Origin: Candidatus Phytoplasma sacchari
GTDB lineage: Bacteria > Bacillota_I > Bacilli_A > Acholeplasmatales > Acholeplasmataceae
Direction of reading: 5' to 3'
DNA: 36,454 nt
Assembly (NCBI RefSeq): GCF_009268105.1
Contig: NZ_VWXM01000005.1
Coordinates: 1 to 36,454 of the forward strand
Part shown: positions 1 to 36,454 of the stretch, piece by piece
Position numbering within the stretch: the stretch's first letter is position 1
Layout of the letters: the number at the start of each line of letters is the position of its first letter
Translations under genes and position numbers: made by a program
Notes under the pieces: generated by a model
Seen by the model: the letters and a program-made list of their open reading frames with translations, nothing else
Database searches by the model: none
Told to the model about the DNA's origin: nothing

Positions 1-1187
1 AAAAAAGAGCGTTAATCAAAAAAAAAAAAAAATAATTTTATATAGTAATTTATATTTTAATTGTGGATAGTGGATAAGAAGTATATTTTATATTTTTTTT
101 AATGTAAAAATTTTATTTAAATTCAAGTATATTTTTTAAAAAAAAGATCACAATTTGTATGTCCACTTTTTTCAAATCTTATAAAAAAATCTGAATGAAA
201 AAGTAATTAATAATCTTTTTTCTTATTTGTTTTGATTTGTATAATTTTCAAATAAATATTATTTAAATAAAATTTTTATATTTTTTTTAAAAACATGCAT
301 TCTGTTTTTTTATTATATATACAATAATTTTATTTAAATAATATTTAGTTATCATTAAAGATAAGACTATTTAATTTTTGTATATATTTTTTTAATTTAA
401 TTCATATAGGACATGATTTTCTTTAACAGAAAATAAAATTTTTGATTAAAGTTTATTATGTTAGTTTGAACTATTTTATATTTTTATAATAATATCAACA
501 AAAAATTATATTATAAAAAACAAAAAAAATAAAAAAATTAATTGTATAAAAAAACATATTATAAATTTTATTTATAGTTAACACTGTATTTAGAAAAATA
601 AAATAATAATTAGTTGAACAAAAATTACTTAAATTTTATATAAAAATTAACAAAAATGATGAAATAAATCTGAGGAGTTAACACAAAAATTTTAGCTTAA
701 TTTTTAAAAAAAATCAAAAATTTTTGATTTTTTAAAGATATATTTTTTTTATCTTTTTAGTAAATAATAATTTATACAATTTATTATTAACTATTTTTTA
801 TTTTTTTATTTTTTAAATTTAATTAAATTATAATAATTTTTTATTATTACTATTCTATATACATTCCTACAAGATAACTAATATTTAATGTTTTTCTTTA
901 TTTTAGAAAAAATTTATTTTCTTATTAGAAAATTGATATAAGTAATTGATTTTTATTTTTTTTAAGTTATTATATTATAATGTAAGTTAATAAATAGTTT
1001 AATTTCATGTTTTAAAAATAAAAAGTTTTATTACTCTTTTTTTATTTAAATAAAATAATGATTTTTTATAAGTTTTATAATTTTATAATCTTTACTATCT
1101 TGGTGTATCACAGTTAAATTTTAACATTTTCTAATATAAATTTTTAAGAAAAAATTATAAAAAAATAGATAAAAGGAGAATAATAGA
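1..1187. other. Gene-free AT-rich stretch
   Basis: No reading frame here looks like a gene on either strand. The stretch is dominated by A and T runs. Items that can be named are two overlapping DnaA-box-like words at 62-77 and one copy of an 18-bp repeat at 457-474 that recurs before the first citS-like gene. The word AGTTAACAC occurs at about 589 and 676. The downstream gene at 1188 has its ribosome binding site at about 1171-1179. Confidence 0.6.
457..474 (+). repeat. 18-bp dispersed repeat, copy 1
   Basis: The word TATGTTAGTTTGAACTAT is identical to positions 20363-20380. Its core is the inverted repeat TAGTT-TG-AACTA, the shape expected of a dimeric repressor site. Five G/C positions make a chance match unlikely in DNA this AT-rich. 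No gene follows this copy closely (the next start is about 700 bp away). Confidence 0.6.
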
Positions 1188-1745
1188 ATGGAAAAAATCG
1201 AAGATAATTTATTGGAAAAAAGAAAAAAAATTAATGCAATTTTTGTTAGAAGTTTCATTGTAACGTTTTTGATATATTATTTTTGTATTGTATTATTTAT
1301 GTTCATTAATTTTTGTTTTAAAATTGAATTAAAAGATGAAGGTTTTTTTATTAAAGTTAAAGAGTTTATTAGACAAGAAGAATTAAGAAATTTAAAATTT
1401 ATTTCATCAATATTCTTAATCGCAACATTTTTATATTCCGTTTTATTTAAACTTGCAGCGAAAAGATTTAATTTAGTTAGAAAAGTAGTAAATCACGTTT
1501 TTAAATTTAAATTGGAAAAACTTACAAAATCTCAAATGATTAAAGTTTCTATGTTTTCATTAGTAGTTTATTATTCGTTATTTTTAATTATTGTATATTT
1601 ATTCGAAAATATTAAAATATTTAAGGAAAACTCAATTATATTATCTATTTTAGCTTTTGTTGTAACAATAATTTTATATTTACTGAATTTTTTAATAAAC
1701 TATAATACTATGATGGAGCAAAAAAAAATTAAAGAAAAAAAATAA
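1188..1745 (+). CDS. Multi-pass membrane protein, unknown function
   Basis: A 185-residue protein that I do not recognise. It has a charged N-terminus (residues 1-16), then about four hydrophobic segments at roughly 18-43, 70-90, 118-140 and 150-172. The loops between them are rich in lysine, and the C-terminus is basic (KKIKEKK), so it should be an integral membrane protein. No cysteine pair, nucleotide-binding motif or catalytic signature is visible. The ATG is well supported by an AAAGGAGAA Shine-Dalgarno about 10 bases upstream. A hairpin with a long T run follows the stop, so it is probably transcribed alone. It could be a lineage-specific protein or a small transporter subunit. Confidence 0.75.
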   Translation: MEKIEDNLLEKRKKINAIFVRSFIVTFLIYYFCIVLFMFINFCFKIELKDEGFFIKVKEFIRQEELRNLKFISSIFLIATFLYSVLFKLAAKRFNLVRKVVNHVFKFKLEKLTKSQMIKVSMFSLVVYYSLFLIIVYLFENIKIFKENSIILSILAFVVTIILYLLNFLINYNTMMEQKKIKEKK

Positions 1746-1833
1746 AAATTAAAGAGAAAAAATAAATTAAAAAATATAAAATTATATATAAAAATTAATA
1801 TTATTGAAAATAAAAATAATATTGATTTATTAA

Positions 1834-1869
1834 AAAAAACGTAATTTAAACGTTTTTTTTTTTTTTTTT
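1834..1869 (+). terminator. Rho-independent terminator
   Basis: A nine-base arm AAAAAACGT (1834-1842) pairs with ACGTTTTTT (1850-1858) around a seven-base loop. It is followed by an unbroken T run to 1869. It lies about 90 bases after the membrane-protein stop codon at 1745. The stem is mostly A-T, so strength is uncertain, but the A tract/hairpin/T tract arrangement is typical and could work in both directions. Confidence 0.6.
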
Positions 1870-2063
1870 AAAAAAAAAAAATATATTCAAAAAATAATTA
1901 AAATAATGGATAAGATTATCCCAAAAAATATCCATTAATAAAATTATATGATTTTTTAATAATTATAAATAATTTTAATTATTATAAAAAATATTGTATA
2001 TTTTAGATTAAAATTATATTTGTGATTCACACATAAAAATATTTTTTAAAAAGGATGGAGAAA

Positions 2064-2405
2064 ATGAATTTTAATTTAAAAAGAATTAAATTATTGAAAA
2101 ATATTTTTTTACTTTTTATAGTTTTTTGTTTTTTTTCTTTTGAATTAATTCAAAAAAAAATTAAATCTAATAAAGTGTTTGCATTAGGAAAAAAAGATTT
2201 CTTTAAAACTATTATACTTTCTTTGGATCAAACCAAAAGAATCACAGCTGTTAACATAGAAGAAAAAATACATAAAATAGAATATAAAAGAAAAGAACAA
2301 GAAAAAATAAAAAAAAATAAAAAAAGATTTTTGATAGAAAATATAGAATCAAAAAGACAAAAAGAATATTTTCTTTTAAGCATAATTTTTCCCAAATATG
2401 AATAA
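2064..2405 (+). CDS. Small secreted protein, candidate effector
   Basis: A 113-residue protein. Residues 1-40 look like a Sec signal peptide: a basic start (NLKRIKLLKN), a hydrophobic core (IFLLFIVFCFF) and a likely cleavage site after KVFA. The mature part of about 75 residues is lysine/glutamate rich, very basic and helical, with no cysteines and no membrane segment, so it should be released. The layout resembles the short secreted proteins of phytoplasmas that carry a conserved leader followed by a variable body, but I see no named effector in it. I place the start at ATG 2064 rather than ATG 2055, because AAGGA at 2051-2055 is then 8 bases upstream. Confidence 0.6.
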   Translation: MNFNLKRIKLLKNIFLLFIVFCFFSFELIQKKIKSNKVFALGKKDFFKTIILSLDQTKRITAVNIEEKIHKIEYKRKEQEKIKKNKKRFLIENIESKRQKEYFLLSIIFPKYE

Positions 2406-3815
2406 ATATTTTTTTAAAATTTTATATTTTAAAAATTATTAAGAAAATATTTTATAAAATTATATTATATGTTATTTTTATTATTAATTTTCTATTATAA
2501 ATAAAATTTTTTTTGATAAAATTACTATATTATCTTAAATTAATTTTTATACAAAATTCTATATTTTATCAAATATTTAATATATGTAATAAAATATAAA
2601 TAAATGATACAAAAAAACAATAAAAAATATGATTATTTTTTTGTGTAACATTATAGAATATGTGTAATTTTAATAAATAAGGGAATATTAATACAATTTA
2701 GATATTTTTTAATTTTTTTGAATATTATTATGTCCGATAATTTTTTGGTTATTTTTTAATAATATGTAAAACCCTATTTAATCCAAAAAAAATAAAAATG
2801 AATCATTTATTTTTAATATAAAAAAATGATAATATAGTAGATAATAAAAAAACTAATTGATAATTTTTAATACTGACTTAAATTAACAAAATATTATTAA
2901 TTATAAATTTAATAATAATTATCATTAGATTAATTAATTTTGGTAATAATGATTTTAATTTACAAAAAAGAATTATTGACATTATAAATAAAGTTAAAAA
3001 TTTATAAAATTAATTAGAAAAATTGATAGTTATCTAAGTAATACTTTTTATCAATTTTAAAAATCTTTTATAAGAAGTTCGTTATTGAAATTATTGATCA
3101 AAGAATAAAATAGCAGATGAAAAAATTTTAAGATCTTTAGAAAATCTATAAAATAATTTTGAAAAAAAAATTAAAATATATATTAATATATATTCTAGCT
3201 AAAGAATCTTAAAACTAAAAATTTATGAAGAATAGTTTAAAAAAATAATTAATTATAATTTTGAATATAAAACGATTATAACAAACAAATTGTTGATTTA
3301 AATTATATAAAATAGATAATTAATATTAATAAATTGGACAAGAATTTACTATTTTATTTAGCAAATTAGAAAAAAAATTCAAAAATCTTAATTCTTTTAA
3401 AAATTTATCATTAGATATAGAAAACGTTGAAACAAAATTAAAAAGAGAAAAAAATAAAATAAATTAAATAATTTAAATTTTTTTGAATCATTTTAATTAA
3501 ATAAATTTTCTTTTTTTTGTAAAAAAAATATTATATTTTTTAAAATAAAATTAAATAATTCTTTTAAAAAAAATATTAAAATTAATAAATTATATAAAAA
3601 AAATTATATAAAAAAATAAAAAATATATTTTTTATAAAAAAAGATCAAATATTATTTTGAATTTTTTTATTATAATAATAATAAAAAATATTTTTTTAAG
3701 AAAATTTAAATAAATATTTATAAAATTTAATATTTTTAAAAAATATTAATATTATTTGATGATCACTCTAATTTTAATATTTAATAAATATAATTTGAAA
3801 GAAAGTAAGTGAAAA
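2406..3815. other. Long stretch without intact genes
   Basis: About 1.4 kb without an intact gene. The centre (3107-3467) holds a recognisable gene relic, listed separately. The rest is A/T runs with stops in all frames. The Shine-Dalgarno-like GAAAGAAAG at 3797-3805 at the right end belongs to the signal peptidase gene. Confidence 0.55.
3107..3467 (+). pseudogene. Decayed gene encoding a charged helical protein
   Basis: Two coding-like pieces can be read on the plus strand in different frames. The first, near 3107-3300, reads KIADEKILRSLENL, then continues through TAA and TAG stops at places where glutamine would fit. The second, near 3325-3467, reads SKLEKKFKNLNSFKNLSLD and continues as a charged helix to a TAA. 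The alternation of charged and hydrophobic residues suggests a coiled coil. No start or ribosome site remains. The parent family cannot be named. Confidence 0.35.
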
Positions 3816-4562
3816 ATTATTATTAATGCAGCAATAATATTACAAAATGTTATTATTAATAAAATATTAAAAATTTTTATCTTTTTCATCGAAATTTTAA
3901 TTATTTATTTATTATTAACAACAGAAAATTACATTTTTAGAAAACCTATTATCAAACTACCTTATTTCAAAAATAAATATAATTGGTATTTTACAGAAGG
4001 TAATAGCATGTTTCCTAAAGTTAAAAATCATTCTTTTGTTTTAAGTAAAAAAATTTCTTTAGAAGAATGTAAAAAATTAAGAGCTTCTAAAGAAAACGGA
4101 GATATAATTACTTTTAACAATATAGATAAAAGTTGTAGAATATTTCATAGAGTGATTTATAATAATATTGATGAGGGATATGTAACTACTATGGGTGATA
4201 ATAATAAATGTTTATTGCTTGATGAAGAAAAAATTTTTTATCAAGATATTATTAGTAAAAATATTTTTCATATTAATTTTTATTCATTATTCATTATTAC
4301 TGTATTTGTAGTATTTTATTCACGTTATTTAATTTTAAGAATATATTTTAGTTTAAAACCTAAAAAAAGAAAAGAAAATAGAGTTTTTTTATTTATATTC
4401 CATTTTTTTTCTATTTTTTGTTTAGATTTTTTTTTAATCATTTTATTATTTGTTTTTTTTAATTCAATTTTAAATTTATTTTTAATTTATTACAGTATCT
4501 TTTTCTTATCTTGGATAATATCTACTAAAAAGGTAATGAAAAATAAATATTCTATTAATTAA
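3816..4562 (+). CDS. sipW: Signal peptidase I, S26B (SipW/archaeal) type
   Basis: A membrane protease that removes signal peptides from Sec-exported proteins. The open frame contains GNSMFPKV (catalytic Ser, codon 4005-4007), GDIITF, FHRVI (catalytic His) and TMGDNN, which are the S26B boxes in order. The only ATG (4008) lies after the catalytic Ser, so it cannot be the start. The frame opens after TGA 3810-3812 and holds no ATG, GTG, TTG or CTG before the Ser. The best start is ATT 3816, ten bases after GAAAGAAAG (3797-3805), giving 248 residues. One membrane segment precedes the Ser (about residues 19-37). After the catalytic core come three or more C-terminal segments, more than in many homologues. 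It would process the secreted proteins encoded nearby. The start is inferred; loss of the original start codon is the alternative. Confidence 0.75.
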   Translation: MIINAAIILQNVIINKILKIFIFFIEILIIYLLLTTENYIFRKPIIKLPYFKNKYNWYFTEGNSMFPKVKNHSFVLSKKISLEECKKLRASKENGDIITFNNIDKSCRIFHRVIYNNIDEGYVTTMGDNNKCLLLDEEKIFYQDIISKNIFHINFYSLFIITVFVVFYSRYLILRIYFSLKPKKRKENRVFLFIFHFFSIFCLDFFLIILLFVFFNSILNLFLIYYSIFFLSWIISTKKVMKNKYSIN

Positions 4563-4606
4563 AAAAAATTATAAATATTTTTAAAATAAAAATTAAATAA
4601 AAATTC

Positions 4607-5007
4607 ATGAAAAAATATTTATTAATATCAAAAAAATGTTTAAAATATTTTTTTGTATTCTTGAATTATTTTTTTTAGAAAAATTTTTTCAAAAAAATAA
4701 GTAAAAATACTATTAGAAATTTTTTTTCTTTTTTGATAATTAAATTATTTTGTTTATATAATTTTGGGATGATTTATTTTGTAAAATTAATGGATTAATA
4801 ATTTTATTCAGAAATATTAAATTTTTTTTTGTATTTATATGTATTTTTCCTTTAATTTTATTTAATTCTTATTATTATTTCATAATTTTTTAGAGAAGTT
4901 TTTTAGATTTATTATGTCTTTTTTTTAGTTAAGAAATATTATTTTTGGAAAAAATATTATATTTCTGCTGTGAAAACATGATTATTATCAAAAAAATAAA
5001 AATATAA
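4607..5007 (+). pseudogene. Decayed membrane-protein gene
   Basis: An ATG at 4607 opens a frame (MKKYLLISKKCLKYFFVFLN) that meets TAG at 4676. It continues as hydrophobic, protein-like sequence (RNFFSFLIIKLFCLYNFGM) to TAA 4796, then resumes in another frame from about 4825. That later part is also strongly hydrophobic and is broken by TAG and TAA where Gln could have stood, ending at 5007. It lies 45 bases after the signal peptidase and may once have formed an operon with it. Poly-T sequence can imitate hydrophobic protein, so confidence is limited. Confidence 0.3.
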
Positions 5008-5050
5008 AAATTAAAAATAACAAATAATTAATAAAAATTTGTAATCAAAT

Positions 5051-5085
5051 CTTCAATAATATAATTTTTAATTATATTACTGAAG
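5051..5085 (-). terminator. Terminator hairpin of the secreted-protein gene
   Basis: Arms of 16 bases at 5051-5066 and 5070-5085 pair around a three-base loop. The single non-Watson-Crick position becomes a G-U pair only in the minus-strand transcript, which fits a role in ending the minus-strand gene whose stop is 11 bases away. The following T tract is broken, so this could also be an mRNA-stabilising hairpin. Confidence 0.55.
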
Positions 5086-5096
5086 TCCAAAAATAT

Positions 5097-5678
5097 TTAT
5101 AATAATTTCAAAATATTATGAGAAATAATTCCTACTGATTCTGATGATGTTAAAGAAAATATTTTTAAATATTGAAAACATAAATCTTGCCAACATCCAT
5201 ATAATATTAAAGAAAAAAGTGTTTCAGAATCTTTTAATAATTGTAGAGAATTATATTTATAATCTAATTTTTTTATTTTATCATCAATAATTTCATCATT
5301 CTTTTTATTTTTGCAAGAAGCAATACTATTATTAAAAAAATTTTCTATTTTGTAAATTATTACTTTATCTTCATTTTTTTCAAAAAACATTAAATTTATA
5401 TTTGTTATTGTATTAATAGTTTTTAAAATAATTTCTTTTAATAATTGAGAATAATCATCATATTCATTATATAAGTTTTTTTTGATTGAATCATTAATAT
5501 CTGGTATGTATTCCGAATTATAATCATCAATGTCTATAATATGTTCAATATCTGTATTAAATATCAATTTTGATTTTTTGTCTGCAGCTAAAATTAAATT
5601 TTTTTTATAAATAAAAATAAATATGAAAATAAGAAATAAAAATAAATTATTTTTTTTAAATAAATTATTTTTTAACAA
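5097..5678 (-). CDS. Secreted acidic protein, candidate effector
   Basis: A 193-residue protein. The first 32 residues form a signal peptide: basic MLKNNLFKKNN, a long hydrophobic stretch (LFLFLIFIFIFIY) and a cleavage site near LILAA. The mature part is acidic and Asp/Asn rich near its start (IEHIIDIDDYNSEYIPDIND). It then has helical segments and three cysteines, two close together (YGCWQDLCFQYL), which could form a disulphide outside the cell. There is no further membrane segment, so the product should be secreted. I do not recognise a family. The start codon is TTG, supported by AGAGG ten bases upstream. The gene diverges from the coiled-coil gene at 6186. Confidence 0.7.
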   Translation of the reverse strand: MLKNNLFKKNNLFLFLIFIFIFIYKKNLILAADKKSKLIFNTDIEHIIDIDDYNSEYIPDINDSIKKNLYNEYDDYSQLLKEIILKTINTITNINLMFFEKNEDKVIIYKIENFFNNSIASCKNKKNDEIIDDKIKKLDYKYNSLQLLKDSETLFSLILYGCWQDLCFQYLKIFSLTSSESVGIISHNILKLL

Positions 5679-6185
5679 AATATTTTAACCTCTATTTAAA
5701 TATTTTTATAAAAAAATACAAAATTAACAAAAAAATATAAAATTAGAAATAAAATTTATATAATCAATAAAATTATACTAATTATTTATTTGATAATTGT
5801 TCTTTTAAGTACATTAGCACTATAAATATAATGTAAAATCAAAAAATATACAAGTTAAAACTTATTTTTTATTTTATGATGAAAATAATTAAAACAATCT
5901 ATTTAACAATTTTGTTAAATTAATTATTTTAAATTTTTAATATTCTTATTTTGATACGAATTAATTGGTTGATATTTTTTTAAACATTTTTAAAAATTTT
6001 TTTAAATTAATTAACAAAATTAAATTCGTAAATAGAGGATTATTTATATTTTATTTCAAAATAAAAAAATTTGCTTTAAAATTATAACTTATATTTGAAA
6101 TATTAAAAATTTTAAAAAAAATAATTTTCATCTATAATAACACTATTAAAATAATTAATTAAAGGAGAGTGAAGATTACAAACAA
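5679..6185. promoter_or_regulatory. Divergent intergenic region
   Basis: This 507-base region separates two divergently transcribed genes and must hold both promoters. A TATAAT at 6133-6138 lies 30 bases before the Shine-Dalgarno of the plus-strand gene and is its likely -10 box. No convincing -35 box is visible. A small inverted repeat TTTAACA/TGTTAAA is present near 5900. The minus-strand promoter cannot be placed. Confidence 0.4.
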
Positions 6186-6617
6186 ATGTTTATTAAACAA
6201 ATTAAGTCAAAAGAACTTTTATGTATTTTTGGATTGCTGCTATTATTAATATCATTATTTGTTATAATTATGCAAATTATAAAAAATATCGGTAAAAATT
6301 TCAATGAAAAAAATAACAAAAAAAACAAGCTTCTAAAAAATGAAATTAATAAATTAAAAGAAGAATTGAGCAAAGAAAAGAAAGAACACCAAAATACTAT
6401 AATAGATTTGCAAAAAACAACAAACCAATTAAAAAATATAAAAGAGGAATATAAAAATAAAGAAGAAGAATTAGAGGATAAAAAAAATAAATGGTTAGAA
6501 ATAGGAAAAAATATTTATCAAAAAACTTATAATGATTTAGATCATTTATTAACTCAAACCAAAGATAAATACAGTAATATTAAAAATAGTTTTCTTAATT
6601 TTTTACCTTTCCTTTAA
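6186..6617 (+). CDS. Membrane-anchored coiled-coil protein
   Basis: A 143-residue protein of unknown family. One membrane segment lies at about residues 10-34 (LLCIFGLLLLLISLFVIIMQ). The rest, about residues 38-105, is a lysine/glutamate-rich coiled coil (KNEINKLKEELSKEKKEHQN). The last 35 residues end in a hydrophobic LNFLPFL. The leader lacks a clear small-residue cleavage site, so I expect it to stay anchored by its N-terminus with the coiled coil on one face of the membrane. AAAGGAG at 6161-6167 is the Shine-Dalgarno. It is rather far (18 bases) from ATG 6186, but no nearer start is in frame. It could be a surface or cell-shape protein. Confidence 0.65.
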   Translation: MFIKQIKSKELLCIFGLLLLLISLFVIIMQIIKNIGKNFNEKNNKKNKLLKNEINKLKEELSKEKKEHQNTIIDLQKTTNQLKNIKEEYKNKEEELEDKKNKWLEIGKNIYQKTYNDLDHLLTQTKDKYSNIKNSFLNFLPFL

Positions 6618-7848
6618 AACAATATTAATAAAAATAAATTCACTTAAAATTAAATAGATTAAATAAATTAATTAATAATTTAAAAAAATATCTCTTATTT
6701 TTAAATGTATTAAAATTTTTTCTTTTAAATATTTTTATTTAAAAAAAATACTTAATTATTCAGTATTTTTTTGGATAATTTCAAAAAAAATATAAATGTT
6801 TTATTGAGAATTTTTCCTGATAGAACTTAATTTCAACAAATCCCTATTTCAGAACACCCTAAGTACAATAAACTTAATCAATGAAAAATAAAAAAAAAAC
6901 ATGTTTAAAAGAACTTATTATTTCTATGGTTTAAACGACTTAGGTTACTATTTAAAATAATTAGAAAAAGAATAACAAAAACCAAAACACGAACAAAATC
7001 CTTATCTGATAAGTGTTTTAAAAAATCGTCTCCAAATTAACAAAGAACCTCGCGATATCTTATCTTTTTTTAAGCAATCTTTTATAGAATAGCTTACTGA
7101 TTCAGATCAACTAGCATTTATATATTACTACTTCTTTGATAAAAGTTACTAGAGGTTCAGTACTAGATGAATATATCAAATTTATAAGATGCTAAGAATA
7201 TACTGATTATTTCCTGATTTGTTTAATAAAAGGCAATCGATATCTCCTTAGATATAAGATCAAAATTATTGTATTAGGAGGATGTTAATTTACCTATAAG
7301 AACAAAATATATCCTTTATACTTTAATTGAACCAGTTTTTCGAAAACTAATCAAATTAAACTAATAAATAACATCATAAAATAAACTCATACAACTTTCT
7401 AAAAATAAATACAAAATTCAATTTTAAATAGTTTAAATAACTTTTTGTGATAATTTGAGAAAAATTGAATGATAATGATAGTTTGACAAAAAATATTGAT
7501 TCATTAATTTTAATTTTATTATTTTTTTAATAGTATTAATTATGCATAAGGAAAATCTTTTTTTATCTTGAATTGAATGTATAAATAAAATTTTGATTAT
7601 TAAAAAAAAATAATTAATAAATTTTTAATTAATTAATTGAATATTTAGATAAACAACCTATATTAATAATAAATAATAATTTCTGAATTATAAAAAAGCT
7701 AAATAATAAATATATAAATAAAAATAATAATAATCGAAAAACCCTCTATCAAAACCTATTTTAATAATACTATTTAATACTATTTTATAAAATAAATTAA
7801 TTAATTTATTTTATAAAATATAATAAAATTTAAATTAAAATAACAAAA
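6618..7848. other. Region with a gene relic
   Basis: About 1.2 kb without an intact gene. The middle (6831-7370) is visibly richer in G and C than the flanks and carries the relic described separately. The flanks are A/T runs. The right end is the 3' side of the aminopeptidase gene, whose stop is at 7849; no clear terminator is seen there. Confidence 0.55.
6831..7370 (+). pseudogene. Recently decayed gene, unknown product
   Basis: Three plus-strand pieces read like protein and follow one another in different frames. The first is FQQIPISEHPKYNKLNQ (from 6831). The second has NPYLISVLKNRLQINKEPRD and FIYYYFFDKSY (about 6900-7153). The third has VTRGSVLDEYIKFIR and LICLIKGNRYLL (about 7144-7370). 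Stops TAA and TAG fall where glutamine would fit (E-stop-LTDSDQ, Y-stop-R), pointing to C-to-T decay, with at least two frameshifts. G+C is higher than in the surroundings, so the loss may be recent or the gene imported. I cannot name the family; a mobile-element or replication protein is possible but unproven. Confidence 0.5.
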
Positions 7849-9078
7849 TTAAATGATAAAATCACCTTTTTCAAAAATAGTAATTTTCTTTTTTTCTCTG
7901 GTTTCTCCTATGATTTTTAAATCAGAAGAACCAAAAGTTATATCTACATGTATAGAAGAATTATTAATTGATGAATTTCTTCTACTATAAGTAAAAGGAT
8001 ATGATTGTCCAAAAGCAATATGAGAAGAAGTATTTTCATCTAACAATGTTTCAAAAAAAATAATATTTAAATTATTAAAATTAAAATGATAAGGAACTAT
8101 TGCTATTTCTCCTATATAACAAGAATATTTATCTATATTAATTAAATGTTTTAAAGTATCAAAACCTATTTTAGCATTATAATTAAAAATTTTACCATTT
8201 TTTATTTCTAGCCAAAAATCTTTAATTATCTTATTTTGAAAATTAAGAGGTCTAGTAGCTACAATTTTTCCTTCACAAACATATTTATCAGGCACAGTTA
8301 AAACTTCTTCAGTAGGTAAATTAGGAGTAAATGATATATTATTTTTCGAATTCAAAAATCCTCCTCTCCAAATATGATCTTTATTCAATCCTATCTTAAA
8401 ATTTGTTCCTATATTATTATAAAAATGTAAAAATTTAAAATTAAAATTATTTAATTTTGTGCTAAAATTTGATAACTTTAAAATATGTTTTTGCCATTTT
8501 TTAAAAAATTCCGCATCATTTTCATCATTTTTGTTAATAAATAACCAATCAAATAATATACTATAAAATTTTTCTAAAGCTTTTTTTTCGGATAATTTAG
8601 GAAAAATAATTTTAGCCCATTTTTTATTCGGTAAAACTACTGATGCCCATTGAATTTCACTTGATTTTATATATTTATCAAAAAAAATAAATTCTTTTTT
8701 TTGATATAAATTAAACTTAAAAAAATTATTTTCATCAATATTATATTCTTGACTTAAAAAAGGAGAAATTAAATAAATATAAACTGCTTTTTCTTTGATT
8801 AAATAATGAAAATATTTTTTTAAAAAAATATGATTAGATTTAATTTCATGAAAATTAGCATATTTTAAGTCTAAAAAATGCAAGTCATCATCTTGCCAAA
8901 TAACATTTACTTTTTTTACCCCTAATAAATATGCTTCTTCCGTAATTATTCTTACAAAAAAACTATTTTCTATAAAAGATTTAATAAAAATAGTTTGTCC
9001 TTTTTGGATATTAACACCTATCTTTAGTATCAACTTTGCGTATTTTTTTAATAAATTTATATTTTTGGCTTTAAGCAT
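7849..9078 (-). CDS. Aminopeptidase, M29 family (AmpS-like)
   Basis: A cytosolic metallo-aminopeptidase that removes N-terminal amino acids from peptides, probably recycling imported peptides. The 409 residues match the usual length of the M29 (AmpS/aminopeptidase T) family. The C-terminal half has the metal and catalytic boxes in order: NLPTEEVLTVPDK (Glu ligand), IGEIAIVP (Glu), LLDENTSSHIAFGQSYPF (His) and SSIHVDITFGSSDLKI (His, Asp). The N-terminal half (about 1-210) is the family's less conserved domain. The ATG is at 9076-9078 with a weak AGAAGAAAG site upstream. No neighbour is close, so it is probably transcribed alone. Substrate preference cannot be judged. Confidence 0.9.
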   Translation of the reverse strand: MLKAKNINLLKKYAKLILKIGVNIQKGQTIFIKSFIENSFFVRIITEEAYLLGVKKVNVIWQDDDLHFLDLKYANFHEIKSNHIFLKKYFHYLIKEKAVYIYLISPFLSQEYNIDENNFFKFNLYQKKEFIFFDKYIKSSEIQWASVVLPNKKWAKIIFPKLSEKKALEKFYSILFDWLFINKNDENDAEFFKKWQKHILKLSNFSTKLNNFNFKFLHFYNNIGTNFKIGLNKDHIWRGGFLNSKNNISFTPNLPTEEVLTVPDKYVCEGKIVATRPLNFQNKIIKDFWLEIKNGKIFNYNAKIGFDTLKHLINIDKYSCYIGEIAIVPYHFNFNNLNIIFFETLLDENTSSHIAFGQSYPFTYSRRNSSINNSSIHVDITFGSSDLKIIGETREKKKITIFEKGDFII

Positions 9079-10248
9079 TAATTTAACTTTCTTCTAATAA
9101 TTTTTTAAAATAATTATTTTAAATTTTTTTATTCTAAAATAATTAATAATTAATTTTGATATTATTCATTAAATTGAATTTGATAATTGACAGTTAAATA
9201 ATTAAATAAATACATAATTAATAAAAAGAAAGAATATTATATTTCTTTTATTATGAAATTGTGAAACAACACCAATTGTATTATATCTTTTTTATTTTGA
9301 AATTAATTATATTTTTAATTTAATTCTTTTTAAAGAAAATAAAAAAATATTTAAATATTAATTTTAATCTAATTTAACCTATATGTTTTTTATAAGTTTT
9401 TTATTATAAAAAATTATCTCTTAAAACAAAAAAACTTCATTAATTAAAACTTTATATAATTATAATATAAATTATAAATCAAGTTTATCATTCTTAATAA
9501 TTCTAAATTTAATAAAAAATTTTTTCAAAGATAATAGAAAATTGAAAGAATTTTTTTAAAAAAATATATAGATTAACTAATAAAGAAAATTAAAATAAAA
9601 TTAACATTTTAAATATTATTAATAATTTATTAGATAAAATAAAAGTTTTTTAAAATCAGATAATAAAAAAATAATTATTATAGGAGTTATTAATAGTTGA
9701 AATAAAATAGATTAATTTTTAAAAAGTTATTTGGTTAAAAAAATATATATATTATTCAAAATAAAAAAATTTTTTTTAATAAATAAAAAATAAAATGCTA
9801 ATTTCAAAATATAAAATTTAAAATAAATTTAATAAAAGTTCTCAAAAAAATAATCTAAATTATATAAATTAAAAAAATTTAATAATTTTAAAGTAATCAG
9901 TAAAAAGATTTAAATATTTTTTAAAAAAAAAACTTATTTTATTTTTATCATTTAAATATAAAAATTTATTATAAAAAATTTAACTCATTATTAAGTTAAA
10001 TTAATTTATATTTTGTAGACTCTTATTTAAAATAAAAAAATAATAAAAAATTTATTTTAAAAGTTTTTTAAAAAAATATATCAGTTAAGAATATAATTAA
10101 AAATAATTTAAAAATTAAATTATTTTTTAATAACTTACACTACTTCAAAACATCAGTAATAATAACTTAAAAAATTATAAATAATTATTAATATCTTATA
10201 AAAAATAAAAAAATAAATAAAAAAAAATTATTTTTTATTATCTATTAA
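9079..10248. other. Gene-free stretch, 1.2 kb
   Basis: No intact gene on either strand. Short plus-strand pieces near 9500-9720 read as Lys/Asn/Phe-rich fragments with stops and may be remains of a gene, but base composition alone could produce them. A TTGACA at about 9187 resembles a -35 box but has no gene after it. Confidence 0.5.
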
Positions 10249-13017
10249 TTATTTTTTAGAGTATAATTTATTAATTTTAGTATATTTGTTTATAAAAAAT
10301 TTAAATATTTCTACAATTAATAATGGTAATGAAGAAATGAACATAATTATTATTTGATCTATTAAAAATAAATCAGACAAGTGAAAATATTTTTTAAAAA
10401 TAGGAATAAAAAAAATAGATATTTGTAATAAAAAACTGATAATAAAAAAAGAAATCAAATAATTATTTTTATTTTTTAAAGTAAAAATTGATTTTTTAAT
10501 ATTTCTTAAATTAAAAACATGTACTAATTGTGATAAAGATAATACCATAAAAGCAAAAGTTTGAGCATGAATAATACTATTATTATGTCTTTTATAACCT
10601 ATAAAAGCAGCTAAAAAAGTTAAGAAACCTATTAAAATACCTTCTAAAATAATTTTTAAAATTAATTTTTTATTTAAAAGTGCATTTTTTATTTTACGAG
10701 GTTTTTGTTTTATTATGTTATAATCCTTGGGTTCAAATCCTAAACCTATTGCAACTAGTGAATCAGTTACTAAATTTATCCATAATATTTGTAAAGAATT
10801 TAATATATGAAAATTTGATGTAAAAAATAAATGACCTATACAAGTATTAAGTAAAATTACACATATTTCTCCTATATTGCAACTTAATAAAAACAGTATA
10901 CTTTTTTTAATATTATCAAAAACATTACGACCTTCTAAAATAGCTTTTTGTAAAGTAACAAAATTATCATCTAATAAAATAATATCAGCAGCTTGCTTTG
11001 TTATTTCACTTCCTGTAATACCCATAGAAATACCTACATTAGCTTGTCTTATACTAGGAGCATCATTCACTCCATCTCCTATCATAGCAACTATATGACC
11101 TATTTTCTGATAAGTTTGAACTATTCTTAATTTATGTTCTGGATTTACTCTTGCGTAAACTTTTATACTAGATATTTTTTTCTTTAATTCATTTTCATCT
11201 AATTCATCTATTTCATCACCTGTAATAACTAAATCTTCTTTATGTTGTAAAATACCAGTTTGTAGCGCTACGCTTTTAGCTGTAATTAAATGATCTCCTG
11301 TAATCATAATAGGAGTAATAGAAGATTTTAATAAATTTCCAATTGTTTTTTTAATTTCATTCCGAATGGGATCTTCTATAGCTACTACTCCTAAAAAAAC
11401 AATTTGATTTTTTATTAATTCTAATATTTCATTTATAGAAATATTATTTTTAAAATCTAAACTTATATTTTTAATTTTTGAATAAGCAATAGTTAAAATT
11501 TTATCACCTGTCTGAGACATAATTTTTATATTTTCTTCTATTATATTTTCTTCATTATCTTTTTTTACAAAAATATTTTTTTTATCCTCAATATAACTTG
11601 ATAATTTTAATAAAATTTCACAAGCTCCCTTCATTATAAATAAAAAATAATCCTTATATTTATAAATAGTTAATGTAAATTTGTGATAATTATCAAAAGG
11701 AAATTCTTTTATTTTGATATTTTTTTCTTTTTTAATTAGATACATTTCTAAATTACATAAATTAGCTAAATCAACAAAAGATTTATCTACAGGATCTAAA
11801 ATATTTTTCTTGGATTTTTTTATTTGTATATATTGGGTATTACATAACAACCCATAATAAATTAGTTTTATGATATCATAATTTTCTATGGGATTAAAAA
11901 CAAAAGATTCATTTATTTCAATACTTTTTTGATATAAATATATTCTTTTTATTTTCATTTTATTTTTAGTTAAAGTACCTGTTTTATCAGTACAAACAAT
12001 ATCAATAGCTCCTAATGTTTCTAGGTTTTTTAAATTTTTTATAATTGCTTTTTTTTGAGCTATTTTTTTAATACCTAAAGCTAATATAATAGTAATAATA
12101 GCTAATAATCCTTCTGGAATTACTGCTACTGCTAAAATAACAGAAGATAATACCATTTTTTTAATTAATAAAAAATTTATATTTCTTTCAAATAGTTTAT
12201 ATTTTAATAAATTTAAAATTAAGTTAAAAATAATAAAAACTAAAATAATTAAGCTTATTTTTTTTGTTAAATCATCAATATTTTTTTCTAATGGTGTTTT
12301 TATTTTTTTAGTTTTCAAAACTAATTTAGTTATTTTTCCTATCTGTGTATTTAAACCTGTTTTGATTACTAATGCTTTAGCATAACCACTAATAACACTC
12401 GTGTCCATAAATAATGCATTTAATATTTTGAATAAATTTATATTTGATTTAATATTCAAATTATTATTTTTGTCTACAGCTAAATTTTCACCTGTTAAAA
12501 TAGATTCATTTATTTTTAAATTATTACTATCAATTATTCTTAAATCAGCTGGTACAATATCTCCTTGTTCTAAAAAAATAATATCACCAGGTACTAATTT
12601 TTCTCTTGAAATTATTTTAACTTTGCCGTTTCTTAAAACTTTACTATAAATCTTAATATTTTTTTCTACTATCATTAGAGATTTTTCTTTTTGTTTTTCA
12701 TAAAAACAACTTAAAAGAGCATTAATAATAATTATTAAAAAAATAAAGAAACTTTGAAGAATTTCTTTTTTTTCATTGTTAATTATTCCTATTGAGAAAG
12801 TTATCAATGAAGAAATTAATAAAATATATATAAAAAAATTATTAAATTGCATTAAAAAAAATTTTAATAAAGATATTTTATTTTTTTTTTTAAATGTATT
12901 AAATCCATATTTTAAAAAATTTTCTTTAACTTGTTTTGTAGTTAAACCTTTTTTAAAATTAGTCTTCATTTTTTTTTCTAAAATTTTTATATCTGTATTA
13001 TAAATAGAAAATTTCAT
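10249..13017 (-). CDS. Cation-transporting P-type ATPase (PacL/SERCA-like)
   Basis: A membrane pump that uses ATP to move a cation, most likely exporting Ca2+. The 922 residues are normal for P2 ATPases. Visible in order: N-terminal cation-ATPase domain (about 1-50), membrane pair M1-M2 (about 53-103), the TGE loop of the actuator domain (175-177), the M4 motif PEGL (301-304), the phosphorylation site CTDKTGTLT (Asp 344), the hinge motif GDGVNDAP, and a C-terminal block of six membrane segments. The Lys/Arg-rich start has no export signal. Substrate assignment follows from overall resemblance to PacL-type pumps. The CNNM/CorC gene lies upstream on the same strand (183 bases), separated by a perfect tandem repeat. 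The ATG at 13015-13017 has AGGA about 20 bases upstream, which is distant. Confidence 0.92.
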   Translation of the reverse strand: MKFSIYNTDIKILEKKMKTNFKKGLTTKQVKENFLKYGFNTFKKKNKISLLKFFLMQFNNFFIYILLISSLITFSIGIINNEKKEILQSFFIFLIIIINALLSCFYEKQKEKSLMIVEKNIKIYSKVLRNGKVKIISREKLVPGDIIFLEQGDIVPADLRIIDSNNLKINESILTGENLAVDKNNNLNIKSNINLFKILNALFMDTSVISGYAKALVIKTGLNTQIGKITKLVLKTKKIKTPLEKNIDDLTKKISLIILVFIIFNLILNLLKYKLFERNINFLLIKKMVLSSVILAVAVIPEGLLAIITIILALGIKKIAQKKAIIKNLKNLETLGAIDIVCTDKTGTLTKNKMKIKRIYLYQKSIEINESFVFNPIENYDIIKLIYYGLLCNTQYIQIKKSKKNILDPVDKSFVDLANLCNLEMYLIKKEKNIKIKEFPFDNYHKFTLTIYKYKDYFLFIMKGACEILLKLSSYIEDKKNIFVKKDNEENIIEENIKIMSQTGDKILTIAYSKIKNISLDFKNNISINEILELIKNQIVFLGVVAIEDPIRNEIKKTIGNLLKSSITPIMITGDHLITAKSVALQTGILQHKEDLVITGDEIDELDENELKKKISSIKVYARVNPEHKLRIVQTYQKIGHIVAMIGDGVNDAPSIRQANVGISMGITGSEITKQAADIILLDDNFVTLQKAILEGRNVFDNIKKSILFLLSCNIGEICVILLNTCIGHLFFTSNFHILNSLQILWINLVTDSLVAIGLGFEPKDYNIIKQKPRKIKNALLNKKLILKIILEGILIGFLTFLAAFIGYKRHNNSIIHAQTFAFMVLSLSQLVHVFNLRNIKKSIFTLKNKNNYLISFFIISFLLQISIFFIPIFKKYFHLSDLFLIDQIIIMFISSLPLLIVEIFKFFINKYTKINKLYSKK

Positions 13018-13120
13018 AAATTTTGATTTTTTTGCTTCCTAAAAATGTTTTTTAAAAAATTTTTTAATAAAAAATATTCAATTATAAAAATAAATTAAAC
13101 AATTTTAAGAAATTATCAAA

Positions 13121-13152
13121 AAAAGTATACTAAATAAAAAGTATACTAAATA
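13121..13152. repeat. Perfect 16-bp tandem duplication
   Basis: The word AAAAGTATACTAAATA occurs twice head to tail. Each copy contains the palindrome AGTATACT. On the minus strand each copy contains TATACT, close to a -10 box. The block lies 104-135 bases upstream of the P-type ATPase start, so it may be part of that gene's promoter or an operator. Confidence 0.7.
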
Positions 13153-13199
13153 ATTTTTAAAATAAATTAATATTAAAATTATTGAAAAAAATTTATATT

Positions 13200-14555
13200 C
13201 TATTTTTGGAATTGAACAATATCATTATTTTTTATTCTAGTAATTTTAACTTTTGTTATAACAAGACCATTATGAGTTAAAGCATCGAATTGCCAATCTT
13301 TATGAATTATTCTAATTTTTTCATGACTTTCAGGCATTCTTTTTAACTTTCCTAACATAAAACCACTTAATGTGTCATAATCATCTATAGGTAAATTAGC
13401 TTTTAAATGTTCTTCTATTTCATATAAATGTGTAGTACCTTTAGCTATATACTCTTTTTCAGAAATTTTAGAAATATCAAAATTTTTTTTACTATCATAT
13501 TCATCCTTGATATCTCCTAAAATCTCTTCAATTACATCTTCAATTGTTACTATACCAGAAGTGCCTCCGTATTCATCAATAACAATAGCTATATGAATTT
13601 GTTTAGATTGCATTTCTTTAAATAATTCACTTATATTTTTAAATTCCATCACATAATAAGCTTTTCTTATTAAATCTCTAATATTAAATTCTTTATTTAA
13701 CATAACATTATTTTCTATAATTGTTGGCTTATTGTTAGAATCTAAGTTATTTTTCTCGTCTTTTGTACTATTTTTTTTTAACAAACTTTTAAAGATATCT
13801 TTTACGTGAACAATTCCAATAATTTTATCTATATTATCTTCATAAACAGGGAATCTAGTATATTTTTCGCGATAAATAAAATTAATTAATTGTTCTTGTG
13901 TTATATCTGATCTAATAGCTACAATTTCTTTTCTATGACGCATAATTTCAGAAACAACAGTTGCATCAAAATCAAAAATATTTTGTATCATATTATTTTC
14001 TATTCTATTTATGATACCTTTATGATATGATGAATTCAGCAAAAATCTTAATTCTTCCTCAGCAAAAACTTCATTCTTTTTATCTTGATCAATACCTAGT
14101 AGAAATAAAATAATATTACTGATTTTATTTAAAAAAATAACAACTGGTTTTATTAGAAAACTAATTAAATAAAATAAATCCGAAAGCAAATAAACAGTTT
14201 TAAGTGGCGATAACAAAGATATTCTTTTAGGCAAAATCTCTCCAAAAATAATTGATAAAAAAATAACAATTAATTGAACAGAATATTGTTGCCATAAAGC
14301 ACAAAAAGCAATATTATCTTTTAAAATTGAACCTTGAAAAAATGTAATAATATGAATAACTACTTGAATTACAGACAAAAAAATAGTAGGTTTTTCTTTT
14401 ATTTTTTTTATTTTTAAAGCTTTAGAAACTCCTTTTTTTATTTCTAAATTAATTCTATTTTCACTTAAAGAAACTAGAGCTATTTCCATAGAAGCAAAAA
14501 AAGCATTTAAAAATATTAAACAAGTAATAATTAATATAATGACGACTGGATTCAC
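13200..14555 (-). CDS. CNNM/CorC-type transporter (hemolysin C family)
   Basis: A membrane protein of the CNNM/CorC family, often annotated TlyC or hemolysin, with proposed roles in Mg2+ or Co2+ export. The 451 residues show an N-terminal CNNM (DUF21) domain with about four hydrophobic segments (residues 1-155). A CBS pair follows (about 195-340), with a polar Asn/Lys/Ser-rich insert between the two repeats. Next is the hallmark DEYGGTSGIVTIEDVIEEIL and a C-terminal CorC_HlyC domain (about 360-445). The start is GTG at 14553-14555, supported by AAAGAGGTT eleven bases upstream. It precedes the P-type ATPase on the same strand; both are likely cation transporters. Haemolytic activity should not be assumed from the family name. 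Confidence 0.9.
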   Translation of the reverse strand: MNPVVIILIITCLIFLNAFFASMEIALVSLSENRINLEIKKGVSKALKIKKIKEKPTIFLSVIQVVIHIITFFQGSILKDNIAFCALWQQYSVQLIVIFLSIIFGEILPKRISLLSPLKTVYLLSDLFYLISFLIKPVVIFLNKISNIILFLLGIDQDKKNEVFAEEELRFLLNSSYHKGIINRIENNMIQNIFDFDATVVSEIMRHRKEIVAIRSDITQEQLINFIYREKYTRFPVYEDNIDKIIGIVHVKDIFKSLLKKNSTKDEKNNLDSNNKPTIIENNVMLNKEFNIRDLIRKAYYVMEFKNISELFKEMQSKQIHIAIVIDEYGGTSGIVTIEDVIEEILGDIKDEYDSKKNFDISKISEKEYIAKGTTHLYEIEEHLKANLPIDDYDTLSGFMLGKLKRMPESHEKIRIIHKDWQFDALTHNGLVITKVKITRIKNNDIVQFQK

Positions 14556-14928
14556 TTTTTTTTATAACCTCTTTTTTTATAAACAAAAAAATAAATAAAT
14601 AATTAATTGTGTATAGTGTGTATAATAAATGTTACGTTTATATAGAACATAATTTATATTAAATTTTTTAACTATTTTATAATATTTATTAACTCATTAT
14701 TAATTTCTATAATAAAAATAACAAATAAAAAAATAAAAACGATCAAAAATCTATATTCTGTATAATGTAATTTATTCTTTATAATGTAATACTTATTATA
14801 ATGAGTAAATATAATGGTATTTAAGATATTGAATAAATATAACAGTATGAAAATATATGTTCTAACCTGTAATATTCTAGCATATTAAAAAAAAAAAGTC
14901 AAAATAATTTTTTAAATTTTATTTTAAC
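14556..14928. promoter_or_regulatory. Intergenic region before the CNNM/CorC gene
   Basis: This 373-base stretch must carry the minus-strand promoter of the transporter gene; TATTATA and TACTATA words on the minus strand near 14610-14630 are candidates. On the plus strand, 14760-14820 has repeated TATAATG words (TATAATGTAAT twice), with no plus-strand gene to serve. The left end has the Shine-Dalgarno AAAGAGGTT at 14567-14575. Confidence 0.4.
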
Positions 14929-16356
14929 TTAATACGCTCTAGCGAATAAAATAGTTTTGTTAGCTCTTTTTTTAGTAATAGGACATATTTTATTATTAAT
15001 TTTATCAGAAATAATTATTCTGGCAGTAGCTCCTGTTTCTTCTTTTATTATTTTTTCAGCTTCTTCTTCATAAACACTAATTTTTATATATCCTTTCTTT
15101 TCTTTTAGTGTTTTTTTAAATTCTTCATATGATTTAACTTCATATATTTTTTGTTTTAAATTATATAAGGATTTTTTAAACATTTGATTGTTAATTTCTA
15201 ATAATAATTTCTTAGTTTCTTTTAATATCTCTTTATCAGAAATAGTTATTTTTTGAAAACTATGTCTTATAAAAAAAGTTAATTCTTCTTTATTTAAATC
15301 ATTTGAACCTATTTCTATTCTTAAGGGAATTCCTTTCATTTCATAATAACTAAATTTCCAACCAATATTTTTTTTTTGTTCATCTAAATATACTCTATAT
15401 TTTTTATTTAATGTTTTGTATATTTCTTTTGATTTGTTCAATATATCATGATTTTTCAAATCTAAAGGAATAATAACTATTTGAATAGGAGCAACGAAAG
15501 GAGGTATAACCAAACCTTCATCATCGCCATGAGTCATAATCATAGCCCCTATTAATCTTGTAGAAATCCCCCATGAAGTTTGTTGTACAAATTGAGTTTG
15601 TAATTGATTATCCTGAAATTGAATTTTAAATTTTCTTGAAAATTTAGTTCCTAAAAAATGGGAAGTAGCTGCTTGTAAAGATTGTCCATCATACATTAAT
15701 GCTTCTAAAGCAAAGGTAATTTCAGCTCCTTTAAATTTTTCTAATTCTGTTTTTTTACCAGAAACAAAAGGCATAGCTAACATTTTTTTTCCTAATTTTT
15801 TATATAAATTTAAAATATATTTGTTTTCTTTTAAAGCTTCTTTTTTGGATAAATGAACTGTATGACCTTCCTGCCATAAAAATTCTTTACTTCTTAAAAA
15901 AGGTTTATTTGTTTTTTCCCACCTTACCACACTACACCATTGAAAAAATAATTTTGGTAAATCTCTATAAGATTTAATTTTTTTTGCATAATACTGTGAA
16001 AATAATACTTCAGAAGTAGGTCTTAAAACTAACTTTTCTTTTAGTTCTTTTTCACCTACTTTATTTATTATTAAAGATTCTGGACTAAACCCTTCTATAT
16101 GTTCTTTTTCTTTTTTAAATAAATTATTAGAAAAAAATAAAGGAAAATAAACATTTTCATGATTACTTTTTTTTAATTTTTTATCTAAAAAAGATTGAAT
16201 GTTTTGCCATATTGCGTAACCATAAGGTAAATATATAAAAAAACCTTTTAAATCAGAATATTCGATTAATTCAGATTTAATACAAACATCTGTATACCAT
16301 TTACTAAAATCTGTATCACGAGATTTTATCTCTTTAACTAATTTTTGACGCTTCAT
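14929..16356 (-). CDS. proS: Prolyl-tRNA synthetase
   Basis: Charges tRNA-Pro with proline in the cytosol. The 475 residues have the archaeal/eukaryotic-like ProS layout, without the large editing insertion of the E. coli enzyme. Visible are the N-terminal SRDTDFSKWYTDVC, the class II motif 2 region (RPTSEVLFSQYYAKKI, VVRWEKTNKPFLRSKEF, WQEGHTVH), motif 3 (GIPLRIEIGSND), an anticodon-binding domain and a C-terminal domain ending LFARAY. The open frame extends 34 codons further upstream into the end of metK, but ATG 16354-16356 is the better start: it has AAGGAT upstream and matches the family's N-terminus. It lies 56 bases after metK on the same strand, so the two are probably co-transcribed. 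Confidence 0.95.
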   Translation of the reverse strand: MKRQKLVKEIKSRDTDFSKWYTDVCIKSELIEYSDLKGFFIYLPYGYAIWQNIQSFLDKKLKKSNHENVYFPLFFSNNLFKKEKEHIEGFSPESLIINKVGEKELKEKLVLRPTSEVLFSQYYAKKIKSYRDLPKLFFQWCSVVRWEKTNKPFLRSKEFLWQEGHTVHLSKKEALKENKYILNLYKKLGKKMLAMPFVSGKKTELEKFKGAEITFALEALMYDGQSLQAATSHFLGTKFSRKFKIQFQDNQLQTQFVQQTSWGISTRLIGAMIMTHGDDEGLVIPPFVAPIQIVIIPLDLKNHDILNKSKEIYKTLNKKYRVYLDEQKKNIGWKFSYYEMKGIPLRIEIGSNDLNKEELTFFIRHSFQKITISDKEILKETKKLLLEINNQMFKKSLYNLKQKIYEVKSYEEFKKTLKEKKGYIKISVYEEEAEKIIKEETGATARIIISDKINNKICPITKKRANKTILFARAY

Positions 16357-16412
16357 ATATCTTAAATCCTTTTTTTTGTAAAAAAAAAGACATATTATTT
16401 TTTTATATCTTT

Positions 16413-17555
16413 CTATAAAAGTTGAGCAAAAATATCTTTTTTGTCTAATTTTTCCCAAGAAAATAAATTATCTTCTCTTCCGAAATGACCTTCTTTAGAA
16501 GTAATAGCAAAAATAGGTTTTTCTAAATCTAACATTTTAATAATACCTTGAGGGCTTAAATCAAAATAATTTTTAATAGTTTTTATTATTAATGATTCAT
16601 CAACTTTGCTAGTTTTAAAAGTGTTAATATATAAGCTAACTGGTTTTTTTAAACCTATTGCATATGAAATTTGAATTTCGCATTTATTGCAAATACCAGA
16701 TGCCACTATATTTTTAGCTAAATATCTAGCCATATAAGCTCCGCTACGATCTACTTTTGTACAATCTTTTCCGCTAAAACATCCTCCTCCATGACGAATT
16801 TCACTTCCATATGAATCTTGAACAATTTTTCTACCTGTTAATCCTGTATCAACAGCAGGTCCACCAAGTGTAAAACTTCCACATGGATTAATGTAAATTT
16901 TTGTTTTTGAGTTTATAAGTGATTCTTTTATAGTTTTTCTGACTATTTTGTTTATAATTTCTTTTTCTAAGTATTCTTTATTAATATTTTTTTCATGTTG
17001 ACATGAAATAACAACATTATCTATATAAATAGGTCTGTTTTTGGCATCATATACTAAAGTTATTTGTGTTTTTCCATCTGGTTTTAAAAACAATATTTTT
17101 TTATTTTCCCTAACTTCTGTTAATTTACTTGCTAATTTTCTAGCTAAATACAGACTTAATGGTAAAAAAACTGATGTTTCGTTTGTAGCAAAACCAAACA
17201 TTGATCCTTGATCACCAGCTCCGTTATTTTCAACAGCTTTGCTTATTTCATTAGATTGTTTTTGAATGAAATTGATAATTCTTACATTGTCAAAATAAAA
17301 ATTATCTTCTTTGTTAATATATCCTATTTCCTTAATTTTTTCTCTAACTAAATTTTCAATTTCTATAGTAGTCAGTTTATTCTTTGTATTTATTTCGCCA
17401 AAAAGGATTACTTTTTTTTTTGTTACAACAGTTTCTATAGCTATTTTAGCTTTTTTATCTTTTTTAATATAAGCATCTAACAAAACATCTGAAATTTGAT
17501 CCGCTACTTTATCAGGATGTCCTTGTGTAACCGCTTCAGCACTAAATTTTTTCAT
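16413..17555 (-). CDS. metK: S-adenosylmethionine synthetase
   Basis: Makes S-adenosylmethionine, the methyl donor for rRNA, tRNA and DNA methylation, from methionine and ATP. The 380 residues are the normal length. Signatures are VTQGHPDKVADQISD at the N-terminus, ENNGAGDQGSMFGFAT, and the glycine-rich loop GGGCFSGKDCTKVDRSGAY, where the usual Ala-Phe is Cys-Phe. DKKDIFAQLL closes the protein. The ATG at 17553-17555 has GGAG about 15 bases upstream. A strong terminator hairpin (17645-17709) separates it from the upstream cold-shock gene, so metK should have its own promoter in the 90 bases between, or be reached by read-through. proS follows downstream. The sequence looks intact. Confidence 0.95.
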   Translation of the reverse strand: MKKFSAEAVTQGHPDKVADQISDVLLDAYIKKDKKAKIAIETVVTKKKVILFGEINTKNKLTTIEIENLVREKIKEIGYINKEDNFYFDNVRIINFIQKQSNEISKAVENNGAGDQGSMFGFATNETSVFLPLSLYLARKLASKLTEVRENKKILFLKPDGKTQITLVYDAKNRPIYIDNVVISCQHEKNINKEYLEKEIINKIVRKTIKESLINSKTKIYINPCGSFTLGGPAVDTGLTGRKIVQDSYGSEIRHGGGCFSGKDCTKVDRSGAYMARYLAKNIVASGICNKCEIQISYAIGLKKPVSLYINTFKTSKVDESLIIKTIKNYFDLSPQGIIKMLDLEKPIFAITSKEGHFGREDNLFSWEKLDKKDIFAQLL

Positions 17556-17644
17556 TTAGTAATTACGACTCCATTAAATTTTTATATTTTTATAATTAAA
17601 TTTGAAATAATAATTTAAAAAAACCAAAAAAACAAATTAAAAAA

Positions 17645-17709
17645 AAAGAACTTTAAGCTCTTTAATTTAATTTTTTAATTTATTCGTCAACAAAATCTTA
17701 AAGTTCTTT
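17645..17709 (-). terminator. Terminator between the cold-shock gene and metK
   Basis: A perfect 13-base inverted repeat, AAAGAACTTTAAG at 17645-17657 and CTTAAAGTTCTTT at 17697-17709, encloses 39 bases. In the minus-strand transcript the second arm runs straight into a run of U. It follows the cold-shock stop codon by 16 bases. Each arm contains CTTAAAG or CTTTAAG, so alternative pairings exist. The position ahead of metK leaves room for regulated read-through, but I see no known riboswitch. Confidence 0.75.
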
Positions 17710-17725
17710 GAGCATTAATTTATTT

Positions 17726-18154
17726 TTATCTTTTTATTTCTTCTTGTGTCAAAACAATAATATCAATGGCTTGAGGTTGTTTCTGATTATCAACAGTTCT
17801 ATCTGACCAACATATAACAAATTCTACTTGCTCATTTTGTTTTAGTCTTTTAATATTATGAAACCCTCTTTGTTCATTTTCACTATTATGAAATGAACTT
17901 CTTTGTGACAAATCAGTTGCTGATGAATCACCTTCTCTTATTATAGAACTATGATGACAGAAAATATCTTGTGCATTAGGATTCTTTTTTAACTCGTCTG
18001 TCCATTTATTTACTGCGTCGTTATCACTATCTTTTAAAATCACATCTGGTATATTTGTTATTTGTTTTGTTTCGTCAACTTCTTTAACTGACATTATAAA
18101 ACCATAACCTTTTGATGGATCAAACCACTTTACAGTACCGCGAAATTTAGTCAT
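17726..18154 (-). CDS. Cold-shock-domain protein with insertions
   Basis: A nucleic-acid-binding protein with the cold-shock fold, which usually acts as an RNA chaperone. Ordinary Csp proteins have about 65-70 residues; this has 142. The core is split. Residues 1-22 (TVKWFDPSKGYGFI, the RNP1 strand) are followed by about 40 extra residues. Then comes IFCHHSSI (RNP2), a second extra piece of about 30 Ser/Asn/Arg-rich residues, and the last strands (QNEQVEFVICWSD, QPQAIDIIVL). RNP1 and RNP2 aromatic and histidine residues are kept, so binding is plausible. The ATG is supported by AAAAGGAG about 14 bases upstream and by a good promoter. It is flanked by its own promoter and terminator, so it is monocistronic. 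Confidence 0.85.
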   Translation of the reverse strand: MTKFRGTVKWFDPSKGYGFIMSVKEVDETKQITNIPDVILKDSDNDAVNKWTDELKKNPNAQDIFCHHSSIIREGDSSATDLSQRSSFHNSENEQRGFHNIKRLKQNEQVEFVICWSDRTVDNQKQPQAIDIIVLTQEEIKR

Positions 18155-18204
18155 TAATTTATATAAAACTCCTTTTTTGTAATTAGTTTTGAATAACCTC
18201 TTTC

Positions 18205-18232
18205 ATTATATAACATTTTTTCATAAAATCAA
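18205..18232 (-). promoter_or_regulatory. Promoter of the cold-shock gene
   Basis: On the minus strand TTGATT (18227-18232) and a perfect TATAAT (18205-18210) are separated by 16 bases. The start of transcription would be near 18197, giving a leader of about 40 bases with the Shine-Dalgarno AAAAGGAG. The -35 box lies inside a tandem repeat, so a second TTGATT sits 13 bases further upstream. Confidence 0.65.
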
Positions 18233-18252
18233 TAGCATAAATCAATAGCATT
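18227..18252. repeat. 13-bp tandem duplication at the cold-shock promoter
   Basis: AATCAATAGCATA (18227-18239) is followed by AATCAATAGCATT (18240-18252), differing only at the last base. The duplication copies the -35 box of the cold-shock promoter. Confidence 0.7.
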
Positions 18253-18987
18253 ATAATAATAAAAAAAATGTTAAATTTTTATTATCTTTTAAAAAAAATT
18301 AAAAAAATATTATAAAGTTTTTAAAAATATTTTTTTTAATAGTTTGATATACAAAAACTAATTATTCAAAAAAATAATTTTTAATTTAAATAATTTTTAT
18401 TTTATTTTTCATTATATTTATTATTTTTTAGAATAAAATAATTCAAATATTATTGAAAACTTTTTATAGACTTATGATAAAAATCTTTTTTAATTTTATT
18501 TTAATTTTTCATATTTTTTTAAATATGATTTTTAAAATAAAAATTTTGATATTTTTTTATTATAATTAAGTATGATATGTAATTTTTAAAATTTAAAAAT
18601 TATTTATTTAATTAATAATGTTTTTTATTATGCTTTGCTTTATTTTTGAAAATTTTTGTCTTATTTTTTAAAAATTTTTATAAATATACAAAATATATTT
18701 AATAATTATTAAATCATAATCTGACTTCAACCATTGGAATATATTAATTTCGAAAGCATAAAAACATATTGAGTAATTATAAACAATATAAAAACCTAAA
18801 TCATTTTAGTATAATTAATATGTATAATAACTTCGGATATAAATAGTTTTCTTCAGATTGACACATTAAAGATTGACACATTAACACTCTCATAAATTAA
18901 GATTAAGTAGAAAAAAAATATCGTAATTTCCATATTATAAAAATTAATATAAAAATAAAATGTAAGGGATTTTTTTATAAATATATT
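18253..18987. promoter_or_regulatory. Divergent intergenic region before pyruvate kinase
   Basis: About 730 bases between the cold-shock gene (minus) and pyk (plus). TATAAT-like words (GTATAATTAA, TGTATAATAA) lie near 18808-18830 and are candidate -10 boxes for pyk. A tandem repeat with two TTGACA words follows at 18855-18884. AAGGGA near 18964 is the likely pyk ribosome site, about 17 bases from the ATG. No gene is visible. Confidence 0.45.
18855..18884 (+). repeat. Perfect 15-bp tandem duplication before pyk
   Basis: AGATTGACACATTAA occurs twice head to tail, ending 104 bases upstream of the pyk start. Each copy contains a consensus -35 word, TTGACA, but no good -10 box lies 16-18 bases after either. 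It may be a duplicated promoter element or an operator. Confidence 0.7.
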
Positions 18988-20331
18988 ATGAATAAAACTA
19001 AAATTATTTGTACTTTAGGACCATCTTCTTATAATAAAAAAAATTTGAAAAAAATGATCCAATCAGGTTTAAATATTACTAGATTTAATTTTTCACATGC
19101 TGATTATGATAAAAGCAAAGAAATAATAAAAATTATTAAATCTCTGAATAAAGAATTAAAAACTAATGTAGCATTTTTATTAGATACTAAAGGCCCAGAA
19201 ATAAGAACTCATGATTTCAAAGGAGAAGTTATAATTAAAAAAGATTCATTGATTAAGATTTCTTCTAAAGAAATTTTAGGAGATGAAAATAATTTTTCTG
19301 TAACATATTCTAACTTTTATGAAGAATTAAACATTGGTGATATTATTTATGTAGACGATGGTTTTTTAACCTTAAAAGTTATAGAAAAAACTAGTAACAA
19401 AGAATTGATTACTAAATCTATGAATACACATATAGTGAAATCAAGAAGAGGAATTAACGTTCCTAATGTAAATTTGAATATGAAATTTATTTCAGATAAA
19501 GATTACAAAGATATTGTATTTGCTATTCAAAATGATTATGATTTTATAGCAGCTTCTTTTACTAGAACAGCTCAGGATATTCTTGATATAAGAGATATTT
19601 TAGCAAAATATCAAAAAAATGATATTAGAATTATCGCTAAAATAGAAAATCAATCTGGAATAGACAATATAGATGAAATTATAGAAGTTTCAGATGGTAT
19701 TATGATAGCTAGGGGAGATTTAGGTATTGAAATAAACGATATAACAGTTCCTTTTTATCAAAGTATGATAATTAAAAAATGTTTAGTTAAAGGAAAAACT
19801 GTTATTGTTGCTACACAAATGTTAGAATCTATGCAAAAAAATTCAAGACCTACTAAAGCTGAAATATCAGATGTTTTTAATGCTGTAAAAGAAGGGGTTG
19901 ATGCTACTATGTTATCTGGAGAATCTGCTTCAGGAATTTATCCTATAGAATCTACATCTTATATGAATAAGATTAATAATCAATCAGAAAAAAGTTTAGA
20001 TTATAATTTTTTATTTACAATTTATAAACCAAAAAATATTAGAGAAAATTTATTTTTAAATGTGATTCGAATGGCATTAAATTTACCTATTAAAGCTATA
20101 GTTGTTTATAATTTTGAAGATGCCTGTAATATTAGTAAATTTAGATCTTCCGTAATAGTATTTGCTTTAGTTAAAAATCATAAAGAAGCTAGATTGTTAT
20201 CTCTTAATTTTAGTATCATACCTGTATTAAGTGAAAATGAATTAAAAGAAAAAATATTACTTTTAGATCAAGAAAATAGTATAGAAAAGAATTTGATTTT
20301 GCTAAAAGAAAACAAAATTGAAATAAAATGA
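18988..20331 (+). CDS. pyk: Pyruvate kinase
   Basis: Converts phosphoenolpyruvate and ADP to pyruvate and ATP, the last energy-yielding step of glycolysis. The 447 residues are slightly shorter than usual (about 470), because the C-terminal regulatory domain is compact. Signatures in order are NKTKIICTLGPSS, TRFNFSHADYD, LDTKGPEIRT, IIAKIENQSGIDNIDEII with MIARGDLGIEI (the active-site lysine is in AKIEN), VIVATQMLESM and GVDATMLSGESASGIYP. All catalytic boxes are intact. It is followed after 146 bases by a 2-hydroxycarboxylate carrier on the same strand, with the 18-bp repeat between them. Confidence 0.96.
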   Translation: MNKTKIICTLGPSSYNKKNLKKMIQSGLNITRFNFSHADYDKSKEIIKIIKSLNKELKTNVAFLLDTKGPEIRTHDFKGEVIIKKDSLIKISSKEILGDENNFSVTYSNFYEELNIGDIIYVDDGFLTLKVIEKTSNKELITKSMNTHIVKSRRGINVPNVNLNMKFISDKDYKDIVFAIQNDYDFIAASFTRTAQDILDIRDILAKYQKNDIRIIAKIENQSGIDNIDEIIEVSDGIMIARGDLGIEINDITVPFYQSMIIKKCLVKGKTVIVATQMLESMQKNSRPTKAEISDVFNAVKEGVDATMLSGESASGIYPIESTSYMNKINNQSEKSLDYNFLFTIYKPKNIRENLFLNVIRMALNLPIKAIVVYNFEDACNISKFRSSVIVFALVKNHKEARLLSLNFSIIPVLSENELKEKILLLDQENSIEKNLILLKENKIEIK

Positions 20332-20362
20332 TAATTATTTTTTCAAAATATAATTTTTTATA

Positions 20363-20380
20363 TATGTTAGTTTGAACTAT
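20363..20380 (+). repeat. 18-bp dispersed repeat, copy 2
   Basis: Identical to 457-474, with the inverted-repeat core TAGTT-TG-AACTA. It lies between pyk and the first CitS-like gene, 98-115 bases upstream of the carrier's ATG, where an operator would be expected. The 26-bp palindrome at 23667-23692 shares the TAGTT/AACTA arms without the TG spacer. Confidence 0.6.
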
Positions 20381-20477
20381 ACTATATATCTTCTTTATTT
20401 TTTTATACCTTTTTTTATTTAGAACAAAATTTATTCAAAAAAATTATTATTAATTGAGAAAGGGTTATTTAAAAAAT

Positions 20478-21905
20478 ATGATTAATAAAGATAAAATAAC
20501 TAATATTTTTAAAAATTTTAAAAATACAAAAATTTTTGATTTTAAAATTGGATTTTTTTTGATTATTTTCATTATAGGTATTTTAAATATTTTTTATATA
20601 CATCAAAATCCTGATTTGATTAAAAAAATATGGCATCCTTTAATAACTCCTTTGTTTATTATGATGCTGTTGGGTATTACTCTAAATTTTATTGGAAAAA
20701 ACATTCCTATATTAAATAAGTTTGGGTTAGGTTTTTTATTATGTATAATAATCCCTTCTTTTATGGTTCATAAAGGAATTATAAATAAAGATATTGCTTA
20801 TTACTTTGATAAACTTTTTTTTAATAAAACTTCTCCAAATAAAGTCGAAGAAGGGATAGGGGTGAATTTTTCACAATTTTTTATTACGATTGTAATAGCT
20901 GGAAGTATTTTAAGTGTTGAAAAAGATTTATTAAAAAGATCTATTTTTAAATTTATTCCATTAACTTTAATTTCTATTTTTTTAACTATTTTAATTACTG
21001 GTTTTTTAGGTTATTTACTAGGTTATAAATGTCCTGAAATATTTTTGGATAAATCCAAAGGATCATTTTTTGATTCTATATTTTTTGTTTCAGTTCCATT
21101 AACAAACGGAGGAACTAATTTAGGTATTAATGGATTTGCGAATGGTATTTATCATGATTTTTTTCAAAAAGATGCTTCTGCGATAAGAACAGCTATATTG
21201 GCACCTTTAGTTTTAGCAAGAGTTTTGAGTATATTTTTTGCTAGTGTTTTATTTGTTCTTTTTGATAAAACTAATTTTAGTGGTAAAGGATATTTAGAAA
21301 AAAATAAAAAAACAAATTTAAATTTAAAAAAAAGTAAAAAAAGCATTTTAGAATACCAAAATATTGGTATAGGAATGTTAGTGATTTTTGCTTTTTATTC
21401 AATAGGTAACATTATAAACTCTTTTATTTCTAATAAATTTCCTACTTTGAAGTTAGATGCGATGGTTTATGTTATATTTTTACTTTTAATAATTAAAATT
21501 TTTAATTTAATGTCTGAAAAAAATCAAAACTGTGTAGTACAAACTGGTAAATTTATGATGATTAACTTTACTGCTCCTGTTTTAGCAGGTTTAGGATTGA
21601 CAACTAATTTTAGTGAATTAATAAGTTGTATTACTAATAAAAATATTTTATTAATGGTGTTTTTTTCATTATTGTTAGTGATTCTAATTACTTTTTTATT
21701 ATCAAATTTTTTCGGTTTTTATCCTCTAGAAGCTTCTTTAACAGCTGGTATTTGTTCTCATAGTATAGGAGGAACTGGTAATATTGGAGTTATGGCAATT
21801 AGTCACAGAACAGATTTATTACCTTTTGCTATGATAGCTACTAGAATAGTTGGTCCTATTATATTTTCTTTAGCTTCTATAAGTTTTGGTTACATTTATA
21901 AATAA
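20478..21905 (+). CDS. Na+/2-hydroxycarboxylate carrier (2HCT, CitS/MleP-like)
   Basis: A secondary transporter of the 2-hydroxycarboxylate family, which brings in malate or citrate with Na+. The 475 residues contain about 11 hydrophobic segments. Two family-specific re-entrant loops are present: VPLTNGGTNLGINGF in the first half and SHSIGGTGNIGVMAISHR in the second, the latter followed by ATRIVGP. The halves are joined by a lysine-rich cytoplasmic loop (about 285-300). The frame extends to a TTG at 20454, but ATG 20478 follows AAAGGG and is preferred. Compared with the second carrier at 32687 it keeps the same loops but differs widely. It may be the malate carrier typical of phytoplasmas, while the other is specialised for citrate. 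That assignment is inference. Confidence 0.9.
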   Translation: MINKDKITNIFKNFKNTKIFDFKIGFFLIIFIIGILNIFYIHQNPDLIKKIWHPLITPLFIMMLLGITLNFIGKNIPILNKFGLGFLLCIIIPSFMVHKGIINKDIAYYFDKLFFNKTSPNKVEEGIGVNFSQFFITIVIAGSILSVEKDLLKRSIFKFIPLTLISIFLTILITGFLGYLLGYKCPEIFLDKSKGSFFDSIFFVSVPLTNGGTNLGINGFANGIYHDFFQKDASAIRTAILAPLVLARVLSIFFASVLFVLFDKTNFSGKGYLEKNKKTNLNLKKSKKSILEYQNIGIGMLVIFAFYSIGNIINSFISNKFPTLKLDAMVYVIFLLLIIKIFNLMSEKNQNCVVQTGKFMMINFTAPVLAGLGLTTNFSELISCITNKNILLMVFFSLLLVILITFLLSNFFGFYPLEASLTAGICSHSIGGTGNIGVMAISHRTDLLPFAMIATRIVGPIIFSLASISFGYIYK

Positions 21906-22175
21906 AATTTAATATTAAATAACTTTTAACATATAATTCATTATTTAAATTATCTATCAAACAAATTTATATTAAAAATTATAGAGATGATAAAAAACTA
22001 TTTTATAATTTATAAATTATATTTTTTATTACAACAAAATTATTTTTATTACCTAATAATTTAAATTTATTTTTTATTTAAAATAAAATTTAAAACTAAT
22101 TAATAATATTTTAATTTTTTTGAAATTTTAATATTATTAATTTTTTATTTTGTTTTTTATTAAACAAATTAAAAA

Positions 22176-22249
22176 GCCCTCATAGTTTAATGATAAAACA
22201 TATCAATGGTAATGATAAAAAACAAGTTTGATTCTTGTTGAGGGCACCA
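22176..22249 (+). tRNA. trnT: tRNA-Thr (anticodon GGU)
   Basis: A full cloverleaf can be drawn. The acceptor stem GCCCTCA pairs with TGAGGGC, the D stem GTTT with AAAC, the anticodon stem TATCA with TGATA around ATGGTAA, and the T stem ACAAG with CTTGT. The anticodon is GGT, which reads ACU and ACC. The discriminator base is A, and the CCA end is encoded (22247-22249). G1-C72 and C2-G71 agree with threonine identity. Confidence 0.93.
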
Positions 22250-22375
22250 TTGATAACATTTAAATTATTTTAAATTTAAAATTTTTAAATTAATTTTCTT
22301 AAAATATTGTAAAATATCTATGTTAATATTTTATATTTTATTTCTTTAAAAATTATTTATGGGATATATTTATTT

Positions 22376-22450
22376 GTGGATGTAGTATAATGGTCATTAT
22401 ATATGCTTGCCAAGCATAAGATGGGGGTTCGATTCTCCTCATCCACTCCA
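22376..22450 (+). tRNA. trnG: tRNA-Gly (anticodon GCC)
   Basis: The acceptor stem GTGGATG pairs with CATCCAC. The anticodon stem TATGC pairs with GCATA around TTGCCAA, so the anticodon is GCC (codons GGU and GGC). The T stem GGGGG pairs with CTCCT using two G-U pairs. Discriminator T agrees with bacterial glycine tRNAs, and CCA is encoded at 22448-22450. A run of more than 20 A residues begins at the terminal A. It lies 126 bases after tRNA-Thr, probably in one transcript. Confidence 0.94.
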
Positions 22451-22729
22451 AAAAAAAAAAAAAAAAAAAAATCTAAAATTAATATTAAAAAATTTACAGT
22501 TTTTATAAAAAAATTTATATATAGTTATTATTTTTTTATAATATTTAAGAAAAATATTTAATATTTTTCTATTATATATAAATCTTTTTAATAAAATAAG
22601 AAAATTATCATTTTAGAAACAAAATATTATAAAAATTTTTAAAAATTAAAAAAAACAAAAATAAAAAATTTGCTTTTATTAAAACAAAAAAAATATTAAA
22701 AAAGTATTATATTTGTTATTATTATTATT

Positions 22730-22966
22730 TTATGATCTAGTTTTTGTTTTTCTTTGCAAATATTTAATAATTCTATTTCTTTTTTTATTTTTAGTTAATA
22801 AGCCTCTTTTTGAATGAAAATCAAAAGGATGTTCTTTTAAATGTTTATTTAATGCTTCTATCTCATTAGACAATAAAGCTATTTGCACTTTACAACAACC
22901 TGTATTATTAATTTTTTCTGAATTTTCATGGATAATTTTTTTTTTTTTTTCTTTTATTAAAACCAT
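22730..22966 (-). CDS. rpsO: Ribosomal protein S15, C-terminally short
   Basis: Binds 16S rRNA and nucleates assembly of the small subunit platform. The central region matches S15 well (NNTGCCKVQIALLSNEIEAL, HLKEHPFDFHSKRGLL, RIIKYLQRKTKTR). The usual protein has about 85-89 residues and ends in a helix with a LGLR-type tail; here the reading stops after KTKTRS at residue 78, so the last 10 or so residues are missing. No continuation in another frame is visible downstream. The ATG has an excellent GAGGAG site. S15 is not strictly essential in some bacteria, so a shortened form may be tolerated. It is followed upstream on the same strand by darA, about 117 bases away. Confidence 0.88.
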   Translation of the reverse strand: MVLIKEKKKKIIHENSEKINNTGCCKVQIALLSNEIEALNKHLKEHPFDFHSKRGLLTKNKKRNRIIKYLQRKTKTRS

Positions 22967-23083
22967 TTTATTTAATCTCCTCTTTTTTTATTTTGATTAT
23001 ATTTTTTTAAACTTATTTAATTTATTTTTTTAATAAATTTTTTTTTAAATAATAATGAAATTTATATAATTCAAATAATTTTT

Positions 23084-23419
23084 TTAATATTTAATAAATT
23101 TTTCTATGTCTATAATAAAAATAGTAGCGCCACCTACAGATATCTCAGATGGAAGTGAATAATAAGCACTAAATTCATTAAAAATATGATTAGGGATTAG
23201 CTGATTTTTTGTTTTTGAATATTTTTGAATTATAGATAATACTTGTTCTATTCTGTTTTCATCTATACCTATTATAAAAGTGGAATTATTTTCTTGTAAA
23301 AAACCTCCTTTAGTAGATAATCTAGTATTAAAAATACTTTCTTTATTTAAATTTTTTTGAACTTGATTTGCATCTTCATTAGAAACAATAGTTATAATTA
23401 GCTTTTTTTTATTATCCAT
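23084..23419 (-). CDS. darA: c-di-AMP-binding PII-like protein DarA (YaaQ family)
   Basis: A small cytosolic trimeric protein that binds the second messenger cyclic di-AMP in Firmicutes. The 111 residues match the family in length and pattern: KLIITIVSNEDANQVQKNL, LSTKGGFLQENNSTFIIGID and the C-terminal SVGGATIFIIDIEKF. Threonine, glycine and phenylalanine residues of the TGGF-like and GGAT motifs are present. Its presence implies c-di-AMP signalling in this organism. No Shine-Dalgarno precedes the ATG (23417-23419). Instead a TATAAT on the minus strand lies 12 bases upstream, so the mRNA may be leaderless or nearly so. The target of the protein is unknown in the family generally. Confidence 0.9.
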   Translation of the reverse strand: MDNKKKLIITIVSNEDANQVQKNLNKESIFNTRLSTKGGFLQENNSTFIIGIDENRIEQVLSIIQKYSKTKNQLIPNHIFNEFSAYYSLPSEISVGGATIFIIDIEKFIKY

Positions 23420-23666
23420 AATATCAATATTATATAATATTTAACCATTTACTTTACATATTTAACATAATTTTATAAAAATAATATATAGAAATTATTA
23501 TTATTTTCTTTGATATTTTGTTTCTCTTTAATATCTTTTTAATATAACGAAAAAATAAATTAATAAATTTATAAAAAATAAAAAATTAATAAAGACAAAA
23601 ATTAAATAAAATAGGTAAAAAAATAGTTTTATAAATAAAAATATGAGGTTAATTTAAAATTAAGAA

Positions 23667-23692
23667 TAATTATATAGTTAACTATATAATTA
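23667..23692. promoter_or_regulatory. 26-bp perfect palindrome, possible operator
   Basis: The sequence is its own reverse complement across 26 bases, centred on GTTAAC (inner part TATAGTTAACTATA). It lies about 250 bases upstream of the darA start and downstream of the ABC-transporter terminator. It is too far from any stop codon to be a terminator, and no T run follows. The TAGTT/AACTA half-sites match those of the 18-bp dispersed repeat. Confidence 0.5.
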
Positions 23693-23857
23693 ATTCCAAT
23701 TCCAAAAGATAAAAAAATATAAAATCAACTTTTGTTTAATTTCGAATAAAATATTTAAATTTTTAAACAAAATAATATTAATAAATAATAAAAAAATTTT
23801 TTTCTATAAAATAACAAAATTTTAATATTTTAATACTAATTTAAAATAAATATTTTT

Positions 23858-23903
23858 AAAAAAAAAGAAAAATATTTTATTTTAGAAAAATAAAATATTT
23901 TTC
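23858..23903 (-). terminator. Terminator of the ABC transporter gene
   Basis: Arms of 17 bases (23867-23883 and 23887-23903) pair perfectly around a three-base loop AGA. In the minus-strand transcript the hairpin is followed by a run of ten U (complement of the A run 23857-23866). It lies 63 bases after the ABC transporter stop at 23966. The stem is almost wholly A-U, but its length and the U run make it a convincing terminator. Confidence 0.75.
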
Positions 23904-23965
23904 TATAAATAAATTTTTATTATTTCATTTTTTTTAAAAATTTTTTTAATTTAAAACAATAAAAT

Positions 23966-25498
23966 TTATTTAGGAGAAATTATGTCTATAGTTTTTTTTC
24001 TATATAAAAAACTCAAGGGTGTTAAAATAGAAATAAAACTAAATAAAAAATAAATAAAAAATAAATAAATAAAAACAAAAAATATTCTTTCAAAAACAGG
24101 ATAAGTTAAAAATGATAATAACATTTTTGAAAGTTCGGTCTTATCTCTTACAAGTGGTTTTATAATTCCTTTATATGTTAAAAAATTAATATTTATTAAA
24201 TTATTTTGATGTGGAAATGCAGCTCCTGGTATCATTTTAAAACAAATGTAAAATGAAACTAAAGTAATTAAAAAAGAAAAAATAAAACATTCCAATAAAA
24301 AAATTTTGATTATAGTCAAATTACTAGATCCTAAAGTTTTTAAAATACCAATTTCTCTCTTTTTAAAACGAATACTTAATGCAAAATATATCCAAATTAA
24401 CAATGCAGGCGTTATAAAAAAAATAAAAAAATACAATAATTGAAATATAAAATGCATATCAAAAATTGAATTAAAATTTCCTTTATCATCATTAATAAAA
24501 ATATTAATATTTTTCAAATAATTAAATAAAACAAAAAATTTACCTTCACTATAAACAGCTATAATAGGCAAAAATAAATTAATAAAAGTTAAAATAGAAA
24601 TAAGCAAAAGAAAAATAATCAACAAAATTTTTTTACATTTTAAAGCGCTAAAAGCTAATTTAAAAGATAACTTAAAATTCAACGAGCTAGGAATAGAAAC
24701 AAAATTGCTTGGATAAATATATTCTTTTTGTTGATGGATATTATGATCTATTTGATCTACAGGAATAAAATTATTAATGGGATTATTTTCCTTATCAGTT
24801 TTTTTTATTTCTGCATCTGTTTTTCTAACTAAATTTTGCTCTATACAACCATTATTAATTTTAACAATTTGATTTGCATAATTATAAGCTTGCGATTCAT
24901 CATGTGTGATAATTATTACTAATTTATTTTTTGATTTTTCTTTTAATTTATCAAATACTTTTTTACTTGTTTTAGAATCTAAATTTCCTGTTGGTTCATC
25001 AGCTAAAATAATATTAGAATCTTTTAATAAGGCACGAATAATTCCTATTCTTTGTTTTTGACCACCTGAAAGTTCATTAATTTTTCTATATTTAAAATTT
25101 TCATTTAATCCTAATTCTAAAAGTAATTCATCTATTTTTCTCTCATCTGGAATTTTGTTCTGTAGTTGACAAGCTAATTTAATATTATCCAAAACATTTA
25201 TTTCTTCTATTAAATTAAATTCTTGAAAAATAAAATCAATCATTCCATTTCTATAATCATCTAATTTTTTAATGCTTAATTGATTAAGTAACTTATTAGC
25301 TACCCAAATATTGCCTGAATCCGCAGTATCTATTCCTGAAAGTATATTTAATAAAGTTGTTTTTCCTGAACCAGATTCACCTAAAATAAAAACTAAACCT
25401 TTATTAGGTAAATCAAAAGATATATCCTTTAAAGCATCTACAACATGACGTTTTTTTTTGCTAATATACATCTTGCTTAAATTTTCTACTCTAAACAT
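23966..25498 (-). CDS. ABC transporter, fused ATPase and permease (MacB/LolD-like)
   Basis: One polypeptide of 510 residues with an ATP-binding domain followed by a membrane domain. Walker A is GESGSGKTT (40-48), Q-loop FQEFN (91-95), signature LSGGQ (143-147), Walker B IILADEP (163-169), and the H-loop His is in ITHD (199). A charged linker (about 225-265) leads to four membrane segments (about 290-315, 348-372, 398-420 and 480-500). An extracytoplasmic loop lies between the first two, and KKREIGILKTLGSS, a typical FtsX/MacB coupling sequence, precedes the third. The ATPase resembles LolD/MacB types that export lipids, peptides or antimicrobial compounds. The cargo cannot be told. No Shine-Dalgarno is seen at the ATG. 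It is probably transcribed alone and works as a homodimer. Confidence 0.88.
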   Translation of the reverse strand: MFRVENLSKMYISKKKRHVVDALKDISFDLPNKGLVFILGESGSGKTTLLNILSGIDTADSGNIWVANKLLNQLSIKKLDDYRNGMIDFIFQEFNLIEEINVLDNIKLACQLQNKIPDERKIDELLLELGLNENFKYRKINELSGGQKQRIGIIRALLKDSNIILADEPTGNLDSKTSKKVFDKLKEKSKNKLVIIITHDESQAYNYANQIVKINNGCIEQNLVRKTDAEIKKTDKENNPINNFIPVDQIDHNIHQQKEYIYPSNFVSIPSSLNFKLSFKLAFSALKCKKILLIIFLLLISILTFINLFLPIIAVYSEGKFFVLFNYLKNINIFINDDKGNFNSIFDMHFIFQLLYFFIFFITPALLIWIYFALSIRFKKREIGILKTLGSSNLTIIKIFLLECFIFSFLITLVSFYICFKMIPGAAFPHQNNLININFLTYKGIIKPLVRDKTELSKMLLSFLTYPVFERIFFVFIYLFFIYFLFSFISILTPLSFLYRKKTIDIISPK

Positions 25499-26332
25499 AA
25501 TTTACTTTTATAATCTTTCTTATATATTTTGAAAAATGTTAAAATTAAAAAAACATTATAATTTAAAATGATATAATTTAATAATTATTAATGACGAATA
25601 TTAATATAAAATAAAAAAAACAATATAATATGATTTTAAAAAAAAAATTAATAAATTATTTTTTTATAACAATACTTATTATTATTATTTAAATTTCAAA
25701 AATCAACTATCTCAAATTATAACATAAAGTAAATTTTATTTTATGTTATGTTATAATTAAGCAAAATTTATAGTTAATTTTTAAAAATTAATACTCTAAA
25801 AAACACTAATACAATAATAATAAATCATATTATTACTAAAAAAATCAACAAAAACATATTAAATTAGTAAAAAAATAAATTTGGATTATGATATTTTTAC
25901 TTATAAAATATTTTAATTTGTCCGAAAAAAAAGGGGGATAAATAATATATAAAATATATAAATAATTGTAACATTTTTTAATAAGATTTAAATTTAATAA
26001 TTAGTTATATTAAAAAAATTAAAAACAATATAAATAACAAAAATTAATTATTAAAAAAATAATAAAGAAATAATTAAAAATTATTTAATTTTATACAAAA
26101 TTTTTAAAATTTATCTATTTTTAAAAATGTAAAATTTAAAAAAATAACAAAAATAAATTTAAAATTTTTTGAATATAAATTATTTTTTTTAAAAAAAATT
26201 CTTTCTGAATTTTAAAAAAATATTATATAAAACAAATTAAAAATAAGATATTTTTATCTTTTGTCAATAAATTATTTATATATTTAAATAAATTTTTATT
26301 TAAAAACTAATAATAAAAATTTTAATTGATAA
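25499..26332. other. Gene-free stretch with an inverted repeat
   Basis: About 830 bases without a gene on either strand, nearly all A/T runs. The promoter of the ABC transporter gene should lie near the left end. The notable items are an inverted repeat at 25715-25758 and an isolated GGGGG block near 25930. Confidence 0.5.
25715..25758. repeat. Inverted repeat, 13-bp arms
   Basis: AATTATAACATAA (25715-25727) is the reverse complement of TTATGTTATAATT (25746-25758), with 18 bases between. No T run follows on either strand. It is more than 570 bases from the yhaM stop, so it is not an obvious terminator. It lies 217-260 bases upstream of the ABC transporter gene and could be regulatory. Confidence 0.45.
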
Positions 26333-27277
26333 TTATAAGTTAGGTTTATAAAAACACTTTTTAGATAAAACATTTAATGGTTCTGTAAAACAACCTTTGT
26401 TTGTAATTGTTAATATTTCTCCTAAAGTGTTCATTTTAGAATCAATATCATCTAAAAACCACAACAAAAGAGCTTCTCCTATTTGAGGTTTTTTAGCAGA
26501 ACCATACTCTAATAAACCATGATGAGAAATTAACAAATGTTTTAAAAGAAAAATTTCTTCTGTTTTTTCAAAACCCATAGATATAGATTCTTCATGGATA
26601 TTATTAACTCCCATAATTAAATGACCTAATAGAATACCTTCTTTATTATACAATTTTTCTTCAAAATTAAATTCTTGAATTTTAGCCATATCATGAAGTA
26701 TAATGCCAGAATATAACAAATCAGCGTTTAAATAACAATACTTTTTTAAAAAAAATTCAGCCATTTCTAACATACTCAAAGTGTGATATCCTAATCCTCC
26801 ATAATAAACATGATGCATTTTAAAAGCAGCAGGAGAAATTAAAAAATTTTTTTTATTTTTAAAATATAAATTAGAAGTAACGCTCAATAAAATCTTATTT
26901 TTAATTAAAGATAAAAAAAACTCTATTTTTTGACTAATTTGGTTAAAAGAAATAGAAGAACAAGTAAAAAAATAAGAATAAAATTTATAGATTTGATCTA
27001 AATCAAAAATGTTTTCTATAAAATCTTTTTTTTGAAATATAAAATATTTTTTATCTTTTTCTACAAAATAAATAATTTCTAAAAAATAAATTCTTTCTTT
27101 TAAAAATATTTCTGAAAAATTATCTATTTTTATATTAATAACAAATTGTTCTGGTAATAAAAGATCGATATTATAAAAATTTTCACCCTTATTAATATTA
27201 TTAATTTTTCCTACTAGAGAATATTTTTTTCCAATTTGTTTATCTTGAAAAAACTCTTTTTTTTTATTAAACATCAT
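26333..27277 (-). CDS. yhaM: 3'-5' exoribonuclease YhaM-like (OB fold + HD domain)
   Basis: A metal-dependent nuclease that trims RNA (and DNA) from the 3' end. The 314 residues match YhaM/CBF1 proteins. An N-terminal OB-like nucleic-acid domain (about 14-85) is followed by an HD phosphohydrolase domain with the conserved sites MHHVYYGGLGYHTLSML (His 155/156, 165), ILHDMAK (His-Asp 195-196), ISHHGLLEYGS and FLDDIDSKM. It is probably cytosolic and takes part in mRNA turnover. The ATG at 27275-27277 is followed at once by a second Met; an AAGAGTG site is weak. It is downstream of degV and cca on the same strand (about 110 bases after cca), suggesting one transcription unit for tRNA and RNA end processing. 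Confidence 0.9.
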   Translation of the reverse strand: MMFNKKKEFFQDKQIGKKYSLVGKINNINKGENFYNIDLLLPEQFVINIKIDNFSEIFLKERIYFLEIIYFVEKDKKYFIFQKKDFIENIFDLDQIYKFYSYFFTCSSISFNQISQKIEFFLSLIKNKILLSVTSNLYFKNKKNFLISPAAFKMHHVYYGGLGYHTLSMLEMAEFFLKKYCYLNADLLYSGIILHDMAKIQEFNFEEKLYNKEGILLGHLIMGVNNIHEESISMGFEKTEEIFLLKHLLISHHGLLEYGSAKKPQIGEALLLWFLDDIDSKMNTLGEILTITNKGCFTEPLNVLSKKCFYKPNL

Positions 27278-27389
27278 ATTTTACACTCTTTTTACTTTTA
27301 TTACTTTATTTTATTTGTTCTTTCTATTACATTATATTATTAATACATTATATTGTGAATGTTATTTAAATTTTTTAAAAAAATAAATT

Positions 27390-28118
27390 TTAAATTTCCA
27401 AAAGAATAGGAAAATAATTACTAAATTCTCTTAAAAAAAAGATAGCATTAGTTTTTTTAAAAGAAAATAAAACTTTTTCTATATATTTTTGATCAAAAAT
27501 TTTTTTTAATTCTTGAATTATTCTTTCTTTTTTAATTTTTTTTAATAAAAAAATATTTTCTATTAAAGCATTTTGTGTATTCAAATCTATTTCAAAATTT
27601 AATCTAGCTTGTAGATAAAAAATTCTAAACATTCTGACAACATCTTCAGTTAATTTGTGAAAAGGATCACCAATAGTTTTGATTTTTCTTTGAAGTAAAT
27701 CTTTATAGCCATAAAAATAATCAATTAAGTTGTATTTATCATCAATTAAAAGGCAGTTAATGGTAAAATCACGTCTTTTAATATCTTCTTTTATATCATA
27801 AACAAAATCAATATAAGAAGGATTTCTATAATTTAAGTATATACCTTCTTTTCTATAAGAAGTGATGTCAAAATAATTTTCATCAAAATAAATTTTTATT
27901 GAACCATATTTTTCACTAATACTTAATTCTAAATGTTTAAAAATTTTTTTTATATCTTTAACTTGAGCATTAGTAGTAATATCTATATCATAAAAAGGAA
28001 TATTTAAAAAAAAATCCCTAATAGCTCCTCCAACTATAAAAGCTTCAAAACCATTTTTTTTTAATATTTTCAATACTTTTTGGCCTTTTATTAGTTTTTC
28101 GTTGAATTTAAATATAAT
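27390..28118 (-). CDS. cca: CCA-adding/poly(A) polymerase family, short form
   Basis: Nucleotidyltransferase of the class II tRNA CCA-adding family. The motifs of the head and neck domains are present: IVGGAIRDFFL and DIDIT (metal-binding Asp residues), RRDFTINCL, HKLTEDVVRMFRIFYLQARL (the nucleotide-selecting motif), and KERIIQELKKIF. Full-length enzymes have about 380-450 residues. This one ends soon after the neck (242 residues), so the body and tail domains that grip the tRNA are missing. A TTG at 28073 would cut off the first helix. The frame runs further upstream and holds no ATG, so I favour ATT 28116-28118, twelve bases after GGGG at 28131-28134. That site overlaps the end of degV. 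Both tRNA genes in the window encode CCA, so repair or A-addition may be all that is needed; a decaying gene is the alternative. Confidence 0.8.
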   Translation of the reverse strand: MIFKFNEKLIKGQKVLKILKKNGFEAFIVGGAIRDFFLNIPFYDIDITTNAQVKDIKKIFKHLELSISEKYGSIKIYFDENYFDITSYRKEGIYLNYRNPSYIDFVYDIKEDIKRRDFTINCLLIDDKYNLIDYFYGYKDLLQRKIKTIGDPFHKLTEDVVRMFRIFYLQARLNFEIDLNTQNALIENIFLLKKIKKERIIQELKKIFDQKYIEKVLFSFKKTNAIFFLREFSNYFPILLEI

Positions 28119-28134
28119 ACAATCACTTTTCCCC

Positions 28135-29040
28135 TCATTTAATAATTAAAAAATTGTTAATTTTTCTTATTATTCCTACACCAATTACATCTTCTCCTAC
28201 ATGGGCTCCTATAGATGGTGAAACAGGAATTTCTAAAATATTTTTAATTTTAAACTCGTTTATAATCATAAATTTGAACTTTGATTTCAGTTTATTTTCA
28301 TATCTAGTAAATAATAAATAAATTAAAAAATTATCATCTTCCAAATCTTCAATATAATTTTTAATTTTATCAATAATAAAGCAAAAAGCACTATCTAGCT
28401 TCATCTTCTTTTCTATAATATTGATACAACCTTTATCATTTATTTGAAGAATAGGTTTAATCCTGAATAAACGTCCTAAAAAACCTTTAGTGGAAGTTAA
28501 ACGTCCACTTTTAACTAATTGATTTAAAGAATTAACAACAAAAAAAATAGTATTATTTTTTTTTAAAAAATCTAAATTTTGAATAACTTGTTCAACTGAA
28601 TAACCTTGTGAAAAAAGATTTTGAGCTATAATAGAAAAATAACCTTCTGAAAAAGAGATAGTATTAGTATCATAAGGAATAACTTCAATGACTTTGTTAA
28701 TCATTTTTTTAGCTTGGACAATAGCATTATAAGTGCCGCTAAATGTTTTAGAAACAGTAGGTATAAAAACTTTTTTATATCCTTTTTCATATAAATTTTT
28801 AAAATAATTAATTAATTCTCCTAAAGAAGGTTGAGAAGTTCTAACTGATAGTTTTGAATTTTTTTTTAATAATTGGTAAAAATCAAATGATGATATATTT
28901 TCACCATCAACATACTCTTTATTATCCATAAAAACTTTAACTCTTATTAAATCAATGTCTTTATTTTTTTGATTATAATAATCAAGACAACTTGTTGATA
29001 TAGCACAAACTTTTATATTTTTTTCGAAAGATAATGTCAT
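28135..29040 (-). CDS. degV: DegV family fatty-acid-binding protein
   Basis: A cytosolic lipid-binding protein; the related FakB proteins present fatty acids to the kinase FakA. The 301 residues show the typical order: an N-terminal CAISTSCLDYY region, VRTSQPSLGELINYF, FIPTVSKTFSGTYNAI (the binding-site Ser/Thr), VIPYDTNTISFSEGYF, LVKSGRL, FRIKPILQINDKG and the C-terminal SPSIGAHVGEDVIGVG, all family hallmarks. It probably helps use host fatty acids for membrane lipids. The ATG at 29038-29040 has an AAAGGAAAA site. Its stop TGA is followed directly by the GGGG that appears to start translation of cca, so the two are likely coupled. No fakA is visible in the window. Confidence 0.92.
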   Translation of the reverse strand: MTLSFEKNIKVCAISTSCLDYYNQKNKDIDLIRVKVFMDNKEYVDGENISSFDFYQLLKKNSKLSVRTSQPSLGELINYFKNLYEKGYKKVFIPTVSKTFSGTYNAIVQAKKMINKVIEVIPYDTNTISFSEGYFSIIAQNLFSQGYSVEQVIQNLDFLKKNNTIFFVVNSLNQLVKSGRLTSTKGFLGRLFRIKPILQINDKGCINIIEKKMKLDSAFCFIIDKIKNYIEDLEDDNFLIYLLFTRYENKLKSKFKFMIINEFKIKNILEIPVSPSIGAHVGEDVIGVGIIRKINNFLIIK

Positions 29041-29176
29041 ATTATGTATTTTCCTTTTTTTGAAATTAATAAATAAAATTGATTATAAGTTAAATATAAA
29101 TATTTTTTTATTATTTTAAATTTTAAAAATTAATATAACTTAAAAATTTTTTTTAATAAATTTTTTATATTAAAAA

Positions 29177-29785
29177 TTATAAAAATTTTACAAATTCTTT
29201 TGGTTCAAATTTAAAAGATTTTTTCTGTTCTTGTTCTATTTGGTCTTGAGTTTTTTTACCTATAGCTATTAAAATTGCAGGTAAATATTGAGAAGGAATT
29301 TTTAAAATATAATTTAACTTATCAAAATGACAACCTCCCATATAACAACAGTTATAACCAAATTTTTGCGACACTAAAATAAAATGAAGAGAAATAATAC
29401 CTAATTCTAAAAATATTTCATTTTTTATTCTATTAGAATCTAAAGAACTATAATATTTTTTAATTTGTTCTAAAATAATTTTTTTTTGTTCAATTGTAAT
29501 TTCTTTTCTTATTAATTTTTGATCATAAATTTTTTTACTTAATTCTATTTTTTCAAAATTACCACATAATAAAACAATAGCAGAACTAGTTTCTAGTTGT
29601 TTTATATTACCTATTAAGCATTCTTTCAATTTATTTTTATAAAATTCACTTTCAATAACAAAAAAAAACCAAGGTTGTAAATTAAAAGACGAAGGTGTAA
29701 AACTTACTTCTTTAAAAATTTTTTCCCAAATTTCTTTAGGTATTTGATGATTTCTTTGAAAGTTTCTGATTGTTTCAATTTTCAT
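29177..29785 (-). CDS. Nitroreductase family FMN oxidoreductase
   Basis: An FMN-dependent NAD(P)H oxidoreductase of the nitroreductase superfamily, normally a cytosolic homodimer; the natural substrate is rarely known. The 202 residues are standard. FMN contacts are visible at RNFQRNHQIPKEIW (the usual RRSxR-type phosphate-binding start, here RNFQRN), SFTPSSFNLQPWFFFVI (the SPSxxNxQPW signature) and the GYNCCYMGGCHFDKL turn, with KKTQDQIEQEQKK towards the end. The ATG has an AAAGGAAA site about 13 bases upstream. It is the first gene of the minus-strand group leading into degV, with 136 bases between. No close metabolic link to its neighbours is evident. Confidence 0.9.
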   Translation of the reverse strand: MKIETIRNFQRNHQIPKEIWEKIFKEVSFTPSSFNLQPWFFFVIESEFYKNKLKECLIGNIKQLETSSAIVLLCGNFEKIELSKKIYDQKLIRKEITIEQKKIILEQIKKYYSSLDSNRIKNEIFLELGIISLHFILVSQKFGYNCCYMGGCHFDKLNYILKIPSQYLPAILIAIGKKTQDQIEQEQKKSFKFEPKEFVKFL

Positions 29786-30116
29786 AATTTTTAATTATTT
29801 CCTTTATAATTTGTTTTTAATTTTAATTTTTTTTGTTATTAGACATTTCTAAAAATAATAATTTTTTTAATATAAGAAACTTATTTATATTTTTACAAAA
29901 TAGAAATAATAAAAAATATTAAAAAAATGATAAAAAACAAAAATAATTACAAATCAATCTAAAAAAGAACGTAATTTACTTTATTCCATTACAAATTAAA
30001 TTATACTTTACAAAAAAAGTATATAATTACTAATTTCTATTATTTGTTTTTAAAATTATTTTTATTTTATACTATAATAATTAGACAGTAAAAATGAAAA
30101 TAGTATGAAATTATAA

Positions 30117-30350
30117 TATTATAATTATAAATTATATGAATATTATAAAAAAGTATATTTTAATATATACACAGAAATTTTAATCCTAAATTCAAATAAA
30201 AGTTTAAATAATAAATCAAAAAATCTAATTATTTTTAATAAACAAAAAATTATTATAATTTCATTAACACAAAAAATTTCATATATCAAAAAAAATTATT
30301 CTTTTTATTTAACAAAATTAAAAAAACAAATTAAAAAATTAGAAAAGTAA
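30117..30350 (+). other. Open frame without a start codon, before jetA
   Basis: A 77-codon open frame ends with TAA eight bases before the jetA ATG. It has no ATG, GTG or TTG start. In the same frame upstream are ATG 30105, two codons, then TAA 30114-30116, so a single CAA-to-TAA change would explain it. The end reads like protein (SLTQKISYIKKNYSFYLTKL, then a lysine-rich helix to the stop). The close spacing to jetA suggests a former operon partner. Frames of this length can also arise by chance in such AT-rich DNA. Confidence 0.25.
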
Positions 30351-30358
30351 AACAAATT

Positions 30359-31744
30359 ATGAATTCATCAAAACTATTTAAAATTATACCAAATAATTTT
30401 TTTCATTTTCTATCTTCAGCTAATAAAGATATTTATATTGATTGTTTATTTATTTTAGAAAAACTATTAAATGATGAAAATAACTCAAATATAGATAAAA
30501 ATATAGCTGTAAATGCTTTAGAAAATTATTTTAATAATAAATCTAGCATTATTTTTGAAGACGATAATTACAACAAAGAAATAATCAGTAATAATAGACA
30601 AAAAGCTTTTAAAATTATTTACATATTTAAAAAAAGTGGATGGTTAGGAGAAGAAAGAGTTAATCATAATATTATAATTTTAAACTTCTTTGATTATAGT
30701 TTAGAAATGATTAATTTTTTTAAAAAAACACTAAATAAAGTCAAAAAAGAATCTGTAGGTAATATATATAGTATTTATTCACTTTTAAGATTTTTTTTAA
30801 TTGAGAAAAATTATGCAACCTTTCATGAAGCTATCATGAAAACTCAAAATTTAATTTTTAAATTACAAATTTTAAAGGCTAATATTTATCGTTTTTATCA
30901 TCAATTACTAAATATAAATTTTGAAAATAACATAAAAAATGTTTTAGAACAACTTTTATTAGATTATAAAAAAAATTTTTTTGATTATTCTTATTATTTA
31001 TTAAAAACAAATGATAATTTTTTTAAATATAAACGTAAAATAAATTTATTTATAGAAAAAATACAAAATAATCAAGAATACATAGAGTTTTTATCTAAAG
31101 AACTCATCAAAATTGATAATAGTTTTTCTTTTGAAAAATCATTAAAATTTATTAAAAATGAAATAATAAACATGAAGAAAAATTTCATTCAAATAGACGA
31201 ATTAATAGAAATTATAGACCAAAAAAATGAACAATATTTGCAAAAAGCTTGTGAAAGAATATTATTTTTTAATAATTTAAAAAACAATTCAAAAAATATT
31301 TTAAATTTAATTATTAAAATGATCTTGAAAAATAAAAAAGAATATCAAAATTTTTTTAATATTAATTTTATTAAAAATTTAGATGAATTATCTTTATACA
31401 AACCAAGATTTTACAAAAAAGAAATAATTATACAACCTTTACAAAAAATAAATTCCAAAATAGAAGAAAACATTATGAAAAAGAAAAAAACTTTTTTAGA
31501 TAAAGATTATTTTTATAATAAAAAAAATATTAACAATTTTGTTGAAAAAATTTTAAAACAAAAAAATCCTTTTAAAGCATCTGATATTAAATTAGAAAAT
31601 AATACAAATATAACAAGACTTATCCTAATTTTTCTTTATTCTTATTCAAACAAAGAAAAAAGCAAATATAAAATTAAACAACTAAATAAAAGAATATCTA
31701 GTTACAATATGAATTTCTCTGATTTTTTAATATATAAAAAATAG
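30359..31744 (+). CDS. jetA: JetA-family (DUF5716) Wadjet kleisin-like protein, solitary
   Basis: A 461-residue protein resembling JetA, the kleisin/MukF-like subunit of the Wadjet SMC complex that recognises and cuts plasmids. Matching places, from memory of the family, are the N-terminus LFKIIPNNFFHFLSSANKDIY with IDCLFILEKLL; AFKIIYIFKKSGWLGEE followed by LNFFDYSLEMINFF; IYSIYSLLRFF; IYRFYHQLLN; the helical IIDQKNEQYLQKACERILFF; NLDELSLYKPRF; and the C-terminal ASDIKLENNTNITRLILIFL region. The order and spacing agree with the whole length of JetA. In Wadjet, jetB (MukE-like), jetC (SMC-like) and jetD (TOPRIM nuclease) follow at once; here a DJ-1 gene and citS follow instead. The ATG has no strong ribosome site. 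The gene is long and intact in a genome that erodes unused genes, so it is probably maintained. Confidence 0.75.
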   Translation: MNSSKLFKIIPNNFFHFLSSANKDIYIDCLFILEKLLNDENNSNIDKNIAVNALENYFNNKSSIIFEDDNYNKEIISNNRQKAFKIIYIFKKSGWLGEERVNHNIIILNFFDYSLEMINFFKKTLNKVKKESVGNIYSIYSLLRFFLIEKNYATFHEAIMKTQNLIFKLQILKANIYRFYHQLLNINFENNIKNVLEQLLLDYKKNFFDYSYYLLKTNDNFFKYKRKINLFIEKIQNNQEYIEFLSKELIKIDNSFSFEKSLKFIKNEIINMKKNFIQIDELIEIIDQKNEQYLQKACERILFFNNLKNNSKNILNLIIKMILKNKKEYQNFFNINFIKNLDELSLYKPRFYKKEIIIQPLQKINSKIEENIMKKKKTFLDKDYFYNKKNINNFVEKILKQKNPFKASDIKLENNTNITRLILIFLYSYSNKEKSKYKIKQLNKRISSYNMNFSDFLIYKK

Positions 31745-32077
31745 AACATAAAAGTTTAAAAAATAATATTTTCTGAAAAATAAAACTTAATAAATGATAA
31801 AATTATAATATAAAATCTGTTTATTATTGAATAATAATTAAACTATTTTATAATTATTAAAATTAATTATTATTAATATTTCATTTGAAAGAAAGATTAT
31901 TATAAATATGATAAGATTATTATAAATATTTAATTCAAAAGAAAGGATATGTAAAAATAATTATTTGAATAAATTTTCTATGAACAAATCTAAACAAAAA
32001 TTAAATAAATATATTTATTTAATTTTTAAAAAAATTTATCAAAAAATTATGATAAAAACTAATAAAAAAATGGACCT
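31745..32077. other. Intergenic region before the citrate block
   Basis: This region holds a 17-bp direct repeat (31893-31909 and 31913-31929, AAGATTATTATAAATAT), an AAAGGA site at 31942-31947 with a short open frame after it (listed separately), and A/T runs. It is a candidate place for the promoter of the DJ-1 and citrate genes, but no clear -35/-10 pair can be named. Confidence 0.4.
31893..31929 (+). repeat. 17-bp direct repeat
   Basis: AAGATTATTATAAATAT occurs at 31893-31909 and 31913-31929, with the four bases GATA-like spacer between copies. It is about 150 bases upstream of the DJ-1 gene, within the likely control region of the citrate block. Confidence 0.6.
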
Positions 32078-32081
32078 ATGA
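31980..32081 (+). CDS. Small ORF overlapping the DJ-1 start
   Basis: A 33-codon frame (MNKSKQKLNKYIYLIF and on to KKMDL) ends in TGA that overlaps the DJ-1 ATG in the form ATGA. Such an overlap often means translational coupling, which would make up for the weak ribosome site of the DJ-1 gene. Upstream there is AAAGGA at 31942-31947; a TTG at 31965 in the same frame would be closer to it than ATG 31980. The product is basic and partly hydrophobic. It may be a leader peptide rather than a functional protein, or chance. Confidence 0.3.
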   Translation: MNKSKQKLNKYIYLIFKKIYQKIMIKTNKKMDL

Positions 32082-32611
32082 AAGGATTAATTATTTTATA
32101 TAACAATTTTGAAGATTGTGAAGCTTTAGTTACAAGAGCTGTTTTAATGAAATCAGGAATAAATATGATAACTGCAACAAATAATTCAAATCTAGAAGTT
32201 ATTTCTTCTCAAAAACTTAAAATAAAAACAGATATTAATTTACTAAATTTAAATTTGAAAAAAGATCAATATGATTTTTTAATTCTGCCAGGCGGACCTT
32301 ATGTACAAGAACTTTTTTTAAATGAAAAAAATAGTAATAATAATTTGAAAATTTTACTAGAAATAATAGAATACTTTTATAATCAAAATAAAGTTATAGG
32401 AGCCATATGCGCTGCACCAGCTCTATTAGGAAAAATTGGTTTATTAAAAACAAAAAAATTTACTTGTTATCCAGGATACGAAAAATATATAAAAGAAGGT
32501 ATATATTGTCCTTCAGAAAAAGCAATTACAGATGAAAATTTTGTCACTTCAAGATCACCAGATACAGTTTTTGAATTTTCTAAACATTTATTAAAAAAGC
32601 TACTATTTTAA
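32078..32611 (+). CDS. DJ-1/PfpI family protein
   Basis: A 177-residue protein of the DJ-1/ThiJ/PfpI family, which includes protein and nucleotide deglycases, glyoxalases and stress proteins of unsettled activity. The nucleophilic elbow IGAICAAPALLG carries Cys 111. Other family marks are the N-terminal GLIILYNNFEDCEALV, with Glu 15 in the place of the DJ-1 helper Glu, and DFLILPGGP. The length suits the YajL/DJ-1 branch. It lies on the same strand as the citrate genes, 75 bases before citS, and probably shares their transcript. Whether it protects against reactive carbonyls formed during metabolism is speculation. The start ATG overlaps the stop of a short upstream frame. Confidence 0.88.
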   Translation: MKGLIILYNNFEDCEALVTRAVLMKSGINMITATNNSNLEVISSQKLKIKTDINLLNLNLKKDQYDFLILPGGPYVQELFLNEKNSNNNLKILLEIIEYFYNQNKVIGAICAAPALLGKIGLLKTKKFTCYPGYEKYIKEGIYCPSEKAITDENFVTSRSPDTVFEFSKHLLKKLLF

Positions 32612-32686
32612 ATCAGTTTATTTTAAAAATTAAAAAAAATTAATAAAAAAATATTAGAAAAGGAAAATATTAAAAAATAAAAATTA

Positions 32687-34141
32687 ATGAAAACAACAAA
32701 AAAAAATAAAATTTTTGGGTTACCAATAGTTATTATATTTATATTTTTATTCATAAATATATTACATATTGCAACATCTTTTAATTATGAAAATTCATCT
32801 TTTGATTATTCATTTCATAGCATAATATCTATGTTATCTTTTACTATGTGTCTTGCGGCATTATTCAAAATAATAGGCGAAAAAACTCCTATTTTAAAAG
32901 ATATCGGAGGAGGATCAATCTTATGTATATTGGTGCCTGCTTTTATTTTTAATTATAAATTTAAATATTTAAATGATGGTTTTGCAATTTTTCAATCTGA
33001 ATTTAAAGAAAAAGCTAAATTCCTGAACTCTAATTATACAACTAATGGAGTTGGTATAGGATTTTCAGACTTATTTGTATCTTTTTTAGTAGCAGGTAGT
33101 CTTTTGAGTATACCTAAAGATATAATAAAATCAACTTTAAAAAAATTTTTACCATTAGTTTTAATATCACTAACTATTTCAGCAACTATAGTGGGTTTAT
33201 TAGGTGTTTTACTTAATCCTATAAAAGGTATTGATGCTATTCAAGGATGCGATGCAGGTAAATTTGCTAATGCTATATTCTTCATTTTTGTACCTATATC
33301 ATCAGGAGGAATTACATGCGGAATAGTGCCTTTAACACAAATTTTTTCACAAGGTAATGTAGGTCATATTGATCTATATAGATCCCATATTTTATCTTCT
33401 CTATTAATAGGTGGTATTTCTAGCGTAATATTCGGAGGATTGATTAAAAAATTTTTTGGTAATTCTAAATATAATAATCCCAAAGGTCTATTAGAAAAAA
33501 ATCATCATGCAAATAAAGAAATAAAGAAAGAAAAAACAATAAAAAAAGATAAAACAGAAAATCTTAATATTTCAGATATAACAAATGGTTTATTTTTAGT
33601 TTTTTGTTTTTATATTATAAGTAATATAATTAAAAAATTTATCGTTATAATTATACCTTCTATAAAAAATTATATGCCTCCAACAATTGTTTTTTTAGTA
33701 GTTATAATTATGTTTATAAAAATACTTAATTTAATTCCTGAATATTTTACAAACTGTATAAATAAATCTTCTGAATTGATTACAAAAACATTTTCCTACT
33801 CTATTTTAGTTATAGTCGGGATTGGAACTGATATCAACAAGATAATATCAAGCGTAAATAATATCTCTTTCTTAATAACTTGTTTATTATGTGTTATTGC
33901 AACAGCATTATCAGCTGCTATTATCGGAAACAAAATAGGATATTATCCAGTTCAATCATCCATATCAGCAGGTTTATGTGCTAATAGTATTGGAGGAGCA
34001 GGTAATTTAGCTATTTTAGAAGCAGCTTCAGAACAAAAATTATTACCTTATGCACAAATATCTACTCGAATAGGAGGAGATATTGTAGTTATCATAGCTA
34101 GTATTCTATTTCCTATAGTTTTTAAAAATTTACCAAAATAA
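32687..34141 (+). CDS. citS: Citrate carrier, 2HCT family (CitS)
   Basis: A membrane carrier of the 2-hydroxycarboxylate family with 484 residues and about 11 hydrophobic segments. Both re-entrant loops are clear: VPISSGGITCGIVPL in the first half and ANSIGGAGNLAILEA in the second, followed by STRIGGDIVVI, which holds the substrate-binding arginine of the family (STRIGG). A lysine-rich cytoplasmic loop (about 265-295) joins the halves. The position next to citG, citD and citE makes citrate the likely substrate. A site AAAGGAAAA lies about 20 bases before the ATG. It is clearly divergent from the carrier at 20478 (for example GGITCG against GGTNLG), so the two are not a recent duplication. Confidence 0.93.
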   Translation: MKTTKKNKIFGLPIVIIFIFLFINILHIATSFNYENSSFDYSFHSIISMLSFTMCLAALFKIIGEKTPILKDIGGGSILCILVPAFIFNYKFKYLNDGFAIFQSEFKEKAKFLNSNYTTNGVGIGFSDLFVSFLVAGSLLSIPKDIIKSTLKKFLPLVLISLTISATIVGLLGVLLNPIKGIDAIQGCDAGKFANAIFFIFVPISSGGITCGIVPLTQIFSQGNVGHIDLYRSHILSSLLIGGISSVIFGGLIKKFFGNSKYNNPKGLLEKNHHANKEIKKEKTIKKDKTENLNISDITNGLFLVFCFYIISNIIKKFIVIIIPSIKNYMPPTIVFLVVIIMFIKILNLIPEYFTNCINKSSELITKTFSYSILVIVGIGTDINKIISSVNNISFLITCLLCVIATALSAAIIGNKIGYYPVQSSISAGLCANSIGGAGNLAILEAASEQKLLPYAQISTRIGGDIVVIIASILFPIVFKNLPK

Positions 34142-34150
34142 TAATTAAAA

Positions 34151-35035
34151 ATGAAATTATTTCCAATAAAAAACAAATACTTATTCAATTTTTGGCAAAA
34201 TCATAATAAAAAAGAACTAATAAATATTGCAGTTAAAATGATAGATATAGAATTATATTCTTATCCATCCTTAGGTTTGGTTTCATTTAAAGACTCAGGT
34301 TGTCATACTGATATGAACATCGAAACTTTTTTAGATTCTAAAAATACTTTTTATATTTATTTTTCAGAAATTTTTATTTTAGCTAAAAAAGATAAAAAAC
34401 TTAATTTTGAAAAATTAAGAAATATAGGAATTAAACAAGAAAAAAGAATGTTTCAAATAACTAAAAATATTAATACACATAAAGGTTTAGTTTTTTCTTT
34501 TGGTATTATTTTTTATATTGCTACATATAGTTTAATACATAAAATTTCATTTTATTGCTGGAAAAATATAATAAAAAACTTCGTACAACCTCTAAATAAT
34601 GATTTTTTGTTATTGAATAAAAAAACAAACGGAGAAAAAATATTTCATAAATATCAAATCAAAGGAGCTAGGGGAGAAGCATTAAAAGGTTATGAAATTG
34701 TATTTGATAAAGGTATTTTATTTATACAAAAATGTTTGAAAAAATATCCTCATTTAAAAGAAAAAGACATCTATTTATGTTTATTAATATTTTATCTAAA
34801 AGAAATAGATGATACTACTTTAATATCTAAAATAGGATATGAAAAAACAAAAAAAGTAAAAATAAAAGCTCACATTTTGATTAATGATTTAATAAACAAA
34901 AATTTTGAATTTTTTAAAAAAAAAATCATTAAAGAAAACGAATATTTTCAACAACAAAAGATATCACCTGGAGGATGTGCAGATCTTTGTGTTATAACTC
35001 TTTTTCTTTTTTTTCTTTACTCTTTTGATTGCTAA
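34151..35035 (+). CDS. citG: Triphosphoribosyl-dephospho-CoA synthase
   Basis: Makes 2'-(5''-triphosphoribosyl)-3'-dephospho-CoA, the precursor of the prosthetic group of citrate lyase, from dephospho-CoA and ATP. The 294 residues match CitG. Its motifs are YPSLGLVSFKDSGCHTDM (usual form P-GLV...GAH-DM), ITKNINTHKGLVFSFGII (T-GVNTHKGAIFSLG), GARGEALKGYEIVF, EIDDTTLISKIGYE and the C-terminal ISPGGCADLCVITLFLFFL (SPGGSADLLA). The gene begins 9 bases after citS, so they are co-transcribed. No Shine-Dalgarno is obvious. The holo-citrate-lyase transferase CitX is not in the window; it may be beyond the right end. Confidence 0.93.
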   Translation: MKLFPIKNKYLFNFWQNHNKKELINIAVKMIDIELYSYPSLGLVSFKDSGCHTDMNIETFLDSKNTFYIYFSEIFILAKKDKKLNFEKLRNIGIKQEKRMFQITKNINTHKGLVFSFGIIFYIATYSLIHKISFYCWKNIIKNFVQPLNNDFLLLNKKTNGEKIFHKYQIKGARGEALKGYEIVFDKGILFIQKCLKKYPHLKEKDIYLCLLIFYLKEIDDTTLISKIGYEKTKKVKIKAHILINDLINKNFEFFKKKIIKENEYFQQQKISPGGCADLCVITLFLFFLYSFDC

Positions 35036-35129
35036 TAAAATAAAAATATTATTTAAAATAAATTAAAAAAAATTTTTGTTAAATTTAAAATATTTTAAAC
35101 ATTAAAAATAGAAAGAAATTATTTAAATA

Positions 35130-35783
35130 ATGACAAATAAAATTGATAAACACATAGAAAAATTAAAAAAAAACCCTATAAGTGTAATTGTAAGAACAAA
35201 AAAATTTGAAGATGCAAAAAAAATATTAAAAAATACGATTGAAAATGGGTTTTTTTTTGCAGAAATAACCTTAACTATACCTAATTCTTTTCAGTTAATT
35301 TATGAAACTAAAAAAAAATATAATGAAATTATTATAGGAGCAGGTACTGTTCTTAAACTTGAAGAAGCAAAAAAAGCTGTAGAAATGGGGGCTGAATATT
35401 TAGTATCTCCTATTTATAATGAAAAAATTCTAAAATGGTCATTAGAAAACAATATTTTATATATTCCTGGAGTTATGACTGTAAATGAAATGTATAAAGT
35501 TACTAAACAAGGAGCTAAAATTTTCAAATTATATCCTGCAACTTTTTTATCTAGCGAAACATTAAAATTAATAAAACAACCATTTCCTAACTTTAATATA
35601 TTAGCTACAGGTGGTATAAATTTAAATAACATAAAATCTTATTTTGACGCAGGTGTTTTAGCTGTAGGTATTACAGGGATTTTAGGAGGAATATCTGAAA
35701 AAATAAATGAAGAAGAAATAGCGAATTTAGCAAAAAAATATATAAATATCTCGAAACAAATTATAAGAGAAAGATGTGATTAA
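35130..35783 (+). CDS. eda: KDPG/KHG aldolase family (Eda-like), putative oxaloacetate decarboxylase
   Basis: A (beta/alpha)8-barrel aldolase of the Eda family, 217 residues, cytosolic, normally a trimer. The catalytic Glu 45 (FFFAEITLT) and Schiff-base Lys 133 (KIFKLYPAT) fall at the same residue numbers as in E. coli Eda, from memory of that protein. Further marks are IIIGAGTVL, YLVSPIYNE, IPGVMTVNEM and ILATGGINLNNI. E. coli Eda also decarboxylates oxaloacetate. Here the gene sits between citG and citD, overlapping citD by 8 bases, and nothing of the Entner-Doudoroff or sugar-acid pathways is nearby. The job I infer is to turn oxaloacetate from citrate lyase into pyruvate and CO2. This is inference from context; sugar-acid cleavage is the alternative. 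Confidence 0.9.
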   Translation: MTNKIDKHIEKLKKNPISVIVRTKKFEDAKKILKNTIENGFFFAEITLTIPNSFQLIYETKKKYNEIIIGAGTVLKLEEAKKAVEMGAEYLVSPIYNEKILKWSLENNILYIPGVMTVNEMYKVTKQGAKIFKLYPATFLSSETLKLIKQPFPNFNILATGGINLNNIKSYFDAGVLAVGITGILGGISEKINEEEIANLAKKYINISKQIIRERCD

Positions 35784-36099
35784 TTTGATATATAATGAAA
35801 AAAAAGAAATAAAAAAAACAAATAATAACACAATCAATTTTTGTGGTTCTTTAGAATCAGGAGATTGTTTAGTAAGTATTGAACAAAATGAAGAAAAAAA
35901 AATTAATCTTTCCATTAGTTCGCCCTTTATAAGACAATTCGGACCAAGAATAAAAAAAATTTCTTTAAAAATTTTAAAAGAACAAAATATTAATTCTTGT
36001 AATTTGATCATTCAAGACCAAGGGGCAATTGATGAAGTTATAAAATCTCGTATAATAACAGTTTTAAATAGAATGAGAAAAAATAAGCAAAAAAAATAA
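35776..36099 (+). CDS. citD: Citrate lyase acyl carrier protein (gamma subunit)
   Basis: Carries the phosphoribosyl-dephospho-CoA group that shuttles the acetyl/citryl residue inside citrate lyase. The protein is about 107 residues. Signatures are NFCGSLESGDCLVSI (the modified Ser stands in LESGD, the same context as in E. coli CitD) and SSPFIRQFGPRI followed by IIQDQGAIDEVIKSRI (usual QFG...DKGALD..I.AR). The start is GTG 35776, overlapping the end of eda; TTG 35785 in the same frame is an alternative and loses only three residues. The N-terminal 18 residues are longer than in E. coli. The overlap indicates coupled translation. Activation requires CitG and a CitX activity. Confidence 0.92.
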   Translation: MINLIYNEKKEIKKTNNNTINFCGSLESGDCLVSIEQNEEKKINLSISSPFIRQFGPRIKKISLKILKEQNINSCNLIIQDQGAIDEVIKSRIITVLNRMRKNKQKK

Positions 36100-36175
36100 T
36101 CAAAAAATGATTTAATTTTTTATTATTTTTTTTAATTTCTCTAAAATAAGGTAAAAAAAGTAAAAAAGGTAAAAA

Positions 36176-36454
36176 ATGAAAAAAAATAGAAAAACAATGT
36201 TATTTGTGCCTGGTAACAAATCTTCTTTATTCAAAGATATAATTTCATATGAAATGGATACTGTGATGTTTGATTTAGAAGATTCTATCAGTTTAGAAGA
36301 AAAAGATGCTGCTAGAGAATTAACTAAAAATATGATTAATTTTTTCAATTATAATCAATATAATATAGAAGTTTGTGTAAGAATAAATCATTTTGATACT
36401 CCCTTTTATGAAGAGGATTTAAGAGAAATAGTAGGATATTCAAAAACTAATCTA
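36176..36454 (+). CDS. citE: Citrate lyase beta subunit, 5' part (cut by window end)
   Basis: The citryl-ACP lyase subunit, which splits citryl-ACP to oxaloacetate and acetyl-ACP. The first 93 codons are in the window. They include RKTMLFVPGNKSSLFKDII, MFDLEDSISLEEKDAARELT and VCVRINHFDTPFYEEDL, which match the N-terminal third of CitE, including the acidic LEDS metal/substrate site and the VRIN strand. The ATG at 36176 has AAAAAGG upstream; this site is part of a run in which AAGGTAAAAAA-like units repeat (about 36148-36176). It is separated from citD by 76 bases. citF (alpha subunit) would be expected just beyond the end. Confidence 0.93.
   Translation, partial: MKKNRKTMLFVPGNKSSLFKDIISYEMDTVMFDLEDSISLEEKDAARELTKNMINFFNYNQYNIEVCVRINHFDTPFYEEDLREIVGYSKTNL

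What the first reader, a model, noticed from the sequence alone, without database searches (positions are those of the whole stretch)
32687..36454. Citrate fermentation operon with a built-in Eda-type aldolase
citS, citG, an Eda-family gene, citD and citE are tightly packed on one strand (gap 9 bases between citS and citG, 8-base overlap of eda and citD). Typical operons use OadAB/OAD or malate dehydrogenase to deal with oxaloacetate; here the only candidate is the aldolase. E. coli Eda is known to decarboxylate oxaloacetate. The result would be a minimal path: citrate to acetate plus oxaloacetate to pyruvate. I am not aware of citrate lyase as a normal part of phytoplasma metabolism.
Basis: partly seen in the sequence, partly recalled or inferred. 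Interest (0 to 1): 0.72.

Follow-up and report, generated by a model that had tools for sequence, protein, structure and literature searches.

The report
Citrate operon with a dedicated aldolase
This plant-infecting bacterium carries a complete set of genes for breaking down citrate, and among them sits a small aldolase-type enzyme that probably turns the by-product oxaloacetate into pyruvate; the same gene accompanies citrate genes in spiroplasmas and mesoplasmas, for two of which published work says this step is missing.

Summary
The rest of citE, citF and citX lie at the end of another contig of the same genome, citC on a third. The eda is no oddity of this genome. All 8 phytoplasmas with a full citF (of 29 examined) have it between citG and citD, and all 10 citF-bearing genomes of the Spiroplasma/Mesoplasma family (of 60) have the same eda type in the cit cluster. 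None of 75 citF loci from other bacteria, nor 12 Acholeplasma-order loci, has one in the stretch held. These Edas form one clade, keep the Schiff-base and pyruvate-site residues, and share a changed loop after strand 8. In both Mesoplasma loci alsS and alsD follow directly. Best reading: a biotin-free, class I oxaloacetate decarboxylase dedicated to citrate fermentation and inherited with the cassette. My searches showed no paper linking eda to cit operons. Activity is inferred, not shown.

The parts
32078..32611 (+). DJ-1/PfpI-family gene just upstream of citS; role in the operon unknown
   Evidence: Pfam PF01965 E=3.5e-32; lies upstream of citS in 5 of the 7 phytoplasma loci that hold that region: window, G004, G021, G026, G011; not G005 or G019
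32687..34141 (+). citS: 2-hydroxycarboxylate (citrate) transporter, 484 aa
   Evidence: PF03390 E=1.2e-86; TIGR00783 below its cut-off
34151..35035 (+). citG: triphosphoribosyl-dephospho-CoA synthase, 294 aa
   Evidence: PF01874 E=8e-48; TIGR03125 190.9 bits, below its cut-off of 272.3
35130..35783 (+). eda: KDPG/KHG-aldolase-fold protein, 217 aa; proposed oxaloacetate decarboxylase
35526..35528 (+). codon of Lys133, the Schiff-base lysine by alignment (T. maritima Lys129)
   Evidence: K in 18 of 18 cit-linked and 18 of 18 unlinked mollicute Edas and both references; role of Lys129 from a PMC3188589 legend
35673..35678 (+). codons of Thr182-Gly183, the loop after strand 8 that is Gly-Ser in the E. 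coli and T. maritima enzymes
   Evidence: Thr/Ser at 182 in 18 of 18 cit-linked Edas, Gly in 18 of 18 unlinked mollicute Edas
35776..36099 (+). citD: citrate lyase acyl carrier protein, 107 aa, GTG start, overlaps eda by 8 bases
   Evidence: PRK13253 74.3 bits, over its cut-off of 65; PF06857
36176..36454 (+). citE: citrate lyase beta subunit, first 93 residues; continues on contig C3
   Evidence: TIGR01588 E=5.2e-25, profile 1-82 of 288; remainder at L021:19148-19666 minus strand

Best explanation
The operon ferments citrate. CitS imports citrate; citrate lyase (CitD-CitE-CitF, made ready by CitG, CitX and CitC) cuts it to acetate and oxaloacetate; the in-operon Eda decarboxylates oxaloacetate to pyruvate. 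Mechanism proposed: Lys133 forms a Schiff base with the keto group of oxaloacetate, the beta-carboxylate leaves as CO2, the enamine is protonated (Glu45 or a water near it) and pyruvate is released, with no metal, biotin or nicotinamide. In phytoplasmas pyruvate would then go through pyruvate dehydrogenase, PduL and acetate kinase to acetate and ATP (the published phytoplasma route; not checked in this genome); in Mesoplasma through AlsS and AlsD to acetoin. The citrate-linked Edas are a separate lineage that has given up the usual loop after strand 8 and is inherited, at times horizontally, with the cit cassette. Shown here: gene content, linkage, clade, conserved residues, neighbours. Inferred: the activity, the flux, and loss of KDPG activity.
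For: (1) Co-occurrence: in 29 phytoplasma genomes eda is in the 8 with full citF plus one with only a citF fragment, and in none of the other 20, leaving out one weak hit with stops in G012. In the 60-genome Spiroplasma/Mesoplasma family this eda type (285 bits or more) is in the same 10 genomes that have citF; all other eda hits score 200 bits or less. (2) Linkage: between citG and citD in 8 of 8 phytoplasmas and in G444 with the same order; in the other 9 after citX and citC (CitC shown by Pfam in 8 of the 9), with a divergent citG between in 8. 0 of 75 other citF loci and 0 of 12 Acholeplasma-order loci hold an eda (control). (3) One clade, support 100/98, loop columns masked; the CitF tree has the same shape. 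(4) Pyruvate-site residues R22, E45, T73, P94, K133, T160 in 18 of 18; loop position 182 is Thr/Ser in 18 of 18 against Gly in 18 of 18 unlinked mollicute Edas, E. coli and T. maritima. (5) alsS and alsD directly follow eda in both Mesoplasma loci; alsS lies 3.4 kb beyond eda in G463. (6) No phosphogluconate dehydratase family in 29 phytoplasmas, so no ordinary KDPG source; no OadA; LDH/MDH family in 2 of 29, neither with citF. (7) 8 of the 10 citF-bearing spiroplasma-family genomes have no malic enzyme. That E. coli Eda decarboxylates oxaloacetate is recalled.
Against: No activity was measured. A malic enzyme is present here, and in G026 it sits directly upstream of DJ-1/citS, so phytoplasmas have another route. 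G003 (length 601,943, that of Ca. P. mali AT) keeps an intact eda beside remnants of citD and citF, so the enzyme is worth keeping without citrate lyase, or the loss is recent. The loop change is shared by one clade, so it may be one event; 8 of 92 database homologues outside that clade also lack the Gly. G444's eda has an early in-frame stop, so not every cit cluster keeps a working copy. Two citF-bearing spiroplasma-family genomes do have a malic enzyme. Co-occurring genomes are related, so the counts are not independent.
Confidence: 0.74

Rival explanations
1. In phytoplasmas the malic enzyme (SfcA/MaeB) decarboxylates oxaloacetate, as CitM does in lactic acid bacteria, and Eda is a bystander or back-up.
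For: Malic enzyme in this genome and 28 of 29 phytoplasmas; proposed in PMC4518686 (passage); CitM, of the malic-enzyme family, is the soluble oxaloacetate decarboxylase in many lactic acid bacteria (PMC10798043, passages); relatives 54-57% identical to the phytoplasma enzyme lie directly after citF in four Paenibacillus loci (malic-enzyme relatives in 6 of 75 loci in all), and in G026 the gene is next to DJ-1/citS.
Against: Malic enzyme is present in phytoplasmas with and without citF, whereas eda tracks citF. It is absent from 8 of 10 citF-bearing spiroplasma-family genomes. In this genome it is on another contig.
Confidence: 0.12
2. The protein is an ordinary KDPG or 4-hydroxy-2-oxoglutarate aldolase that makes pyruvate from other substrates, as suggested for Ca. 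P. mali.
For: Family and fold; suggested for Ca. P. mali in PMC3322544 (passage); intact eda without citrate lyase in G003.
Against: No phosphogluconate dehydratase in 29 of 29 phytoplasmas; changed loop after strand 8; strict tie to citF in two mollicute families.
Confidence: 0.08
3. Oxaloacetate decays spontaneously or with metal ions; Eda acts on some other 2-oxo acid made during citrate breakdown, or in the aldol direction from pyruvate.
For: Spontaneous, metal-catalysed decarboxylation is noted in PMC10798043 (passage).
Against: Gives no reason for the co-inheritance of eda with citDEF; the cit clusters of lactic acid bacteria described in that review pair with dedicated decarboxylases.
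Confidence: 0.06

Closest known systems
Citrate fermentation operons of lactic acid bacteria and enterococci (citMCDEFXG with CitP; oadHDB-citCDEFX-oadA-citMG)
   Same: Transporter, citrate lyase subunits, prosthetic-group genes and an oxaloacetate-to-pyruvate step; the two Mesoplasma loci also carry alsS and alsD.
   Different: The decarboxylase slot is filled by an Eda-fold protein instead of CitM (malic-enzyme family) or biotin-dependent OAD. In this genome citC is on another contig; in G005 it adjoins citX, convergently.
Phytoplasma citrate genes already reported (peanut witches'-broom; Ca. P. sacchari citXFEDG)
   Same: Same citrate lyase genes.
   Different: The word 'aldolase' occurs 0 times in either main text, and 'Eda' 0 times in the second (term counts; 'Eda' was not looked for in the first).
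Bacterial KHG/KDPG aldolase Eda (T. maritima 1wa3/1vlw; E. coli)
   Different: Loop after strand 8 is Thr-Gly (or Thr-Ala) instead of Gly-Ser or Gly-Gly; gene tied to citrate lyase, not to edd.
citCDEFGSX cluster of Spiroplasma eriocheiris (PMC9666726) and citrate lyase of Mesoplasma whartonense (PMC12239587)
   Same: The eda clade is present in a Spiroplasma-family locus of phytoplasma-like order (G444) and in a locus (G447) whose Eda is identical to the protein named Mesoplasma sp. JKS002658.
   Different: Both papers state that the fate of oxaloacetate is missing (passages); 'aldolase', 'Eda' and 'KDPG' occur 0 times in the second.

Membership tests
Citrate lyase operon | citD, citE and citF for gamma, beta and alpha subunits | tested here: met
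   citD and citE start in window; citF 617.7 bits and rest of citE on C3
Citrate lyase operon | prosthetic-group and activation genes citG, citX, citC | tested here: met
   citG; citX on C3, PF03802 E=9.7e-33; citC on C8, PF08218 E=1.4e-61
Citrate lyase operon | citrate transporter | tested here: met
   2HCT family PF03390 E=1.2e-86; substrate (citrate or malate) not testable
Oxaloacetate decarboxylase of known cit types (OadA; CitM) | OadA PYC_OADA domain or malic-enzyme domain encoded in the operon | tested here: not met
   PYC_OADA in 0 of 29 phytoplasmas; malic enzyme present in the genome but on contig C24
KDPG/KHG aldolase (Eda) fold family | PF01081 match and class I barrel fold | tested here: met
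KDPG/KHG aldolase (Eda) fold family | Schiff-base lysine, Glu and carboxylate-binding Arg | tested here: met
   K133, E45, R22 invariant in 18 of 18; roles from a PMC3188589 legend on the T. maritima enzyme
Functional KDPG aldolase | Gly-Ser or Gly-Gly loop after strand 8 | tested here: not met
   Thr-Gly here; that this loop binds phosphate is recalled
Functional KDPG aldolase | source of KDPG (edd) | tested here: not met
   PF00920 absent from 29 of 29 phytoplasmas; this draft is 90% complete
Oxaloacetate decarboxylase (activity) | conversion of oxaloacetate to pyruvate | not testable with these tools
   needs an assay

The most novel reading that the evidence does not exclude
A distinct lineage of Eda has been recruited as the dedicated oxaloacetate decarboxylase of citrate lyase, a third solution beside CitM and the biotin enzyme OAD, has lost its sugar-phosphate activity, and moves with the citrate cassette between plant- and insect-associated mollicutes (phytoplasmas and spiroplasmas). 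It supplies the step that two published genome studies called missing.
Probability: 0.55. Interest if true: 0.68.

Novelty: new variant of a known kind. Interest (0 to 1): 0.57.

Why it matters
Phytoplasmas have resisted culture and their energy source is debated; citrate and malate are called the predominant organic acids of phloem sap (passages). A one-subunit decarboxylase without biotin would complete a short citrate-to-acetate route with ATP gain. It also answers a stated gap for Mesoplasma whartonense and offers a simple marker (eda with a changed loop beside cit genes) for citrate use in mollicutes, including an apparent transfer of the cassette between spiroplasmas and phytoplasmas. 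The central claim is testable with one small soluble protein.

Tried and rejected
Chance neighbour: rejected, since eda tracks citF in two families. Inheritance from the Acholeplasma-type cit operon: rejected; phytoplasma CitF groups with the spiroplasma family and lies far from the Acholeplasma-order CitF, and where such genomes have both genes (G030, G043, G047, G054) eda is on another contig than citF. OAD or MDH hidden elsewhere in this genome: not found, with the caveat of a 90% complete draft; other decarboxylase families (FAH type, OadB, PEPCK) were not searched. An eda remnant in G012 (E=1.7e-4) was not confirmed: no cit or eda match in that stretch at 0.01. The first malic-enzyme count, used a wrong query (an ORF that is not the malic enzyme) and was discarded; redid it. 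The OadA scan of the other loci (3 of 75) used one query and only 37 of 75 loci hold 20 kb (68 hold 10 kb), so it says little. The CitF tree used 41 of the 75 other loci (5 dropped, then the first 12 and every second one after), 'quick' method without bootstrap. The Eda tree used P0014-P0060 of 120 listed hits (of 2740 found). The structure model only confirms the fold; no ligand modelling was possible.

Papers: PMC10577292, PMC4518686, PMC3633829, PMC3322544, PMC2459194, PMC9666726, PMC12239587, PMC6245734, PMC3188589, PMC10798043, PMC7301438 and PMC6637570 were seen as passages only; PMC3198936 as an abstract in a listing. Searches for prior linkage of eda to cit; none of the listings showed it (one search listed 25 of 163, 20 of 31). 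Only open-licence papers are held.
Full report
What is there. The window is the entire contig C25 of a phytoplasma draft genome of 505,173 bases in 29 contigs. At its right end, on the + strand, lie a DJ-1/PfpI gene, citS, citG, eda, citD and the first 93 codons of citE. The operon does not stop there: the end of contig C3 carries, on its minus strand, the rest of citE, then citF (495 aa) and citX (206 aa); citF scores 617.7 bits and CitX 113.7 bits. The contigs do not overlap. citC is on contig C8. The citrate lyase gene set is therefore complete apart from about 90 unread bases of citE.

Is eda part of it? In 29 phytoplasma genomes, 8 have a full citF and one (G003) a fragment. An eda 60-100% identical to the window's occurs in exactly these nine; a weak hit in G012 was not confirmed. 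In all 8 with full citF, eda lies between citG and citD (window, G004, G005, G011, G019, G021, G023, G026). citC is in the same 8 plus G027; it adjoins citX in G005 and is elsewhere in this genome. G003 has the length of Ca. P. mali AT, 601,943 bases; there eda is open and intact and is followed within about 450 bases by remnants of citD and citF. An Eda in Ca. P. mali was noted in a review dated 2011 as a possible pyruvate source by KHG or KDPG cleavage, without mention of citrate in that passage (PMC3322544); the remnants suggest it is what is left of this operon.

Outside phytoplasmas. After phytoplasma proteins, the nearest named relatives in a search of 5.8 billion proteins are Spiroplasma and Mesoplasma proteins at 44-55% identity (120 of 2740 hits listed). 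In 60 genomes of that family, 10 have citF. The same 10 have an eda scoring 285-349 bits against the profile; every other eda there scores 200 bits or less. All 10 lie in the cit cluster. One, G444, has the phytoplasma order citS-citG-eda-citD-citE-citF-citX, with citC before citS, although its eda carries an early in-frame stop. In the other nine the order is citS-citD-citE-citF-citX, then citC (shown by Pfam in 8 of the 9; G463 was not scanned), then eda, with a divergent citG between citC and eda in 8 (in G449 citG lies before citS). In both Mesoplasma loci (L155, L156) the genes directly after eda are alsS and alsD, pyruvate to acetolactate to acetoin; in G463 an alsS lies about 3.4 kb beyond eda. 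This places eda between the enzyme that makes oxaloacetate and the one that uses pyruvate.

Controls. Of the other 75 none has an eda in the stretch held; 37 hold 20 kb or more and 68 hold 10 kb. The queries do find E. coli eda and ten of ten Acholeplasma-order edas. None of 12 Acholeplasma-order citF loci (4.4-18 kb) has one. Four of the genomes of that order with citF (G030, G042, G043, G053) have OadA, which none of 29 phytoplasmas has.

Function. The phytoplasmas examined lack the edd family (0 of 29), so KDPG has no evident source. Class I pyruvate aldolases can decarboxylate oxaloacetate through the same Schiff base; for E. coli Eda this is recalled. I therefore propose that the operon's Eda is the oxaloacetate decarboxylase. 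The main rival is the malic enzyme, present in this genome and in 28 of 29 phytoplasmas, proposed for the purpose in PMC4518686, of the family of CitM, and next to the cit genes in G026. Against it: it does not track citF, and 8 of 10 citF-bearing spiroplasma-family genomes have none, though two do.

What is known and what is new. Citrate genes in phytoplasmas are published (PMC3633829, PMC10577292). For Spiroplasma eriocheiris a 2022 paper says oxaloacetate 'cannot further become pyruvate' (PMC9666726), and for Mesoplasma whartonense a 2025 paper says genes for further transformation of oxaloacetate are lacking (PMC12239587). The Eda of locus L156 is identical to P0026, named Mesoplasma sp. 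JKS002658, and JKS002658 is listed there as a M. whartonense strain. The eda-alsS-alsD run after its cit genes would fill that gap. If G444 is S. eriocheiris (its size fits what I recall; not checked), the stop in its eda would agree with the 2022 statement. Searches showed no paper that ties eda to cit operons in these bacteria.

Verdict. The operon is a known kind; the enzyme in the decarboxylase slot is a new variant. Activity remains to be measured.

Noticed in passing
window 30359-31744: A JetA-like protein (Wadjet component; Pfam PF18982 and PADLOC JetA1) upstream of the DJ-1 gene, also present at the same place in G004; no jetB, jetC or jetD was recognised among the 18 window ORFs scanned against Pfam or the 5 against PADLOC, so it looks like an orphan.
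   Followed up: partly
window 20454-21905 and 18988-20331: A second 2-hydroxycarboxylate transporter, next to pyruvate kinase; possibly the malate importer, while citS in the operon is the citrate one.
   Followed up: no
L029:6254-7350 (G003, length of Ca. P. mali AT): Intact eda followed closely by remnants of citD and citF: citrate lyase was lost but eda was kept.
   Followed up: yes
L028 (G026) and L149 (G011), citG: citG is split at the same place (about residue 221) in both genomes. In L028 short ORFs lie between the halves and again between citD and citE; of the latter, two matched reverse transcriptase and one of these also a type II intron maturase domain, so group II introns are likely.
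   Followed up: partly
L146 (G444), around 9300-9954, minus strand: The eda in a spiroplasma-family cluster of phytoplasma-like order has an early in-frame stop; intact copies exist in close relatives (P0014, P0015). A GntR/FCD-type regulator sits next to citX.
   Followed up: partly
L159 / L189 (G027 C2): citC kept in a phytoplasma without citF: perhaps another stage of decay of the citrate system.
   Followed up: partly
L061, L062, L065, L067 (Paenibacillus): A malic-enzyme relative, 54-57% identical to the phytoplasma enzyme, directly after citF: a CitM-like arrangement.
   Followed up: partly
L152 (G463), 6142-7174, minus strand: The place where the other eight loci have citC holds two shorter ORFs instead of one, so citC may be broken there; not scanned.
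   Followed up: no
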